A DNA stretch of 64,000 bases from Salvia splendens (Eukaryota > Streptophyta > Magnoliopsida > Lamiales > Lamiaceae). The DNA is taken from positions 1-64,000 of the forward strand of contig NW_024599046.1 of the NCBI RefSeq assembly GCF_004379255.2, in the 5' to 3' direction. A program made the translations under genes and the position numbers. Below, piece by piece: positions 1-64,000 of the stretch. The notes under the pieces were generated by a model. That model was given only the letters and a program-made list of their open reading frames with translations, had not been told where the DNA came from and did not search any database. Numbering within the stretch: the first letter of the stretch is position 1; each line of letters opens with the position of its first letter.

Positions 1-1515
1 TGGGGGATAACCGTGTAAAAAACACTTCCATTTCCTCTCACAAATGGTAGCACTGCATATTAGCTCAATATTCGAATTACAGATCTTTGCAAATTTGGTG
101 TAATAGATCCACCATTCAATTGAAAGAAACAAAAAATATAATTTATCATTACCATTTAGATTAATATATATAAGAAAATAATGAATAATTACCACCCGAT
201 GCCATTTGATTTATGTTTCAGGTAGCCAAAGGACTTCCTAAAACAAGGACAACTCCCTATATATGGCCATTTCATTCCTCATTATCTTGCCTTGAATACT
301 TAGGTCGGGAACTAACTTCTCGACAGACATGCATTCCATGATGTAATGGATATGTTGAAATACCTTGCACATATGAATAAAGGACTCTTGAGTTCTAGTA
401 ATGACTAGATATAATGGTCTGCGTAATTGATCCTTCTGTTTGAATCATTATATCAAATGTTCTCTTAAAATTCTCTTCTTTCCATTGAATGTTTGGAAAT
501 GGCCTCACTGATCTATAGCCTCATAAATGTACCCCAGCGGGCTTACCCGCAATATCAACCATTCTCAGCACTTCGACAAGAGGACAAATCAATTTGAGTG
601 CGTAGACGACATGCCTCAAGTAATTTTCATATATGATTGCATAGTAGGCTAGTAGCTGTTGCTTTGTGCTAGGTATCTCTTCTGAACACACCACTATTTC
701 TCCATTTATTACTAATGAACATTTTTTTTATGTATGGACCTCTATGGGATGAAAGAAGTGGCAAATTGTATATCATCTCATCATATCTAGCCCACTATTA
801 TTGTAAATGAAACAAGTCAAAACTATAAATTTTCTTATGACTTACTTGACAAGTGGTATTTTACCAAAATTCTCAAGCATCAAATCAATGCAATGTGTTG
901 CATGTGGAGATCAAAAAAATTGGGCTTCTTCACTTGCAACATCAATCCAGCTTTCTTGTAATTGGAAGCATTATCTGCACAATCTGGATCATAGTATGCT
1001 CTTCGACATAATCAACCATCTCTCCAAGCATCGGCAACAAAGCATTTGCATCTTTCACAATATCAGAAACATTATTGGACCTGATGAAAACTGAACCATT
1101 AGGGGAGCTCACCATGAAGTTGATAATGTCACTTTGAAAAACTGAGTCACGCCAACCGTCAGATATAGTCGAGCACCCATAGATCGCAACATCGACTTCT
1201 TTGTTATGCAAATTCACTCTTAACGCGTGGTAACTCGGTGGCCTTATGCCTGGACCAAACTATCCAGAAGATTCAAAAATAATCTTGAAACCATCATAAT
1301 TTGAAACCAGCATAAATTTGCAGCATTAAATGATAAAATAAGTGTCATAAAACCATCTATCATAATTGCTACAAACTTACCATGCAATTCTTTTTTGCAG
1401 AATATTTTTCTGTCTTTTGTTTTCTTCGTGCTCAACTTTTGTGTTTAGACTTCATTGGTGGATCAGGGTTGAAATACATATCCAAAGCACATTTTGTTTG
1501 ATGCTTTTTTAGTTA
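1..1515 (-). pseudogene. hAT transposase remnant (DUF659 type), copy 1
   Basis: Decayed coding sequence of an hAT-family transposase of the DUF659 plus hAT C-terminal dimerisation type. The clearest block is 942-1217, with DUF659-like pieces GCSTISDGWRDS, SSPNGSVFIRS and a following DIVKDANALLPMLGEMVDYV stretch. Near position 60-110 the minus strand reads TPNLQRSVIRILS, like the C-terminal dimerisation region. Stops and frame changes separate the pieces, so it is not functional. It is an inverted, diverged copy of the remnant at 1545-2960; the two meet tail to head around position 1530. The copy may continue left of the window. Confidence 0.7.
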
Positions 1516-1544
1516 CGTTGATCTACTAGTAACATCTTCTTCCT

Positions 1545-2960
1545 AAAAGCCTAACTCTTCAAAATCTAGTGTACTTTGTGAATTTTATGCCAACATAAAA
1601 GATGTGTATTTCAACCCTGATGCAGCAAAAAAAATGCAAGCACAAAAGTTGAGCAAAGAAAAATTAGAATACAATAAATGAAGTCTACACAAGAGAATTG
1701 CATGATAAGGATTGCAACAATTATGCTAGATGATTTTATGGCGCTGGTATACCATTTAAAGCTGCAAACTATAAATGTTTCTTCAAGAGTGTTATCGAAT
1801 CTTATGGACAATTTGGTCCAGTCATGAAGCCACCAAGTTATTATGAGTCGAGTGCGTTTTTTCCTTAATAAAGAGGTAAATGTTGCGAACGATATCCTAA
1901 AAACTCATCTGTGAGTGGAGATTTTACGGGTTTTTGATCAATATCTGACAGGTGGCATGGCTCAGTTTCTCAAAGAGCCATTATGAACTTCTTAGTGAGT
2001 TCTCTTAAAGTTCAGTTTTCATCAAGTCCATTGATGTGACTGACATTGTGAAAGATGCAAATACTTTGTTGTCGATGTTTGAAGTGATAGTTGATTATGT
2101 TCAAGAGAAAAATGTGATCCAAACAGAGAATGTTTCCAATACAAGAAAACTGGTTTGATGTTGCAAATGAAGTAACCTATATTATTTTGGTCTCCATTGC
2201 ATCGATTTGATGTTTGAGGATATTGGTAAAATACTACTTGTCAGGGAAGCCATAAAAAATAGGTTTGACTAGTTTCATTAATAGTAAAAGTAGTGTGCTA
2301 GTTATGATGAGAAAATATAAAAGTAAAAGGGCCGACCATCGCCAAATTTGTTACTTCTTTCATCCTATTGAGGTCTATCCATAACCATAACCAGTAGCAA
2401 AATCTAAAAAATGTTCACTAGTGATGAATGGAGAAATAACCAGTTGTAAAAAAACACTTACCAATAATGCAATTGAATGAACATTATTGGAGGCATGTCG
2501 TTTATGCGCTCAAGTTGGCTTGTTCTCTTGTCGAAATGTTATGGATCGGTGTAAAGAGGCCATTTCCAAGGCATACAATGGAAAAAAAAAGTTTAAGATA
2601 GCATTTGATATAATTGATTCTAGATGGAACGATCTATTACATGCTTAAGCTCATTACTTGAACCTGGGAGTATGCAAATATGCAAGGTATTTCTATATGT
2701 CCAGAGGTCATGGAATGCATGTACGCTTGTGTTGAGAAGTTGTTACCAACCAAAGTATTAAAAGCACGATAATGAGGGATAAAATGGCCAAATATAGGGA
2801 GCTATCACTGTTTTCGGAAGTCCTTTGGCTATTTGAAATGGAAATCATTTGGACCTATTAAACCAAATTTGCAAAGATTTGCAATTCGAATATTGAGCCT
2901 TACATGCAATGCTACTGGTTGTGAGAGGAATTTGCAAAGACTTGTACCTATTTAATTGGA
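1545..2960 (+). pseudogene. hAT transposase remnant (DUF659 type), copy 2, inverted relative to copy 1
   Basis: Plus-strand counterpart of the remnant at 1-1515. Readable pieces in shifting frames are FGPVMKPPSYYES (about 1813), a DUF659-like stretch around 1940-2160, FDIIDSRWNDLL (about 2607-2645) and the C-terminal block PNLQRFAIRILSLTCNATGCERN (read in two parts, 2860-2935). Several stop codons interrupt it. The order and spacing match a hAT transposase from before the DUF659 domain to the dimerisation domain. The two copies share recognisable DNA over almost their whole length in opposite orientation but differ at many positions, so the duplication is old. Confidence 0.7.
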
Positions 2961-3639
2961 TAAATATTAATCTATCATATATAAGCATTCAAGCAACATA
3001 CGAAGACAAATATAATCATGAAAAGACACTATAACCCAACTTAAGTTTTCTCTGAAATGGCTTCATCTGCAGCCTTTCAAGTTAAGTTCTCTCTTCAGAT
3101 TCATCGCCTTCACGACTTTGATACTTTAGTTGCTATCCACTAAACACGATTTGCATAAGCCACTAACTTGGTTTTACACATTATTCATAAAACTTAAATT
3201 TTTATGATGATGACCTCGATGGTCATGTGCTTGATTTATGGAATGCTTTTTCCAAAATCTGTGTAGTCCAAAATTCCATTTATTTAGATTGTTTGACTGA
3301 TTAGAATAGTTAACTTGCAGAGAAAATTTTGTTGCATGTGCAAAGCATTTTGTTGTAGATGGTGGTTTTTTAGAATACAAGTTCTATTCTTGTTGATTTC
3401 TAGTTTTGGTTATGGTGATTTCTTGACTTATTGCTTATTATCTATCTCGACTCCTATTTAATACCCTCTTTTTTTTATTTTTTTTTCTAGAGTTTCCAGC
3501 TGTAACATATGTCTATGATTGCAGAATATGGGACCTCATTTTTCCTAGAAAGACGCCGTTCATTTCGTTTTCATACAGCCGTTTCCTTCTCTCAGAATAT
3601 GGGACCTTGTTTGCCTACCAAGCCATCATTCATCTCCTT

Positions 3640-3683
<44 letters not shown>

Positions 3684-3868
3684 CTCTCTCCCCTGCACGT
3701 GCATGTGTTGCATATCGGTGAATTGTCATGTCATTTCCTCGTAAGCAACCATGTCAAGACCTTGAATATAGCAAGATTCTTTGCCTAATGATCTGTTTCT
3801 TTTTTGTATTCTTCCAGTGCTTTTGTTTTTTGAGTGTAAGGAAGCAATTTTACTAACGATTTCGAATA
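2961..3868. other. Intergenic, no gene seen
   Basis: AT-rich sequence between the hAT remnants and the beta-glucosidase scrap. The only distinct feature is a CT microsatellite at 3643-3681. Open frames here are short and show no family motif. Confidence 0.6.
3643..3681. repeat. (CT)n microsatellite
   Basis: About 19 uninterrupted TC/CT units, followed by a looser CT-rich tract to about 3692. Confidence 0.95.
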
Positions 3869-3869
3869 A

Positions 3870-4170
3870 GACAGGCACTACGATTTTGGAAGCTATAAGG
3901 GAAGTTGTTGGGGCCAAAACTATGAAGAAAATCCATCTGGAAGTTCCTTTGACATTGTGGTCCGTGGGCGAGGGTCCATATGTGGAATCTGGTGGCGACA
4001 GTTTCAGACTTCAAGATCCCCTCCAATGGAGCTGAACTTGCCAGTGTCGTCACTGATCAAGTCCCCACATTTGTGATCTTGATCTCCGGTAGGCCTCTGG
4101 CTATAGAGCCACAGCTATTGAATTAAGCACACACCCTCGTTGCTGCGAAGGAGGCGAGCAGGAACGAGGG
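3870..4170 (+). pseudogene. Glycoside hydrolase family 3 (beta-glucosidase) fragment
   Basis: Plus-strand peptide fragments resemble a short part of plant GH3 beta-glucosidases (periplasmic exohydrolases): EAIREVVGAKT, then VGEGPYVESGGDS (family members read roughly VGExPYAExxGD), then, after stops and a frame change, VILISGRPLAIEPQ (about 4072-4116), which corresponds to the conserved ISGRP segment. Only about 100 residues of a 600-residue family are represented and stops interrupt them. No GH3 nucleophile region or signal peptide is present. Best read as a dead fragment of a duplicated or transposon-captured gene. Confidence 0.55.
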
Positions 4171-4179
4171 TGCTCTTGA

Positions 4180-6276
4180 GGTCTAACTCGTCCATGATAT
4201 TAGTGGCTTAGATTACTAAGTCCATTCTTCTCTCACTTTATCTTATTCATGCAATCTAATTATTTGCACTAGAGCCTCAAAAAACTTACCTATGCAGAGC
4301 AAATCGAGTCTAAAGGAGCTTTTAATTAAAATAATAATACTTTTTTTTTCTATAAATTTCAAATATTGTTATATTGATAGTAATAATCACCAAAAGTGTA
4401 CCCACAAGGGAGAGGTGTGAATGCATACGTACGTTCCTTCATATTTAAGTTATTTACTCTTTATGTCTCCTTGATTTATGACAAAAGATGTCAATCATGC
4501 AATTTTTTTGTTATTTGTATGAAAAAAACCATACTACCAATTAACATCAAGAATAAACCACTAGCCAACCCTACCCTACCCCAAACTCACCCAAAAATCA
4601 AAGGGCAAAGTTGGTCTTTACTTTGATTCATTATAGCAAAGAAGAATCAGAATATTAGCCAAGAATAGAGATAAATACCAATTGGGTAACCGAAAGTTTA
4701 AGGTTCTAGGACTATTTATATGGTTGGAACTGGTTAAGTAGATAATATATTGGAATAAAGTTGATTACTTTGTGCTACAACTTGTGCAATTTCTTTATTT
4801 TTCATTCATACATATAATTGGGTATTCTCATATAGATAGTTTTAAAGATGAGAAAAGAGGTGAGTCTTATTTCTAAATGTAAGCTTCTTGGAGATGGAAG
4901 TGTAACTCTACTCTGGTTTTGCCACGTGTGTGGTAGCCACGATCATTTGACTTTTAATTTATAATGATAATTAATATTGCAAGGATAGAAGGAATATAAG
5001 TTGGCCATTTTCATTTCGTTGGAGGGCAAAAGTAAAAATGCCTTATTCGTTTCAGATTTCATTGAATTATTTGGTTTTGTAGTAGTACTGAATATTCCAT
5101 CACAACTTGTGACCAGTATCTTGGAATTAAATTGAAAAGTGGGGTTGGCACAAAAAATCACCCAGTGGCCATGCCCGTACGATATTTGAAAGGTGTTTTA
5201 GAAATAAATTTGGAAGAAAATTCATCTAAATACCGATTAAAGGACTTTGGTTAAATTATTAAGGTATCTTCCATGTTTTTTAAAGTGTGTGGAAAAGTCG
5301 TGAACTTTGATGTTGAAGTTAATTTTCGTAGAGGTTGACGAGGATGATAGTGGTTTACCGCCCACATTCACATCACTAAGATTGACAATCATGTTGATCT
5401 TGTTCAAGGCATTGGCGGTAGTGTTTCAGGAGGTGGGAAGGGGAGAGTAGGGAAGAACGAGAGATACTTTTATACACTACTATTTCCCAGTCACTAGGAA
5501 TCATATTATATCACAAACAATCATCTACTCTCAACGTACGTGGATTGATTCTATAATATTTAATTATATAAAATTAAATCTTTGTCATTCGTATGACCCA
5601 GTCAAACTGCGTTGACTGGGCTAGATTGCAACACTATCTAGAATCTTATCACTAAGTAATCTCATTCTCTTAAGAAAATCAGTTTTTGTTTTCGTTTTCC
5701 TCTTTATTGTTGTTGGTAAAATGAGCTTCGATTGATTCTTGGGAATATTGGGATGCACACTCAGCTTCTACTGAAAAGCTTGCATTGAAGTCAAATCCAA
5801 CATGTCCAACAACACTAATTTATGCCATATTGTGTGTACTATGCAAATTTCTAAAGAATGGTTTCTGAGTCACCCAAATTTGAAATTTATGATCTCCAAG
5901 TATATACCACTAACCTCTCCAACAAAATGAATGAGAAGTTATTGTTCTTTGAAAACAAACTAACCTCAACAGAGTAGGCCATATAGCAAAATGGACTAAT
6001 ATAATTCCACCAATGATTGATGGATCTTAGATCTTTTTTAATTACAAAGAGTATTGACATGAAGATTGTTTACTTTCAATCCTTGGCATTTTGAGATTAA
6101 TATTTATGAATCCTTTTTTTACTTCATACCTACCAACACTGTTCTACCTCAAATGCCAAATCTCACCATATTCACAAAAAGGGAAAATCAATAAAAATCA
6201 CAAACAAAGCTAAGCTTATAGGCTAAAATTCTTAACTATGCATTTCTCAAACCAACAAGATCAAATGCATCCATCA
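4180..6276. other. Intergenic, no gene seen
   Basis: AT-rich DNA downstream (3' side) of the DIVARICATA-like gene. I see no coding motif, no clear inverted-repeat element and no RNA gene. The last few hundred bases before 6277 probably hold the 3' UTR of the MYB gene. Confidence 0.5.
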
Positions 6277-7424
6277 TCATGCATTGGGGTAGTGCAGCTC
6301 GGGCTGCGTCTGAAACAGCGCGTTTTGGGATCCCATGAACGCGTCATGCACCACGCCCCGTTGCAGGTGCTGGCCGTGCATCTTGTGCCCGAACGAGCCT
6401 ATGCTGTAAGGTGAGGAGGCAAACATATTCCCATGGCATAGTGAGCTGAACCCTATGACAGCATCATTGCTAGCCTGAGTCCATGGGTAGCTCGACAGCT
6501 TCTCCGACTTGGGGGAAAGAATTAAGGGCTGCTCCTGTGAAGGCTGCTTCTTCCTCTCCGGGGAAGGCGCCTGGTGGTCGTTGAGGTTCATTGTCGTGAT
6601 GTCGTGAATGCTGGCTCGCCGTTTGTCCTTGCCGCCCGAGAGCTGCCGGATGAAGTATTTTTGGGCGTGGCTAGCTACTTGTGTTGGAGTTCTTGTGATC
6701 ACAAAATTCCTAGATATGTTTCTCCAGTCTCCTTTTCCATACTTCTTCAGCCCCATCAAGAACAATCTGTATAATAATATCATTCAAGAATTGTGTCAAA
6801 TGCTTTGCCAAGAAGAAAAAAAGTGATCTTGATCTTGATCTTGAAATGGGGTCATTAATGAAGTGAACACACACACCCAAATATCCATTCAATTCAAAAA
6901 ACTATGTCACACAAAACATTAGTACCAAAAGTTTCATAATCTTGCAAAAAAATCCAATCTTGAAATGAAATTTCTTGCCAAGTTCATATGCAAAACCAAC
7001 TTGCAATTAAATAACAAACCAAAAAAACTCACTTATGCTCCTCCTCTGTCCAAGGCACCCCCTTCTTCCTCTCGTGCTCCGACGGCCTCCCGGGCGGCGG
7101 AGCCTTCCTCCCACCGGAGAAGGAATTCTCATATCCATGGCCCCATTCAAGGGTAAAAGGGGAGGAAGTGGTGTAGCCAGGAACAGGGATGAGCCCTGCC
7201 TCAATACTGCTGACATCATCCTCCAATTCTTTATACTGCCTGATAACATCGCCGACGGTTTTTCCGGGCACCATCGCCGCCACCTTCTGCCACCTGTCAG
7301 GCGTGTTCTCGTCGAACAATGCGAGGGCATTCTCAAAGAGCTTGTTCTCGGCGGCGCTCCACCTGCTGTCATCAAGAAGCCAGCTTGAATTCGAAAAATA
7401 GGAGCTTGGTGATAAGATCTCCAT
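6277..7424 (-). CDS. DIV-like: DIVARICATA-like R-R type MYB transcription factor
   Basis: Two-exon gene encoding 293 residues. Exon 1 is 7424-7033, exon 2 is 6766-6277; the junction splits a Lys codon (AA|A) and uses GTGAG and ACAG borders. The start at 7424 ([10 protein letters not shown]) matches the conserved N terminus of DIVARICATA proteins; an in-frame ATG 45 codons upstream is in the leader. The first SANT/MYB domain is at about residues 20-72 (tryptophans at 22 and 45). The second MYB domain is at about 123-172 and carries the SHAQKYF signature (163-169), followed by [28 protein letters not shown] in Antirrhinum is a nuclear DNA-binding factor that sets ventral petal identity with DRIF partners; this copy's own role is inferred. 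The frame is intact. Two Harbinger elements lie within 0.9-4.3 kb upstream. Confidence 0.95.
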
Positions 7425-8277
7425 GTCCCACCTTTGAGAGAGAAAAAGAGACAAGTGCGGAGAGGTGGGAAGGTTGGGAATGGCATAAATCAATGTTAAA
7501 TCAGGGAAGAAGCATTTGGTGTTGGGAGGAATCAGAATACCTTTTTCCTCCACATCCACCTCACTTGGAGGAATCTCAAAAAGAAAGAGAAAAAAAAACC
7601 CACTTTTTTTAAATTGAAAAATCCTCTCAATTTGGGGTACTAAACCTAAAGATTAAAATCAAGATGGGATTTTTCTTGAATTTCATAGAATAAAACCATT
7701 GACTAATAAGATCTGAGAATACCCAGAAGAAAAAAATCAAATCTTGGAAGCAAGAGAGGAGTATAGGAAAATGGAGGATGGAAGTTTCATTGATCTGAGG
7801 AAAAGGGATTTTCTCTAGGGTGATGGGAGTCACTGATTTGGCAACAAAGAAAACCTGAGGGCTGCAAAAGGGGAAGGGGCAGGAAGAATCTGAAGAGGAA
7901 CAGTCACAAAAGCTGGATGATGGAAGCCTTGATGAGTGAGAGAGTAACTCTTGAATTATGAGAGAGAGAAAGGGAGAGGGGGGGGTTATAGGATTTTGTG
8001 ACCAAAAAAAAAAGTGGGAAAAAGGCTTCTCCTTTCTTGCTTTTTCCTCTCCTCCTGCTTGGTGTGAGAGCATGGAAGAAACGAGAGCAATCTACTTAGC
8101 TGGTTTCAAGAAATGAATCTCAACTTGCCTGACCCCATACAGGCCTAGAGAATGAGGGGGGAAGAAAGATAGATCCTCATCCGCAAAGGAGTGTAGACTG
8201 TTGGGGGGTGGGGTAGTGGAAGGTGGTGAAGTTTGATTGGATGGAATGGTGATTGTGGATACTGCAACTCGTTATAA
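7425..8277 (-). promoter_or_regulatory. 5' leader and proximal promoter of the DIV-like gene
   Basis: Region between the MYB start codon and the first Harbinger element. It contains purine-rich GAGA/CT tracts (about 7925-7985) and no separate gene. An open frame at 7627-8073 on the minus strand is low-complexity and has no homology I recognise, so I treat it as leader sequence. The transposon boundary at 8278 limits the undisturbed promoter to about 850 bp. Confidence 0.5.
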
Positions 8278-8771
8278 GAGCATCCATAGTGGTTATAGCC
8301 CAGCAATAGCCCAACAATAGCCCAACTACAAACTCCTCCGGTCACATTATCAATACTAAAAATCCTCCTGCCACATCAGAAATAGCCCAGTCATAGCCTA
8401 CACATATCATAAATAGCCCAGCCACATCAATAGCCATATCACTAATAACACAATATACAGAATTTAATTTACGAGACATATACGGGAAACATTAATAATA
8501 CTATTTTAATTTTTTTTAAAAGTACAATAAATTAAAAAAAGTACAAAAATTTTAAAAAAGTACATTAATAAAAAAAATGACATTCAAAATCGCAAAAAGT
8601 ACATTACTTAAAAAAAATCACTCGCCGACTCCCTCGCCTCCGTCGTCGCCGTCGGCACTGCCACCGCCGCCTCCGTCGCCACTGTCACCGCCGCCTCCGC
8701 TGCCGCCTCCACGCAGACCGTCATTCATGCTCTCGAGCAATGTGAAGAGAAATCTCTTCTCCTGGGCTATG

Positions 8772-9053
8772 CATATAATAAAAAATATTAAACTTATATT
8801 TATTCTTTTATCTACTATAATAAAAGTTATATTGAAATTAAAATTTATAAAGTATTTAATTTTTATTATAGGTAATTTTTTATTAATTTTAATTTTAATT
8901 AATTTTTATAAAATATTTTATAAATTTTAATTTAATTAAATTTTATTAAAGGTAAAAAAATATCTTATAAATCTTAACATTTAAATAATTACATTAATCT
9001 GGTTAATTAGATTCATTATTAAATTATTAATTTGGCCAAAACATATTTGACCG
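8772..9053 (+). repeat. Left arm of internal inverted repeat
   Basis: About 282 bp that is repeated in inverted orientation at 9240-9531. Differences are a few single bases and one insertion of about 8-9 bp (around CACAAATTT) in the right arm. The loop between the arms is about 186 bp. A transcript would fold into a long, nearly perfect hairpin. Confidence 0.9.
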
Positions 9054-9239
9054 AAGTATGCATGTCAAAATAATGAATTAAAATGAATTCTGCGGTTAAA
9101 TAATTTATTAGACTCAACTTTAAATTTGATAATTTACATTTCTATAAAAGAATTTTTGTTTATACACATTAAAAGTATGTTACATTTTTTGTATCAAACA
9201 ATATGTTTTTATCTAGAATTAATATTTCAGTAAAACTTA

Positions 9240-9531
9240 TCGGTCAAATATGTTTTGGCCAAATTAATAATTTAATAATGAATCTAATTAACCAGATTAA
9301 TGTAATTATTTAAATGTTAAGATTTATAAGATATTTTTTACCTTTAATAAAATTTAATTAAATTAAAATTTATAAAATATTTTATAAAAATTAATTAAAA
9401 TTAAAATTAATAAAAAAATTTACCTATAATAAAAATTAAATTTGTGAATACTTTATAAATTTTAATTTCAATATAACTTTTATTATAGTAGATAAAAGAA
9501 TAAATATAAGTTTAATATTTTTTATTATATG
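9240..9531 (-). repeat. Right arm of internal inverted repeat
   Basis: Inverted copy of 8772-9053, about 10 bp longer because of one small insertion. Confidence 0.9.
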
Positions 9532-9808
9532 TATTATAGTTAAAAATATTTTACAAAATTTAATATTAAAATAAAAAATCCGCCGGGCTATGCGCTGGGC
9601 GATCCGAGCGCTGCAATGGAGCCGAGCGGATCGCCCAGCGCATAGCCCAACGGATTTTGACCGCCTAGCGCTAGGCGAAATTGATTTCCGGAAAACCGCT
9701 CGGCGATTTTCGGCTCCTCCAATGGTTCGCCTAGCGACCGCCTAGCGCCGGCGCTCGGCTAGGCGGTGTGCTAGGCTCCATTGTGGATGCTCTAAAGGCA
9801 TCATATTA

Positions 9809-11701
9809 GAGCGTCCACGTGGTGCGGAATTCCCGGCGGAATTTCCAGCGAAATTCTCAAAAACACCTCCTGTCACGTCATAAGGAATTCCCACTGCACA
9901 GTGGCGGAATTCTCGAAGGAATTCCCACAATTAAAAAATTCACAAATTCACAAATTAAACAATTTCCGAAAGTAAGAAATTTAAGGAATTAAATAGTCGA
10001 CACAAATAGGAAAAAATATTCCATTAATAAAAAAAGAAAAGTACCTTTCACCAAATTAAAAAAATACATTTCAATAATGCTTCACTCCCACATCACGACG
10101 ACCTCTCCGCTGCCATACTTCTTCAATAATATCATTCTGGAGTCGAACATTGACTTGTTTTTGGCGCATGTCGGCGAATGCACGGACTCAATCGACATCG
10201 TCGTGGGGTATCCCCATGCGGACATTGTCAGTAGCCACGCCGTGGCTTGGACCCGCAGCATCAGCGTCCTCGTTGGTCCACTCAGTCAGTGCTGGACCTT
10301 TATCTTCGACAATCATGTTGTGCATGATAATACATGCGTACATGATGTCGACGATGCTGTCAACATACCACAGTCGTGCGGGGACCCTTCACTGCCGCCC
10401 ATCAAACCCTGTCATGTCCGCTCCACATCCTTGCGCGCTGCCCTCCTGACGTTGCGCAAATTATATCTTCTTTTCATCTGCTGGGCACCTGATCGTCTTC
10501 ACAAAGACGGGCCACATCGGGTATATCCCATCCGCCAAATAATAGCCCATGTTGTGCTGGTTGCCGTTGGCGACGAAGTTGACGGCCGGACCAACGCTCA
10601 TGCACTGGTCGTTGAAAGGGGCAACGACTGGAGGACGTTGATGTCGTTGTTCGACCCGGCTACTCCAAAATAGGCATGTCAAATCCACAACCGGTAGTCA
10701 GCTACCGCTTCAAGGATCATCGTGGGATTCTTGGCCTTGAAACCAGTAGTGTACATCCCTTTCCAGGCAGCGGGGGCAGTTCTTCCATTCCCAGTGCATA
10801 CAATCTATGCTGCCTAATATCCCCGGAAACCTGTGCTGATTCTCGTGCATATCCAGCAGAGTCTGACAATCTTCGGGGGTAGGCTTCCGAAGATACCTAT
10901 CCCCGAAAATCTCTCTAACGCCCTGACAAAAATACTTCAGGCAGTCGCGTGCAGTCGTCTCGCCGATGTGGAGGTACTCGTCGAACATGTCGGCCGAACC
11001 TCCATATGCCAACTGCCTAATTGCGGCAGTGCACTTCTGAATTGGCATGTGGCCGGGTTTACCAGCCGCATCCTCCCGCACCCTAAAATACCTGTATCGA
11101 CGCTCCAAAGCGCCCACGATACGCATAAAGAGCGGTCGATGCATCCTAAACCGTTGCCGGAATAGGTTCTCCTCAAACCGTGGCCCCGGCGCAAAGTAAT
11201 CCTCGTACAACTGCCTGTGGGCAGCGAGGTGATCCCGGGAGACTATAGTGCGACGATGGATGGGTCGAGGCACCGCCGGAGCCGCGGCCGCTAGTTCCTG
11301 CCTCTCAGCGGCCTCCCACACACGTGCGTGTATCATCCGCATCATGTGTTCATAATGTCCACCACCACCACCACTACCACTACCACTACCGGCCATTACG
11401 AATATATAAAAGAAATTTAGAGAGAGAGAAACTTGTTAATACAAGTGGTGCGAATGAAATGAAGTTCAACATGATGTATATATAGGAACCGAAAAAAAAA
11501 TATTTAATGCATTAAACGAGAATTCCACGGGCGTCAACGCAATGGCGGACGTCCGCGCGGAATTCCGCCGATGGCCGCGGAACAACGAATTCCTTCACGG
11601 AATTCCGTATCCGTGGAAGGGACGCGCAATGGCGGACGTCCGCCACGGAATTCCACACACCGGTGGGAATTCCGCGTGGACGTCCGCCATTGCGGATGCT
11701 C
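9809..11701. mobile_element. PIF/Harbinger element carrying only a (broken) transposase
   Basis: Ends GAGCGTCCACG and, inverted, TTGCGGATGCTC, flanked by TTA target duplications (9806-9808, 11702-11704). It is 1893 bp long. It encodes a decayed DDE transposase on the minus strand but no Myb-like ORF1, which canonical two-gene PIF/Harbinger elements have. Subterminal DNA is packed with GGAATTCC and GCGGACGTCCGC palindromes (9825-9930 and 11520-11690), plausible transposase-binding sites. It lies 16 bp from the neighbouring Harbinger element that ends at 9792. Confidence 0.88.
10077..11396 (-). pseudogene. PIF/Harbinger DDE transposase, frame-broken
   Basis: The first 228 codons (11396-10710) are open: a Gly/Ser-rich start, then a helical region and CTAAIRQLAYGGSADMFDEYLHIGET and LGSIDCMHWEWKNCP, the last holding the first catalytic Asp. 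After a frameshift near 10720 the protein continues in another frame with a stop, then GSNNDINVLQSLPLFNDQC (second catalytic Asp) and VGPAVNFVANGNQHNMGYYL (10590 region) to FVKTIRCPADEKK. Near 10430 an ARKDVER piece, where the third acidic residue sits, is followed by more frame changes before a recognisable C-terminal tail. At least three breaks make it inactive. The second copy in this window is at 55259-55844 plus 63578-64000. Confidence 0.85.
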
Positions 11702-11704
11702 TTA

Positions 11705-12988
11705 TAACGCACACTTCTCCTGTCTATATTTATTTGAAAGAATAATCAAAGGGAAAAACTCACTTAAGTTCACAAGAATTCTAATGCATAGTAAAATAAA
11801 AAGAAATAATAAAAGTAATTAAAGTATTATTACTAAAAAGTTAATCATATTTTATTAGATAAAAGAGTTTTCAAGATATTTGTAGTTTTATAAAACACTA
11901 AAAATAAAAAGAATGCATATTTTTTAAACAGAAGAAACAGTATAAATTAATTAAGGAGGTATGGGGCTGGCAGTGGTAGCTCATTTATGTCCATGGCTGA
12001 TGGCTTCAAGCTCAAATTCAATTTCAATGGCAATGGTCAAAATCTCGTTCAAATATAATGCAAATCACTCAGATGTTTAATATAAGTACTAGTAGTATTA
12101 ATTTGGGCATTGCACCGTATCCTACGCCAATTCTGTAGTATATATTGACAATGGCAATATGCATAGTGTTTATTGTGTGTATTGTGTCATTGTGTGTGCA
12201 TATGCACACACTATAGTATTTGGTTGTGATCAAGTATTATTGGAGTATTAGAAATAGTGCAAGTATGTTTACTCAATGTGACGTTTTTGAATTCTGATTG
12301 TATTGAAAGTTATGAAATGATATTATTTACATGAGTATATCTATGTTAATATTTATGAAAGTCAATGTTTTAAGGGATATATGTTTTTTATACTCCAACT
12401 TAGCTAGGTGTGGAATGAAGACGTGAATAAAATACTAATGAGTTATATTCTATTCTTTTACTTGGTATAATAAAATGAAATGCTCATGTAATAAAGTGGA
12501 GAAGAGAATGATTTGAAAATATAAAATAATTGTTGTTTCATTCTTATTCTATTTCACCCTCATTCTATTCCATCCTACCAAGAAAAGACTTAGTTTCTTT
12601 ATCAAAATTTTAGCAATTGATCTATGTTTTGAGTATCGTATCTCTCTCGGTCCAAAAATAAGCAATTCTTTGAAGATAAATATTGTCTCAAAATATGTTT
12701 CTATTTCAAAATGCTTCTATTATAAAACGAAGGTACTAATACTTAATTAAAAGTTAATGGAATGAAAGGTACTGTAATTTGTCTCCTGCTCCAAGATTTT
12801 GAATGTACACAAGTCCATTTATGGTCACTTGTCAAACACGGTAATGCCCAACCAATCATATTTGTTGTGCTTCTAGCTAACTACTGATTAAGCTCAATAT
12901 TGACCTAGCTAATTAGTGTAATTATATGATTGATAATTGGATAATAAGTTAAACTATGCGGTTTAAATATATAACTTTCTAAAGATTT
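11705..12988. other. Intergenic, no gene seen
   Basis: AT-rich DNA between the Harbinger element and a small hAT-like MITE. A single decayed CTCTCTCGGTCC-type MITE end is visible near 12640. No coding motif was found. Confidence 0.5.
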
Positions 12989-13140
12989 CAAGGGCGGGCC
13001 AGGAATTTGTAGGGACGTTAAGGAGGGGCATTTACTGAAAATTAAAAGAAATAAATTATGTGATAGACAATATTTATATAGAGGAGAAAATATGAGATGG
13101 GGCAAATGCCCCTCCTAACATATGAATAGATCCACCCCTG
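12989..13140. mobile_element. Short hAT-like MITE
   Basis: About 152 bp bounded by CAAGGGCGGGCCAGGA and, inverted, GATCCACCCCTG, the CAGGGGCGGA-type ends common in plant hAT MITEs. Flanks AAAGATTT and AAAGTGTT match at six of eight bases, consistent with an old 8-bp target duplication. Confidence 0.5.
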
Positions 13141-13716
13141 AAAGTGTTGCCTTCAAATTACTAGAATTATTTACCAAGTAAGGAGCTGGAGTAAGGGTGG
13201 ATAGCAGCTGGAGACTTATGCTCTGATTTGATAACAAATCCAACCCCAAAGAATAAGGAATGAGTAGAATTAGAATTAGAATTAATTGGATTGGGCACCA
13301 TCTCAACAGACCACTGAATTCAAACAACAAATACTATCACATTCGTGTCTATTTATAGCACTGCTGACTTGAGTAAGGTCGCTTTTACATAGGAATATTG
13401 GATAACTCAACTGTCACTAGCCAATCAACCATTATTAGCCCAATTCCATTAAATTATTTCAGGCCCAATACAGAACCCCAAATGTTAAAAATGGAATCAA
13501 AACAAAAGGTAGAGCTGAGCAATTATAAAGGAAAAACTGCCACACAAATAATGGATCAAAACGGAAAACTCTCACATCACACTTTCAATTTCTTTGACAG
13601 ACACCTTTGAAATATTACATATTTACATGTATATTTTGGACAAGTATACAAATGGCCATCAAACTACAAGCATAACAAACATTCTCCAACCAAATACAAG
13701 GAAACTTCATACATTT
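13141..13716. other. Laccase 3' flank with a possible Copia LTR remnant
   Basis: No gene. Minus-strand TGTTATCAAATCAGAGC (about 13220-13236) resembles the initiator-Met primer site that follows Copia 5' LTRs, so part of an old LTR may be present. The laccase 3' UTR probably occupies the last 200-300 bp before 13717. Confidence 0.35.
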
Positions 13717-16349
13717 TTAGCATTTGGGTAAATCATTTGGAGGTGGTAGAAGAGACTCATTGGGCCTTTTCCCATTGTCCACTACAAATGCCATCTTAAG
13801 CCCCCATGATGTGTGCACTTCTAGGTGGCAATGCAAAAACCATACCCCTACAAATTTCATCACTACATTACTAAAAAATTACACAAATGTTGAGCAACGA
13901 ATACATTATTATTTTTATAATTATTAAATTCAATTTTGCATTTTTCCCAACAAATTCCGAAATTTAAAAGGTACCTGGATTATCAGCTCTAAATCTGATG
14001 GCAACCCATCCACCCGATGGAACAGCAATAGTATTCCTCTCCACCGGGTCAACAAGGTTGAATCTCTTCGGATCCGAATCCGGGTCAAAATTGCCCAAAC
14101 CCTTACCCACAGCGAAGAAATTGGATCCATGCAAATGGATCGGGTGATTTTCCGGGAAAATCATGCTGGTGCCCTGCAGCACCACCTGCACCGTCGAATC
14201 GAACGCCAGCCTGTACAATCTCGTCCCGCTCATCGTCCGCATATTCTCCGGCTGCTTCGCTCCGGTGAAATCGAACGGCCGCCGCCGGCCTCGCGGGGAA
14301 ATCGTCGGTGAATACCCCGCCGATTCCGAAGAAATGAGCGTTGAGGAGCGCGATCCGCGGCATCACGAATGTGACGTTGTTGATGTCCGCCACCACGCGG
14401 AGGCGGAGGCTGTTGTCGCAGGTGGGGCAGTCGGCGAAGCCGAGGGCGATGGTGAAGAGTAATGAGTGGTCGATCTGGAGGGGGACTAGGGACGGGTAGG
14501 CGGCAGAGTTGAGGCCGCGGAGGGACTGCGTGAAGGTGTCGGCGATCAGCGTGGCGTTCTGCGCTGGCCGGTCCGCGAGGACTGTGGCGGCGGAGGCTGG
14601 GGCTCCGGCGTAGATCAACGTGGCGGTTGCGGTGGAATTGTCGATTGTGACCGGAGAGGACTTGAAAGGGGAGGCCGTGATTTGATACCTGCAATCCATT
14701 TTTTGGCGGGAAAATTGAAATATTTGACGCCTATGTTGGTTTTTTTTTTTCTTTCTTTCTTTCTAGTTTAATCGTGAAGTATATAAAATACACTACCTTG
14801 CAGGAAGGCGATCGGTGGTGAGAAGGACGTTGGTGGTTTGGCCTGGGGCGAGCAATATGGTGTCGATGGCAAATGGCTTGACATAGGTTGCGTCCACCTC
14901 CACCACGGTGAGATTGTGGCCGGCGATTTTGAAGAAGAGCTCCGTGTTCAAAGCTGCGTTGATTATCCGAAGGAGATATGTTTTGGCGGGCGTAACCACT
15001 AGCGTGTATCCTCCTTCACAACATGCCAAAGTATTACTACATTCGTCAAACAAAAAAATCTAAAAACCGTCTTAAATTGAAGAGACACAAGTTTTAATGC
15101 AAAATTAGTAAATTATAAAAAAATAGTGCTTTATTAGAGAGAAATTTGTCATAAATATGGCGACTAATTTGGTTAATGTCTCATATTTTTAGACAAATAG
15201 TGAATATTAATTAAATAAAACATAATAAATAAGTTAGTAAAATTCACCTTTTCCTAGACAATTGGAGTTGGGAGCAGGATGACCGTTGATAGTGTGAGCA
15301 TCGGAAACGTTGGGGGCATTGCCTGACGCCATTGCTTCATCTATGACTGCTTCCACATCTGATTTCCACCATTCCCCTGCTTATGTGATGTGACCTTGGT
15401 TAATCGGAAAATTGGGACTTGTATTACTTTAAAATTGGATTTAATAGGCAGAATATCCCAAATTTGAGATTTGAATTGTAACTACACCTAGTAGTAAGAC
15501 CTCCTCCTTGTGGGGCTTAGGAAAGGGATAAGGCAGGCCATGCTTGGGAAGAATAATAATGGCGCCATGAATGGTAGCTCTAAGCCATAGTATGTGCGCG
15601 TGCCAAAGAAGCGTGCCTCGCTGCTCACTTATTGTGAAATTATACACGTAGCTCTCCCCCGCCTGGATCGGGCATTGGGTTATGTAAGCCGGTCCATCCG
15701 CCCACCCCGTGCGGAGTTGCCTTATTCCGTGCCTGTCACCAGTAAACAATAAAGATACTTTGAGTAAGAATTTGGACAACTATTTCACAGATTGTAACTA
15801 ATTAATATAATTATATAAAAACAAAAAATTTTAAGTACAAGTAGAGGAGAAAATCACCAATGGATAGACATATTATAAGTGACGTGGTTGACGACTTTGA
15901 TTAACATCGTGTCGCCTTCTCGGGCGTAGATGTTGGGACCGGGAAAACGTCCGTTAACGGTCACTACTTGCTTGCTTGAGCATAATTTTGTTGAGTTTTT
16001 CATCACCACCTACAATATTTTTATAGTGACAATACTATTTTGAAATATAACAAGCATTTGAACCAAAAAAAGGTACGAATTTGGTCATCATAATATTTTT
16101 AGGAAAAACTTTTGGTATTATACATTTACTATTTATATAGGAGTAGTAGAGGTGTATATAACTATATCTTGCTTTTTTGATGTGTGATAGATTAAATGCT
16201 CATACAAAAAAATCATTTTTCTTTCTGATAAACAGAAATTGCAAACATAGGCAGCATCTTACATTGAATTTATACCGACGAACCTCCGACTGCACCATTG
16301 CAGGCTGTAAAATAGTGATCAGCAATAGCAAGAATAGTAGCCAGGCAGC

Positions 16350-16352
<3 letters not shown>
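13717..16352 (-). CDS. LAC: Laccase (multicopper oxidase), seven exons, one frameshift in exon 6
   Basis: Secreted blue-copper oxidase that oxidises monolignols and other phenolics in the cell wall. Exons by eye: 16352-16263, 16009-15858, 15732-15488, 15376-15248, 15013-14797, 14688-13975, 13847-13717; all have GT-AG borders and compatible phases. About 558 residues if the frame is restored, the usual family length. Residues 1-22 form a hydrophobic signal peptide. All four copper-ligand blocks are present: HWHG (across exons 2-3), WHAH (exon 3), HPIHLHG (exon 6) and [14 protein letters not shown] (exon 7). In exon 6, between FTDDFPARP and [11 protein letters not shown] (14274-14294, a GGC/GCC-rich run), one extra base shifts the frame. 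The phase at the exon 6-7 junction also needs this base removed. It is either a true lesion or a sequencing indel. A CA repeat touches the start codon. Confidence 0.92.

Positions 16353-16382
<30 letters not shown>
16351..16382. repeat. (GT)n microsatellite abutting the laccase start codon
   Basis: About 15 GT units on the plus strand. On the gene strand it is a CA tract that ends directly in the laccase ATG (16352-16350), so it forms the end of the 5' UTR. Confidence 0.95.
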
Positions 16383-17469
16383 TTTGGGAGAATGTATATT
16401 AATAGTAGTTGTAGAAATGTCTAATTTGCATGCATATTGTGCTGATGAGCAAGTAGGATTGTGACTTTTAGACAAGTCATTTTTTGATCAGTTTTCGTGG
16501 TAAACATGAATACTTACCAAACAAGATTTTATTTTTTAATATGGCAATTCCAGAAGCTAGTGGTTTTTGGTTTAACTGCATTTCTTCCATAATTGAATTT
16601 CTTAATAAATGATTGAAATATAGAGATTACATATCAAGTGGAGTATACGAATTAATTATAATCGTTAGATTTTATAATCATATGATGGGTAGTTTATTAT
16701 TCTTATTTAAAATTTAATTCTCATTTTATCACACCCTCTACATACATATATATAGTAATAGAAGCGATTATATAAAACATTTTTCTCTTATAGTGTAAAT
16801 TCAGTCTGAATCATTGATTTTTATATGATTTACGTATTTATACTTCAAAAGAAGAAAGAGTCTAGTTGTGTGGAAAGTGAGATCCGAACTTGGCCGGTTA
16901 CTTTGTTTGTAGTTTAATTAGGATGTGGAGTAATTAAAGTTCTGATACTTATTTACATTACCATTTATTCTACTTCCTCCGCCTCAAAAGAGAATGCATT
17001 TTTTGCTGGACACAAGCTTTAATGCACAATTGATAAAGTAATCGAGAGATAAAAGAAAAAGTAATTCAAATATTATTAATGGAGAATGAGACTCGTTCCG
17101 ATAAAGAGAAAATAATTTCCTAAATTAAAAAATGCATATTCTTATGAAATAAATGAAAAAGGAAAGAGTATATATTCTTATAGAATGAATGAATAATAAA
17201 TTGCGATATATATATAGAGGGCAACTCGCTGTCCGGATTTCGGATTGTACCACTCACCTTAATTTCTTCCATTCATAAGCAAAAGCAAAAAAGCATACGT
17301 GGCTATTTAATTATTCTAAAAATTAAAAAGTTTGATTATGCTCTTGTTCGCTCTTTTTAATTTAATAAGTTTGATTTTGCTCTTTTTCGTTCTTTTTGAG
17401 CTTGACAATCGCTTTTGAGTCTCAAACATGCAAAAGAAGAGTAATTTTTTAAGATTGTATGATTGTATC
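16383..17469. other. Laccase upstream region with a decayed MITE
   Basis: Presumed laccase promoter. A decayed Stowaway-like MITE lies at about 16973-17168: its left end is CTTCCTCCGCCTC, its right end GGAAAGAG, and TA sits at each side. No other feature is seen. Confidence 0.45.
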
Positions 17470-18746
17470 TAGGGATGTCAATGTAACCCGAACCCGCGGG
17501 CCGGCCCGAATAACTCGATAAAAATACAGGGTTAGGGTTGTAATTTCACAGCCCGAATTTAAAATCGGGTCATTCGGGCTGACCCGTTCGGGTTGTCGGG
17601 TTAGGCGGGCTGACCCGTTCGGGTTACGGGTCGGCCCGTCGGGTTGAAGGCTTCTGCACAGCGAGCAGTTTTTGTAACGGTCATAACTTTCTCTACAAAG
17701 CTCCGATTGAGGCGTGCAATATATTCACGCGAAGCTCTTTCGAAGACGAAGAGAATGATATGTATTAGAGGTTTATCAGACTTCAAAATCGCGAGAAACA
17801 TTGACTCAAACAAGGCTGCTGCACATCCACATATTTTGTTTACATTTTCTAATCAATTTTCTATCATTTCTCAACAACACATGTAAACATACCAAAATAT
17901 AGAAATATAATCAAAATCATCCAAGACAACCCTCTAAAACTATGCAAAATCCAAATACGTCAACCGACTATATAAGATCACGGAAAAAATCACCATGTGG
18001 TTCATGGATTATAAATACTCGTATATAAAAGCTTTCTTTTAGTATATTTCCAATATAATAGTGCAAAGTGTTTTGACGCCGCTTCGTCATTGAATTATGC
18101 GTACTTTGATGATTCTTAAAACAAAGATAAATTATTATTTGACTTATTTACAGCTGGAATAAATTAAATTTGACCAATCATAATTCAAGAAAACTTAGAG
18201 TTACTCCAATTAGCTAGCATCTTGATAATTCACTCTTTAACAATTCAAAATATTTTTGTTACGTCTACGATGCACCTCTCACGTTATGAAAATTTTATTT
18301 AATTTTCTACGAATTGATTTATGTTTGAATTTTGAAACAAAGTGTTGATTTATGTTTTAAATACATAAACATAAACATACTATTGATAGATATTTTGTAA
18401 ATAATTATGTAATGAATAAGTTATTTAAATTTAAATAACTTAATCTTTTTTAAAAATATTAAAGAAAATTAAAAATATGTATTTCATTGTTGAATGATTA
18501 ATTAAAATATGTATATAATTAAAGAAAATTTAAAATACGTATTATTTTTTGAAAATATTAAAAGAATTAAAAATACGCATTGGCCCGAATAACCCGGTGG
18601 GTTAGCCCGAAACCCGAAGGGTTAGGGTTAGGGTCGAACTTTTATAACCCGAAAAAATCATAACCCGAATAGCCCGTACCCGAATGGCCCGACAACCCGA
18701 ACGGGTTGGCCCGAACCCGAACGGGTTGGCCCGATTGACATCCCTA
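17470..18746. mobile_element. Non-autonomous hAT element with perfect 8-bp target duplication
   Basis: Ends TAGGGATGTCAAT and, inverted, ATTGACATCCCTA, flanked by identical ATTGTATC copies (17462-17469, 18747-18754). The 1277-bp interior starts and ends with many CCCGAACCC/GGGTTCGGG-type words in opposite orientation, forming long imperfect subterminal inverted repeats. The middle is AT-rich and has no transposase. Decayed pieces with similar words occur at about 38575-38675 and 40320-40495. Confidence 0.9.
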
Positions 18747-19000
18747 ATTGTATCATTAAACACAAACAAGATGAATATTATTCACAACTTCGATATAACT
18801 CTGAACATTTTGTCACCATTCAAACTTTGAGTCTATGTTTTTATTTCAAGCTATAATAATAAATATACATAATTACCCAATTTAACCGTTTATCAAAACA
18901 TATGCTATGTATAGATATGTAAATGTAGAGAGTGGTGAGGAACAAATAAAATGAGTACTATAATACTATTATTAGAGTGATGAGAAAAAATTATTTATTA

Positions 19001-19251
19001 CTCCCTCCATCCCATAAAAATATGTGCACTTTCCATTTTCGTTCGTCCCATAAAAATATGCGCATTCCATTTTTAGAAAGTTATATCAATTTAATAATGG
19101 AGGTCTCACTATCCACTAACACTATCTTAACTACTATTCTCATCTTCTCTCTTATTTTACCATACAATTCTTCTCATCTCTCTTACTTTACCAATTTTGT
19201 CTTAATTCCCGTGTCATATCCATTGTCCATATTTTTATGGGACGGAGGGAG
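19001..19251. mobile_element. Stowaway-like (Tc1/mariner) MITE
   Basis: Ends CTCCCTCCATCCCATAAAAA and, inverted, ATTTTTATGGGACGGAGGGAG, with TA on both sides. It is closely related to the copy at 24555-24803. Confidence 0.85.
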
Positions 19252-19306
19252 TATGTTATATCTATTCTGATAATACCATATGATATTATTACTGTAATAT
19301 GTAATT

Positions 19307-19690
19307 GGGGATATTGGTCCATAATATCACGAATTTTGACCTAATTTTGGTAATTTTCACTAACTTTAAAATTGATCTAAAATATCACAAATTTTACATT
19401 TTTACCATATCTGCTAATGTACGCGACTTTTTTTGTTCTACTTGGCACAACAAAATCAACGTGACTTTCTACGTGGTTTTTTTTATCCAATTAGCCACAA
19501 ACTTAAAAAAATAGTTTAAATCATTATAAATCAATGTCCACGTAGAATAAGTTTTTGCCGAAAATATCTTATTTGTGTCAGGTTGGAAAATAACACGAAA
19601 TGCAAATTCTGTATACTTTAGATCAATTCAAAATTTGTAAAAAATACTAAAATTAGGCTAAAGCTAGTAATTTATGTACCAATATTCTTA
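19307..19690. mobile_element. MITE with about 80-bp terminal inverted repeats
   Basis: The left end (GATATTGGTCCATAATATCA...) recurs inverted at the right end (...TTATGTACCAATATTC). The similarity continues for about 80-100 bp as words such as GACCTAATTTTGGTAATTTT. No target duplication was settled. Long TIRs would suit a Mutator-type MITE. Confidence 0.55.
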
Positions 19691-20908
19691 TAATTATGTG
19701 AATCCAGAAAACAATTGTAATAGTTTATTTAAAAAAAATACTTGGTCAATGTGCTATACTCCTATTTGATGAAAGCGATATAATGATAGAGACCATTTTA
19801 GTTTAACCAACAAGTAATTGCGTGGAGGTCAAATCATATGGAGAGATTTTCCAAAAAAATAAAAAATTACTAGATAAAACGAAAGAAGAAATATATCTTC
19901 AAGTCTTTCAAAGTATTATTGCTGTGAGCTGTCAAATAAATTCATCAGAGCAATATTTACAAGTGGAAAGGTATTCCAAAAGGTCTAAAAGTGATATATG
20001 TGAACATATTATTCAGAATATAATTTGGCTTAAGAATTTACTCAATCTATATGAAAATAATAAATAAAGATTTTAGTTGGCCAATATCTTTCTAGGTTTT
20101 CAGAAGTCTCTCAAATAGTATATGAAGTTTCTCTAATATGGGTGACAGCGCAATCCTACTTTCAGTAGATATAAATAAGTCAAACATCTGTAAAATTTTC
20201 TTAGGAAATCATGTTTGAAGTTTGATAATTTTATTAATTTCGTTCAACTTCAATGTATATTGAAGAAAAATTACAAAAAAAAACTAAACTAAAAAAAAAC
20301 TAAAAAAAAAACACACGGGTAAATATTTGTGTTCTAGAATTGTTTAATATTCGATGAGAAAAAAAAAGAGTGAAGAACAACTAGTTCAATCAATGTTTTG
20401 TGACTAGGTGAATGAACGATCTACTAGTCTACTAATCTCGTAAAATCCAATCACTCCCCAAAAAAATTGGAGTTTTGCAGGAAACTTTTTTAATGTAAGT
20501 GGAAACCATTCTCTATGAAGAATAGTCAAAGAATAATAAAAGAAATTGTAAGCAGTGAAATATCAATGTAACTAAATAATTAACACTAACACGTTTGCAA
20601 CTACTTATCTACCACTAGAATCTATTGTTTTTATTCGCCAAAGCTTTATGTGCACAACGCAAAGAAAAGTTCATTTAAGCATTTTTCAGGAATAGAGGTA
20701 ATGGCTAAAGATATATATTGAAGAATACAATTGAATAAGGGTTAAATGCATAGAACCTGGAAAATGAGAAGGGCAATAAAAGATCAACATCAACAGAACC
20801 TCTGGATAGTGTTCTAACTTCCTCTGCAATAATGTACATTATCAAGACTTTCTGCTCGCTTCACACCATGGATGGAAGAACAATCGGGGATCGATACCTC
20901 GTGCTACT
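19691..20908. other. Intergenic and methyltransferase 3' flank
   Basis: No recognised gene. An 81-codon open frame at 19822-20067 has low-complexity, AT-driven composition and no family motif. The 3' UTR of the methyltransferase gene probably reaches about 20650-20900. Confidence 0.5.
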
Positions 20909-21871
20909 TTAAGCCTTAAATCGCCTGAACTCGAACCATATCTCGTAGTGGTTGAAGAGAAAACTATCATGAGTATGCTTGCCTTTATATTCTAGGCCCA
21001 GATTAGTCAGCCTTTTCGTGCATTCTTCACCTCCCAATCGAGAGCAGAATTTGACGTTATGTGAGACAAAGATTCGACCTTCTAGAGGCTTCAGGTGACC
21101 CACTAACCGCTCCAGGCCTGTCCAGACGAGCTTGTCGGGCATGTGGAGGAAAACAGCACTGGCATATATCAAATCGTACACGGTATCAGAACCAAACTTA
21201 CTGAAATCCATGTCTTCGCCTCTTACAATCAGAGGACGCTTATACAGCAAGCCTTGTGATGGAAGCTCATAGCGCAGTGCAGCCATTAGAGAGAGCTCGT
21301 CCTTTTCTAGGCAATGGTAGTGCTCTGGATCTAAGTACCGTATGAAATGCAGGCCAACACGAAGTGTGCCACACCCGATCTCAAGAACTTTTGAATTTGG
21401 TGTGACGTGGGCAGACTCTGCAAGAAATTCAAATACATCCCTTCCTCCTGCCCAAGGCTCTCCATAATTGCTGTGGTGTTCTTCTACAAGCAGCTCACCG
21501 GGACAAGGGAGGGCAGTATGGTTATTAGCATCTTCTCCTTCATAGTGAGATATGCCTTTGAAGTGAAGAAGATCCTGGAGCTGCTGTTGACGAGTGCGTG
21601 GGTTTATGCCCTTACGTAGAATGTTCTGCTGCATATGTAATCCATTCGCTTCGACACGACTCTTCAACCAATCTATGTCCTCAGCTGAGGTTGAAACATG
21701 CTCTCCACTTATCTTACTGCTGTAGTCCCCAGTCGGGGTGGAGCAAGAGCAAGGAACGGAAGCGGGTGAGCTGGCTGAGAGCAAGAAGAATAGGAGGATC
21801 GCAAAAGCTGCAGCTGACAGAACTAGCGTGGGAACTGAAATGACCACTCCCTTTGATGGAAGCAGTGCCAT
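20909..21871 (-). CDS. Membrane-anchored SAM-dependent methyltransferase, plant family of unknown substrate
   Basis: Intact 320-residue frame in one coding exon. Residues 11-33 form a single hydrophobic segment near the N terminus, predicting a type II anchor with the catalytic domain on the lumenal side (inference). The Rossmann-fold SAM-binding motif I is VLEIGCGTLRVG (162-173), followed by an acidic CLEKDE at about 187-192 in the motif II position and DLIYASAVFLHM (233-244) like motifs IV-V. The family is annotated in plants only as a SAM-dependent methyltransferase superfamily protein; I cannot name the substrate. The start follows a leader that appears to be spliced (see 21872-22930). 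Codon use and frame look normal. Confidence 0.9.
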   Translation of the reverse strand: MALLPSKGVVISVPTLVLSAAAFAILLFFLLSASSPASVPCSCSTPTGDYSSKISGEHVSTSAEDIDWLKSRVEANGLHMQQNILRKGINPRTRQQQLQDLLHFKGISHYEGEDANNHTALPCPGELLVEEHHSNYGEPWAGGRDVFEFLAESAHVTPNSKVLEIGCGTLRVGLHFIRYLDPEHYHCLEKDELSLMAALRYELPSQGLLYKRPLIVRGEDMDFSKFGSDTVYDLIYASAVFLHMPDKLVWTGLERLVGHLKPLEGRIFVSHNVKFCSRLGGEECTKRLTNLGLEYKGKHTHDSFLFNHYEIWFEFRRFKA

Positions 21872-22930
21872 CCGGCAATCAGTGAATCTCAGCTTTCTTG
21901 GACCCTTTTGCCTCTGACCAGAAGTTTTGCTGAATTTTAAAATTCTACAAATAAACTGAGTTATATTACAATTTAACTACAACAGAGCCTATCTATCTCG
22001 ATGTAATCAAATCATCTGGTAAAATATCATATAAATTGTAAACACTGATATCTAAATTCAAAGCATAAACTACTATCCAAATAAAAACATCTCAGTATAT
22101 TATAGACATAACGTGACTGAAACCTCGTATTTTTCACTCTGCCTCAGGCTGGCTTGCGATAGCCTCTAATTCATAATCTTAAATGAACAAAAAATTTGGC
22201 AGCTACTTCAAACTTGCCAAGGATTATCACCATCTCCAATATCTTAATACACAAGAGTTTGATGCATAAATATAGGGCGAAGTTTTTGTCAGACTATGTG
22301 GATTATAGTGGATCAGATCAGCTTATTCTAACACTAAAAGATGATTTTAATCAACTACATTGCACCAACCTCTGAAAGCAAGATAGCTAGTGTGGTGTCT
22401 AATCCAATTTTGCATTTTCTCATTATTTTCCAACATCTGATAAATGTGGAGCTTCATTAACTACACAGACAACAAAAATGAAACTACCAACATTCAGTCT
22501 GTGATACTTAAACACATACTATATCCGAAAGAATAGTAAAGAATTCTAAATTTATAAAATAAATTCAACAAGTTCGGAAATGATTCCTAACTCAATTATG
22601 TTCGCAACTCTCTGATATATAGAATCAACAAACTTTCAGAAGAAAATTCGCCTACGCTGAAATCAAACAATCTGGAGAAAGAAATCTTACTTCAAGTGGA
22701 TAACTGCAACTCAACGCGGCGAAGCAGAGGCAACAAGTTCCGATGGAAAACGACGAAACCGATTGTGAATCTGAATTTCCAATCCTTCGCTGAGAAAAAC
22801 CTAAATCGAGGAATTTCCAGAATACAGAAAAAGGTAGAGATTGAGGGTGGCGTAGGTCGATTTCTGGTTTCAGATAGTCAGGAAACAGTCGTCAATGGCG
22901 TATCTCGTCGCCGATGAATTGGAGAAGCAA
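21872..22930 (-). promoter_or_regulatory. Spliced 5' leader of the methyltransferase gene
   Basis: On the minus strand a donor (TTGAA|GTAAG) lies near 22690 and an acceptor (AATTCAG) near 21930, so a 5' UTR exon of about 22920-22691, an intron of about 760 bp and a short leader exon of about 21929-21872 are plausible. No transcript evidence is available. Confidence 0.45.
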
Positions 22931-23382
22931 TGATATCTGCGGCGGTGTGGAGTGATATGGATTTCATCTCAGATTTGCAGCCAAGGGTAGTACAGGTATT
23001 CGGGAAAATAAGGGAGGGCATTTTTGGTATTCCCTCCGTCCCAATTAAGTTCATCCTCCTTTAAATTAGGGATTTTGCAAGGTTTGAGTTTGGAAGAGGA
23101 GAAAGACCGATGGGTTGAGTATATTGGGGTGGAAATAATTTGGGATTAAAAGCTTTAATTGGTCAAAATCGGGTTAAAAATGTTGACCGTTTAAAAATTG
23201 ATGGAACTTTTAGTTTATGACCAATTGTGATCCGAGTTGAAATGTTCGGGATGCAAAAATTCAAAAGATTGTGTCTATGATCAAAATCGTAAAATAGACA
23301 TATGTTCAGGACCAACTTTGGTCTTACCTCTATATCTTTTCGGAATGTTTTACATTAATCGAATTATTTTCATTTTTTTGAT
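22931..23382. other. Methyltransferase promoter region, one orphan MITE end
   Basis: No gene. A CCTCCGTCCCAATTAAG end near 23033 looks like one terminus of a Stowaway-like MITE whose partner I cannot find. Confidence 0.4.
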
Positions 23383-24506
23383 AAGAGTGAACTACCTCAA
23401 AAGTCTCTAACTTTTCGGTTTGTGAGACTGCATGTCCCTAAAAAATAGCGCCAGAGGACCCTAATGTTAAATATAATCACGAATCATATATTTTCGGACC
23501 AAAATACCCTCAGGCCCTACAAGGGCCTTTCTGTCACTCCATTATAATTTTTGGACCAAAAAATAGCGCCAAGGGACCCTTTCTTCCTTATAAAACATAT
23601 TTTCAGGTATTTTTTAATGTTTTCTATTTCCACAAATTTTTTATTTATTTTTTACCTTGATTTATCGATCGATTTTATTTATTATGATAGTATCCCAATT
23701 TTACAGTATTAATTTATAAATTTACATTGTCTTAATTTCAGATACTATTATTAATAAAAAAAATTCTACAAGTATTAAATAGCTTATGTCACATGCTTGA
23801 ATATTTTCAAAATATTACTCATGTTTCAATTTTATCATGAAAGGCAAGAAATTATGCAAATTTATATATAAAGATTGAATATTCATATGATGTTAAAAAT
23901 TTCAGTTTGAGCTAAATTAAAATTCTTAATAAAATATTAATAAATATAAAATCGTCTTAAAGTTAGGCTTACATTAACAAATTAGTTCGATGATATATAA
24001 TGAAAAAATATTTAAAATGTCCGTGTTTCAAGAAAATAATATTGTATCATTTAATTAATTATGAAATATTTTTTATTCTGAGTATTATTGATTCAGATTT
24101 TATTTCATAAATAACTTCACTTTTCCATATTTTTGTTGTTTCTTAATGAATTTCCTATATGATATAACTAGTATATTGTTACCACTAACTAGAAATAAAG
24201 GAATATAAGAAGTTTTATTGTGTACAAATATTGACAAAACTTTAATCATGTATGAATTATCAGAACTTATTAGGATATCACATAAGAAGTTGTTGACATA
24301 AATGAGACAGAATTCATATGTCAGCGAATTTAGGGATTGCCAAAAATGCCCTTCAAGTCATTTGGACATTTTCATCTGAAAAGTGACTAAAAAACATGAT
24401 TCGTGATTATGTCTAACGTTAGTGTCATCTGACGATATTTTTTTTTGTTAGGGACTTGCAGTGTCACAAACCGAAAAGTTAGGGACTTTTGAGGTAGTTC
24501 ACTCTT
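23383..24506. mobile_element. Non-autonomous Mutator-like element with about 110-bp TIRs
   Basis: Left end AAGAGTGAACTACCTC and right end, inverted, GAGGTAGTTCACTCTT. The inverted similarity runs for about 110 bp and includes CTAACTTTTCGGTTTGTGA and AATCACGAATCAT. The 1.1-kb interior is AT-rich with no coding motif. TIR length suits Mutator-like elements. I could not see a convincing 9-bp target duplication. Confidence 0.65.
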
Positions 24507-24554
24507 TTGGTAAAAATAATATTTCATTTATTTTACTTTTCTTTATCTATCATA

Positions 24555-24803
24555 CTCTCTTCGTCCCATAAAAATATGTGCACTTTCCATTTTCGTTTGT
24601 CCACAAAAATATGTGCATTCCTTTTTTGAAAAGTTATATCAATTTAATAATGTATATCCCACTATTCACTAACACTATTTTAAGTATCATTCACATCATC
24701 TCTCTTACTTTATCATACCATTCTCCCCCCTCTCTTACTTTACCAATTTTATCTTAATTCTCGTGTCACATCCAATACCCATATTTTTATGGGACGGAGG
24801 GAG
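24555..24803. mobile_element. Stowaway-like MITE
   Basis: Ends CTCTCTTCGTCCCATAAAAA and, inverted, TTTTTATGGGACGGAGGGAG, with TA at each side. Same family as 19001-19251, and the interiors align along their length. Confidence 0.85.
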
Positions 24804-27193
24804 TATTTTATTCCTCTCTTATATTTTTATTCAATACAATTTCTTAATCTTTACATGCAAAAGTTTAGCCTCAGCTTAATTGAAAAGGAAGGAATATTTT
24901 TATGTGCTTACTAAGTGTGTTCATTGGGTAGTTTGTTAGTTTATTTTCAATAAAAAAATATGTTTTGAGAGGTATTAAAGTGTATTTTTATGCATTAGTT
25001 CTAAAATAAAATAGGAGTGAGATGAGTAGTGGAATGCTAGATCTATTACCAAATTTTTTAGAAAAAAAGTAAATGAGAAATTTAATTATGTAAAGGCAAA
25101 AAAGAAACTTGAGACACTTAATCGTGCACAAGAGAAATATAAAATATACCTTCTCAAAAATCATAAATTGTAGATCCTCAAGGTAATTATATAATTCATA
25201 CAAAATGTTTTACCTTTGCTTCATATCAGTATAAAATATTTGCTGCATAATAAATTATATATAATGTTCATCTTTGTTTTAATTTGATACATTCCCCAAT
25301 ATGTGTTTAAACATCGTTAACGCTTTACCTACATGGCATACAAAATAGGAGTATAAAACAATGATAAAATTTTTAAAACAATGATATACTCCTGTCTCAT
25401 TATAAGTGAAGCCTATTTATTTTTAGGCCATCTCACTGTAAATGAGACATTTTCTTTTATGGCAAAAAAAGCAACCCTCTATCTCTCTCTTACTTTATCT
25501 CATCTCCTACTTTTTTTCTCACTCATACTTTATTCTTTTCATTTTACCACTAAAAACACCGCTACCTAGAATAGTAGAAGTTAGATGCCATACAATTTCG
25601 TAGAAAGCAATGTGTTAAAATATCCGAAACCTTTTTGGAGTGAAGATAGTTTTTTTTTTTTTGTGCGTATTAATGCAATTACTCAATTAGAAGTTAGAAG
25701 TTAGGTGCCATATAATTTCGTCCGAAGTTTAAACTATCCCAGTAAAAATACAAGTAATATATAAATATTATCCCCTTAATGGAGAATAATCCAAAAGCAA
25801 ATCGTTAGGGTCTGCTGCTCCCTCTTATAATTTCATTAGATAGAAACTGCCTCATCCACCTACGTACTATAGTGTTCTGGTTCGCAAAACAGATAGAAAT
25901 TCAGATGTAAAGGGTTTTGGGTGTTTCTAAGTGAACAGAAAATATAACAACTTTGGTTGTAGCCCCCCTTCTTAGGGTGTTCATGTGGTTCTTCAGTTGT
26001 AACCGTTTCCTTCCATTGAGATAGATAGATATTCGGTCGAAGGTTTTATCTGTTGGCCATGATGTTATAAATTATGATCATCCACCTCTTCACTCATGAA
26101 TATTCAAAGACGAGAGAAATATAATGATGCTTTCATATTTCCATATAAAGTGACGCGCACAATAATGATTTTGTCGATACTCTTTTCCATGATTGATTTT
26201 TCAGTTGATATTGATAATTTTATAACACACCATATAAAAAATACTCCTATCAATTTACTCGTTTAATTTTTATTAACATCAGTTTTGTTTGATCATCTCC
26301 CAAACGCCAAATATCTACTTCCTTCATTCCATTAAAAAATTCATTTCTTTATCACAAGATTTAAGAAAGATGATGTTTAATAAATTAAATGAAGAAAGAA
26401 TAAAATAAAAAAAGTAAAAGAAAAAGTAAATAAATGAAAAGGAGTATAAAACAAGAGAGAAATAAATTAGAGAAATAAATCTATTAACAGAATATACTCC
26501 ACTATATATTTTTTACCGGTATACTAATACTCCATGAAATAGTAGCATTTTTTTTAATTTTCGGGCACCCATTAAAATTAGTTTTTATCTCTTTATTTAC
26601 GTCACTATTAATATGATTATTTTTTTAGACGAAAATAGGAGTAATTTATTTGATTTCCGTGGATTATATAAGAAAATCATTGGTAGATGTATTTTGAGTA
26701 GATAAATGGTGTTCCCAAGAGTCGTACTTATTTAGTAGTGTGATTTTTATATAAAATAAAAAATATACGTCATGTTCTAAAGTAAAAAATAATGATATAT
26801 ACTTTTGTGGTACAATAAATATAATAAATGTGCTATAGTTATCATTTTAAACAGCTCAAATACAAAATACTAGTGTCTTAAATTCTTAATAAGGGGAGTC
26901 CTTTCAATTTATAACTTATAAGTACAATGATCTTATTATGCGTGCTCAGTAGTTTTGGGATATTAACAGCATTTGAATAAATATACTCCGTTAACGTATA
27001 ACTAATTTATTTTGAAAATAGTTAAATATTTTTCCACAATAAAATATCCAATCGGTGATCATTATCGAATTAAATAATGATGGCGGAAAATAGTGGTGAT
27101 GTTTTTCTTTCAAAAATAAGAAGAAAACAGCTCTCTTTTCCAATATTTCATCGTTCCCACTCTACATCATGTCCACTTTAGTTTCTTCTCTTA
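24804..27193. other. AT-rich intergenic region with transposon debris
   Basis: No gene. The stretch at about 25190-25370 (TTCATACAAAATG..., GATACATTCC..., GTTAACG) resembles one half of the Mutator-type MITE at 49602-50037. A decayed Stowaway-like MITE may lie at about 26321-26536. Short homopolymer-rich frames at 24988-25203 and 25381-25569 show no family signature. Confidence 0.45.
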
Positions 27194-27762
27194 GAACATC
27201 AGCAATGGCGGACATCGGAGCGACGTTTCGGACGTCCGCGCGGGACGTCCGCCATTAGGTGTGCGAGAGGCGGACACAGACGTCGCTTGCGGACACCGCA
27301 GATCCGCAGCTTTCCGGCGACGTCCGCCATTGTGGTGCCACGACGGACGTCCCGATTTTTTATTTTTTAAAAAACTCTACATATACGGCTCGTTGCAAAC
27401 TCTATATATACGGCTCGTTGCAAACTCTAGATTCAAGGCATAACATGTAACTTTGTTTGAATCGTTTTTTGGTTTGGGATGATTTTTTTTTTGAACTATG
27501 TATTTTTTTTAAATTTTAAATATATATGTATGCTTTTTTTAAAAAATAAAATCGTTGCATTTTCTCTGTATTCGTGTCGAAATTTTAATTCCGTAAATTG
27601 CATATTTCTGAATTTGTAAATTTTTATTATTGTGGATGTCCGATGGGATGTTCTTGGGGATGTCCGCGTGCAGTGGGATGTCCTTATGACATGACAGTGC
27701 AGTGAAAGATACTTAAGACGTGGCAAAAAGTATTTGTGAACATCCGCACCACCAGGATGCTC
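27194..27762. mobile_element. Harbinger-type MITE just upstream of the peptide transporter
   Basis: Left end GAACATCAGCAATGGCGG after TTA (27191-27193), right end, inverted, CACCAGGATGCTC before GTA (27763-27765). Subterminal GCGGACGTCCGC-type palindromes match those of the 9809-11701 element. It ends about 100 bp before the inferred 5' UTR exon of the transporter gene. Confidence 0.65.
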
Positions 27763-27799
27763 GTACTCATTTCATCAAACAGGTCCTCTGATTCTTTTG

Positions 27800-28171
27800 T
27801 GAACAAAACCAAACAAAACCAAACAAAACAACACAACCATCTCTCTCCCTCACATCCTTCGAGGTAACTTCATCGTGCCTTCCAACTAGCTAAGGTTTCG
27901 GCTGATTCTCACTTGGCTCAGGCTTCATATTGTTTTTGCTGTGCTTGATTTTGTCATCTGCTGCTGTGATTTACCGTCTACGCATTGTTCGATCAATTTG
28001 AGATTCTGCATTCGACACTATTTTTTTAGTAATTTAATTTTGTAGCTATTCGTTTGTCCTTTTTGGTCTATTTTGATTTATATAGTAAAAAATTGAAGAA
28101 GAAATTAATTGGTGTGAATTGGAGATTCAGGGTTGCTGAGGGAGAGAACTGCGTAGAGTGGAGCTTCTGCT
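27800..28171 (+). promoter_or_regulatory. Spliced 5' leader of the NPF8-like gene
   Basis: A leader exon ending at 27863 (TTCGAG|GTAACT) and an acceptor at 28129-28130 (GATTCAG) give a 267-bp leader intron. The leader exon contains an AAACAAAACCAAAC repeat and a CT-rich tract. Confidence 0.5.
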
Positions 28172-31100
28172 ATGGCGGAGGATGTTCGTACACTAAAGAT
28201 GGGACGGTTGATTTCCGCGGTAATCCTGCAAAGAGGAGTGAGACGGGAACATGGAAAGCTTGCCCTTATATTTTAGGTGAATATTGCCACATCCTATCAA
28301 TTTTTTTCAGGATGGTTTGGTTTTTTGAGCTTGGGTTCGGGAAGTGATAGCTGAACTCTGACAGTAGGAATTCTTGATGATGATTGTGTGTGTGTCTGAA
28401 GTGAATTATCAACATTGAAGATGATTTTCTCATGTCAAGTTCGGTTTCTTGATGATAATAGTGTGGGTGTGAAGTGAATTATCAACCTCGAAGATGATTT
28501 TCTCACGATAAGTTCGGTTTCTTGATGATAATTGTGTGTGCGTGTGTGTGTGGAATGATCCTTGAAATTGATTTTATGACTAGAAGCTCACTTTTATGCA
28601 TGATGATAGTGTGTGTTAGCTTGCACGTGAGAAATCAACCTTGAAGATGATTTTCTTACATGTTTATTTTCTTGATGGTAATAGTGTGTCTGTGTGTGTG
28701 GAATACGACTAGAAGCTCGTTTTAGGGATGATGATTGTGCATGTGCATGTGTATTTTTAGCTTGTTCGAGTGAAATGAATCTTGAAGATGATTTTCTTAC
28801 CACATGTTCCTTTTCTTGATGATAATGGTGTGTGTGTGGAATGATCCTGCAAAATGATTTTATGACTAGAAGCTTGCTTTTATGGACGATGATTGTATGT
28901 GTGTGTGTGAAATGAACCTTGAATATGACTTTGGCACCGCATGTTCAGTTATCTAGATGGTTTATTCTGTGTTCATATGAGAAAATGAACCTTGAAAGTG
29001 ATCTTCGGACCACAAGTTATGTTTCTTGATGATGATAGTGTGTGTATGTGTGTGAAAATGACCCTTGAAAATGATGTTCTGTGTCTAATCTGTGTGAGAT
29101 CAAATTATCCCTGGTTACAATTGCTATGCGACTCCTATTATACGTTTGTTGATGTATTCTGTGGTGAGATGAAATTGAACGAATTATCTATGTCTGCGTG
29201 TGTTTTCAAATGATCCCTGACTGATTCTACATGAATTTGTGACAAAAGGCAACGAATGCTGTGAGCGGTTGGCATACTATGGGATGAGCTCCAATCTGGT
29301 GGTATATTTAAAGAAGCACCTCAACCAACACAGCACCACTGCTTCCAACAATGTCACCAATTGGGGAGGGACGTGCTACATAACACCACTCATTGGAGCC
29401 TTTCTGGCCGATGCATATCTTGGAAGATATTACACAATTGCATTGTTTTCCATCATATATGTTATTGTAAGTTTTCATGGTTCAGTTATGCATAATTCAA
29501 GTTAGAATCAATCTTGATTTGTTTCTAAGTTGAGTTGCATACATAATGAGATGGTAATTATGTAACGTTATCATATTTATTTTACCCCTTAAATATAATG
29601 TACAATAATCTCAATGAATTTATTCTTTATTAGTATAAAGCATAACCTCAAAGTATTCAGATCACTCTCTACAAGGGGTTTGATTCCTCTGTGCTGTTCT
29701 GTTTATTAGCTATATTTAAAATCTCTGTTTGAAATTTTTTCACAACATGAGAAAGAAAATTGACGAGTAATTGATCTGATTCAGGGGATGACATTGTTGA
29801 CACTATCAGCATCAATCCCAGGCCTGAGACCAGCTTGCCATGGGCAAGACGATTGCCACGCAACAACCACACAATCTGTAGTATGTTTCATTGCACTCTA
29901 CTTGATAGCCCTCGGGACAGGTGGGATCATGCCATGCATCTCCTCCTTTGGAGCTGATCAATTTGAGGACACTGATGAGGTTGAGAAGAAGCACAAAAGC
30001 TCCTTCTTCAACTGGTTCTACTTCTCGATCAATATTGGTGCCTTGGTTGCTGCTTCTGTCATAGTTTGGGTGCAAATGAATGTCGGCTGGAACTGGGGGT
30101 TTGGCATCCCCACAGTAGCCATGGCAATAGCTGTCGTGTTCTTCTTCTCAGGCACTCGTTTGTACCGGAATCAGAAACTCGGGGGAAGCCCCCTTTCACG
30201 CATCTGCCAAGTTCTGGTAGCATCTTTCAGGAAGTATCATGTTAAGGTTCCTGCTAATGAGGAGTCATTGTATGAAACCGGTGATGCTGATTCTGCGATT
30301 AAGGGAAGCCGCAAGCTCGAGCACACTGAAAATTTTAGGTAAAATGATGATTAATCAATCTTGCTAGCCACTAAAATCCTAGAAACTGAGTCTTTTTGAT
30401 ATGGTGAAATGCAGATTCTTCGACAAGGCTGCAGTGCAGACGGAAACAGACATAGTAAAGGGCTTGGTGGATCCATGGAGGCTCTGCACGGTGACACAAG
30501 TGGAGGAGCTGAAGGCCATCATACGTCTTCTTCCAGTGTGGGCAACCGGGATCATCTTTGCCACGGTATATGGCCAAATGGGCACTTTGTTTGTGTTGCA
30601 AGGGTTAACTATGTATACAAAGATGGGGAATAGGGGATTTGAAATCCCGGAAGCGTCTCTGAGCATCTTTGACACTCTCAGCGTGCTTTTCTGGGTCCCC
30701 ATATACGACAGGCTCATCGTTCCTGCTGCCAGAAAGCTCACCGGGCACAAGAATGGGATCACTCAGCTCCAAAGAATGGGGATTGGCCTCCTCATCTCCA
30801 TCTTCTCCATGCTCTCGGCTGGGATTCTCGAGGTCATCAGGCTAAGCTATGTCAGAAGGCACAACTTTTACGAGCTGGACAAAATAGACATGTCGATTTT
30901 CTGGCAGGTTCCTCAGTATTTCATTATAGGGTGTGCAGAGGTGTTCTTTTTCATAGGGCAGCTTGAGTTCTTCTACGAGCAAGCACCCGATGCTATGAGA
31001 AGCTTGTGCTCTGCCCTCCAGCTCACGACCGTGGCTCTTGGTAGCTATCTGAGCACTCTGCTGGTGACTATAGTAACCAAAATCAGCACGCGCCATGGGA

Positions 31101-31249
31101 AGCCAGGGTGGATACCGGACAACCTCAACCACGGCCACCTCCACTACTTCTACTGGCTCCTGGCTGGGCTGAGCGTGCTCAATTTGGGCATCTTCATGTT
31201 GGTCGCCAAGTGGTACACGTACAAGAAGCCGCTTGGAACGCTTCGTTAA
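28172..31249 (+). CDS. NPF8-like: NPF8-type peptide transporter (NRT1/PTR family), four exons, frameshift in exon 1
   Basis: Proton-coupled di/tripeptide transporter of the plasma membrane, closest by eye to the AtPTR1/NPF8.1 group. Exons: 28172-28276, 29249-29466, 29785-30338, 30415-31249; phases fit and GT-AG borders are present. About 570 residues, the family length. The ExxER proton-coupling motif is present as [10 protein letters not shown] at the start of exon 2. Conserved PTR segments include [23 protein letters not shown], read in exon 2 as two parts, and [14 protein letters not shown] in exon 3. Exon 4 holds the C-terminal half with [12 protein letters not shown] and [11 protein letters not shown]. 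In exon 1 the expected start reads MAEDVR, while YTKDGTVDF lies in another frame: one base is missing at about 28184-28192. Without correction the natural ATG does not reach the transporter frame. Only an atypical in-frame ATG at 28054, inside the inferred leader intron, would. Confidence 0.92.
28375..29075 (+). repeat. Degenerate minisatellite in intron 1 of the transporter gene
   Basis: About nine diverged units of roughly 70-90 bp. Each contains TTTCTTGATGATAATAGTG, a (GT)n run, and AATGAACCTTGAAGATGATT. Units vary in length mainly through the GT run and an optional GACTAGAAGCTC segment. Confidence 0.8.
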
Positions 31250-31484
31250 TGGCTTGTGAGCACAGATGATGGATCTTCGTGTTGAATACTTCACTCACCA
31301 AAATGGGTTCTTGTATGTTAGGCCTAAGGATTCATTGTTGTGCATATAAGCTATTATCTGCAAATTGATGTAAGATGTTGGTCATTATCAGTAACTATAT
31401 TGTCTGTCAAGTCCTTAATAAACTTGTCTTTTTTTACCATGATGACTGATTGTTTGCTTCACACACTAAGGTTTACAGTTCGTG

Positions 31485-31790
31485 CAGTTAATCGCGAAAC
31501 CGTAACTGGTGGTTACTATTCCTAATTGGAACTGTGAGCTTAATTGGAACTGAAATTGCCACTTTTGGAACCATGGGTAGGTTCATGTTCCAAAATTTCA
31601 GAACTGCGAAAAACTGCCGGAAAAATCGTGAAATCGAACTGGAATAGCAAAAAACCGCCAAAAACTGGTTGTTCGGAACCGAAACCGGCGGTTTTCAAAT
31701 CGGAACTATAACCGCGAAATAAGCTCAAGGTTCAGTTTCGGTTCGAGATTTTCCGGAACGGTTTCGGAACCTTGGGCTGTTGGGCATGTC
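31485..31790. repeat. Decayed hAT-type repeat rich in GGTTCCGAACCG words
   Basis: Many copies of GGAACCG/CGGTT words in both orientations, resembling the interior of the intact hAT element at 59155-60111. The left edge is uncertain and no target duplication was found. Confidence 0.4.
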
Positions 31791-31903
31791 TACACTACAC
31801 TAAAATGTGAAATTGAACCCGCCATTAAAATGTGCATTTTATATTTTCTAAATTCGAAAATATATAATTTTAAGAGATAAACTAAAATAAAATAATTTTA
31901 GTA

Positions 31904-32162
31904 CTCTTTCCGTTCCGTCTAAGATGACATATTTTTTGGTTGGCACAAAATTTTAAGGGTTGTTGGTTAATGTAGTTAATCGTAAAAAAAGAGTGCGAGT
32001 AAGTATTAAATGAAGGGAAAAAAAGTTGAATATTTAATTGGAGAGAGAAAAATGTAGTTGGAGTGTATTGATTGGAAAAAAAAGTTATTAAAAATAGAAT
32101 TATTTCATTTTGTTTGGGATAAACTCAAAAAAAAAGTGTCATTTTAGTTGGTACGGCATGAG
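31904..32162. mobile_element. Stowaway-like MITE, decayed
   Basis: Ends CTCTTTCCGTTCCGTCTAAG and, inverted, TAGTTGGTACGGCATGAG, with TA on both sides. The interior has the usual GAGAGAAAAATG-type middle. Confidence 0.6.
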
Positions 32163-32790
32163 TATTTATTTTTTAAGGATGAAGAATGTGGGCCAATTTT
32201 TAAATAAACTTGATGGATTGATCTGGATTTTACAAAATTTTGTTTTCGTGGAGTTGATAAGAATTCAGTATCGCTCGCTCTATTAGATACCTAATTTTTC
32301 GCCTCAAATCGTCATCAAATGCCTCTGAAACGATTTCAAAAGCCCGACGCAGGTAGATGATCTCACAGAACCACTCACCTATTTGGCTAATTAAGCCTCT
32401 GATTTTGAATCTTTCCTGTAACCCTTTTGTTGTTTCATCAGCTTTGTTATAAAATTTCTTCTTGAGGGTTGAAGTGTTCGGCAAAATGTTGCAATATGCC
32501 CTCCACGTGTTCGACGAAATTCCTCACTCAGATTCTTAATAAAATGGATACTAGTTTAACTTAACACTAACATTTTATTTCTCTCTTTATTTACGACCTC
32601 AATTTTAGAATACAAAGCTTTTCATGTCCGGCATAAAAATTCAGGGACACAAAACAGCATTAACCTTTTAAAAACGCCAAATTGAGATCATAAATGATCA
32701 CTAACCCCTTTTTCTCTAGTGATGTATAAGCTATTGATTCTTGAAACATTCACAAAGTGGTAATCCAAGATTCTGCCCATTTTTTTGCAG
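32163..32790. other. Intergenic or unresolved first intron of the 32791 gene
   Basis: No convincing gene. An 84-codon minus-strand frame (32230-32484) is compositionally plausible (RRAFEIVSEAFDDDLRRKIRY) but I recognise no family and it overlaps the region next to a PPR scrap. The sequence before 32791 ends in a T-rich tract and TTTTTTTGCAG, a good splice acceptor. Confidence 0.4.
32486..32542 (+). pseudogene. PPR-motif scrap
   Basis: The plus strand reads MLQYALHVFDEIPHSDS and a stop; HVFDEIPHSD matches the conserved end of a plant PPR repeat. It is far too short to be a gene. Confidence 0.4.
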
Positions 32791-33227
32791 CGTCCCAAGC
32801 AGAGAAATACCTGAAAAAAATCGGGCTAGGAAAGGAAGACCATCATTTCTGGAAGCAAGTAGGCAAAGCTCTGATAAGCACTTATGCTCTGTTCGGAGCG
32901 GTGTGGTTTTTGAACGAGACGTCGCCGTTTGGGTGGTGGACGCTGAAGCCGATGCCAAAGGAGGAAAAGGAGCTGGCCCACCTGTACGAGCGCCGCGAGT
33001 TCCCTTACCCGGCCGATGCAGAGGCGATGGAGGAGTTCGTTGCCAAGGGAGGGATGATCGGGACCACCATCGGCCCAAAAGGGATCGTCGAAACGGATAA
33101 AGATTCGTACAATTTTCAGAAGGATTTGCAGGACAAGAAGCTGGATCAAGAGTCTATGAAGCTGTGGATGAGGATGAGGAATGAGGTTCTTTCTGAGCTG
33201 CAACAGAAAGGATTTGATGTTGAATGA
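32791..33227 (+). CDS. Last exon of a conserved small plant protein with one membrane segment (first exon not found)
   Basis: The acceptor TTTTTTTGCAG precedes an open exon of 145 codons that begins in phase 1 and ends ELQQKGFDVE-stop. It has a predicted membrane segment (KALISTYALFGAVWFLNET, about residues 24-42 of the exon), then GWWTLKPMPKEEKELAHLYERR, given here only in part as a marker, then MEEFVAKGGMIGTTIGPKG and a charged helical tail. The composition is that of a real, conserved protein, and I recall similar unannotated plant proteins that are probably mitochondrial, but I cannot name a function. No ATG exon with a compatible donor is evident back to the transporter stop at 31249, so the gene is either split by a poorly visible tiny exon or truncated. 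Confidence 0.7.
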
Positions 33228-33780
33228 AATGCAGCTGGTTTTGGAGCTCTTTTCTAGTTGAAATTGTGATGCTTATGTTATTATGTAAGAGATCATTTTC
33301 CAACTACAAATCAATAACCAACCATTTGTTGGAGCCACAAATATATGGCTGAAAGGTTGTAAGATCAGTTATTATCACTTGTGGAAGTTTGGATTGATTT
33401 ATTACAAATTTACAGTTACTAATATTTTAACATGAGTAAAAATTTCTACACCCTGCCATAAAATTTGACTACTTTTTTTTTGTTTTTTTTGGGTGTGTCC
33501 TTCCTATAAAATTAAACACTTCTATTTTTGTAATTTTTCTTCTCATTAATGAGGGGAGTCTTATTCTTCATTAATAATATTCCGATCATGTTTTAATCCA
33601 TCTCCTAATTTATCAATTATTATACATTAAAACTCGTGTCATTTTGTATGGAATGGAGGGGATGTTATTTCGCTACATTTATAATTAAAAAAATCTATAC
33701 GTTTGTCATTATAGGGGTGTATTATGGTCCTCCTGCCTCTTTAGTGTTAAGCATCAAACAAATCACAGTCATAAGCTATA
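33228..33780. other. 3' flank, no gene seen
   Basis: Contains the 3' UTR of the 32791 exon and part of a decayed MITE (ATGGAATGGAGGGGATG near 33648). No other feature is seen. Confidence 0.45.
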
Positions 33781-34034
33781 CATTCCCTCCGTTCTATAGT
33801 AATGACGGCGTTTCTTTTCGGCACGGAGATTACAAAAATTGTGTTAGGTAAGTTAAGTAAAGGGAGAATAAAGTGGAAAATGAAAAAGGTAGAGAGATGA
33901 AGAGAGAATAAAGTAAAAGAGAGTAAAGTTGGTGTGGAGAAATGTGTTGACTTTTATTCAAAAGGGAAATGACTCTATTACTATGGAATGTACCAAAATG
34001 GCAAAATGACTCTATTACTATGGAACGGATGGAG
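33781..34034. mobile_element. Stowaway-like MITE
   Basis: Ends CATTCCCTCCGTTCTATAGT and, inverted, ACTATGGAACGGATGGAG, between TA dinucleotides. Interior contains TTTCTTTTCGGCACGG, shared with the next MITE and with 39067-39303. Confidence 0.8.
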
Positions 34035-34074
34035 TACATTATTAGTCGAGCTACATTATTGGACTAAAATGCTA

Positions 34075-34311
34075 CTCCATCCACCCCTTTGTAGCAGATG
34101 CGTTTCTTTTCGGCACGGGATTTAAGAAAAGTTGTGTTAAGTGAGGTAAGTAAATGAATAATAAAGTAGAAAAGGAAAAAGTAGAGAGATGAAGAGAGAA
34201 TAAAGTAAGAGAGAAGAAATGTTGTTGCTTTTTGCCAAAAAAAGAAACAACTCAGCTACAGTGGGACAATCCGAAAAGGAATACAACTCAACTACAAAGG
34301 GACGGAGGGAG
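34075..34311. mobile_element. Stowaway-like MITE
   Basis: Ends CTCCATCCACCCCTTTGTAG and, inverted, CTACAAAGGGACGGAGGGAG, between TA dinucleotides. It lies 40 bp from a related copy in the same orientation. Confidence 0.85.
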
Positions 34312-34707
34312 TACATTTTTTTACTAAAATAGTACTTATTAGCCAAGGTACATTATTAGACTAATAATCTACATTATTAAATGACATGTGACACTAATTT
34401 AACTATTAGATCACAAGATCCAATGAACTATAAGTGTTTTGATTTTGAACACTATTTTGCTTATAAATCTGAATATATCAATGTCATTATATCTCAATAT
34501 TTATCATTTTGTCTCATCTCATCTTGAACTCAGAAATAAATAAATAAATAAAAAATCAACAAAAGATAATATGATTGCTATAACAGTAGTATCGGTTTAA
34601 ACTCAAATCATAGCAACATTGGTTTGCGTTGCATACAACATGAATCAATAATATTATTGATACTAATTTTAAATATTTTGCCTCTACAAGGCATTAGCAA
34701 TTATTAG
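34312..34707. other. Intergenic, no gene seen
   Basis: AT-rich spacer between a MITE and the long inverted-repeat element. Its last eight bases, ATTATTAG, are the left target duplication of that element. Confidence 0.5.
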
Positions 34708-35493
34708 AGAGAAAATCGGGTTTATAGGCTACTTTGCCTTTAAAATTACGTAAATGTACCCATTTTGTTATCTATTCCATAAATGGGAAAAACGCCACTC
34801 TCGTTGGCGTGTTTTAAGTGAAAACGCCACCCGTATTGGCGTTTTACAACGTAAGTGTCGTCGTATTGCATGTACGTTGAAAAACGCCGACGTGGTTGGC
34901 GTTTGAACGAAAAACGCCAATCCCACTGGCGTGTTTTAAAAAACGCCAATTCGGGTGGCGTTTTTCGTGCCATCCGCCGTGAAAAAAAGGCCAAAAATTA
35001 TCCCAAGTTATACACGCCAATGGGATTGGCGTTTTTAAGTGAATTTTGAGTTAAAACGAAATGCACCCCAAGTGTTTGATGAAATGCCTCAAAGAGGATT
35101 CTGAGCCTTAGAATTCTGTTATTTTGTACGGTTATCAAGATAACATTTTAGCCTTGTTACTACTGTTATTAATGGGTTAATTTAAGCCAATCTTGTTTGC
35201 AGGAAGAGCTAGAAAACTAATGATCACATCTCCGATTCCAACAACCGCAACCATTGCTAAGGTTGGTTAGTTTCTCAATCACATGCTGAAATTAAACACA
35301 TGAAATATACTACTCAATTATCCATACATGATTTAATGGGAGAAAAAATGACCTTAGATGTTTGTGTTCTCTTCCTTATCTATACATGATTTTTGTGGTT
35401 CAAGCACAGAATGAGAAAAACATCAACAGAGAAAAATCAGCTACAAAAGTGAATTCATCATCCATGGCTGAGCAACGGCTGGCGGCAGACGAG
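34708..35493 (+). repeat. Left long terminal inverted repeat of the Pack-type element
   Basis: Matches 36140-36923 in reverse complement with only scattered differences, including one or two 1-bp indels. Six ACGCCA...TGGCGT palindromes lie at 34790-35035. Similarity stops after the codons for AADE of the captured peptide gene. Confidence 0.92.
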
Positions 35494-35547
35494 TCAGAAT
35501 GTCAGTTTCAACGTTGGAAAAAATTGAGCCAATTCATTTCACTAACT

Positions 35548-35675
35548 TAAAAACGCCATTCTCAATGGCGTTTTTCGTCGAACACGCCAACCCCAAGTGT
35601 TTGATGAAATGCCTCAAAGAGGATTTTGTCCTTGTCTTTTACATAGCACACCAAGTGTTTGATGGAATGTTTAAG
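35548..35675 (+). pseudogene. Spacer palindrome and repeated PPR-like scraps
   Basis: One more AACGCCA...TGGCGTT palindrome (about 35551-35575) is followed by two partial copies of the same PPR-like segment, QVFDEMPQRG (about 35590-35625) and QVFDGMF (about 35651). The first matches the scraps at about 35067-35100 and, inverted, about 36536-36570. Confidence 0.45.
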
Positions 35676-36064
35676 TGAGCTCCAGCCAGATTTTACATCC
35701 TAAACTTCGATGAAAACACGATTTGATGAGTCATAATTTACATAAAAACGTGTAATCTAAGGGGAAAAATATAGAAAATATGCTTCACATCACGGCTACA
35801 ACAAGCACATCATGAATTACATATACTAATTAGCATTAAATTAAAAGTTATGAAGTACAAAGAGTTAGATTAGATTGTGTCAAACATGCATCCGATAAAC
35901 TAATCATGCATTCAACATATTTTTGTTTACAAAATCTTAGTTTATCTAACACAAAACAAAAGTGGCAATTAACATAGTATTTAATTTCTACTTGTACACA
36001 ATATAGGATTGCTCTAGCTAATTTACATATGCATAGTTTAATTATTCCATAAAATTGATGAAGC

Positions 36065-36223
36065 TTAGTTTTGAATCGGAGGTTTTCTTCTTGCCTGAGA
36101 ATAGTCCATTCCGGCAATGTCTAGTATACCCGGATATGTCTCGTCTGCCGCCAGCCGTTGCTCAGCCATGGATGATGAATTCACTTTTGTAGCTGATTTT
36201 TCTCTGTTGATGTTTTTCTCATT
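36065..36223 (-). pseudogene. Captured final exon of a GOLVEN/RGF (CLEL) peptide gene
   Basis: After a splice-like TTCACAG (36229-36224) the minus strand is open for 52 codons to a stop at 36065. It ends MDYSQARRKPPIQN, which fits the GOLVEN/root-growth-factor peptide pattern: a sulfatable Asp-Tyr, basic residues, then PPI-x-N at the C terminus. The usual His before the last Asn is Gln here. The upstream part (REKSATKVNSSSMAEQRL...) fits the variable propeptide. A likely preceding exon (about 36430-36385, minus) has a stop and I see no signal peptide, so a working precursor is unlikely. The arm copy at about 35408-35493 repeats the first part only. The family assignment rests on the C-terminal motif. 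Confidence 0.6.
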
Positions 36224-36923
36224 CTGTGAATGAACCACAAAAATCATGTATAGATAAGGAAGAGAACACAAACATCTAAGGTCATTTTTCCTCCCATTAA
36301 ATCATGTATGGATAATTGAGTAGTATATTTCATGTGTTTAATTTCAGCATGTGAATGAGAAACTAACCAACCTTAGCAATGGTTGCGGTTGTTGGAATCG
36401 GAGATGTGATCATTAGTTTCTAGCTCTTCCTGCAAACAAGATTGGCTTAAATTAACCCATTAATAACAGTAGTAACAAGGCTAAAATGTTATCTTGATAA
36501 CCGTACAAAATAACAGAATTCTAAGGCTCAGAGTCCTCTTTGAGGCATTTCATCAAACACTTGGGGTGCATTTCGTTTTAACTCAAAATTCACTTAAAAA
36601 CGCCAATCCCATTGGCGTGTATAACTTGGGATAATTTTTGGCCTTTTTTTCACGGCGGATGGCACGAAAAACGCCACCCGAATTGGCGTTTTTTGAAACA
36701 CGCCAGTGGGATTGGCGTTTTTCGTTCAAACGCCAACCACATCGGCGTTTTTCAACGTACATGCAATACGACGACACATACGTTGTAAAACGCCAATACG
36801 GGTGGCGTTTTCACTTAAAACACGCCAACGAGAGTGGCGTTTTTCCCATTTATGGAATAGATAACAAAACGGGTACATTTACGTAATTTTAAAGGCAAAG
36901 TAGCCTATAAACCCGATTTTCCC
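36140..36923 (-). repeat. Right long terminal inverted repeat of the Pack-type element
   Basis: Inverted copy of 34708-35493. The captured peptide-gene reading frame runs out of this arm into the spacer. Confidence 0.92.
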
Positions 36924-36931
36924 ATTATTAG

Positions 36932-37296
36932 AAGCAATTGAACAAAGGTATCAGCCTTTCAACTTTGCTGGCTCTTTTGCTCCAAATTCATCACCGCAAG
37001 TACCAATATCAGTTGAAGCAGCCGAGCCTAAGGATCGTAGCGTACCAATGTCACGTTTATTTAATTAATATCGACTCGCACTCCTTGAGGTTAGCTACTG
37101 AAATTCTCGATGCACTTGCTGATCATTTCTTTGTTGCCACTGTTCAGTAGTGATTTTGCCTTGTGTGTGCCTTCATTATTGCATCTGCCCCTTTGGATCG
37201 AGGATCGGATCTCGTACATAAAGTAGGATTGTTTGATTTCGCGCAAAAATCGTCAATCAAATCAGCTTGACATTTACTTAACAATGCAACTGCAAG
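36932..37296. other. Intergenic, possible decayed coding sequence
   Basis: The plus strand from about 36941 reads QPFNFAGSFAPNSSPQVPIS and onward to a stop near 37065, and another frame ends LATEILDALADHFFVATVQ. These look more protein-like than chance AT-rich sequence, but I recognise no family. They may be remnants of a host gene that the Pack-type element landed beside. Confidence 0.3.
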
Positions 37297-37662
37297 CAGG
37301 GGCGTAGCCACTTGAGGAGGCTAGGGTGCAAATCCCCCCCTAAAACATTTTTTTTACTATTTTCTTCTTCTATATTTGCAAAATTTTCAATTTCTTACAT
37401 AAATGCCCTCTCTCAAACTCTAAAAATTTCTTTATAAATACTCCCTCCGTCCCGGGCTACTCGCTCATTTCCTTTTCGGCTCGGAGATTAAGGAATGAGT
37501 GTATAGGAAAGTCAAAAATGACGGCTGTAGGTGAAATTTTTTACTAAAAATGGAAAGAGTGCAAGTAACTTGGGACTCCCAAAAAGGAAATAATGCGAGT
37601 AGTGCGGGACGGAGGGAGTATAATTTTACCCCTTCTGAATTGAATTCTTAGATCCGCCCCTG
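37297..37662. mobile_element. hAT MITE with a nested Stowaway-like MITE
   Basis: Ends CAGGGGCGTAGCCAC and, inverted, GATCCGCCCCTG. Flanks ACTGCAAG (37289-37296) and ACTGCAAT (37663-37670) match at seven of eight bases, giving an 8-bp target duplication. The inner 37441-37618 is a separate insertion. Confidence 0.85.
37441..37618. mobile_element. Stowaway-like MITE nested in the hAT MITE
   Basis: Perfect ends CTCCCTCCGTCCCG and, inverted, CGGGACGGAGGGAG, with TA on both sides; about 178 bp with a self-complementary interior. Confidence 0.9.
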
Positions 37663-37670
37663 ACTGCAAT

Positions 37671-39066
37671 TGCAACAAATATTGTTACAAAATAAGTAAA
37701 ACATTCTTCTACTGCTATTCATTGCTGTTATTTTCTTTCTCTTTCTTTTCAAGTTCAATTTTTGTGTTTTAGTGTGATTTCAAATGATCATCTTATAATA
37801 GCGAATATTGTAGAAACCATAAATGTAATTTCCATGAAATAAACTATGTGCAGATTTATATTATTCATAGGGAATTCTAAAATTAATGTGTTTTGTCATT
37901 TTGAGGCGAATAGAAAGAGGTAGGGAAAAGTAATAGTAATTTGCAAATAAAATAGTTATAATATTTAGTCCAAATCGTATTTCTTGTCAGAGTCATTACT
38001 TCCATAAGTTAAGGCTTGAAGAAAAGATGAAATGGAATTTTTATCGAAGAAATTGGATATTTGATCGTTTATACAAAAAATACATCAATCGATTAAACGT
38101 GTGTTAACTGATATTTCAAATCTTTCACTTATGTGTGTCTAAACCATCAAATTGCCTAATAAAAAACTTGCTCTAGCCTAATTAATATTATTAGCTAGAT
38201 TGTTTTTTCTAAAAGCTATAATTCATACGTATGTTATTATTATAGCAAAACTAATCATAAGTTTGTTAAACATGGATCAAGACTTTGATAAAGAAAAAGA
38301 TTGCGCGCATTGTAAACGAATAAACGATGGCTAGAATCTGATTGATTGTACAGATATTGAATAATTGATACACGATATTGTTCACCCTTATATAGATGAT
38401 GGCATACCTTTTACAATGGGAAGAATAATCTCACTACAATGTAAAATATTCTTATGTATCTTTTGTGATATTTGATGCAATTTTCTTCCTTGTTTAACAC
38501 TCCATCTCTAGTTGACTAACGTAATTTCCGCTACTTATCTTGCTAAGAACACTCGGGACAAATTAGCCAAAATTATAACCCAAATAGCTCGTACTTGAAT
38601 ACCCAATTACTACTAGAACGGATTAGCCAAAGTCCAAGTAAATTGGCTCCATTGACGTCCCTAAATAAATTTATGATTCTCGCATGTATTCAAAAATTAA
38701 CATAACTGAAAATAATTTGATTGACAATAATACATAATTATTTATTAATTTAAGATATCATGTTACATTACTGAGTAGAGATAGTAATCGGATCAACTCA
38801 GTAGATTTCGGACTAACTCCAATCGGATGCGGATTGATCGGATTACAATTTTATAGGGTTAAAAATTTACAAGCCTAATCTAAACGTTTGGGTTTTGAAT
38901 TAGCACAGCATACTAATAAGGCTAAAAACAATTGATTAAAATTACCTTACTTATTTATTAATCTTAAATATTTATAAGTATTTCTTATATACTACTCTCT
39001 CCGTCTCAGTTTACCATTTTTCGGTGGGATTTTAGGAGTCTCGGTTGGAATATTTCATAAATGGTA
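37671..39066. other. Intergenic with transposon scraps
   Basis: No gene. The stretch 38575-38675 ends ATTGACGTCCCTAA and carries words like the end of the TAGGGATGTCAAT hAT family. A MITE-like end CTCTCTCCGTCTCAGTTTACC is at about 38995. Otherwise plain AT-rich DNA. Confidence 0.45.
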
Positions 39067-39303
39067 CTCCCTCCGTTCCTTGTTAATAAATGCATTTCTT
39101 TTCGGCACGGAGTTTAAGAATAATGTGTTAAATGGATGGTGGAAAAAGTAAGAGAGAATAAAGTAAGAGAGAATAAAGTAAGAGAGATGGAGAGAGAATA
39201 AAGTCAAAGTGAGAATTACTTTTTATCAAAAATAGAAATGACTCAATTAATTTGGAACTTCTCAAAATAGAAAAATGGCTCTATTAACATGGAACGGAGG
39301 GAG
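39067..39303. mobile_element. Stowaway-like MITE
   Basis: Ends CTCCCTCCGTTCCTTGTTAA and, inverted, TTAACATGGAACGGAGGGAG, with TA on both sides. Contains TTTCTTTTCGGCACGGAG, shared with 33781-34034. Confidence 0.88.
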
Positions 39304-39563
39304 TACTATATGCCCCCACATTCCACTAATCCTTTTTTACTAAATTTTCTTAAAACTCGTGCGAACTCAAATGTGACTCCTAAAATGAGACGGATGAAGT
39401 ATATATACATTTACACACTAACAAAATCAACATTGGAAATAAAAATATACTGTACAGAATATTTAGTCGAAATAAAAAGTTGAAAAATGAAAATACGAGG
39501 AAGATATACGAAAAAGTATAAAATTTGAAAGAAAACAATGAAATATACCCATCTTTTTAAGCA

Positions 39564-39626
<63 letters not shown>

Positions 39627-39808
39627 TGTATTTTTCTTTTTGTGTTTTTAGTTTGGGACATTTATAAAATTGAGTCTATCTTTAACATAAGAAGATATAT
39701 TTTTCGAAAAGAAAATAAGAATGGGAATGTGGGTGAATGATTTAAAAGAAAGAATAGACATGATAGATATCAAATGAAAAATAAGCAAAAAAAATAAATA
39801 TTACAATA
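39304..39808. other. Intergenic with TA microsatellite
   Basis: Between two MITEs. Only the (TA)n run at 39567-39620 stands out. Confidence 0.5.
39567..39620. repeat. (TA)n microsatellite
   Basis: About 27 uninterrupted AT units. Confidence 0.95.
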
Positions 39809-40307
39809 CTCCCTCCGTCTTAACATTTTTCTATTTTAGTTTGTCCCACAAAATTTAGCATATTTCACTTTTTACCATTTTGGTAGTGGACTACACATTC
39901 AAGTAACTCATTCTCACTCATTTTATTATAAAACTAATACCTCATCTGTCCCATAAAAATATGGGTATTTCCATTTATGTAAAGTTGTCCCCAACTCCTT
40001 ACTCTTACATATCAATTTATTTACAACTTATACCACTATGACCCACTATTACAACTCATTAAACACTAATAATAATATGAGTCTCATTATCCACTAACAC
40101 TACTTTAACTACCATTCTCCTTCTCTTTTACTTTACCAATTGTGCCTTAATTTTCGTATCATTTCAATTGACCATATTTTTATGGGACAGGAGAAGTATA
40201 TAAAAGTAGGACCCACATTCCACTAACTTTTTCAACCCACTTTCCAATACATTTCTTAAAACCCGTGCTCGGTCAAAGTGTGATAAATTTTATGGGACGG
40301 GGTGAGT
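39809..40307. mobile_element. Stowaway-like MITE interrupted by a second MITE
   Basis: Left end CTCCCTCCGTCTTAACA, right end, inverted, TTTTATGGGACGGGGTGAG. The middle is occupied by another complete MITE at 39940-40196. Confidence 0.65.
39940..40196. mobile_element. Nested Stowaway-like MITE
   Basis: Ends CCTCATCTGTCCCATAAAAA and, inverted, TTTTTATGGGACAGGAGAAG, with TA on both sides. Interior similar to 19001-19251. Confidence 0.75.
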
Positions 40308-40789
40308 GTTTTTTTTATGCAGCCTAGCCCTATAGCCTGGCGGGTTGAACTGCTTAACCCGTGACCCGTCAATCTGAATGAGCTGGCCCTATTAACTCGA
40401 TTTTTAGTCTTAAATTTTCAACCTCAATCCTATAATTTTAACGGACTTATTGATCAGCCCATCAGGTTCGGGTTGAACTGACATTAGTGCCATCTAATTT
40501 CTATATTCTAATAATAATATTTATTCTTAATTCTGCTGATATAGACCAGTTCTTAATTTACTCATTTTTTCTCTTCACCTCTCTTACTTTAACAATTTCT
40601 TATTAAAATACGTGCCGTATACAAATGAGACTAGTTTCATGGTCGGGAGAGTATTTGAGATTTAAATAGTGGAAAAAATAAATAAAGATCATAACAAAGT
40701 TATGATTCAAAATTGCTACCTTCAATTAAAAACGTCACCCTAATCTAAAGCGTTTACAGTTAGGATTCTATTAAATGTGAATATAACTA
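40308..40789. other. Intergenic with decayed hAT-type repeat
   Basis: About 40320-40495 carries GGGTTGAACTG and AACCCGTGACCCG words like the TAGGGATGTCAAT hAT family. No gene is seen. Confidence 0.4.
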
Positions 40790-40970
40790 ATAGGCCCACA
40801 AAACCCAATGCACAATGCACTTCTAGGGTTTTCCATGCTGCCTCCTATAAATATGCCTTCTCCCTCCCTATCCCCAGATCTCATCACAATTTTCATTGTA
40901 AAAAAAAGTCTTGTGATTCATAGCCTTCCTCATAGGAGTTTTGTGATGCAAATTCCTCAACTAGACAAGG
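40790..40970 (+). promoter_or_regulatory. Orphan housekeeping-type promoter and leader exon
   Basis: In order on the plus strand: TAGGCCCA (about 40791, site II/UP1-like), TAGGGTTTT (about 40825, telo-box), CTATAAATA (about 40846, TATA box), a CT-rich leader, then ATGCAAATTCCTCAACTAGACAAG followed by GTAATG, a good splice donor (about 40970). Site II plus telo-box is typical of plant genes for ribosomal proteins, other growth genes and snoRNAs. I find no matching coding exon downstream before the ELM2 gene, so its transcript is unknown. It could also serve as a distal promoter of that gene. Confidence 0.45.
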
Positions 40971-41301
40971 TAATGATTGTTGATCTTTAATTTTCTTTAA
41001 TTTTTTATGCATAGAATGCTCCATCAAAAAAGTTGTTTGGGTTTTTCTTGGTGTATTGGATAATTAAATTTGTATTTATGATTTAAAGTTGTCGAAATTG
41101 ATTTGATCCTCCAATAATATTTACTTTCCCCTTTCGCAATTAAAGGTCTCATATTTTTTTCATTCGTTCTTCAGTAAATATCTCATTTTATTTTTACTAT
41201 CGATATAAATTTCGTTAACTCATTCTTCTTACATTTTATTACAAAATCAATATATAAAAATGACACACATTACACTAATTTTTTCTACCCACATTTTATT
41301 A
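40971..41301. other. Sequence downstream of the orphan promoter, no exon seen
   Basis: AT-rich, intron-like, with a MITE-like half (TTTTACTATCGATATAAATTT region). No RNA gene or coding exon was recognised. Confidence 0.4.
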
Positions 41302-41554
41302 CTCCCCCGTCTAATAAAAATATGGGCATTTGAAACGAAACGAGAATTAATACACAATTGGTAAAGTAAGAGATGTGAGTAGAAGGGTAGTTAATGTTAG
41401 TAGATAGTGGAACCTACATTATATTTAGTGTTTATTGATTTTAATGTTGGGCTATAGTGGTATAAGTTGTAAATAAATTAATTTATATGTCTAATGAGTT
41501 ATAGACAAACTTTCCATAAATGAAAGTGCCTATATTTTTATGGGACGGATGAAG
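41302..41554. mobile_element. Stowaway-like MITE
   Basis: Ends CTCCCCCGTCTAATAAAAAT and, inverted, ATTTTTATGGGACGGATGAAG, with TA on both sides. Confidence 0.8.
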
Positions 41555-42229
41555 TATAACATGTGTCGGGACATGAAGTATTTTTTTCATGATAAATAAA
41601 ATTAGTGTATTAGTAGTATTTGTTTTTACTATAATTTCTCAACTATACTATGTCCATAGAAATAGAGACTATGACACAAATTTGAATATGTAATTGGTAA
41701 AGTACGATAGAGATACAAAGATAAAGGGATTGAATATTGGTTTTGAGTAATGAAGCTGATCTTATAAAAGAAAAAAAAAAACTTTTCAAAAATAAAATTG
41801 GTCTAACATTGTTGACGGGCTAACAAAAAAACACTTTTTGTTGAAGGACGATCGAACATATTTTTACTATGGTATAAATTAAATGACATTAGGTTAAATT
41901 TTTTATCTCCTTTGCTTAAGACTAAAGCCGAAAGTTAGTCGTATAATTTCCATAAACAAATATTCTTTCGTCCTTCGTTAAAAGTCTTAGTTTATCATTT
42001 TATTTTGTGAATTGCGCCTCACTTAACTGAGTACACTCATATTTTATTATAAAATTTATTTATGAAAATGAGTTTCATATTGTACTATATTTTTCCTGCA
42101 ATCTTTTTTATATTTTTAAAAATTCGTGTTGATCTAAATGAGACTTCTAATGCCGGACAAATAGAGTAGAAACTACTTTGGTGGATGACCCAAAATGAAA
42201 AATAAGATTATTTTTCATAGACAGAGGCA
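41555..42229. other. Intergenic, no gene seen
   Basis: AT-rich. Resembles MITE interior in places (TTAGTTTATCATTTTATTTTG near 41988) but no paired ends were found. Confidence 0.4.
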
Positions 42230-42453
42230 CTCCTTCCGTGTCATTGTAGTTTAGTCATAGTCATTTTATGTTTGTCTCTTTGTAATTGAGTCTTTTTCTT
42301 TTTTGGCAAAAACAACTCCTCTCTCTTACCTTTTTATTTATTCATCTCTCTATTTTATTCTACTTTAATCTACGTTCTGTACCCTTAAAACACTTATTAC
42401 AATTTTCTTAAATCCTGTACCCAAATTTCTTTCACGGAGGGACAATGGAGAAG
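42230..42453. mobile_element. Stowaway-like MITE, decayed
   Basis: Left end CTCCTTCCGTGTCATTGTAG, right end, inverted, CACGGAGGGACAATGGAGAAG, then TA. Confidence 0.55.
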
Positions 42454-42590
42454 TATATAATCAGCAATATATTTTGACTTTTATTTATTTATAATTATAA
42501 ATATTTCATGATAAGACCACTTTCTTTCTTACCACTAATTGCACAATCCATCCCAAAAGTTTAAATTTTCAAATAAATTTGAAATCAGTT

Positions 42591-42620
42591 AAAACAAAAC
42601 AAAACAAAACAAAACAAAAC
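42591..42620. repeat. (AAAAC)n microsatellite
   Basis: Six consecutive AAAAC units. Confidence 0.95.
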
Positions 42621-42759
42621 ATAGTGAATATCAAACGTTCTAAATTGAAGTTCAAATCCTCATACCATACCTTGGGAAAACAAGATCATTGATATTCCCA
42701 AATCCTAATGCCTTTTCTGATTTCAAATTTTAAATTCTGGAAAAACCATGGCAAAATTA

Positions 42760-45467
42760 CATTTGACAGTTTCTCTGGTTTCCTATTGAATTCCTTTTAT
42801 ACCAGCGCTTCTCTTTGCTGCTCTGCATAAAGTTGAAGACTGCAGTGCTTGTCATTTATCGCAAGGTAACTTTTTGCTCCCATAGAATATATAAATTTCC
42901 AATCTTTCGTCATATTTGCTGATTTATTTGGTATATGGAGATCTCTTCAATTTTAATTTTAGAGTCTAGAAGAATTTCCCTGGTGAATTTTAATCGTTTC
43001 CCCCCTTTTTTTTCTTCTTTTTGTGGTATTTGGTTATTAAGTGTTGATGATATGGCTTCATTGGTTGGATATTAAGTTTGGCATATCCATTTGTTGTGAT
43101 CTTCCTCATTTTTTCCCTAGTTAAGGTGCTTGTTAGTTATAGATTCAAAACCAATTTAAGATATTTTGATGAGATACTTTTGGGTCATGGGGTACATGGC
43201 TTCAGGTTTAAATGAAATAAGCATTGGTGTTTTGAAGCTCCACTTCTTTGGAACAAAGGATAATAATCTTAGAGCTTTTATATGTTTGCATAAGCTCTTC
43301 TAACAAGCTTGTTTACATTGATTGATGTAATAATAATGAATCATTAAGTTGTTCAACATACTTATGATAGTTACTATCGATGTGAGTTCAAGATGGTATA
43401 GTTTTGAACCTTCTGGGGAATCAAAACATAAGTTTCTTGAATACACTTATGAAAGAGAAAAGGATGCAAATTGTGTTAAAGAAAGAGATAATAAAGTAGA
43501 AGAGAAGAAAAAGTAAAAGAGAAAATGTGTTATTTGTTACCATATATGGAAATGACTGAACTATGATGGAACTTTCCAAAATGGAGAAACGACTCAACTA
43601 TTGTGGAATGGAGGGAGTACATAATATGTTTAGTTCCACATATATCGTGCACAAAGTTTGTGCGCTATATGTAAAATTTGTTAGAGTGTAGTTTAATTTG
43701 CACATCAAATAGGTGAGGGAGGGTGGTACCCAAAGATTCAAAGATAGTGATTAAAGTTATGTGAGAGATGGTCTAACAAGTCAAGGTGCATCACATGGTA
43801 GATATACCCCCGCCAAAACACAACCGAATAGTATCAAAATATAATTGTTGTGCCTAGGTTTGAGTTTTGATTGATTCATGCAATGGTCTCATGAGTTTTT
43901 ATGTTTTAGATGTATGCGTACTATGTGTATCAAAATTGGGATGGGGATTTCTATTTAAGTAAAAAACTAGAGCATACAAATTTGACATGGAAATGGGTTG
44001 TTGGTGAATATCAAGATACAGTTGTGCCCAGCTTTGAGGTTGGATAACTTGGATTAGATTTTGACCCATGACATTGTCTCATTAATTTTTATGCATTAGA
44101 TGTATAAATACTATGTGTATCTATCATTGGTATAAGGATTTACTGAGTATTATGTACGAGAACATACAAATTAGACATGAAAATGAATCGTTACCGAACG
44201 AATGGAAAACTAAAAGTTGTAGAGAAACAAATTGAATAGCATTATAGAAATTGTTCTTTCTTTTGTAAAGTAGGGGAGTTGTAAGCATATGACCTAGGTA
44301 CAGGTTATAGCTCACGTGGTTTGCATTGTAAACGGTTCTTACTATCATAGTTGCAAACGATATAGATCATTAGTAGTCTTTAAGAACTATCATAATTGCA
44401 AACAATATAGATGATTAGAAGTCTTGAATGTGGTACCGGTGATTTAGATATTATTATTCCAATAATCTTTAATCATCTTTATAGATGATTAGAATCTTGA
44501 TTGTGAGCCTATGATGCATTCCCTTTGTCTTAAGGAAGATGTCACACTTTCCTTTTTTTTAAATTGTCCCACAAAAGAGCACATTTCCTTCTTTGGAAAA
44601 AGTAAATCAATATATCCAACTTGACTTTTCCTATCTTCATTATTACTCCAATTACCTTTTCTTTCTCACAATAATATATTAAAAAATAAATCATTTCTCC
44701 ACTTAACATAATAAATAATACTCCATCCGTCCCATAGAAATAGGTCATTTAGGGTTGGCACGAGTTTTAATACATACCCCCTTCGTCCCAGAAAGTTTGT
44801 TACACTTCTTTTCTGCACTCAATTTTTGTAAAAAAAATAATAAATAGTTATAGTTGAGGAGGGTAAAGTAAGAGATAATAATATAGAGGAAAATCTTAAC
44901 TAAGTTATACTCTCTCTTACTTTACACTCTCTCCACTCTAACTATTTATTATTATTTTTACAAAACGAGTGCAGAAAAAGTGTGACAAACTTTAAGGAAC
45001 AGAGAGAGTAATTTGTAAAGTAAGAGAGGGGGAGAAAAAGTTGTTGAAATTGCATAGGGATGGTGGGGCCCATAAATGATAAGGTAATTCTGTTTTTTTG
45101 TTCTGATATTGATAATTCTTCTTTTTTTCCTTTTTTCAGTTACAACTCACACACCTCACGCTTGTGCGTATATGGTGTTAGTTGAAGAGAAGCGTCCTAC
45201 CAATTGTTGTGCGCACATAATTTTTGGGTATGAGATATTTTGACATATTTATAGAGATTTTAGTTGCCAATTTATCTTCCAACACGCCCTTTCTTAGCTA
45301 TCAAATATAGGCATAGGCTTTGATCTTGTATCTTGAAGCAACTAGCCTAATGAACATGTTCCTTGGAATTATGTGCTGAAATTTCTTTTTTGTTTTCTTT
45401 TATTGGAATAAGTATCTTCATATAATTTCGCACCATCTAGCCTCGTTAAAAGAAGTTGGTCTCACGA
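42760..45467 (+). promoter_or_regulatory. 5' leader and long leader intron of the ELM2 gene
   Basis: A leader exon ending at 42865 (ATCGCAAG|GTAACT) and an acceptor at 45137-45139 (TTTTTTCAG) imply a 2.27-kb intron in the 5' UTR. A second small leader intron (donor about 45230, GGTATGAG; acceptor about 45440, CATCTAG) is possible. MITE debris and the palindromic MITE 44777-45008 lie inside the intron. A right MITE end (AATGGAGGGAGTA) is at about 43605. Confidence 0.5.
44777..45008. mobile_element. Palindromic Stowaway-like MITE in the leader intron
   Basis: Ends CCCCTTCGTCCCAGAAAGTT and, inverted, AACTTTAAGGAACAGAGAGAG, between TA dinucleotides. The two halves are complementary almost to the centre (e.g. 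ACTATTTATTATTATTTTTAC against its inverse), so it would fold into a hairpin of about 100 bp. Confidence 0.75.
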
Positions 45468-46271
45468 ATGAAATTGTCGAAGACCTCAAGCAATCCTGAT
45501 AGAAAACAACCTATAGATTGGCTCTCCTTCATCAATGATGACCATGCTAAGTTGGCAATTCCGGTTGGACCTCGATTCCAAGTAGACATTCCATCTTGGA
45601 ATCCCCCATCCTCAAAGAGTCGCATAACTATTGGTGAAACGGAGTCGAATGATGAAAATAAGTGGTTGGACTCGATAATATGGCCGCCGAAAGGAAGAAG
45701 CCAAAATGTGTACCATGATAGGGTCGGAAGAGGAAGACCTCAAGATTGTTTATGTGCATTTCCTGGGTCTATAGAGTGCGTTAGACAACACGTGTCAGCC
45801 AAAAGGTTCCAATTAAAGGTCGAACTTGGCCCCGTCTTTTGGAAATGGAGGTTTGATGTCATGGGAGAAGATGTCTCCAAGCTATGGAATCAGGAGGAAC
45901 AGAGGAAATTTAATGATATCGTGAAAAAGAATCTTACATCTCATGATACAAGCTTCGTGGAGGCCGCCTCACGATGTTTGCCATGCCATAGCAAAGGAAG
46001 CATCATTAGCTACTATTTGAACGTGTACATCCCAAGGCGGATAGGTGTTCAAACTAGGTCGAGTTGCAATATCGTCGACACAGATGATGATAACAACAAT
46101 GATGATGAGGAAGATAATAATGGCGATGATGATGATTTTGTCAATGATGGTGAGGACGTCATGCATCCCAAGGGGTCGCTTAAGAGGTTACATGCTGGCT
46201 TTACTTCCTCCACTCGTAAATATATGAAGATCGCGTTTGACCTCATGCCGGTGAGTTCTTCTGCCTCTTAG
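45468..46271 (+). CDS. ELM2-domain nuclear protein
   Basis: Intact 267-residue frame starting at ATG 45468 (MKLSKTSSNP). An in-frame TTG 12 bp upstream is not a likely start. The central region IPVGPRFQVDIPSW...WLDSIIWPP...GRGRPQDCLC matches the ELM2 region of plant proteins often annotated as ARID or ELM2/Myb-like. It is followed by a SANT-like helical part (VSKLWNQEEQRKFNDIVKKN and FVEAASRCLP, then ISYYLNVYIPRR). An acidic Asp/Asn-rich run (about residues 203-224) and a basic tail follow. ELM2-SANT proteins act in chromatin complexes with histone deacetylases in animals; the plant role is inferred. The protein lacks an ARID domain. The coding part is one exon; the gene seems to have a spliced leader. 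Confidence 0.85.
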   Translation: MKLSKTSSNPDRKQPIDWLSFINDDHAKLAIPVGPRFQVDIPSWNPPSSKSRITIGETESNDENKWLDSIIWPPKGRSQNVYHDRVGRGRPQDCLCAFPGSIECVRQHVSAKRFQLKVELGPVFWKWRFDVMGEDVSKLWNQEEQRKFNDIVKKNLTSHDTSFVEAASRCLPCHSKGSIISYYLNVYIPRRIGVQTRSSCNIVDTDDDNNNDDEEDNNGDDDDFVNDGEDVMHPKGSLKRLHAGFTSSTRKYMKIAFDLMPVSSSAS

Positions 46272-47110
46272 TCTAGATATTACATATCATAATCGATTCT
46301 GCGGTAATGAACTAAAGTTTTTTGGGATTGAATACAAGGAGAGCAGCAGCTCTGTATCTTGATCCTTTAAAATGTGATTCGTGAATGTATTATACTTGGT
46401 TGAAGTTTATGTCTAGGACAGGGTAGATCTATGGTGTCTACCATGATCAAGTGGCAAAAGTTGAGGTTTAAATGTTTTTGATATGAAGCTTAAATGAGTT
46501 CATTTCTTACCTTTTAATCAAGTTTTGATTCACGTTAATTATATTTCAACTCTATTATCCATGCACCTGACTTGTGTTTGTTTATCCATTTTATTTCGTC
46601 ATTAAGAGTAAATTTTTTAAAATGAATTCTTTTCATTGAGAGAATTGGTTTAGAGCATGCATGTGCTCCTATCCTTTTCCATTCACAGTTTATAAGAAGA
46701 ACTGTCACTTTTATTTAGACTGAAGTTTAGATCTGGTCCTAAAATATATGGTCGTTTTATAAATACAAATTCGGTTAAGAATATTATTTTTGGTACTTTC
46801 ATGTCCTTCACTTGTCGATTTGATCAGTTATGGAATCACAGAAGGCTGGCGGTCAACTCGTTTTGTACTCAATTAATATACCAGTCCACTTAATTAGGCA
46901 CTTAAGCATTGTTAGCTAATTATTTTAATTTATTTTCATATTTTGAAATCAAAATTTTTTATAGTAATTGAAATAATAAGTACACATGATTAAAGTACTT
47001 ATATATAATTAATTGAAATAATAAGTACACATGATTAAGTACTTATATATAATTAATTACTTATTTCAATTCTATTTTCAATTAATTAGAATAAAAATCC
47101 AAGTTTCATA
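46272..47110. other. ELM2 gene 3' flank, no other gene seen
   Basis: Probable 3' UTR, then AT-rich sequence. A 50-bp direct repeat (GAAATAATAAGTACACATGATTAA...) occurs at about 46970 and 47022. Confidence 0.5.
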
Positions 47111-47188
47111 CCTCCTCCATCCATAAAAATAGGGACTTTATGGATAGAATAAAACCAAATAGGGACTTTATGGATAGAATAGGTTTTA
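47111..47188. mobile_element. Left part of a MITE split by a Harbinger insertion
   Basis: Begins CCTCCTCCATCCATAAAAAT. It contains TTTATGGATAGAATAGG, which resumes right of the Harbinger element (about 48649-48835). The Harbinger element therefore inserted into this MITE. Confidence 0.6.
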
Positions 47189-48648
47189 GAGCATCCACAA
47201 TAGGGCGGACGAAGTCGGACGATAGGGCATCCTCCGCCCACTGTGGGCGACGCGGACGATGGAACGCGTTTTAATTTTTTTTTATTTTAAAATTCAAAAA
47301 TTTTGTTATATATATTCCCTTGGCACTTTTCATTTGTAACTTTTCGATTCACATTTCAACTCTCAAATTACGTTATAAAATGGATTCCGGTGGATACTCA
47401 AGTCCCAGTAGCTCGATATTTGGAGATGGCGCACGGTGGCCGGGTACACAACCTGGCTAATATCGGTCGTTCGATGCCAACACGCAGTACGATCCGGAGT
47501 TCAGTACGGATTCGTACGGTCTCTCTGACATGGAGTCGTCTCCAACTCACCCTGCCTCTTCCCGTCGCGCCGCCGCCGCCCCCTCCGACAACTTGTGAAG
47601 AGTACGCCCCCGGCCGTACGAACTACCAGCCGGATGAAACCCTCGTCTTGGCAAGGTGTTGGGTGGATATATCGGAGGACCCGATATTTGCGAACAACCA
47701 GAAGCAGCTCGCGTACTGGGATCGCATCGCCGAGGGCTACAATGAGGCGAAGCCGCCGAGCGCGTACAAGCGCCAACGGGAACAGCTCCGCAAGCACTGA
47801 GATCAGGTGAAGAAGCAAGTCAACCTCTTCGCGGCGGAGTACGAGAAGTGCTCGAGGGATCAGGGAAACGGCGAGAGCTTGAGCGACGTGCGCGATAGAG
47901 CGTTGTTGTCGTATCAGTCCATGTTCGGCGACTTCAAGCATTTCAACATCCGGGCGCTCTTGAGGGACAAACAGAAGTTCCAAAGCGGGATTCTACACAC
48001 TGGTGTGGTGAAGAGGACGAAGACCACCGACACTGGTGGTTACACGACCAGCGAAAGCGGAACTCGTTCGGTGGACCTCAACCAGACGTGCACGGAGGAA
48101 AAGAGTTTCGGCACACCGATGCCCTCCCGGCGGCGTCCCATAGGCGTCAAGGCTGTGAAGAACAAGGGGAAGGCGAAGGCAACATCCTCCTCGACCCCCC
48201 CCCCCCATCGCCGATCCCGACCCCGACCCCGACGACGATCCAGGTGACACACGCCTACGCGGATTTGGCAACGACCTCGATGGCGCGGACGTTGTTGGAT
48301 ACGCACAGCGCCCTTATGAAGTGTACGGATCCGGCCCAAGCCGAGCACCTCCAGAGGTTGAGCGATGAGTTGAGCCGGAAGTTGTGGCTTTTGTAGGATA
48401 GACATTTTTTTATTTCTAACTCGTGTAACCTTTTTTTTAATCAATGAGAATTTTTTGCCGTTCTTTTAGTTAATCGTTGTGTTTTTTAATAAGTTTGCAT
48501 TTATATATTTGAAAACAATAGTAAAATGATTAGGGCGCGCCTTAGGGCGCCCCACTGCAGGTGGAAGGGCAGGAGGATAAAATGCTGACGTGGCGGTGCA
48601 TAGGGCGGACTTTAGGGCGCGCCTTAAGCTGCCCCATTGTGGATGGCC
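47189..48648. mobile_element. PIF/Harbinger element carrying only ORF1
   Basis: Ends GAGCATCCACAATAGGGCGG and, inverted, CCCCATTGTGGATGGCC, flanked by TTA (47186-47188, 48649-48651). The 1460-bp interior carries a decayed Myb-like ORF1 and no transposase at all. Confidence 0.85.
47380..48396 (+). pseudogene. Harbinger ORF1 (Myb-like / NAM-associated C-terminal type), decayed
   Basis: Starts MDSGGYSSPSSS at 47380. It then breaks at a TAA near 47459 and continues as YRPFDANTQYDPEFSTDSYG in the same frame. A TGA near 47799 (RKH-stop-DQVKK) corresponds to a Trp codon in the sister copy at 53819-54849. Identifiable pieces are RCWVDISEDPIFANNQ, YWDRIAEGYNEAKPPSAYKRQ, VNLFAAEYEKCSRDQGNGES and the Pro-rich linker after KGKAKATSSS. 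These match the plant Harbinger ORF1 protein that partners the transposase in DNA binding. At least three breaks. Confidence 0.8.
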
Positions 48649-48841
48649 TTAGTGATAAATTGGAAAATAGGGTCTTTATGGATAGAATAGGTTTTAGTGG
48701 TAAATTGGTAAAGTGAAAGATAGATAAAGAAATTATTGGAGTGTTGTTAGTGGAGAATGTAGTCATTTCATTAGAGAGAAAAACATGTCAAAAATAGAAG
48801 TGGACTAATTTTGTGGGATGCATCAAAATGGAAAAATAATA

Positions 48842-49044
48842 ATTCATCTGTTCCACAGAAGATGACTCACTTTCTTTTTTGGTTTATTCAAACCAAGATG
48901 ACCTATTACTAAAAATGGAAACACTTTTATCTCTACTCTGTTCATTTTCCCTTACTTTATTCTGTTAACTTAACACACAAAATAAAGTTGCATAAAATCT
49001 CATGCCGCCCAAGGAAGGGGTCATCTTCCTTGGGACAGAAGGAG
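48842..49044. mobile_element. Stowaway-like MITE
   Basis: Left end ATTCATCTGTTCCACAGAAG, right end, inverted, TTCCTTGGGACAGAAGGAG, followed by TA. About 200 bp. Confidence 0.65.
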
Positions 49045-49079
49045 TATATAAATCTCATTCGTCTAAAGTTGATCGATCG

Positions 49080-49260
49080 CAAATCCATTGCTCAGTGGCA
49101 ACAACTTCGTCGGGGACATCCCTTCGGCAAATGGTGAATTGAATGAGCTGATCATGCTAAATTAACCCATGAATTTAGTCAATGGTAGTTACCCTAACCA
49201 GATTTCCAAATACCATTTCACCCTCTTCCTCGAATCACACAAATTTTGGAACGAGGGTTG
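49080..49260 (+). pseudogene. Leucine-rich-repeat fragment
   Basis: The plus strand reads LSGNNFVGDIPSANGELNEL, then a stop, then NLVNGSYPNQIS; the spacing matches one to two plant extracellular LRRs (NxFxGxIP pattern). No kinase or signal peptide is nearby. Probably a scrap of an LRR receptor gene. Confidence 0.45.
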
Positions 49261-49601
49261 AAGAGACTTTCAAAAGATATAATTAGGGTTGAGAAAGGGG
49301 AAAAGAGAAGATCGAATGCTTCACTTTTGTCAATTTTGACTATAATCCCTCTTTATGCTTCTTGGAAATTGTGCCAAGCCCAAATTCGCTTGGGGGTTTG
49401 GTCTCTTTGTACACGATCTTTATCAATTTCATCGATTTTCTCAAATATGAAGCCCATGCGATCATAGAGAAATGTGGGTTGCGGCGGATGGAGATTGGGG
49501 AGTGGAGCCATGCACAAAAGAGAAGTTCAATGAGTTGGGAATTTTGAAAGATTTGGTGAATGGGGTGGTTGTGATGAAACCGTCAAAGAAGTGAGAAATG
49601 A

Positions 49602-50037
49602 GGGATAAATATATAACTCATACAAATGTATTAAGTTTGTTACATATTAGTACAAAAAAATTTGAAGCTGACATAAATCATACAAAAAGTTTCATTCGTG
49701 TTTTAATTTAGTACATTCCGTACGGCGTTAACTCTTTGTATATGCGAAGTACAAAATGTTTTATCATTGTTTCATGTTAGTATAAAAAGTTTTATGATTG
49801 TTTCATGTTAGTACAAAAAGTTTTATGATTGTTTCATATTGGTACAAATTTTTTTATCATTGTTTCATGGTTTGTACGTCATATAAGTAAAAAGTTAACA
49901 CTGTTTAAACACATATAACGGAATGTACTAAATTAAAACACGAATGAAACTTTTTGTATGATTTATGTTAATTTCAAACTTTTTGTACTAATATAAAACA
50001 AATGTGATACATTTTGTATAAGTTGTATATTTACCCC
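49602..50037. mobile_element. Mutator-type MITE with perfect 9-bp target duplication
   Basis: 436 bp, flanked by GAGAAATGA on both sides (49593-49601, 50038-50046). TIRs of about 130 bp start GGGATAAATATATAACTCAT and GGGGTAAATATACAACTTAT. The centre has short direct repeats of TTTTATGATTGTTTCATGTTAGTA (given here as a marker only in part: GATTGTTTCATGTTAGTA). Confidence 0.88.
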
Positions 50038-50046
50038 GAGAAATGA

Positions 50047-51500
50047 AGAGAAAAAGTGGTGAAAATATTGTGGACGAACCAAAATGAAATTCATATTAAA
50101 AAGATCAACTTAACATACATAGATATAGACTCATTTATGTGGATTGACCAAAACGGAAAGATATGGCTATTTTTTGTGGGTGATTATCATTTTCTTTTCA
50201 TAATAGTTGATTTTAGAGCAAACGATTTCTAAAATAACAAACTTTAGCCAAAATATAATGTTTCTCAGTTATTTAAAAATGGGAAAAATCATGATCTTTG
50301 ACTTTGTAGCCAGTTCAATGTATGCTTCAGGATTATGATGGAACTGAAATTTCCATGAAAGTCGGAATATGAGATGAGAAGATCAAAGCTGAGATTTGAT
50401 CGAGACCAGCAAGTGAGAAGAACATGATCATCGTTGGCCCAGAGAAGATCTCATAACATGAGCAAAGGTTTAAAGAAAATCTCATCACTGAATGAATTGC
50501 AATCTCATCGTTTGAAAGAAATGATGATGCAGCAAAAGACGGTGGTGCCACATTGTGTACCGTGACCTTAATAATAGTGATATATCTGATGTAGCATAAA
50601 AATAATGAGAAACAGATTTAGATACTGGCTGGCAAATTTTGCTGTGACATTCTTATCACGTGTAGTGTAGCCACACAATCAATCCGTTGTGTAATAATGC
50701 CTTGCTGAAACTAGTGCATGAAAAGTGGTGTTTCAATCTTGTATTCATGGTAAAATCCATGCTGCTCAGTTAAACTTAAATCCAAAGAATAGACAGCAGT
50801 TACAGCACTACACCATGTTTACCTTTCACCAAAAGTTCAAAATTGCAGATAAGTATCAACATTATGTAGGGTGTATGCTTTTCTCCAAATTACTTGCAAA
50901 ACAATTTTACCTGTTTTGTGCCACACTGTCATACAATGTAACAATAGCAAGATATTCATTTATTGAAAGTGTTTCCGAACAAAGTGAGTCCATGACTTAC
51001 CTTTACATCCTTAGTCGCTCAGCAGATAATCTGTCAAAATTTTCGACTTCTGCAGAGCTCATCGCTACAATGCCGACGCTACAGCCCTATTGAATTAACT
51101 CTATTTACAAATCAACGCACCACAGCAACTGAACCTTTAATTTTAGCTGATCTTGATAAAGAAAGTGAACTAGCAAGAAATGGAAGATCATCTTAAGGTT
51201 TATTTATGTTTCGTTTTCTTCATCTGTGATATCCAACAATATAATGCAAAATCACAAGAACATCAGTTCTGATCTTGCTAAATCCACAGCAGGCATATAC
51301 AGCCACAACTTCTCCTATCTAGTAAATGATTCAAATAAACCAGGCAAGAAAACGAAGAAACTTCTACTTTCGTGTTAACAAAAGAGCTTTGCAAACTGTT
51401 TATGTGACAGTATTACATACTTTGGTGCACAAAAGGAAAGTAAAACTCCATATAGCTCACAAAACAATAACCATGCTGAGAATAATTTGGCTACCTCCAG
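50047..51500. other. OCTOPUS-like gene 3' flank, no other gene seen
   Basis: Possible 3' UTR of the DUF740 gene near 51300-51500. Open frames at 50333-50551 (minus) and 50725-51093 (plus) show no family motif. No MITE ends are evident. Confidence 0.45.
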
Positions 51501-53132
51501 TCAGTTTAATTGCAAGAGATTCCCAGCAATGGAGTGTGAGTTCTGGAATTTGAACTTCCCTGACTTGCTATTCCTCATGCTCCGCAATGGTGTCATGTAG
51601 AAGGGTGTAACACCGTTGTCAAGATCAACAGAGGGGAATTTCGTGCTCCTGTTTCTTTCCAGCTTGAAATTCCCCTTCTCACTGAGAGTGAATGCACCTG
51701 CATTGTCAACACTCCTCCTCGCATAATATGATCCCAGGCTATCACATGACTTTCTTGAAGCAGCAACACTACTGCTTCGTGCCAGCTTCCAATCCCCAAC
51801 GTCTCTCAGAAGCTCACTAGCCTCCTTTGCTTGCTTCTCACGAGCAGCATCCCTGACTGCATCCACCCGTAAGGTCTCACCTACATTCTCGCAATTCTTG
51901 TTTCTGAAGCCAAGCACGTTGCAGACTTTACGCCACCTAACAGATTTCTTCGCTGATGCATTCATGTTACCACCACCAAGGACAGCAACATTTCTTGGCG
52001 TGGATCCAAGCTTTTCTAGTTCATCAGCTTTACCAGAACTCAAATGCCAATCTTTCAACTCCATGATCTTCCAAACTTATCCCTTTCTTTCCGAAGCTCC
52101 TAACAGAGCTAGACCGATCAAAGCTACTGCGCCTCATGGATGAGGAGGAATCTGAATTCGAGTGGCCAGAACCTGAAGCTCCAGAACTACTCTCATCCTC
52201 TATAATTGATTGCATTGGCCCATCAACCGACAATCTGTGATTCTCAAACCTGCTAGCATTCCCTAAGATTCCACTCTCAACAGCAGAGAACATTGGAGCG
52301 AGCCTCGGGATTGTTCTTGCTATCATATACCCATCCCACGAAGCTCTCGGCTCCTCAAACGAAATCCGACCACCATCAACCGAAAACCTCGGTTCAATGT
52401 CGCAGGATCTTCTCCCCATAATCTCACTGCGATTTTCCTCGAATTTTCGCCCATCATTGCCGGCAACAATAGCGTTGTTTTTGTTCTCTTTTATCTTGCT
52501 ATTCTTTTGCCTCCACATGCGCAGTTTCTTACTGAACACCGATGCTGCTCCAAAGATATTCCCAGCAATATCTCTTAAATCCTTAGTTTTCTTACTCTTA
52601 TTCCCAAATTCGAGATCTATATACTCTTTCATCGACTTAAACCCCCAAATTATTACAACCGACATTCAAACCCCCAGGCCCCAAATCCCTCATCCGAAAC
52701 CCTAACCCTATCCTGATTCTTCTTCCGCGGCTCGATCACAGTGCAAGCGTCTCTCAAAAGCCCTACATTCTTCGATTCAACCTTCGCCTCACTCCCCGAT
52801 CCGCTCTTCAGATCGTCCACATCGAACAGATTAGAGAGCGATGCCCTAGCCGAAACGACGTCGCACGATTTCCGCCTGGGCTTGTTGAGGCCGCTGGAGG
52901 AGGCTTCGCATCTGGAATTAGAAGCCACTGACCTGCAGCGGCGGAGCTCCGGCTGGGTGGCATTGGGGGCGGGGGCGGTGTCGAGGCCGGAGAGTCGCTC
53001 TCGGAGGCAGGAGGCGCAAATGCCGGTGATTGGATCGTCGGGGTTGCGGTAGCAGGGGGAGAGGCGGCGGGTGGTGGTTCGAGCGGCGGCGCGGGTTCGG
53101 ATCCGAGATCGGGAATCGTGTCGGATCGTCAT
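51501..53132 (-). CDS. OPL: OCTOPUS-like protein (DUF740/UPF0503), broken by two frameshifts
   Basis: Single-exon gene of the OCTOPUS family: plant plasma-membrane polar proteins; OCTOPUS itself controls phloem differentiation. Start at 53132. Residues near 27-50 (CYRNPDDPITGICASCLRERL) carry the conserved N-terminal Cys-rich block, and RRKSCDVVSARASLSNLF follows. The frame ends at a stop at 52653. The next conserved block, MKEYIDLEF...GAASVFSKKLRMWRQK and SVDGGRISFEEPRASWDGY, lies in a second frame (52665-52030). The C-terminal block, MELKDWHLSS to KSGKFKFQNSHSI, returns to the first frame (52064-51501). So one base is missing near 52655-52665 (next to GGGGG) and one is extra near 52064. All three parts show family conservation, so the breaks are recent or technical. 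Length about 540 residues if joined, somewhat shorter than OCTOPUS. Confidence 0.88.
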
Positions 53133-53365
53133 GGGAGGGAAATAGGGCTTAACTGCAAATAGAGATGCAATGTAGGTCTGTGTGCGGGGTGAGGGTATGT
53201 GTAGGCTTGAGGATTACAGATGAGTCAAGTCTGAGTATTTCTCTGTCTGCTACAGAGATATGAGCAGGAGATGAGAGAGGGTATCCTAGGAAGAGGGCAA
53301 GATGGCGACAAGGCTAGGACAAGAACCCTCGATAAACCCTCCATTAATCATTTATTCTAAGGGCA
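53133..53365 (-). promoter_or_regulatory. Short upstream region of the OCTOPUS-like gene
   Basis: Only about 230 bp separates the OCTOPUS-like start codon from the ORF1-only Harbinger element, so the element sits in the proximal promoter or 5' UTR. Confidence 0.4.
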
Positions 53366-53458
53366 CTCACATTTATTCACCTCATCTACATGTAGTACTG
53401 GGCACACAATTGGGGCGTCCGATGGCGGCAATAATCCGCGGGCGCGGATGATGCCTTA

Positions 53459-53602
53459 ATTGTGGGTGCCCGCCATCGTCTGCGCCCTACGCCCACACCT
53501 AATGCATCGTCCGCGGAAGAAGCGCGGACGATTGTGGGTGCCCGCCATCGTCTGCGCCCTACGCCCACATCTAATGCATCGTCCGCGGAAGAAGCGCGGA
53601 CG
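53459..53602. repeat. 72-bp tandem duplication in Harbinger subterminal DNA
   Basis: Two adjacent units starting ATTGTGGGTGCCCGCCATCG at 53459 and 53531, differing at about one base. Confidence 0.9.
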
Positions 53603-53818
53603 ATGGACTATTGTCCGCGCCATCGGGCGCCTCATTGTGGACTCGGCGGACGATTGCCTATCGTCAGCGCCATCGGGTGCCCCATTGTGGGCTCGGCGGA
53701 CGATGGGCGCGGACGATGGCATGCGTTTTTTATTTTTTGTATAAATACCTCTACCCCACCTTCATTTGTAACATTTCATTTCACGATTTCACTCTCGAAA
53801 CTCACATTTACTACGAAA

Positions 53819-54849
53819 TGGATTCAAGTCCAATAGTCCGATGTTTGGTGAGGCGCGTTGGCCGGGTACAGAACCCGACGAATATCGGCCGTTCGATGCC
53901 AACACGCAGTACGATCTCGAATTTAGTACAGAATCGTACGGTTTGGATGACATGGAGCCGTCTCCAAACCGACCCGTCGCCCCCTCCCACCGCGCCGCCG
54001 CAGTCGCCGCCGCTTCCGCCCCCGCCAAAAAGAAGTGGATCTGGCACCGCGCGAAAAAGTTGCCACCTCCGGGCAATTGTGAAGAGTACGCCCCCGGTCG
54101 TACGAACTAGGTGTTGGGTGGATATATCGGAGGACCCGATATTCGCGAACAACCAGAGGTAGGTGACGTACTGGGAGCGCATCGCCGAGCGCTACAATGC
54201 GGCGAAGCCGCCAAGCGCGTACAAGCGCCAACGGGAGCGGCTCCGCAAGCACTGGGATCAGGTGAAGAAGCAAGTCAACCTGTTCGCGGCGGAGTACGAG
54301 AAGTGCTCGAGGGAGCAGGGGAGCGGCGAGAGCTTGAGCGACGTGCGCGCTAAAGCGCTGTTGTCGTACCAGTCCATGTACGGCGACTTCAAGCATGAGG
54401 CCATCTGGACGCTCTTGAGGGACAAGCAGAAGTTCCAAGGTGGGATTCTGCACACCGGTGCGATAAAGAGGATGAAGACCACCGAAGCTGGTGGTTACAT
54501 GAGCAGCGAAAGCGGAACTCGTCCGGTGGACCTCAACCGGACGTACGAGGACATTGAGAGTTCCGGCACACTGATGTCCTCCCTGCGTCCCATAGGCGTC
54601 AAGGTTGCGAAGGCCAAGGGGAAGGCGGCGGCGACATCATCCTCGACCGCCGCCACCCCATCGCCGATCCCGGTCCCGATCCCGACCCCGAGCCGGACGG
54701 CCGCCGCGTATGAGTCGTTGGCAACAACCTCGATGGCGAAGACGTTGTTGCAGACGCACAAGGCCCTCAAGAAGTGTACGGACCCCGTCGAAGCCGAATA
54801 TCTTCGGGGATTTATCGATGAGCTGCTCCGCAAGTTGGGAATTGCTTAG
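53819..54849 (+). pseudogene. Harbinger ORF1 (Myb-like), decayed second copy
   Basis: Related to the ORF1 at 47380-48396. The N-terminal part (FGEARWPGTEPDEYRPFDAN...) is readable at 53841-54110. A deletion of about 30 bp, seen against the sister copy, removes the segment after APGRTN. A TAG follows at about 54162 (FANNQR-stop). From 54163 the remaining 228 codons are open: YWERIAERYNAAKPPSAYKR, HWDQVKKQVNLFAAEYEKCS, then a Pro/Ser/Thr linker and a C-terminal helix (KCTDPVEAEYLRGFIDELL). It keeps the Trp codon that is a stop in the sister copy. Confidence 0.8.
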
Positions 54850-55258
54850 ATTTGCCAACTTGAATCGTGTAACTTTTGTGTAATTAATGCAATCTTCGCC
54901 GGTTTTTAGTTACTCGTTCTGTTTTTTAATTAGTTTGCATTATATATTTGAAAACATTTAAATTAATTAACAAAACAATAGTAAAACATATAGGGTGCGC
55001 CTTTGGGCGCCCCATTGTGGATGGCCAGCAATGGGGCGCCCTAAGCCATCCACAATGGGGCGCCCTAAGGCACGTCCTATGGCGCGCCACGTCATCAGTT
55101 TTATCCTCCTACCCCCTACCTGCAGTGGGGCGCCCTAAGGCGCGCCCTATGCATTTTTTTAATTGAATATTTAAATAACTACAAAAATTGGGAAAAAACT
55201 TCATTTCATTTATAAAAATTAATACATTACAATACGAATTACAAAAATAAGCAAACTC

Positions 55259-55844
55259 AGCGACGGCGGTTACGGGCCCACACTTCTTCAATCATGTCGT
55301 TCATGAGCTGAGCATGGTCTTGTTGGTTGCGCATTGATGCCTGTCTAGATAGAATCTCATTGAAGCCCGGCGGTAATCCTCTAGCGGGGGGCTCGGTCGC
55401 CGTGCTGGACGAGCTAGATGCTCCCACCTTCATGCTCGACTATCATGTTGTGCATGATTATGCACGCATACATGACATCGGCGATGACTTCCTTGAACCA
55501 GAGACGAGCCGGCCCTTTCACAATTGCCCACCGTGCTTGGAGCACACCACATGCCCGCTCGACATCCTTCAGCGCCGACTCCTGCTTTTGCGCAAATAAA
55601 ACCCTCTTCTCACCAATTGGGCAGCTGATCGTCTTCACAAAAACAGGTCACCGTGGGTATATACCATCGGCCAAGTAGTACCCCATGTGGTATTGGCGCC
55701 TGTTAGCAGTGAACTCGATGGCCGGGCCGTTGCCATTGCATTGCTCGGTGAAGAGGGTGGATGAGTTGAGGACGTTAATGTCGTTGTTCGACCCGGCTAC
55801 GCCGAAGTAAGCATGCCAGATCCAGAGCCGATGGTCAGTGACGG
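55259..55844 (-). pseudogene. Harbinger transposase, C-terminal half
   Basis: Continues the transposase of 63578-64000 after the LTR element. Pieces are LWIWHAYFGVAGSNNDINVL (second catalytic Asp; near 55800), FTANRRQYHMGYYLADGIYP, a stop, then VFVKTISCPIGEKRVLFAQKQESALKDVERACG (read in parts; the Glu of DVER is the likely third catalytic residue), ARWAIVKGPARLW and VMYACIIMHNMIVEHEGG, ending RNRRR-stop at about 55259. One or two in-frame stops make it inactive apart from the insertion. Confidence 0.8.
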
Positions 55845-57427
55845 TGTCACACCTTAACCCCTCTAACGTATACTCATATAATAAATAAATCCCTTATCAT
55901 AAAAGCAATCAATACACGTGTATAAATCATAGAACACCCATATTATATAAGTTCAAACCAACACTTATCCGATACATATTTCAAAATATCATGTAACGTA
56001 GTGGAACCCTCTCACCACTCTATATACTATACATTTATCTACATGCAAAATGATAAGGAGGAGAAGGTTGCCAATATGCGTCAGCCGCCGAACCTGATAA
56101 CACGTGGAGTTCCTATGACCCATGTCAGTCAAAACTTTACTGCTATCTTATTCCTGAAAAATTTAGTGGTTTATATGAGCCTCAACTCAGTATATATAAA
56201 TTTCCACCTTTAGTCTCACATGATACAAACATCAAGCATATTCTTTTATCAATACATATAATCAGAAACAATATATAACATAATTTAAAAACAAACCAGT
56301 TCATATTCATATGCATATGCCACTCTATTCAGTTTATTATTCTGTAACAGTCAAGCATGGTATCTGCCCGGGATTCCTCTATGACCCAAAGGTCTCTCTG
56401 TAATTGGACTCATAGGTCCCTCTGTATTTGACCCGAAGGTCCCTCTGTAATTGGACTCATAGGTCCCTCTGTATTTGACCCGAAGGTCCCTCTGTATTTG
56501 GACTCATAGGTCCCTCTAAAATTTCAGATCCAGTACAAGGCTGTCACAGATCCTCTTTAATCCAATGATTCACATAAACAGTATCATAAACATATCCTTT
56601 GCACCAATAACATATCCATATCATATTCCATCAAATTATCCAATATATCTAAACAAACACGTCCATTTCAGCAATCAAATATTCATATCATATTCGACCA
56701 TCAAAATCAAACAATTCATAATCATATCAATTTCACACCATATAATCCAATAATTCACTCCAATTCAACATATAACAATCAACCACATAACACATGTAAA
56801 ACTAAAAGTGTGATTTATACACACCTGATTATAGCATATTCTACTCAAGCTTTCGACATCACCTCACACTATATGACCTTCTCCTCGCCAAAATGAATCG
56901 GACAGTAGTTCCCTTACTTTTCCTTTCCCCCTTTTTATTTTTCTCCCTCCTCCACAAGTTTAAAATATAGAAGCTATATAAATGATTTAGTGTCGATTAT
57001 GCGACCGACTCATCATAATTTTTTTTATATTATTTAATAACCAATGTTGCTTTACGTGTCCAAATTGTAATAATACACAAATTTCGTATCCTTACACGTA
57101 GTAAAATCATAAGCCACGCAATCCTTAAAGGATTTATAAAGAAACACCTTAAATCATATATATATGTATTACACGTTTCACACACTTCTATATATTTTAA
57201 TTTATTTACTATAAACATGCAATTTATATATAAGTATGTACCTTAATAGTATATTGCACATATACACACGTATTGCAAACACATTTAAAATTAATTATTT
57301 CATATGTATAATATTTTTGTTATACTATATATATATATATATATATTTGAAAAATTACTCTATGGTACACACTTAACATGATGTACAATGACGAAAAAAA
57401 TGTATGTTTCGGGTTAGGGATGTCACA
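55845..57427 (-). repeat. 3' LTR (1583 bp)
   Basis: Pairs with 61681-63572. By eye they differ at only a few percent of positions, apart from one 285-bp insertion in the other copy. A 47-bp unit (GACCCGAAGGTCCCTCTGTA...) is tandemly repeated at 56385-56518. Confidence 0.93.
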
Positions 57428-57445
57428 ATTCTTCCCCTCTTTAAG
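57428..57445 (-). promoter_or_regulatory. Polypurine tract of the retrotransposon
   Basis: On the minus strand AAAGAGGGGAAGAAT directly precedes the 3' LTR, as required for plus-strand DNA priming. Confidence 0.75.
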
Positions 57446-57550
57446 AATTTTGTCCGCAAAATTCGCTTTTCCCTTGAGTTAATGCATCCAATAAAATCAC
57501 TAACCCGTAAACAGATATGGATAGTTCTTTCTCATTTTTTCTTCAGTTTC

Positions 57551-58096
57551 CTAAGTAGCCTCTTCGACCCTGTGATTCCGCCAACTAACTTTAACTATTG
57601 GGATCTCTTTTCTTTGCAATTGTTTAACCTGTCGGTCTACAATATTAACTGGTTCCTCTATGTAACTCAGATTCTCAGAAATCTGTATATCAGGATCTCT
57701 CAGAACATGTGACGGATCAGACCAATAACGTCGAAGCATACTGACGTGGAAAACATTATGAATCTGCTCTAACTCTGGAGGTAATGCTAACATGTACGCT
57801 AACGGTCCAACTCTTTCGAAAATATCATATGGCCCAATATAACGAGGACTCGGCTTACCTTTATGTCCAAATCGCATTACTCCTTTCCAAGGTGAGACTC
57901 GCAAGAAAACTTTATCTCCAACCTCATATTCCATCTCTTTCCGATGCTGATCATAATAACTCTTCTGTCTGTCTTGTGTCGCCTTCAGTCTGCTTTTAAT
58001 GATATCAATCTTAGAAACAATTTCCTGGATAATTTCTGGTCCTTCTAGAATCTCTATATACTGAACTTCTACATTTTCTACCATACAATGTCTCAT
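57551..58096 (-). pseudogene. Integrase C-terminal part of a Ty3 polyprotein
   Basis: An open stretch of 181 codons with the typical integrase tail: QDRQKSYYDQHRKEMEYEVGD (in part), VFLRVSPWKGVMRFGHKGK, SPRYIGPYDIFERVGPLAY and HNVFHVSMLRRYWSDPSHV. This lies downstream of the catalytic core, which is degraded (58100-59150). I see no clear chromodomain after it. Confidence 0.85.
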
Positions 58097-59154
58097 ACAG
58101 TGTCATAAATGAAACTGGTTAGTATACGCAAACTTTATCAGCAGAATATACTCATCCCATGAACCCTGAAATTCAATAACACGAGCACAAAACATTTCTT
58201 CCAACGTCTTTATAGTTCTCTCTGACTTACCATCTTTCTAAGGGTGAAAAATATTACTAAAATATAATCATGTCTCCGTAGATAGTAAATTGCGGACCTC
58301 TAGACATAAAAGATAGAATACCATATAATCGTGCTGCATCTTTCGCGTACTTTTCAGCTAAGTGATATAACGAACAACGCCATCTTATAGGTAAGAAATG
58401 TACTATCGGTGACCCTGTACCAAAATTTATGGTAATGTGTTCTCATTTTGAGACTAGAATAGTTAAAGGCTTCAACAAACCTGTAGGTACACACTGTTAT
58501 GCTTTAACCTGTTGACATATCAAACACCTTGAAACAAACTCTACGACTTTCTTCTTCCTCTTCGACCAACAATAATACTCTAATAATGATATTTGTATAT
58601 ATGTAATCACTCAGCTTGACTTGTAACTCAAAGCATCTGTAACAACATTCGCCTTTTTAAGATGGTATTACGATGGTGTAATCATATTCTTTAAGAAACT
58701 CCATCCAATGTCTTAGTCTCATATTCAACTCCTTCTAACTCATCAAATATTTCAATCTGTCATGATCGGCCGAAATTCAAAAAGTCTCTCCATGCAGATA
58801 AGAATGCCAAATCTTCAAAGGAAAACAACACTGTTAAATCCAGATCAGAAATAGAATAAGAAGCTTCATGTACTCGTGATTGTCCTTGACGCATAAGCAA
58901 TAAACTTTCCATTTTTTTAATAGAAGAAAACCAAATCCACGTTGCAGTGCATTACTGTAAATAACATAATATCATATACCTGTGGAAATAACCAATATAG
59001 ACGACATAGTCAATTAATGCTTCAACTTATCAAAATTGTTTTGACATGCTTCACTCCATATAAGAGGAGAACTCTTCCGCAATAACTTCTTAATCAATTC
59101 AACCATAATCGAGAATCATTTTCAGTTGACAAATACTTCAATATTCTGTATATC

Positions 59155-60111
59155 TAGAGATGCCCACCGGTTCCGATTCCGGTTCCGGCGGTTAACCGTC
59201 GAACCGGAACCGTGGCAATATTCCCGAACCGGAACCGTCGCAATTCGGGTCGCGGTCCGGTTCAGGTTCAAGATATTTCGAACCGGAACCGTCACCGAAC
59301 CGGCGGTTCGGGACGGTTCGAAACCGGCGGTTAACCACGGAACCGCCGGTTCGGGTGCGTATATCGAGGCATGGGGGATGGGGCCGGCGGCGGCAGCTTT
59401 TCAGCAGCAAAACCGGCCGGAACCGCCGGTTTTTCGGCGGTTAACCTGCGGTTAACCGTGAAAACCGGCGGTTTACCGCCGGTTCAGTGGCTTTCGAGGC
59501 GGCGCGGAACACGAGGCGACAATGGCGCAGCTTTTGCAGACGGTTCATTGACCGAACCGGCGGTTTTTATCCCGGAAACTGGCGGTTTTGTCTCGGAAAC
59601 CGGCGGTTCCGGCGGTTTTCCGCCAAAACCGCCGATTTTGTGAAATTTCAAATTTTTTTTTTCAAATTTCATGTTTTTTTTACTTACTTTCCGAGTCCGA
59701 CGAGGCGACGACACTTGTAAATTATATTACATTGTTGTATGTTGTTGTATTGTATACTTATGTATTGTAAATTGTAATGTATCGTTGTCCGTTACAACTC
59801 AAAATCAATAAAATTTATTTCATTTTCTCCTTATTCGTCTTATTTGTGCTTGAATTATGCATTGTCTTGTTCCGATTTGTTGTATAAAGCCAAATTTCAA
59901 ATTTTTAAAAAAAAATAATAATTGAACCGCGAAACCGCCGGTTCGAAAACCGGAACTGCCAAAACCGCCGGAAAACCGGCGGTTCCGAACCGGAACCGGA
60001 ACCGCCGGTTTTCGAACCGGAACCGGAACCGTGAAATAGCCTCACGGTCCGGTTCCGGTTCCGCCTCCGCCAAAATCGGAACCGCCGGTTTTCGAACCGT
60101 GGGCAACACTA
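59155..60111. mobile_element. Non-autonomous hAT element inside the retrotransposon
   Basis: 957 bp, flanked by TGTATATC on both sides (59147-59154, 60112-60119). Ends TAGAGATGCCCACCGG and, inverted, CCGTGGGCAACACTA. Both subterminal regions are dense arrays of CCGGCGGTT/GGTTCCG words in both orientations. No transposase. Confidence 0.92.
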
Positions 60112-60368
60112 TGTATATCCATTTCCATTCTTCAACCTGATACCATGTGTCCCAATAATACCATATGATCTAGCTAGACTTACACTTACCCAACCTTGCA
60201 ATACGATGTTTATCTTGCAAAACTTGTAATACTGACTGCAAGTTATTAACATGCTCATCTGTATTTTGTGAAATATAATAGTAAGTCAATAAAAATAATC
60301 ACTAAGTGATATAGGAATGGTTGAGAGACTTCGTTCATCAATGCCATAAATAATTGTAGGTGCAATAG

Positions 60369-60650
60369 TTAATTTGAAAGGCATAACCAAAACTCATAAT
60401 AGTCGTACTGAGTTTTAAATGGTGTCTCTGCAGTATTCTCTTTAGCTATCTTCAACTGATGGTATCTTGATCGAAAATCCGTACTCGAAAACAGTGGCAT
60501 ACCTTGAAATTGATCAAATAAATCTTCTATTCTAGGTAATAGATATTTATTCTTCACAGTCACTTGATTCGACTTCCAATAGTGTATATAATGTCGCAGT
60601 GTGTCGTCCTTCTTCTTCAAAAATAATATTGATGTTCTCCAAAGTAAAAT
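60369..60650 (-). pseudogene. Reverse transcriptase fragment of the Ty3 polyprotein
   Basis: The minus strand reads VTVKNKYLLPRIEDLFDQFQ, FSSTDFRSRYHQLKI and YDYYEFWLCLSN, matching the early part of Ty3 reverse transcriptase (family: NKYPLPRIDDL, DLRSGYHQI). The catalytic DD region that should follow is not recognisable and frames are broken around it. Confidence 0.8.
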
Positions 60651-61299
60651 ATTGAGTCATACATATCTCTTGTCTGACAACTCTTGTAACTGTTTCTTAA
60701 ACTCCTGAAATTCTAATAAAGACATTTGATAATTGTGAATATAAATAAATGTAGTACCTGGTAGTAACTCAATAGTGAAGTTTGTCTCTTGATCAGGTGA
60801 TACTCCAGAGAGATTTCCACTTCGGATAAATCAAAAAGCCGGTGTAGCTAATATAAAACAAGTTGCAATTGATCGATACCATTAAATATCACTCGAACTC
60901 GTCTCGATGATTATATTAACATTTCTTTAACATGACAAGCTGCCTTAGTTCGATGAAGTGACAACCAATTTATACCCGTGATAATACCAAATTTGTGTAT
61001 GAACAAGGGAATCAATATCCGCTGGCAGCTCAACTGAATTAACTCACACCACGCAGTCTAGATAAACCGTGTATACTGAAACAATGACAGCTCATAATCA
61101 ACAACAAACATAGTTCTGGTTTAAAGACAGAATCTCTCTTTACTTCATCATCACAATACACTTCTTGCATATATTTATCATTAAATTCTCTAGGAAAATC
61201 GTCTGAACTTAGTACCAAAGGTTGTATAATAGCTTGTGGGACTGTTTCTGCCCAATAGTAAATATTGCTTCAAAGAAGAGACACTGTTTAATCAAAACG

Positions 61300-61460
61300 T
61301 TCTTCTGACATACAACTCATCTGATTGAACACATGTTCTCTATCCTTTTCAACCATATCTCAGCCTCGGCCGGATCAGTAGTCTCATAAAGTCAACAATT
61401 CCATTTTTCGGAGTTCTCTAAAATTTCTACCTTTGTGCCCCATCATTGGTCCATGTACTT
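61300..61460 (-). pseudogene. gag remnant
   Basis: The minus strand shows MMGHKGRNFRELRKMELLTL, then a stop, then AEAEIWLKRIENMFNQM-like sequence, resembling the start of Ty3 gag (family: EAExWLxxxExIF). Heavily broken. Confidence 0.55.
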
Positions 61461-61660
61461 TTTGTTCCAAAAGCCTAGGTAATCCCCATATGATGCAACA
61501 TGTATACGAAATGTTTCTACTATTAATTGATGATGCAGGGCGGCTGACCCTTATCTCCTCAGTGACCCATGTTTGTGATAATTGAAATGCAAATGAAACA
61601 TCTAACCGAAATGTATCATATGATATTCATGAATGCCATGTCCCAGCGGGATTCTATCCC

Positions 61661-61673
61661 CGCTCTGATACCA
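61661..61673 (-). promoter_or_regulatory. Primer-binding site, initiator-Met tRNA type
   Basis: The minus strand reads TGGTATCAGAGCG, the standard plant site complementary to the 3' end of initiator tRNA-Met, 7 bases after the 5' LTR. Confidence 0.9.
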
Positions 61674-61680
61674 CCTAAAT

Positions 61681-63459
61681 TGTCACACCTCAACCCCTCT
61701 AACGTATACTCTTATAATAAATAAATCCCTTATCACAAAAGCAATCAATACACGTGTATAAATCATAGAACACCCATATTATATAAGTTCAAACCAACAC
61801 TTATCCGATACATATTTCAAAATATCCTGTAACGTAGTGGAATCCTCTCACCACTCTATATACTATACATTTATCTACATGCAAAATGATGAGGAAGAGA
61901 AGGTTGCCAATATGCGTCAGCCGCCGAACCTGATAACACGTGGAGTTCCTATGACCCATGTCAGTCAAAACTTTACTGCTATCTTATTCCTGAAAAATTT
62001 AGTGGTTTATATGAGCCACAACTCAGTATATATAAATTTCCACCTTTAATCTCACATGATACAAACATCAAGCATATTCTTTTATCAATACAAATAATCA
62101 GAAACAATATATAACATAATTTAAAAACAAACCAGTTCATATTCATATGCATATGCCACTCTATTCAGTTTATTATTCTGTAACAGTCAAGCCTGGTATC
62201 TGCCCGGGATTCCTCTATGACCCGAAGGTCTCTTTGTAATTGGACTCATAGGTCCCTCTGTATTTGACCCGAAGGTCCCTCTGTAATTGGACTCATAGGT
62301 CCCTCTGTATTTGACCCGAAGGTCCCTCTGTATTTGGACTCATAGGTCCCTCTAAAATTTCAGATCCAGTACAAGGCTGTCACAGATCCTCTTTAATCCA
62401 ATGATTCACATAAACAGTATCATAAACATATCCTTTGCACCAATAACATATCCATATCATATTCCATCAAATTATCCAATATATCTAAACAAACACGTCC
62501 ATTTCAGCAATCAAATATTCATATCATATTCGACCATCAAAATCAAACAATTCATAATCATATCAATTTCACACCATATAATCCAATAATTCACTCCAAT
62601 TCAACATATAACAATCAACCACATAACACATGTAAAACTAAAAGTGTGATTTATACACACCTGATTATAGCATATTCTACTCAAGCTTTCGACATCACCT
62701 CACACTATATGACCTTCTCCTCGCCAAAATGAATCGGACAGTAGTTCCCTTACTTTTTCTTTCCCCCTTTTTATTTTTCTCCCTCCTCCACAAGTTTAAA
62801 ATATAGAAGCTATATAAATGATTTAGTGTCAATTATGCGACCGACTCATCATAATTTTTTTATATTATTTAATAACCAATGTTGCTTTACGTGTCCAAAT
62901 TGTAATAATACACAAATTTCGTATCCTTACACGTAGTAAAATCATAAGCCACGCAATCCTTAAAGGATTTACAAAGAAACACCTTAAATCATATATATGT
63001 ATTACACGTTTCACACACTTCTATATATTTTAATTTATTTACTATAAACATGCAATTTATATATAAGTATGTACCTTAATAATATATTGCACATATACAC
63101 ACGTATTGCAAACACATTTAAAATTAATTATTTCATATGTATAATATTTTTGTTATACTATATATATATATATATAGGGTTTTGATCCATGCAAAAGCAT
63201 TCTTAATACAAAAATGCAGAACCAAGCATACAAAAGTCATTTTTAGGTCATTGTAAGCTTATTTTTACGTCATTATAGTAAGGATGACATGAAATGGTCT
63301 TAACATGACCTCAAATCCAAAGTTTATAATATGACCTAAAACTGCTTTACAATGACCCTCCGTGTTTTTGTTTAATTATTGACCATTGGATTGTCAAATC
63401 TCATGGTCAGGATTTGGTCTGGATTTTGTATTGAGATCAAGTTTTGTATTGATCATTTT

Positions 63460-63494
<35 letters not shown>

Positions 63495-63572
63495 AAAAAT
63501 TACTCTATGGTACACACTTAACATGATGTACAATGACGAAAAAAATGCATGTTTCGGGTTAGGGATGTCACA
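61681..63572 (-). repeat. 5' LTR (1892 bp, contains a MITE)
   Basis: Pairs with 55845-57427. The extra length is mainly the 285-bp insertion at 63177-63461. The 47-bp internal tandem repeat is at about 62221-62354. Confidence 0.93.
63177..63461. mobile_element. Small TIR element in the 5' LTR
   Basis: Absent from the sister LTR, where an uninterrupted TA run continues. Ends GGGTTTTGATCCATGCAAAA and, inverted, TTTTGTATTGATCATTTTCC, flanked by TA. The flanking TA run hides the exact target duplication. Confidence 0.75.
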
Positions 63573-63577
63573 GACGG

Positions 63578-64000
63578 CTTCGAGGATCATCATCGGGTGG
63601 ATGCCCTTGTATCCACTAGTGAATTGTCCTCTCCACGCTGTCGGACAATTCTTCCACTGCCAGTGCATACAGTCGATGCTCCCTAGCATCCCAGGAAAGC
63701 CGTGCGCTGTCTCGTGCATCTTCATCAGGCCCTGGCAATCAGTGGCAGTTGGCTTGCGCAAATATGTGTCGTCGTAGGCCTCCACAACTCCCCTACAAAA
63801 TCTCCTCAGGCACTCCCAGCCTGTTGTATCCCCGACGTGGAGGTACTCGTCGAAGATGTCCGCCGTGGTGCCGTAGGCCAACTGACGGATTGCAGCCGTG
63901 CACTTTTGCAACAGTGTAAGGCCGGGTCTGCCAATGCCGTCTTCACGATACGTCATGTATTCATCACGTGACGACAACGTCCGGACAATGCTGAGAAAAA
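63578..64000 (-). pseudogene. Harbinger transposase, N-terminal part (continues beyond the window)
   Basis: Open to the window end. Contains KCTAAIRQLAYGTTADIFDE, LRKPTATDCQGLMKMHETAH and LGSIDCMHWQWKNCP with the first catalytic Asp, then GYKGIHPMMILEAV where the LTR element interrupts. Similar to the transposase at 10077-11396 but clearly a different subfamily member. The true start is outside the window. Confidence 0.85.

Follow-up and report, generated by a model that had tools for sequence, protein, structure and literature searches.

Structure of the element

The window analysed here, a stretch of 64,000 nucleotides of Salvia splendens DNA (contig NW_024599046.1), contains a 2215-bp element at 34709-36923 that combines long inverted arms, a set of short palindromes, scraps resembling PPR repeats and part of a gene for a secreted peptide of the GOLVEN (GLV)/RGF type (Table 1). 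The element is bracketed by 9 identical base pairs, ATTATTAGA, with the tenth base mismatched on either side. At the spacing of the element, 9-mers are equal at just 1 of 61767 positions in the 64-kb window, the sampled background for spacings of 2.0-2.5 kb being 10 of 842900. An earlier sequence-only reading of this locus had proposed a flanking duplication of 8 bp and an element running from 34708 to 36923. The duplication itself and the right-hand end stand, whereas the 8 bases are the first 8 of 9, and position 34708 still belongs to the duplication, as its final base, the element itself starting at 34709.

Table 1. Features of the Salvia splendens element and its flanks (positions within the 64-kb window)
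Feature	Position	Strand	Remarks
Target site duplication, left copy	34700-34708		9 bp, ATTATTAGA; exact match to right copy
Left arm, terminal inverted repeat	34709-35493	+	785 bp; outer end begins GAGAAAATCGGG; holds GLV exon 2 and first part of exon 3
Six imperfect palindromes, left arm	34792-35032		ACGCCA-N7-TGGCGT; one with a substitution
PPR-like scrap 1	35065-35103	+	frame APQVFDEMPQRGF, then stop
GLV exon 2, left arm	35203-35261	+	59 nt; frame RARKLMITSPIPTTATIAK open
GLV intron 2 copy, left arm	35262-35409	+	148 nt
GLV exon 3, first part, left arm	35410-35493	+	first 84 nt; cut at arm end
Probable older left-arm remnant	35545-35686	+	full palindrome 35553-35571, one half unit, PPR-like scraps 35590-35628 and 35648-35686
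GLV exon 3, complete	36065-36223	-	52 codons and stop; ends DYSQARRKPPIQN; Pfam GLV1-2 match
Right arm, terminal inverted repeat	36140-36923	-	784 bp; from outer end reads GGGAAAATCGGG
GLV intron 2	36224-36371	-	148 nt; GT...AG
GLV exon 2, right arm	36372-36429	-	58 nt; frame broken, as an A run (between 36419 and 36420) is one base shorter than in left arm
PPR-like scrap, right arm	36529-36567	-	mirror of 35065-35103
Six palindromes, right arm	36600-36840		mirror of left-arm six; one with a substitution
Target site duplication, right copy	36924-36932		9 bp, ATTATTAGA; exact match to left copy

The arms, both of which start with G(A/G)GAAAAT, are nearly identical, as the earlier reading had recognized. 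Their alignment as 785 and 784 bp spans 784 columns, with 6 transitions and 4 transversions (10 substitutions) and 1 single-base indel (K2P 0.0129), and a repeat search found them 98% alike over 514 and 283 nt. Plant mutation rates are in the range of ~7e-9 to 1.3e-8 per site per year; by this rough reckoning, the arms would last have been made alike ~0.5-0.9 million years ago. Beyond the six palindromes of each arm, one more lies inside the element. A pattern search permitting 3-9 bases between the ACGCCA and TGGCGT halves recovered 11 exact palindromes in the window, all of them inside the element and all with a 7-base spacer (100 shuffles: mean 0.00), while two further palindromes, with one substitution each, are mirror partners across the arms. 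Many DNA transposons are known to carry short repeated motifs in their terminal inverted repeats (TIRs) or subterminally (PMC3310237), and these palindromes are possible transposase-binding sites.

Within the window, the 21-base terminus of the element does not recur even with up to 3 mismatches, and a BLAST comparison of the element with the rest of the window gave only five matches of 18-23 bases, each with E 0.41, which we take as chance. A protein search for other copies among annotated proteins, using two translated arm frames, gave 5 candidates, none of which scored, and is a weak test as arms need not code. An Rfam scan of the window produced no match, and a literature search for TTGGCGTTTT together with transposon returned nothing on a plant transposon, judged by title.

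The captured GLV gene fragment and the PPR-like scraps

The peptide motif MDYSQARRKPPIQN, followed by a stop codon, is located on the minus strand inside the exon 36223-36065. This exon matches the Pfam GLV1-2 family with an E-value of 2e-6 (29.0 bits, with a cut-off of 28.1), as does the open frame 36301-36068 (E 5.5e-7), and a protein search recovered 9 relatives, other Salvia precursors among them, with the Pfam GLV1-2 domain in 9 of 9. The GOLVEN/RGF identity suggested from the sequence alone had been set beforehand as one of three points to be tested, and both the Pfam match and the relatives support it. Likewise borne out is the suggestion that both arms absorbed part of the peptide gene: each of them contains exon 2 together with 84 nt from the start of exon 3, such that 143 nt (59 + 84) of GLV exon sequence are mirrored. 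Searching the PDB with the GLV exon yielded ribosomal-protein rows only (E 1.5-1.9), and a Pfam row for HTH_Tnp_Tc3_2 obtained with the same exon (E 0.13, below the cut-off) was taken as chance.

The residues listed for the GLV/RGF/CLEL motif, namely D1, Y2, P10 and N13 (PMC8329595), are all in place in the C-terminal 13 residues, DYSQARRKPPIQN. The C-terminus reads PPIQN in the element copy as against PPIHN in 8 of 8 other relatives; hence, the penultimate His-to-Gln exchange that had been remarked upon earlier is private to the element copy, occurring in 0 of the 8 others. Arabidopsis has H or N at position 12 and a liverwort has S (PMC8329595), and since this position varies across the family the exchange alone need not kill the peptide; further, the last Asn, for which a receptor contact has been described (PMC6749341), is retained. 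In comparison with the GLV1/GLV2 (CLEL6/CLEL9) precursors, the element copy shares both the portion contributed by exons 2 and 3 and the C-terminal peptide DYSQARRKPPI-N, but it differs in having no visible signal-peptide exon, a frameshifted exon 2 in the right arm and Gln for His at position 12.

The scraps that the earlier reading had termed PPR-like comprise three plus-strand copies, one of them only 64% alike, and the right-arm mirror copy, with a VFDEMPQRG stretch found in both arms and once inside the element. When a 27-residue frame was compared with the PDB, 15 of the 17 matched sequences were named PPR (the other two being an 'alpha solenoid protein' and RsbQ), with a score summed over weak repeats; matches to single repeats were weak (i-Evalue >1000 in the three entries shown), and a 38-residue PPR-like frame had no Pfam match at E 1. 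That the scraps derive from a PPR gene is plausible and only moderately supported.

Insertion site and the rest of the window

If the flanks are joined without the element (34690-34708 and 36933-37069), they read as the open frame QLLEAIEQRYQPFNFAGSFAPNSSPQVPISVEAAEPKDRSVPMSRLFN, of 48 codons to the stop, after a possible splice acceptor, with the insertion point a few bases into this frame. As the joined flanks read open in this manner, the element may have inserted at the beginning of a last coding exon of a host gene, which it would interrupt. Two matches of the downstream flanking frame were taken as chance: one to a Salmonella SafD fusion in the PDB, whose E-value of 1.6e-8 is summed over three repeated domains with i-Evalues of 0.25 to 33, and one to Pfam Hikeshi-like_C (E 0.089, below the cut-off).

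Upstream, at 32480-32690, the presumed first intron of a gene at 32745-33227, several relatives of which bear the name 'homeobox prospero', contains a PPR-like VFDEIPHSDS and one AAAAACGCCA half unit. This stretch may be what remains of an older, related element; with 12 occurrences of ACGCCA/TGGCGT outside the present element, chance could account for the half unit by itself. The window also houses other repeats and mobile sequences. A transposase-like frame at 10710-11435 on the minus strand matches Plant_tran (E 4e-12), which we take to be of the PIF/Harbinger type. Two related plus-strand stretches, 47291-48247 and 53575-54849, have CWVDISEDPIFANNQ and KPPSAYKRQRE in common, the latter stretch with weak Myb/SANT-like and NAM-associated Pfam rows below the cut-off. 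Finally, the same tandem-repeat block followed by a 39-bp repeat occurs at both 56382-56757 and 62218-62593, with an SH3_Tf2-1 frame at 57551-58102 (E 3e-24); the region 56382-62593 is probably a Gypsy-type retrotransposon, with the repeat blocks as its two LTRs.

Assignment to the Mutator-like elements

What separates Mutator-like elements (MULEs) from other DNA transposons is a target site duplication of 9-11 bp, and the TIRs of MULEs typically measure 100-500 bp (PMC3310237). The present element has an exact 9-bp duplication and arms of 785/784 bp, longer than is typical. It encloses a host gene fragment, namely the GLV exons 2 and 3 with their intron. The element has 25 frames of at least 35 aa, the longest measuring 90 aa; none of the 10 scanned against Pfam matched a transposase family with an E-value of 1 or lower, consistent with the earlier observation of no transposase. 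TBP-TOTE rows in Pfam for arm frames (E 0.027 and 0.05) were below the cut-off and rejected. The duplication, the arms and the GLV exons 2 and 3 with their intron together uphold the initial view of a Pack-type transposon with a captured GLV/RGF fragment. That reading had left the superfamily unplaced, which we now amend: given the 9-bp duplication and the long arms, our analysis supports a non-autonomous MULE, specifically a Pack-MULE, in every respect that could be tested, an assignment drawn from duplication length and arms as opposed to homology to a known MULE.

The first count of 8 bp would instead have suggested a hAT-type element. We consider this to have practically no likelihood, as 9 bp match exactly on both sides and a duplication of 8 bp would give the left end an unpaired A; long arms, moreover, are atypical of hAT. 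It is the duplication length on which we reject hAT, the 9 bp found here departing from the 8 nt of annotated hAT elements (and CACTA elements having 5 nt; PMC8903248). Set beside the Pack-MULEs of rice, maize, tomato and Arabidopsis, the element is alike in its long inverted arms, 9-bp duplication, host exons with an intron inside and no transposase found, and is distinguished by its Salvia host and its peptide-hormone gene cargo, with no difference in kind. A literature search for a Pack-MULE with a GLV/RGF/CLE peptide gene returned no mention of Pack-MULEs among the matches listed.

Origin of the gene-bearing arms

The two ends of the element differ in how far they reach into the captured gene: within exon 3, the left arm goes no further than the first 84 nt, whereas on the right the sequence continues through the stop codon. 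For this reason, it is well supported that the left arm was copied, in truncated form, from the right end, i.e., that copying proceeded from right to left. The inner piece at 35545-35686 is oriented as the outer left arm, and is probably the stump of an earlier left arm. MULEs with extended TIRs, or with tandem or solo extra TIRs (Ferguson and Jiang 2012, PMC3310237), offer a close parallel, in that they too present acquired sequence in the arms, a one-sided internal TIR-like piece and short TIR motif repeats. However, the inner piece of the present element measures ~140 bp, with one full palindrome and no inner terminus, and it falls short of the rule by which external and internal TIRs of such MULEs are to be alike over at least 100 bp (PMC3310237), the best inner stretch being 39 bp at 97% and the others below 60 bp among the matches listed. 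In that study, acquired gene sequence within extended MULE TIRs is already reported with reference to others, and the acquisition mechanism is described as not yet understood (PMC3310237); for Pack-TIR elements in animals, gap filling and template switching have been argued (PMC8277862).

Against this background, we advance the following scenario. Beside its right end, the element would have captured the 3' part of a GLV1/2-type gene, beginning in intron 1 and reaching the stop codon or beyond. The left end would then have been overwritten with the sequence of the right, perhaps by aberrant gap repair or a template switch between the ends; this rewriting would have placed the 143 nt of GLV exon into both arms and left a scrap of the previous left arm inside. 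A transposase made elsewhere would have moved the element into its present site, with the 9-bp duplication. While the order of these events, the mode of copying and the mobilisation in trans are what we infer, we regard it as highly probable that the locus is a young non-autonomous Pack-MULE of Salvia (S. splendens or a very close relative) that captured the 3' part of a GLV gene, had its left end rewritten from its right, was mobilised in trans and carries a GLV piece that is dead.

Fate of the captured exons

The captured exons have a counterpart in the protein databases. When 36413-36372 is spliced to 36223-36065, the product equals, residue for residue, the best of the 9 relatives, the 66-aa S. 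splendens hypothetical protein SASPL_156427 (P0001), whose start is the ATG at 36413-36411, the next ATG after the frameshift. SASPL_156427 is either the element locus itself or an identical copy of it; as the window may be its very locus, it is no proof of a second copy. A protein search with an exon of the neighbouring gene included no named Salvia among the best 120 of 125 relatives and did not tie the contig of SASPL_156427 to the window; a literature search found no mention of SASPL_156427 or SASPL_117717. By its identity to the spliced transposon-borne fragment, SASPL_156427 is probably a mis-annotated pseudogene.

In GLV1/2 (CLEL6/CLEL9) precursors, a signal peptide mediates entry into the ER, followed by processing and sulfation (PMC7162652). 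Judged by eye rather than with a predictor, SASPL_156427, which begins MITSPIPTTATIAK, has no signal peptide. Among the 8 other relatives, likewise by eye, a hydrophobic leader is clear in four (P0002, P0003, P0004 and P0006) and less clear in P0005 and P0009; P0007 and P0008, from contigs of <1.4 kb, have none. The left-arm frame RARKLMITS resembles the RARKLVMNQ of the Handroanthus precursor P0004, pointing to the frameshift in the right arm as the derived state. With no signal-peptide exon and a frameshift, the GLV piece is most likely a dead pseudogene fragment that gene finders annotated as a small protein. The converse, a functional new gene built from the captured exons and producing a Gln12 variant of the GLV peptide, would draw on the splice sites and the complete exon 3 being open, on the retention of D1, Y2, P9, P10 and N13 in the mature peptide, on the variability of position 12 in the wider family (PMC8329595) and on the annotation of SASPL_156427 as a protein. 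We hold this to be very improbable, given that the captured part has, by eye, no signal peptide of the kind with which GLV1/2 precursors enter the ER (PMC7162652) and that, in the right arm, the frame of exon 2 is broken ahead of the annotated ATG.

More room might be given to a role as RNA, although this too we deem unlikely. In such a scenario, whose silencing effect the earlier reading had raised as a possibility, the element would be a natural hairpin-RNA locus at an early stage of inverted duplication: read-through transcription would give a double-stranded RNA of ~780 bp, and siRNAs from it, including those from the 143 nt of GLV exons 2 and 3, would silence the source GLV gene. The arms do have the necessary geometry, with 775 positions of the first 787 predicted to pair within 5 nt of register on the plus strand and 778 on the minus strand, as is expected of any long inverted repeat, and 576 of 765 left-arm 21-mers recurring in the right arm. 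There is precedent in Mu killer of maize, an inverted duplication of part of MuDR for which a hairpin RNA has been proposed (PMC3440606), and in miRNA genes that arose from inverted duplication and transposons (PMC3237417). Nevertheless, transposon ends suffice to explain inverted arms, and the 24-nt small RNAs from MULE arms in rice have been discussed as directing methylation of the element itself (PMC4858842). Both Mu killer and the Salvia element are inverted duplications in a Mutator context that could potentially be transcribed into a hairpin; however, Mu killer duplicates part of a transposase gene and silences MuDR, whereas the Salvia element duplicates part of a host peptide gene and its silencing is hypothetical. 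Moreover, Mu killer individuals with sense read-through failed to silence, those that did silence having antisense transcripts (PMC3440606). Finally, the next S. splendens GLV protein recovered by the search is just 66% identical. It is accordingly with little expectation that we entertain the notion of a Pack-MULE having turned a secreted-peptide hormone gene into an arm-borne inverted repeat, i.e., a mobile hairpin that would feed siRNAs against a GLV gene before decaying into a small-RNA gene. Were small RNAs to be found, gene capture would be tied directly to the model in which silencing loci arise by inverted duplication, and that on a peptide-hormone gene.

Returning to the Pack-MULE with a dead GLV piece, a caution follows for the use of the S. 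splendens proteome: the published 'hypothetical protein' SASPL_156427 very probably represents transposon-borne pseudogene sequence. As for the family, the element is a further, well-preserved Pack-MULE of an already described sort, and its value lies in offering a clean and young snapshot of Pack-MULE arms lengthening over captured coding sequence, in which the direction of copying can be read at a single locus.
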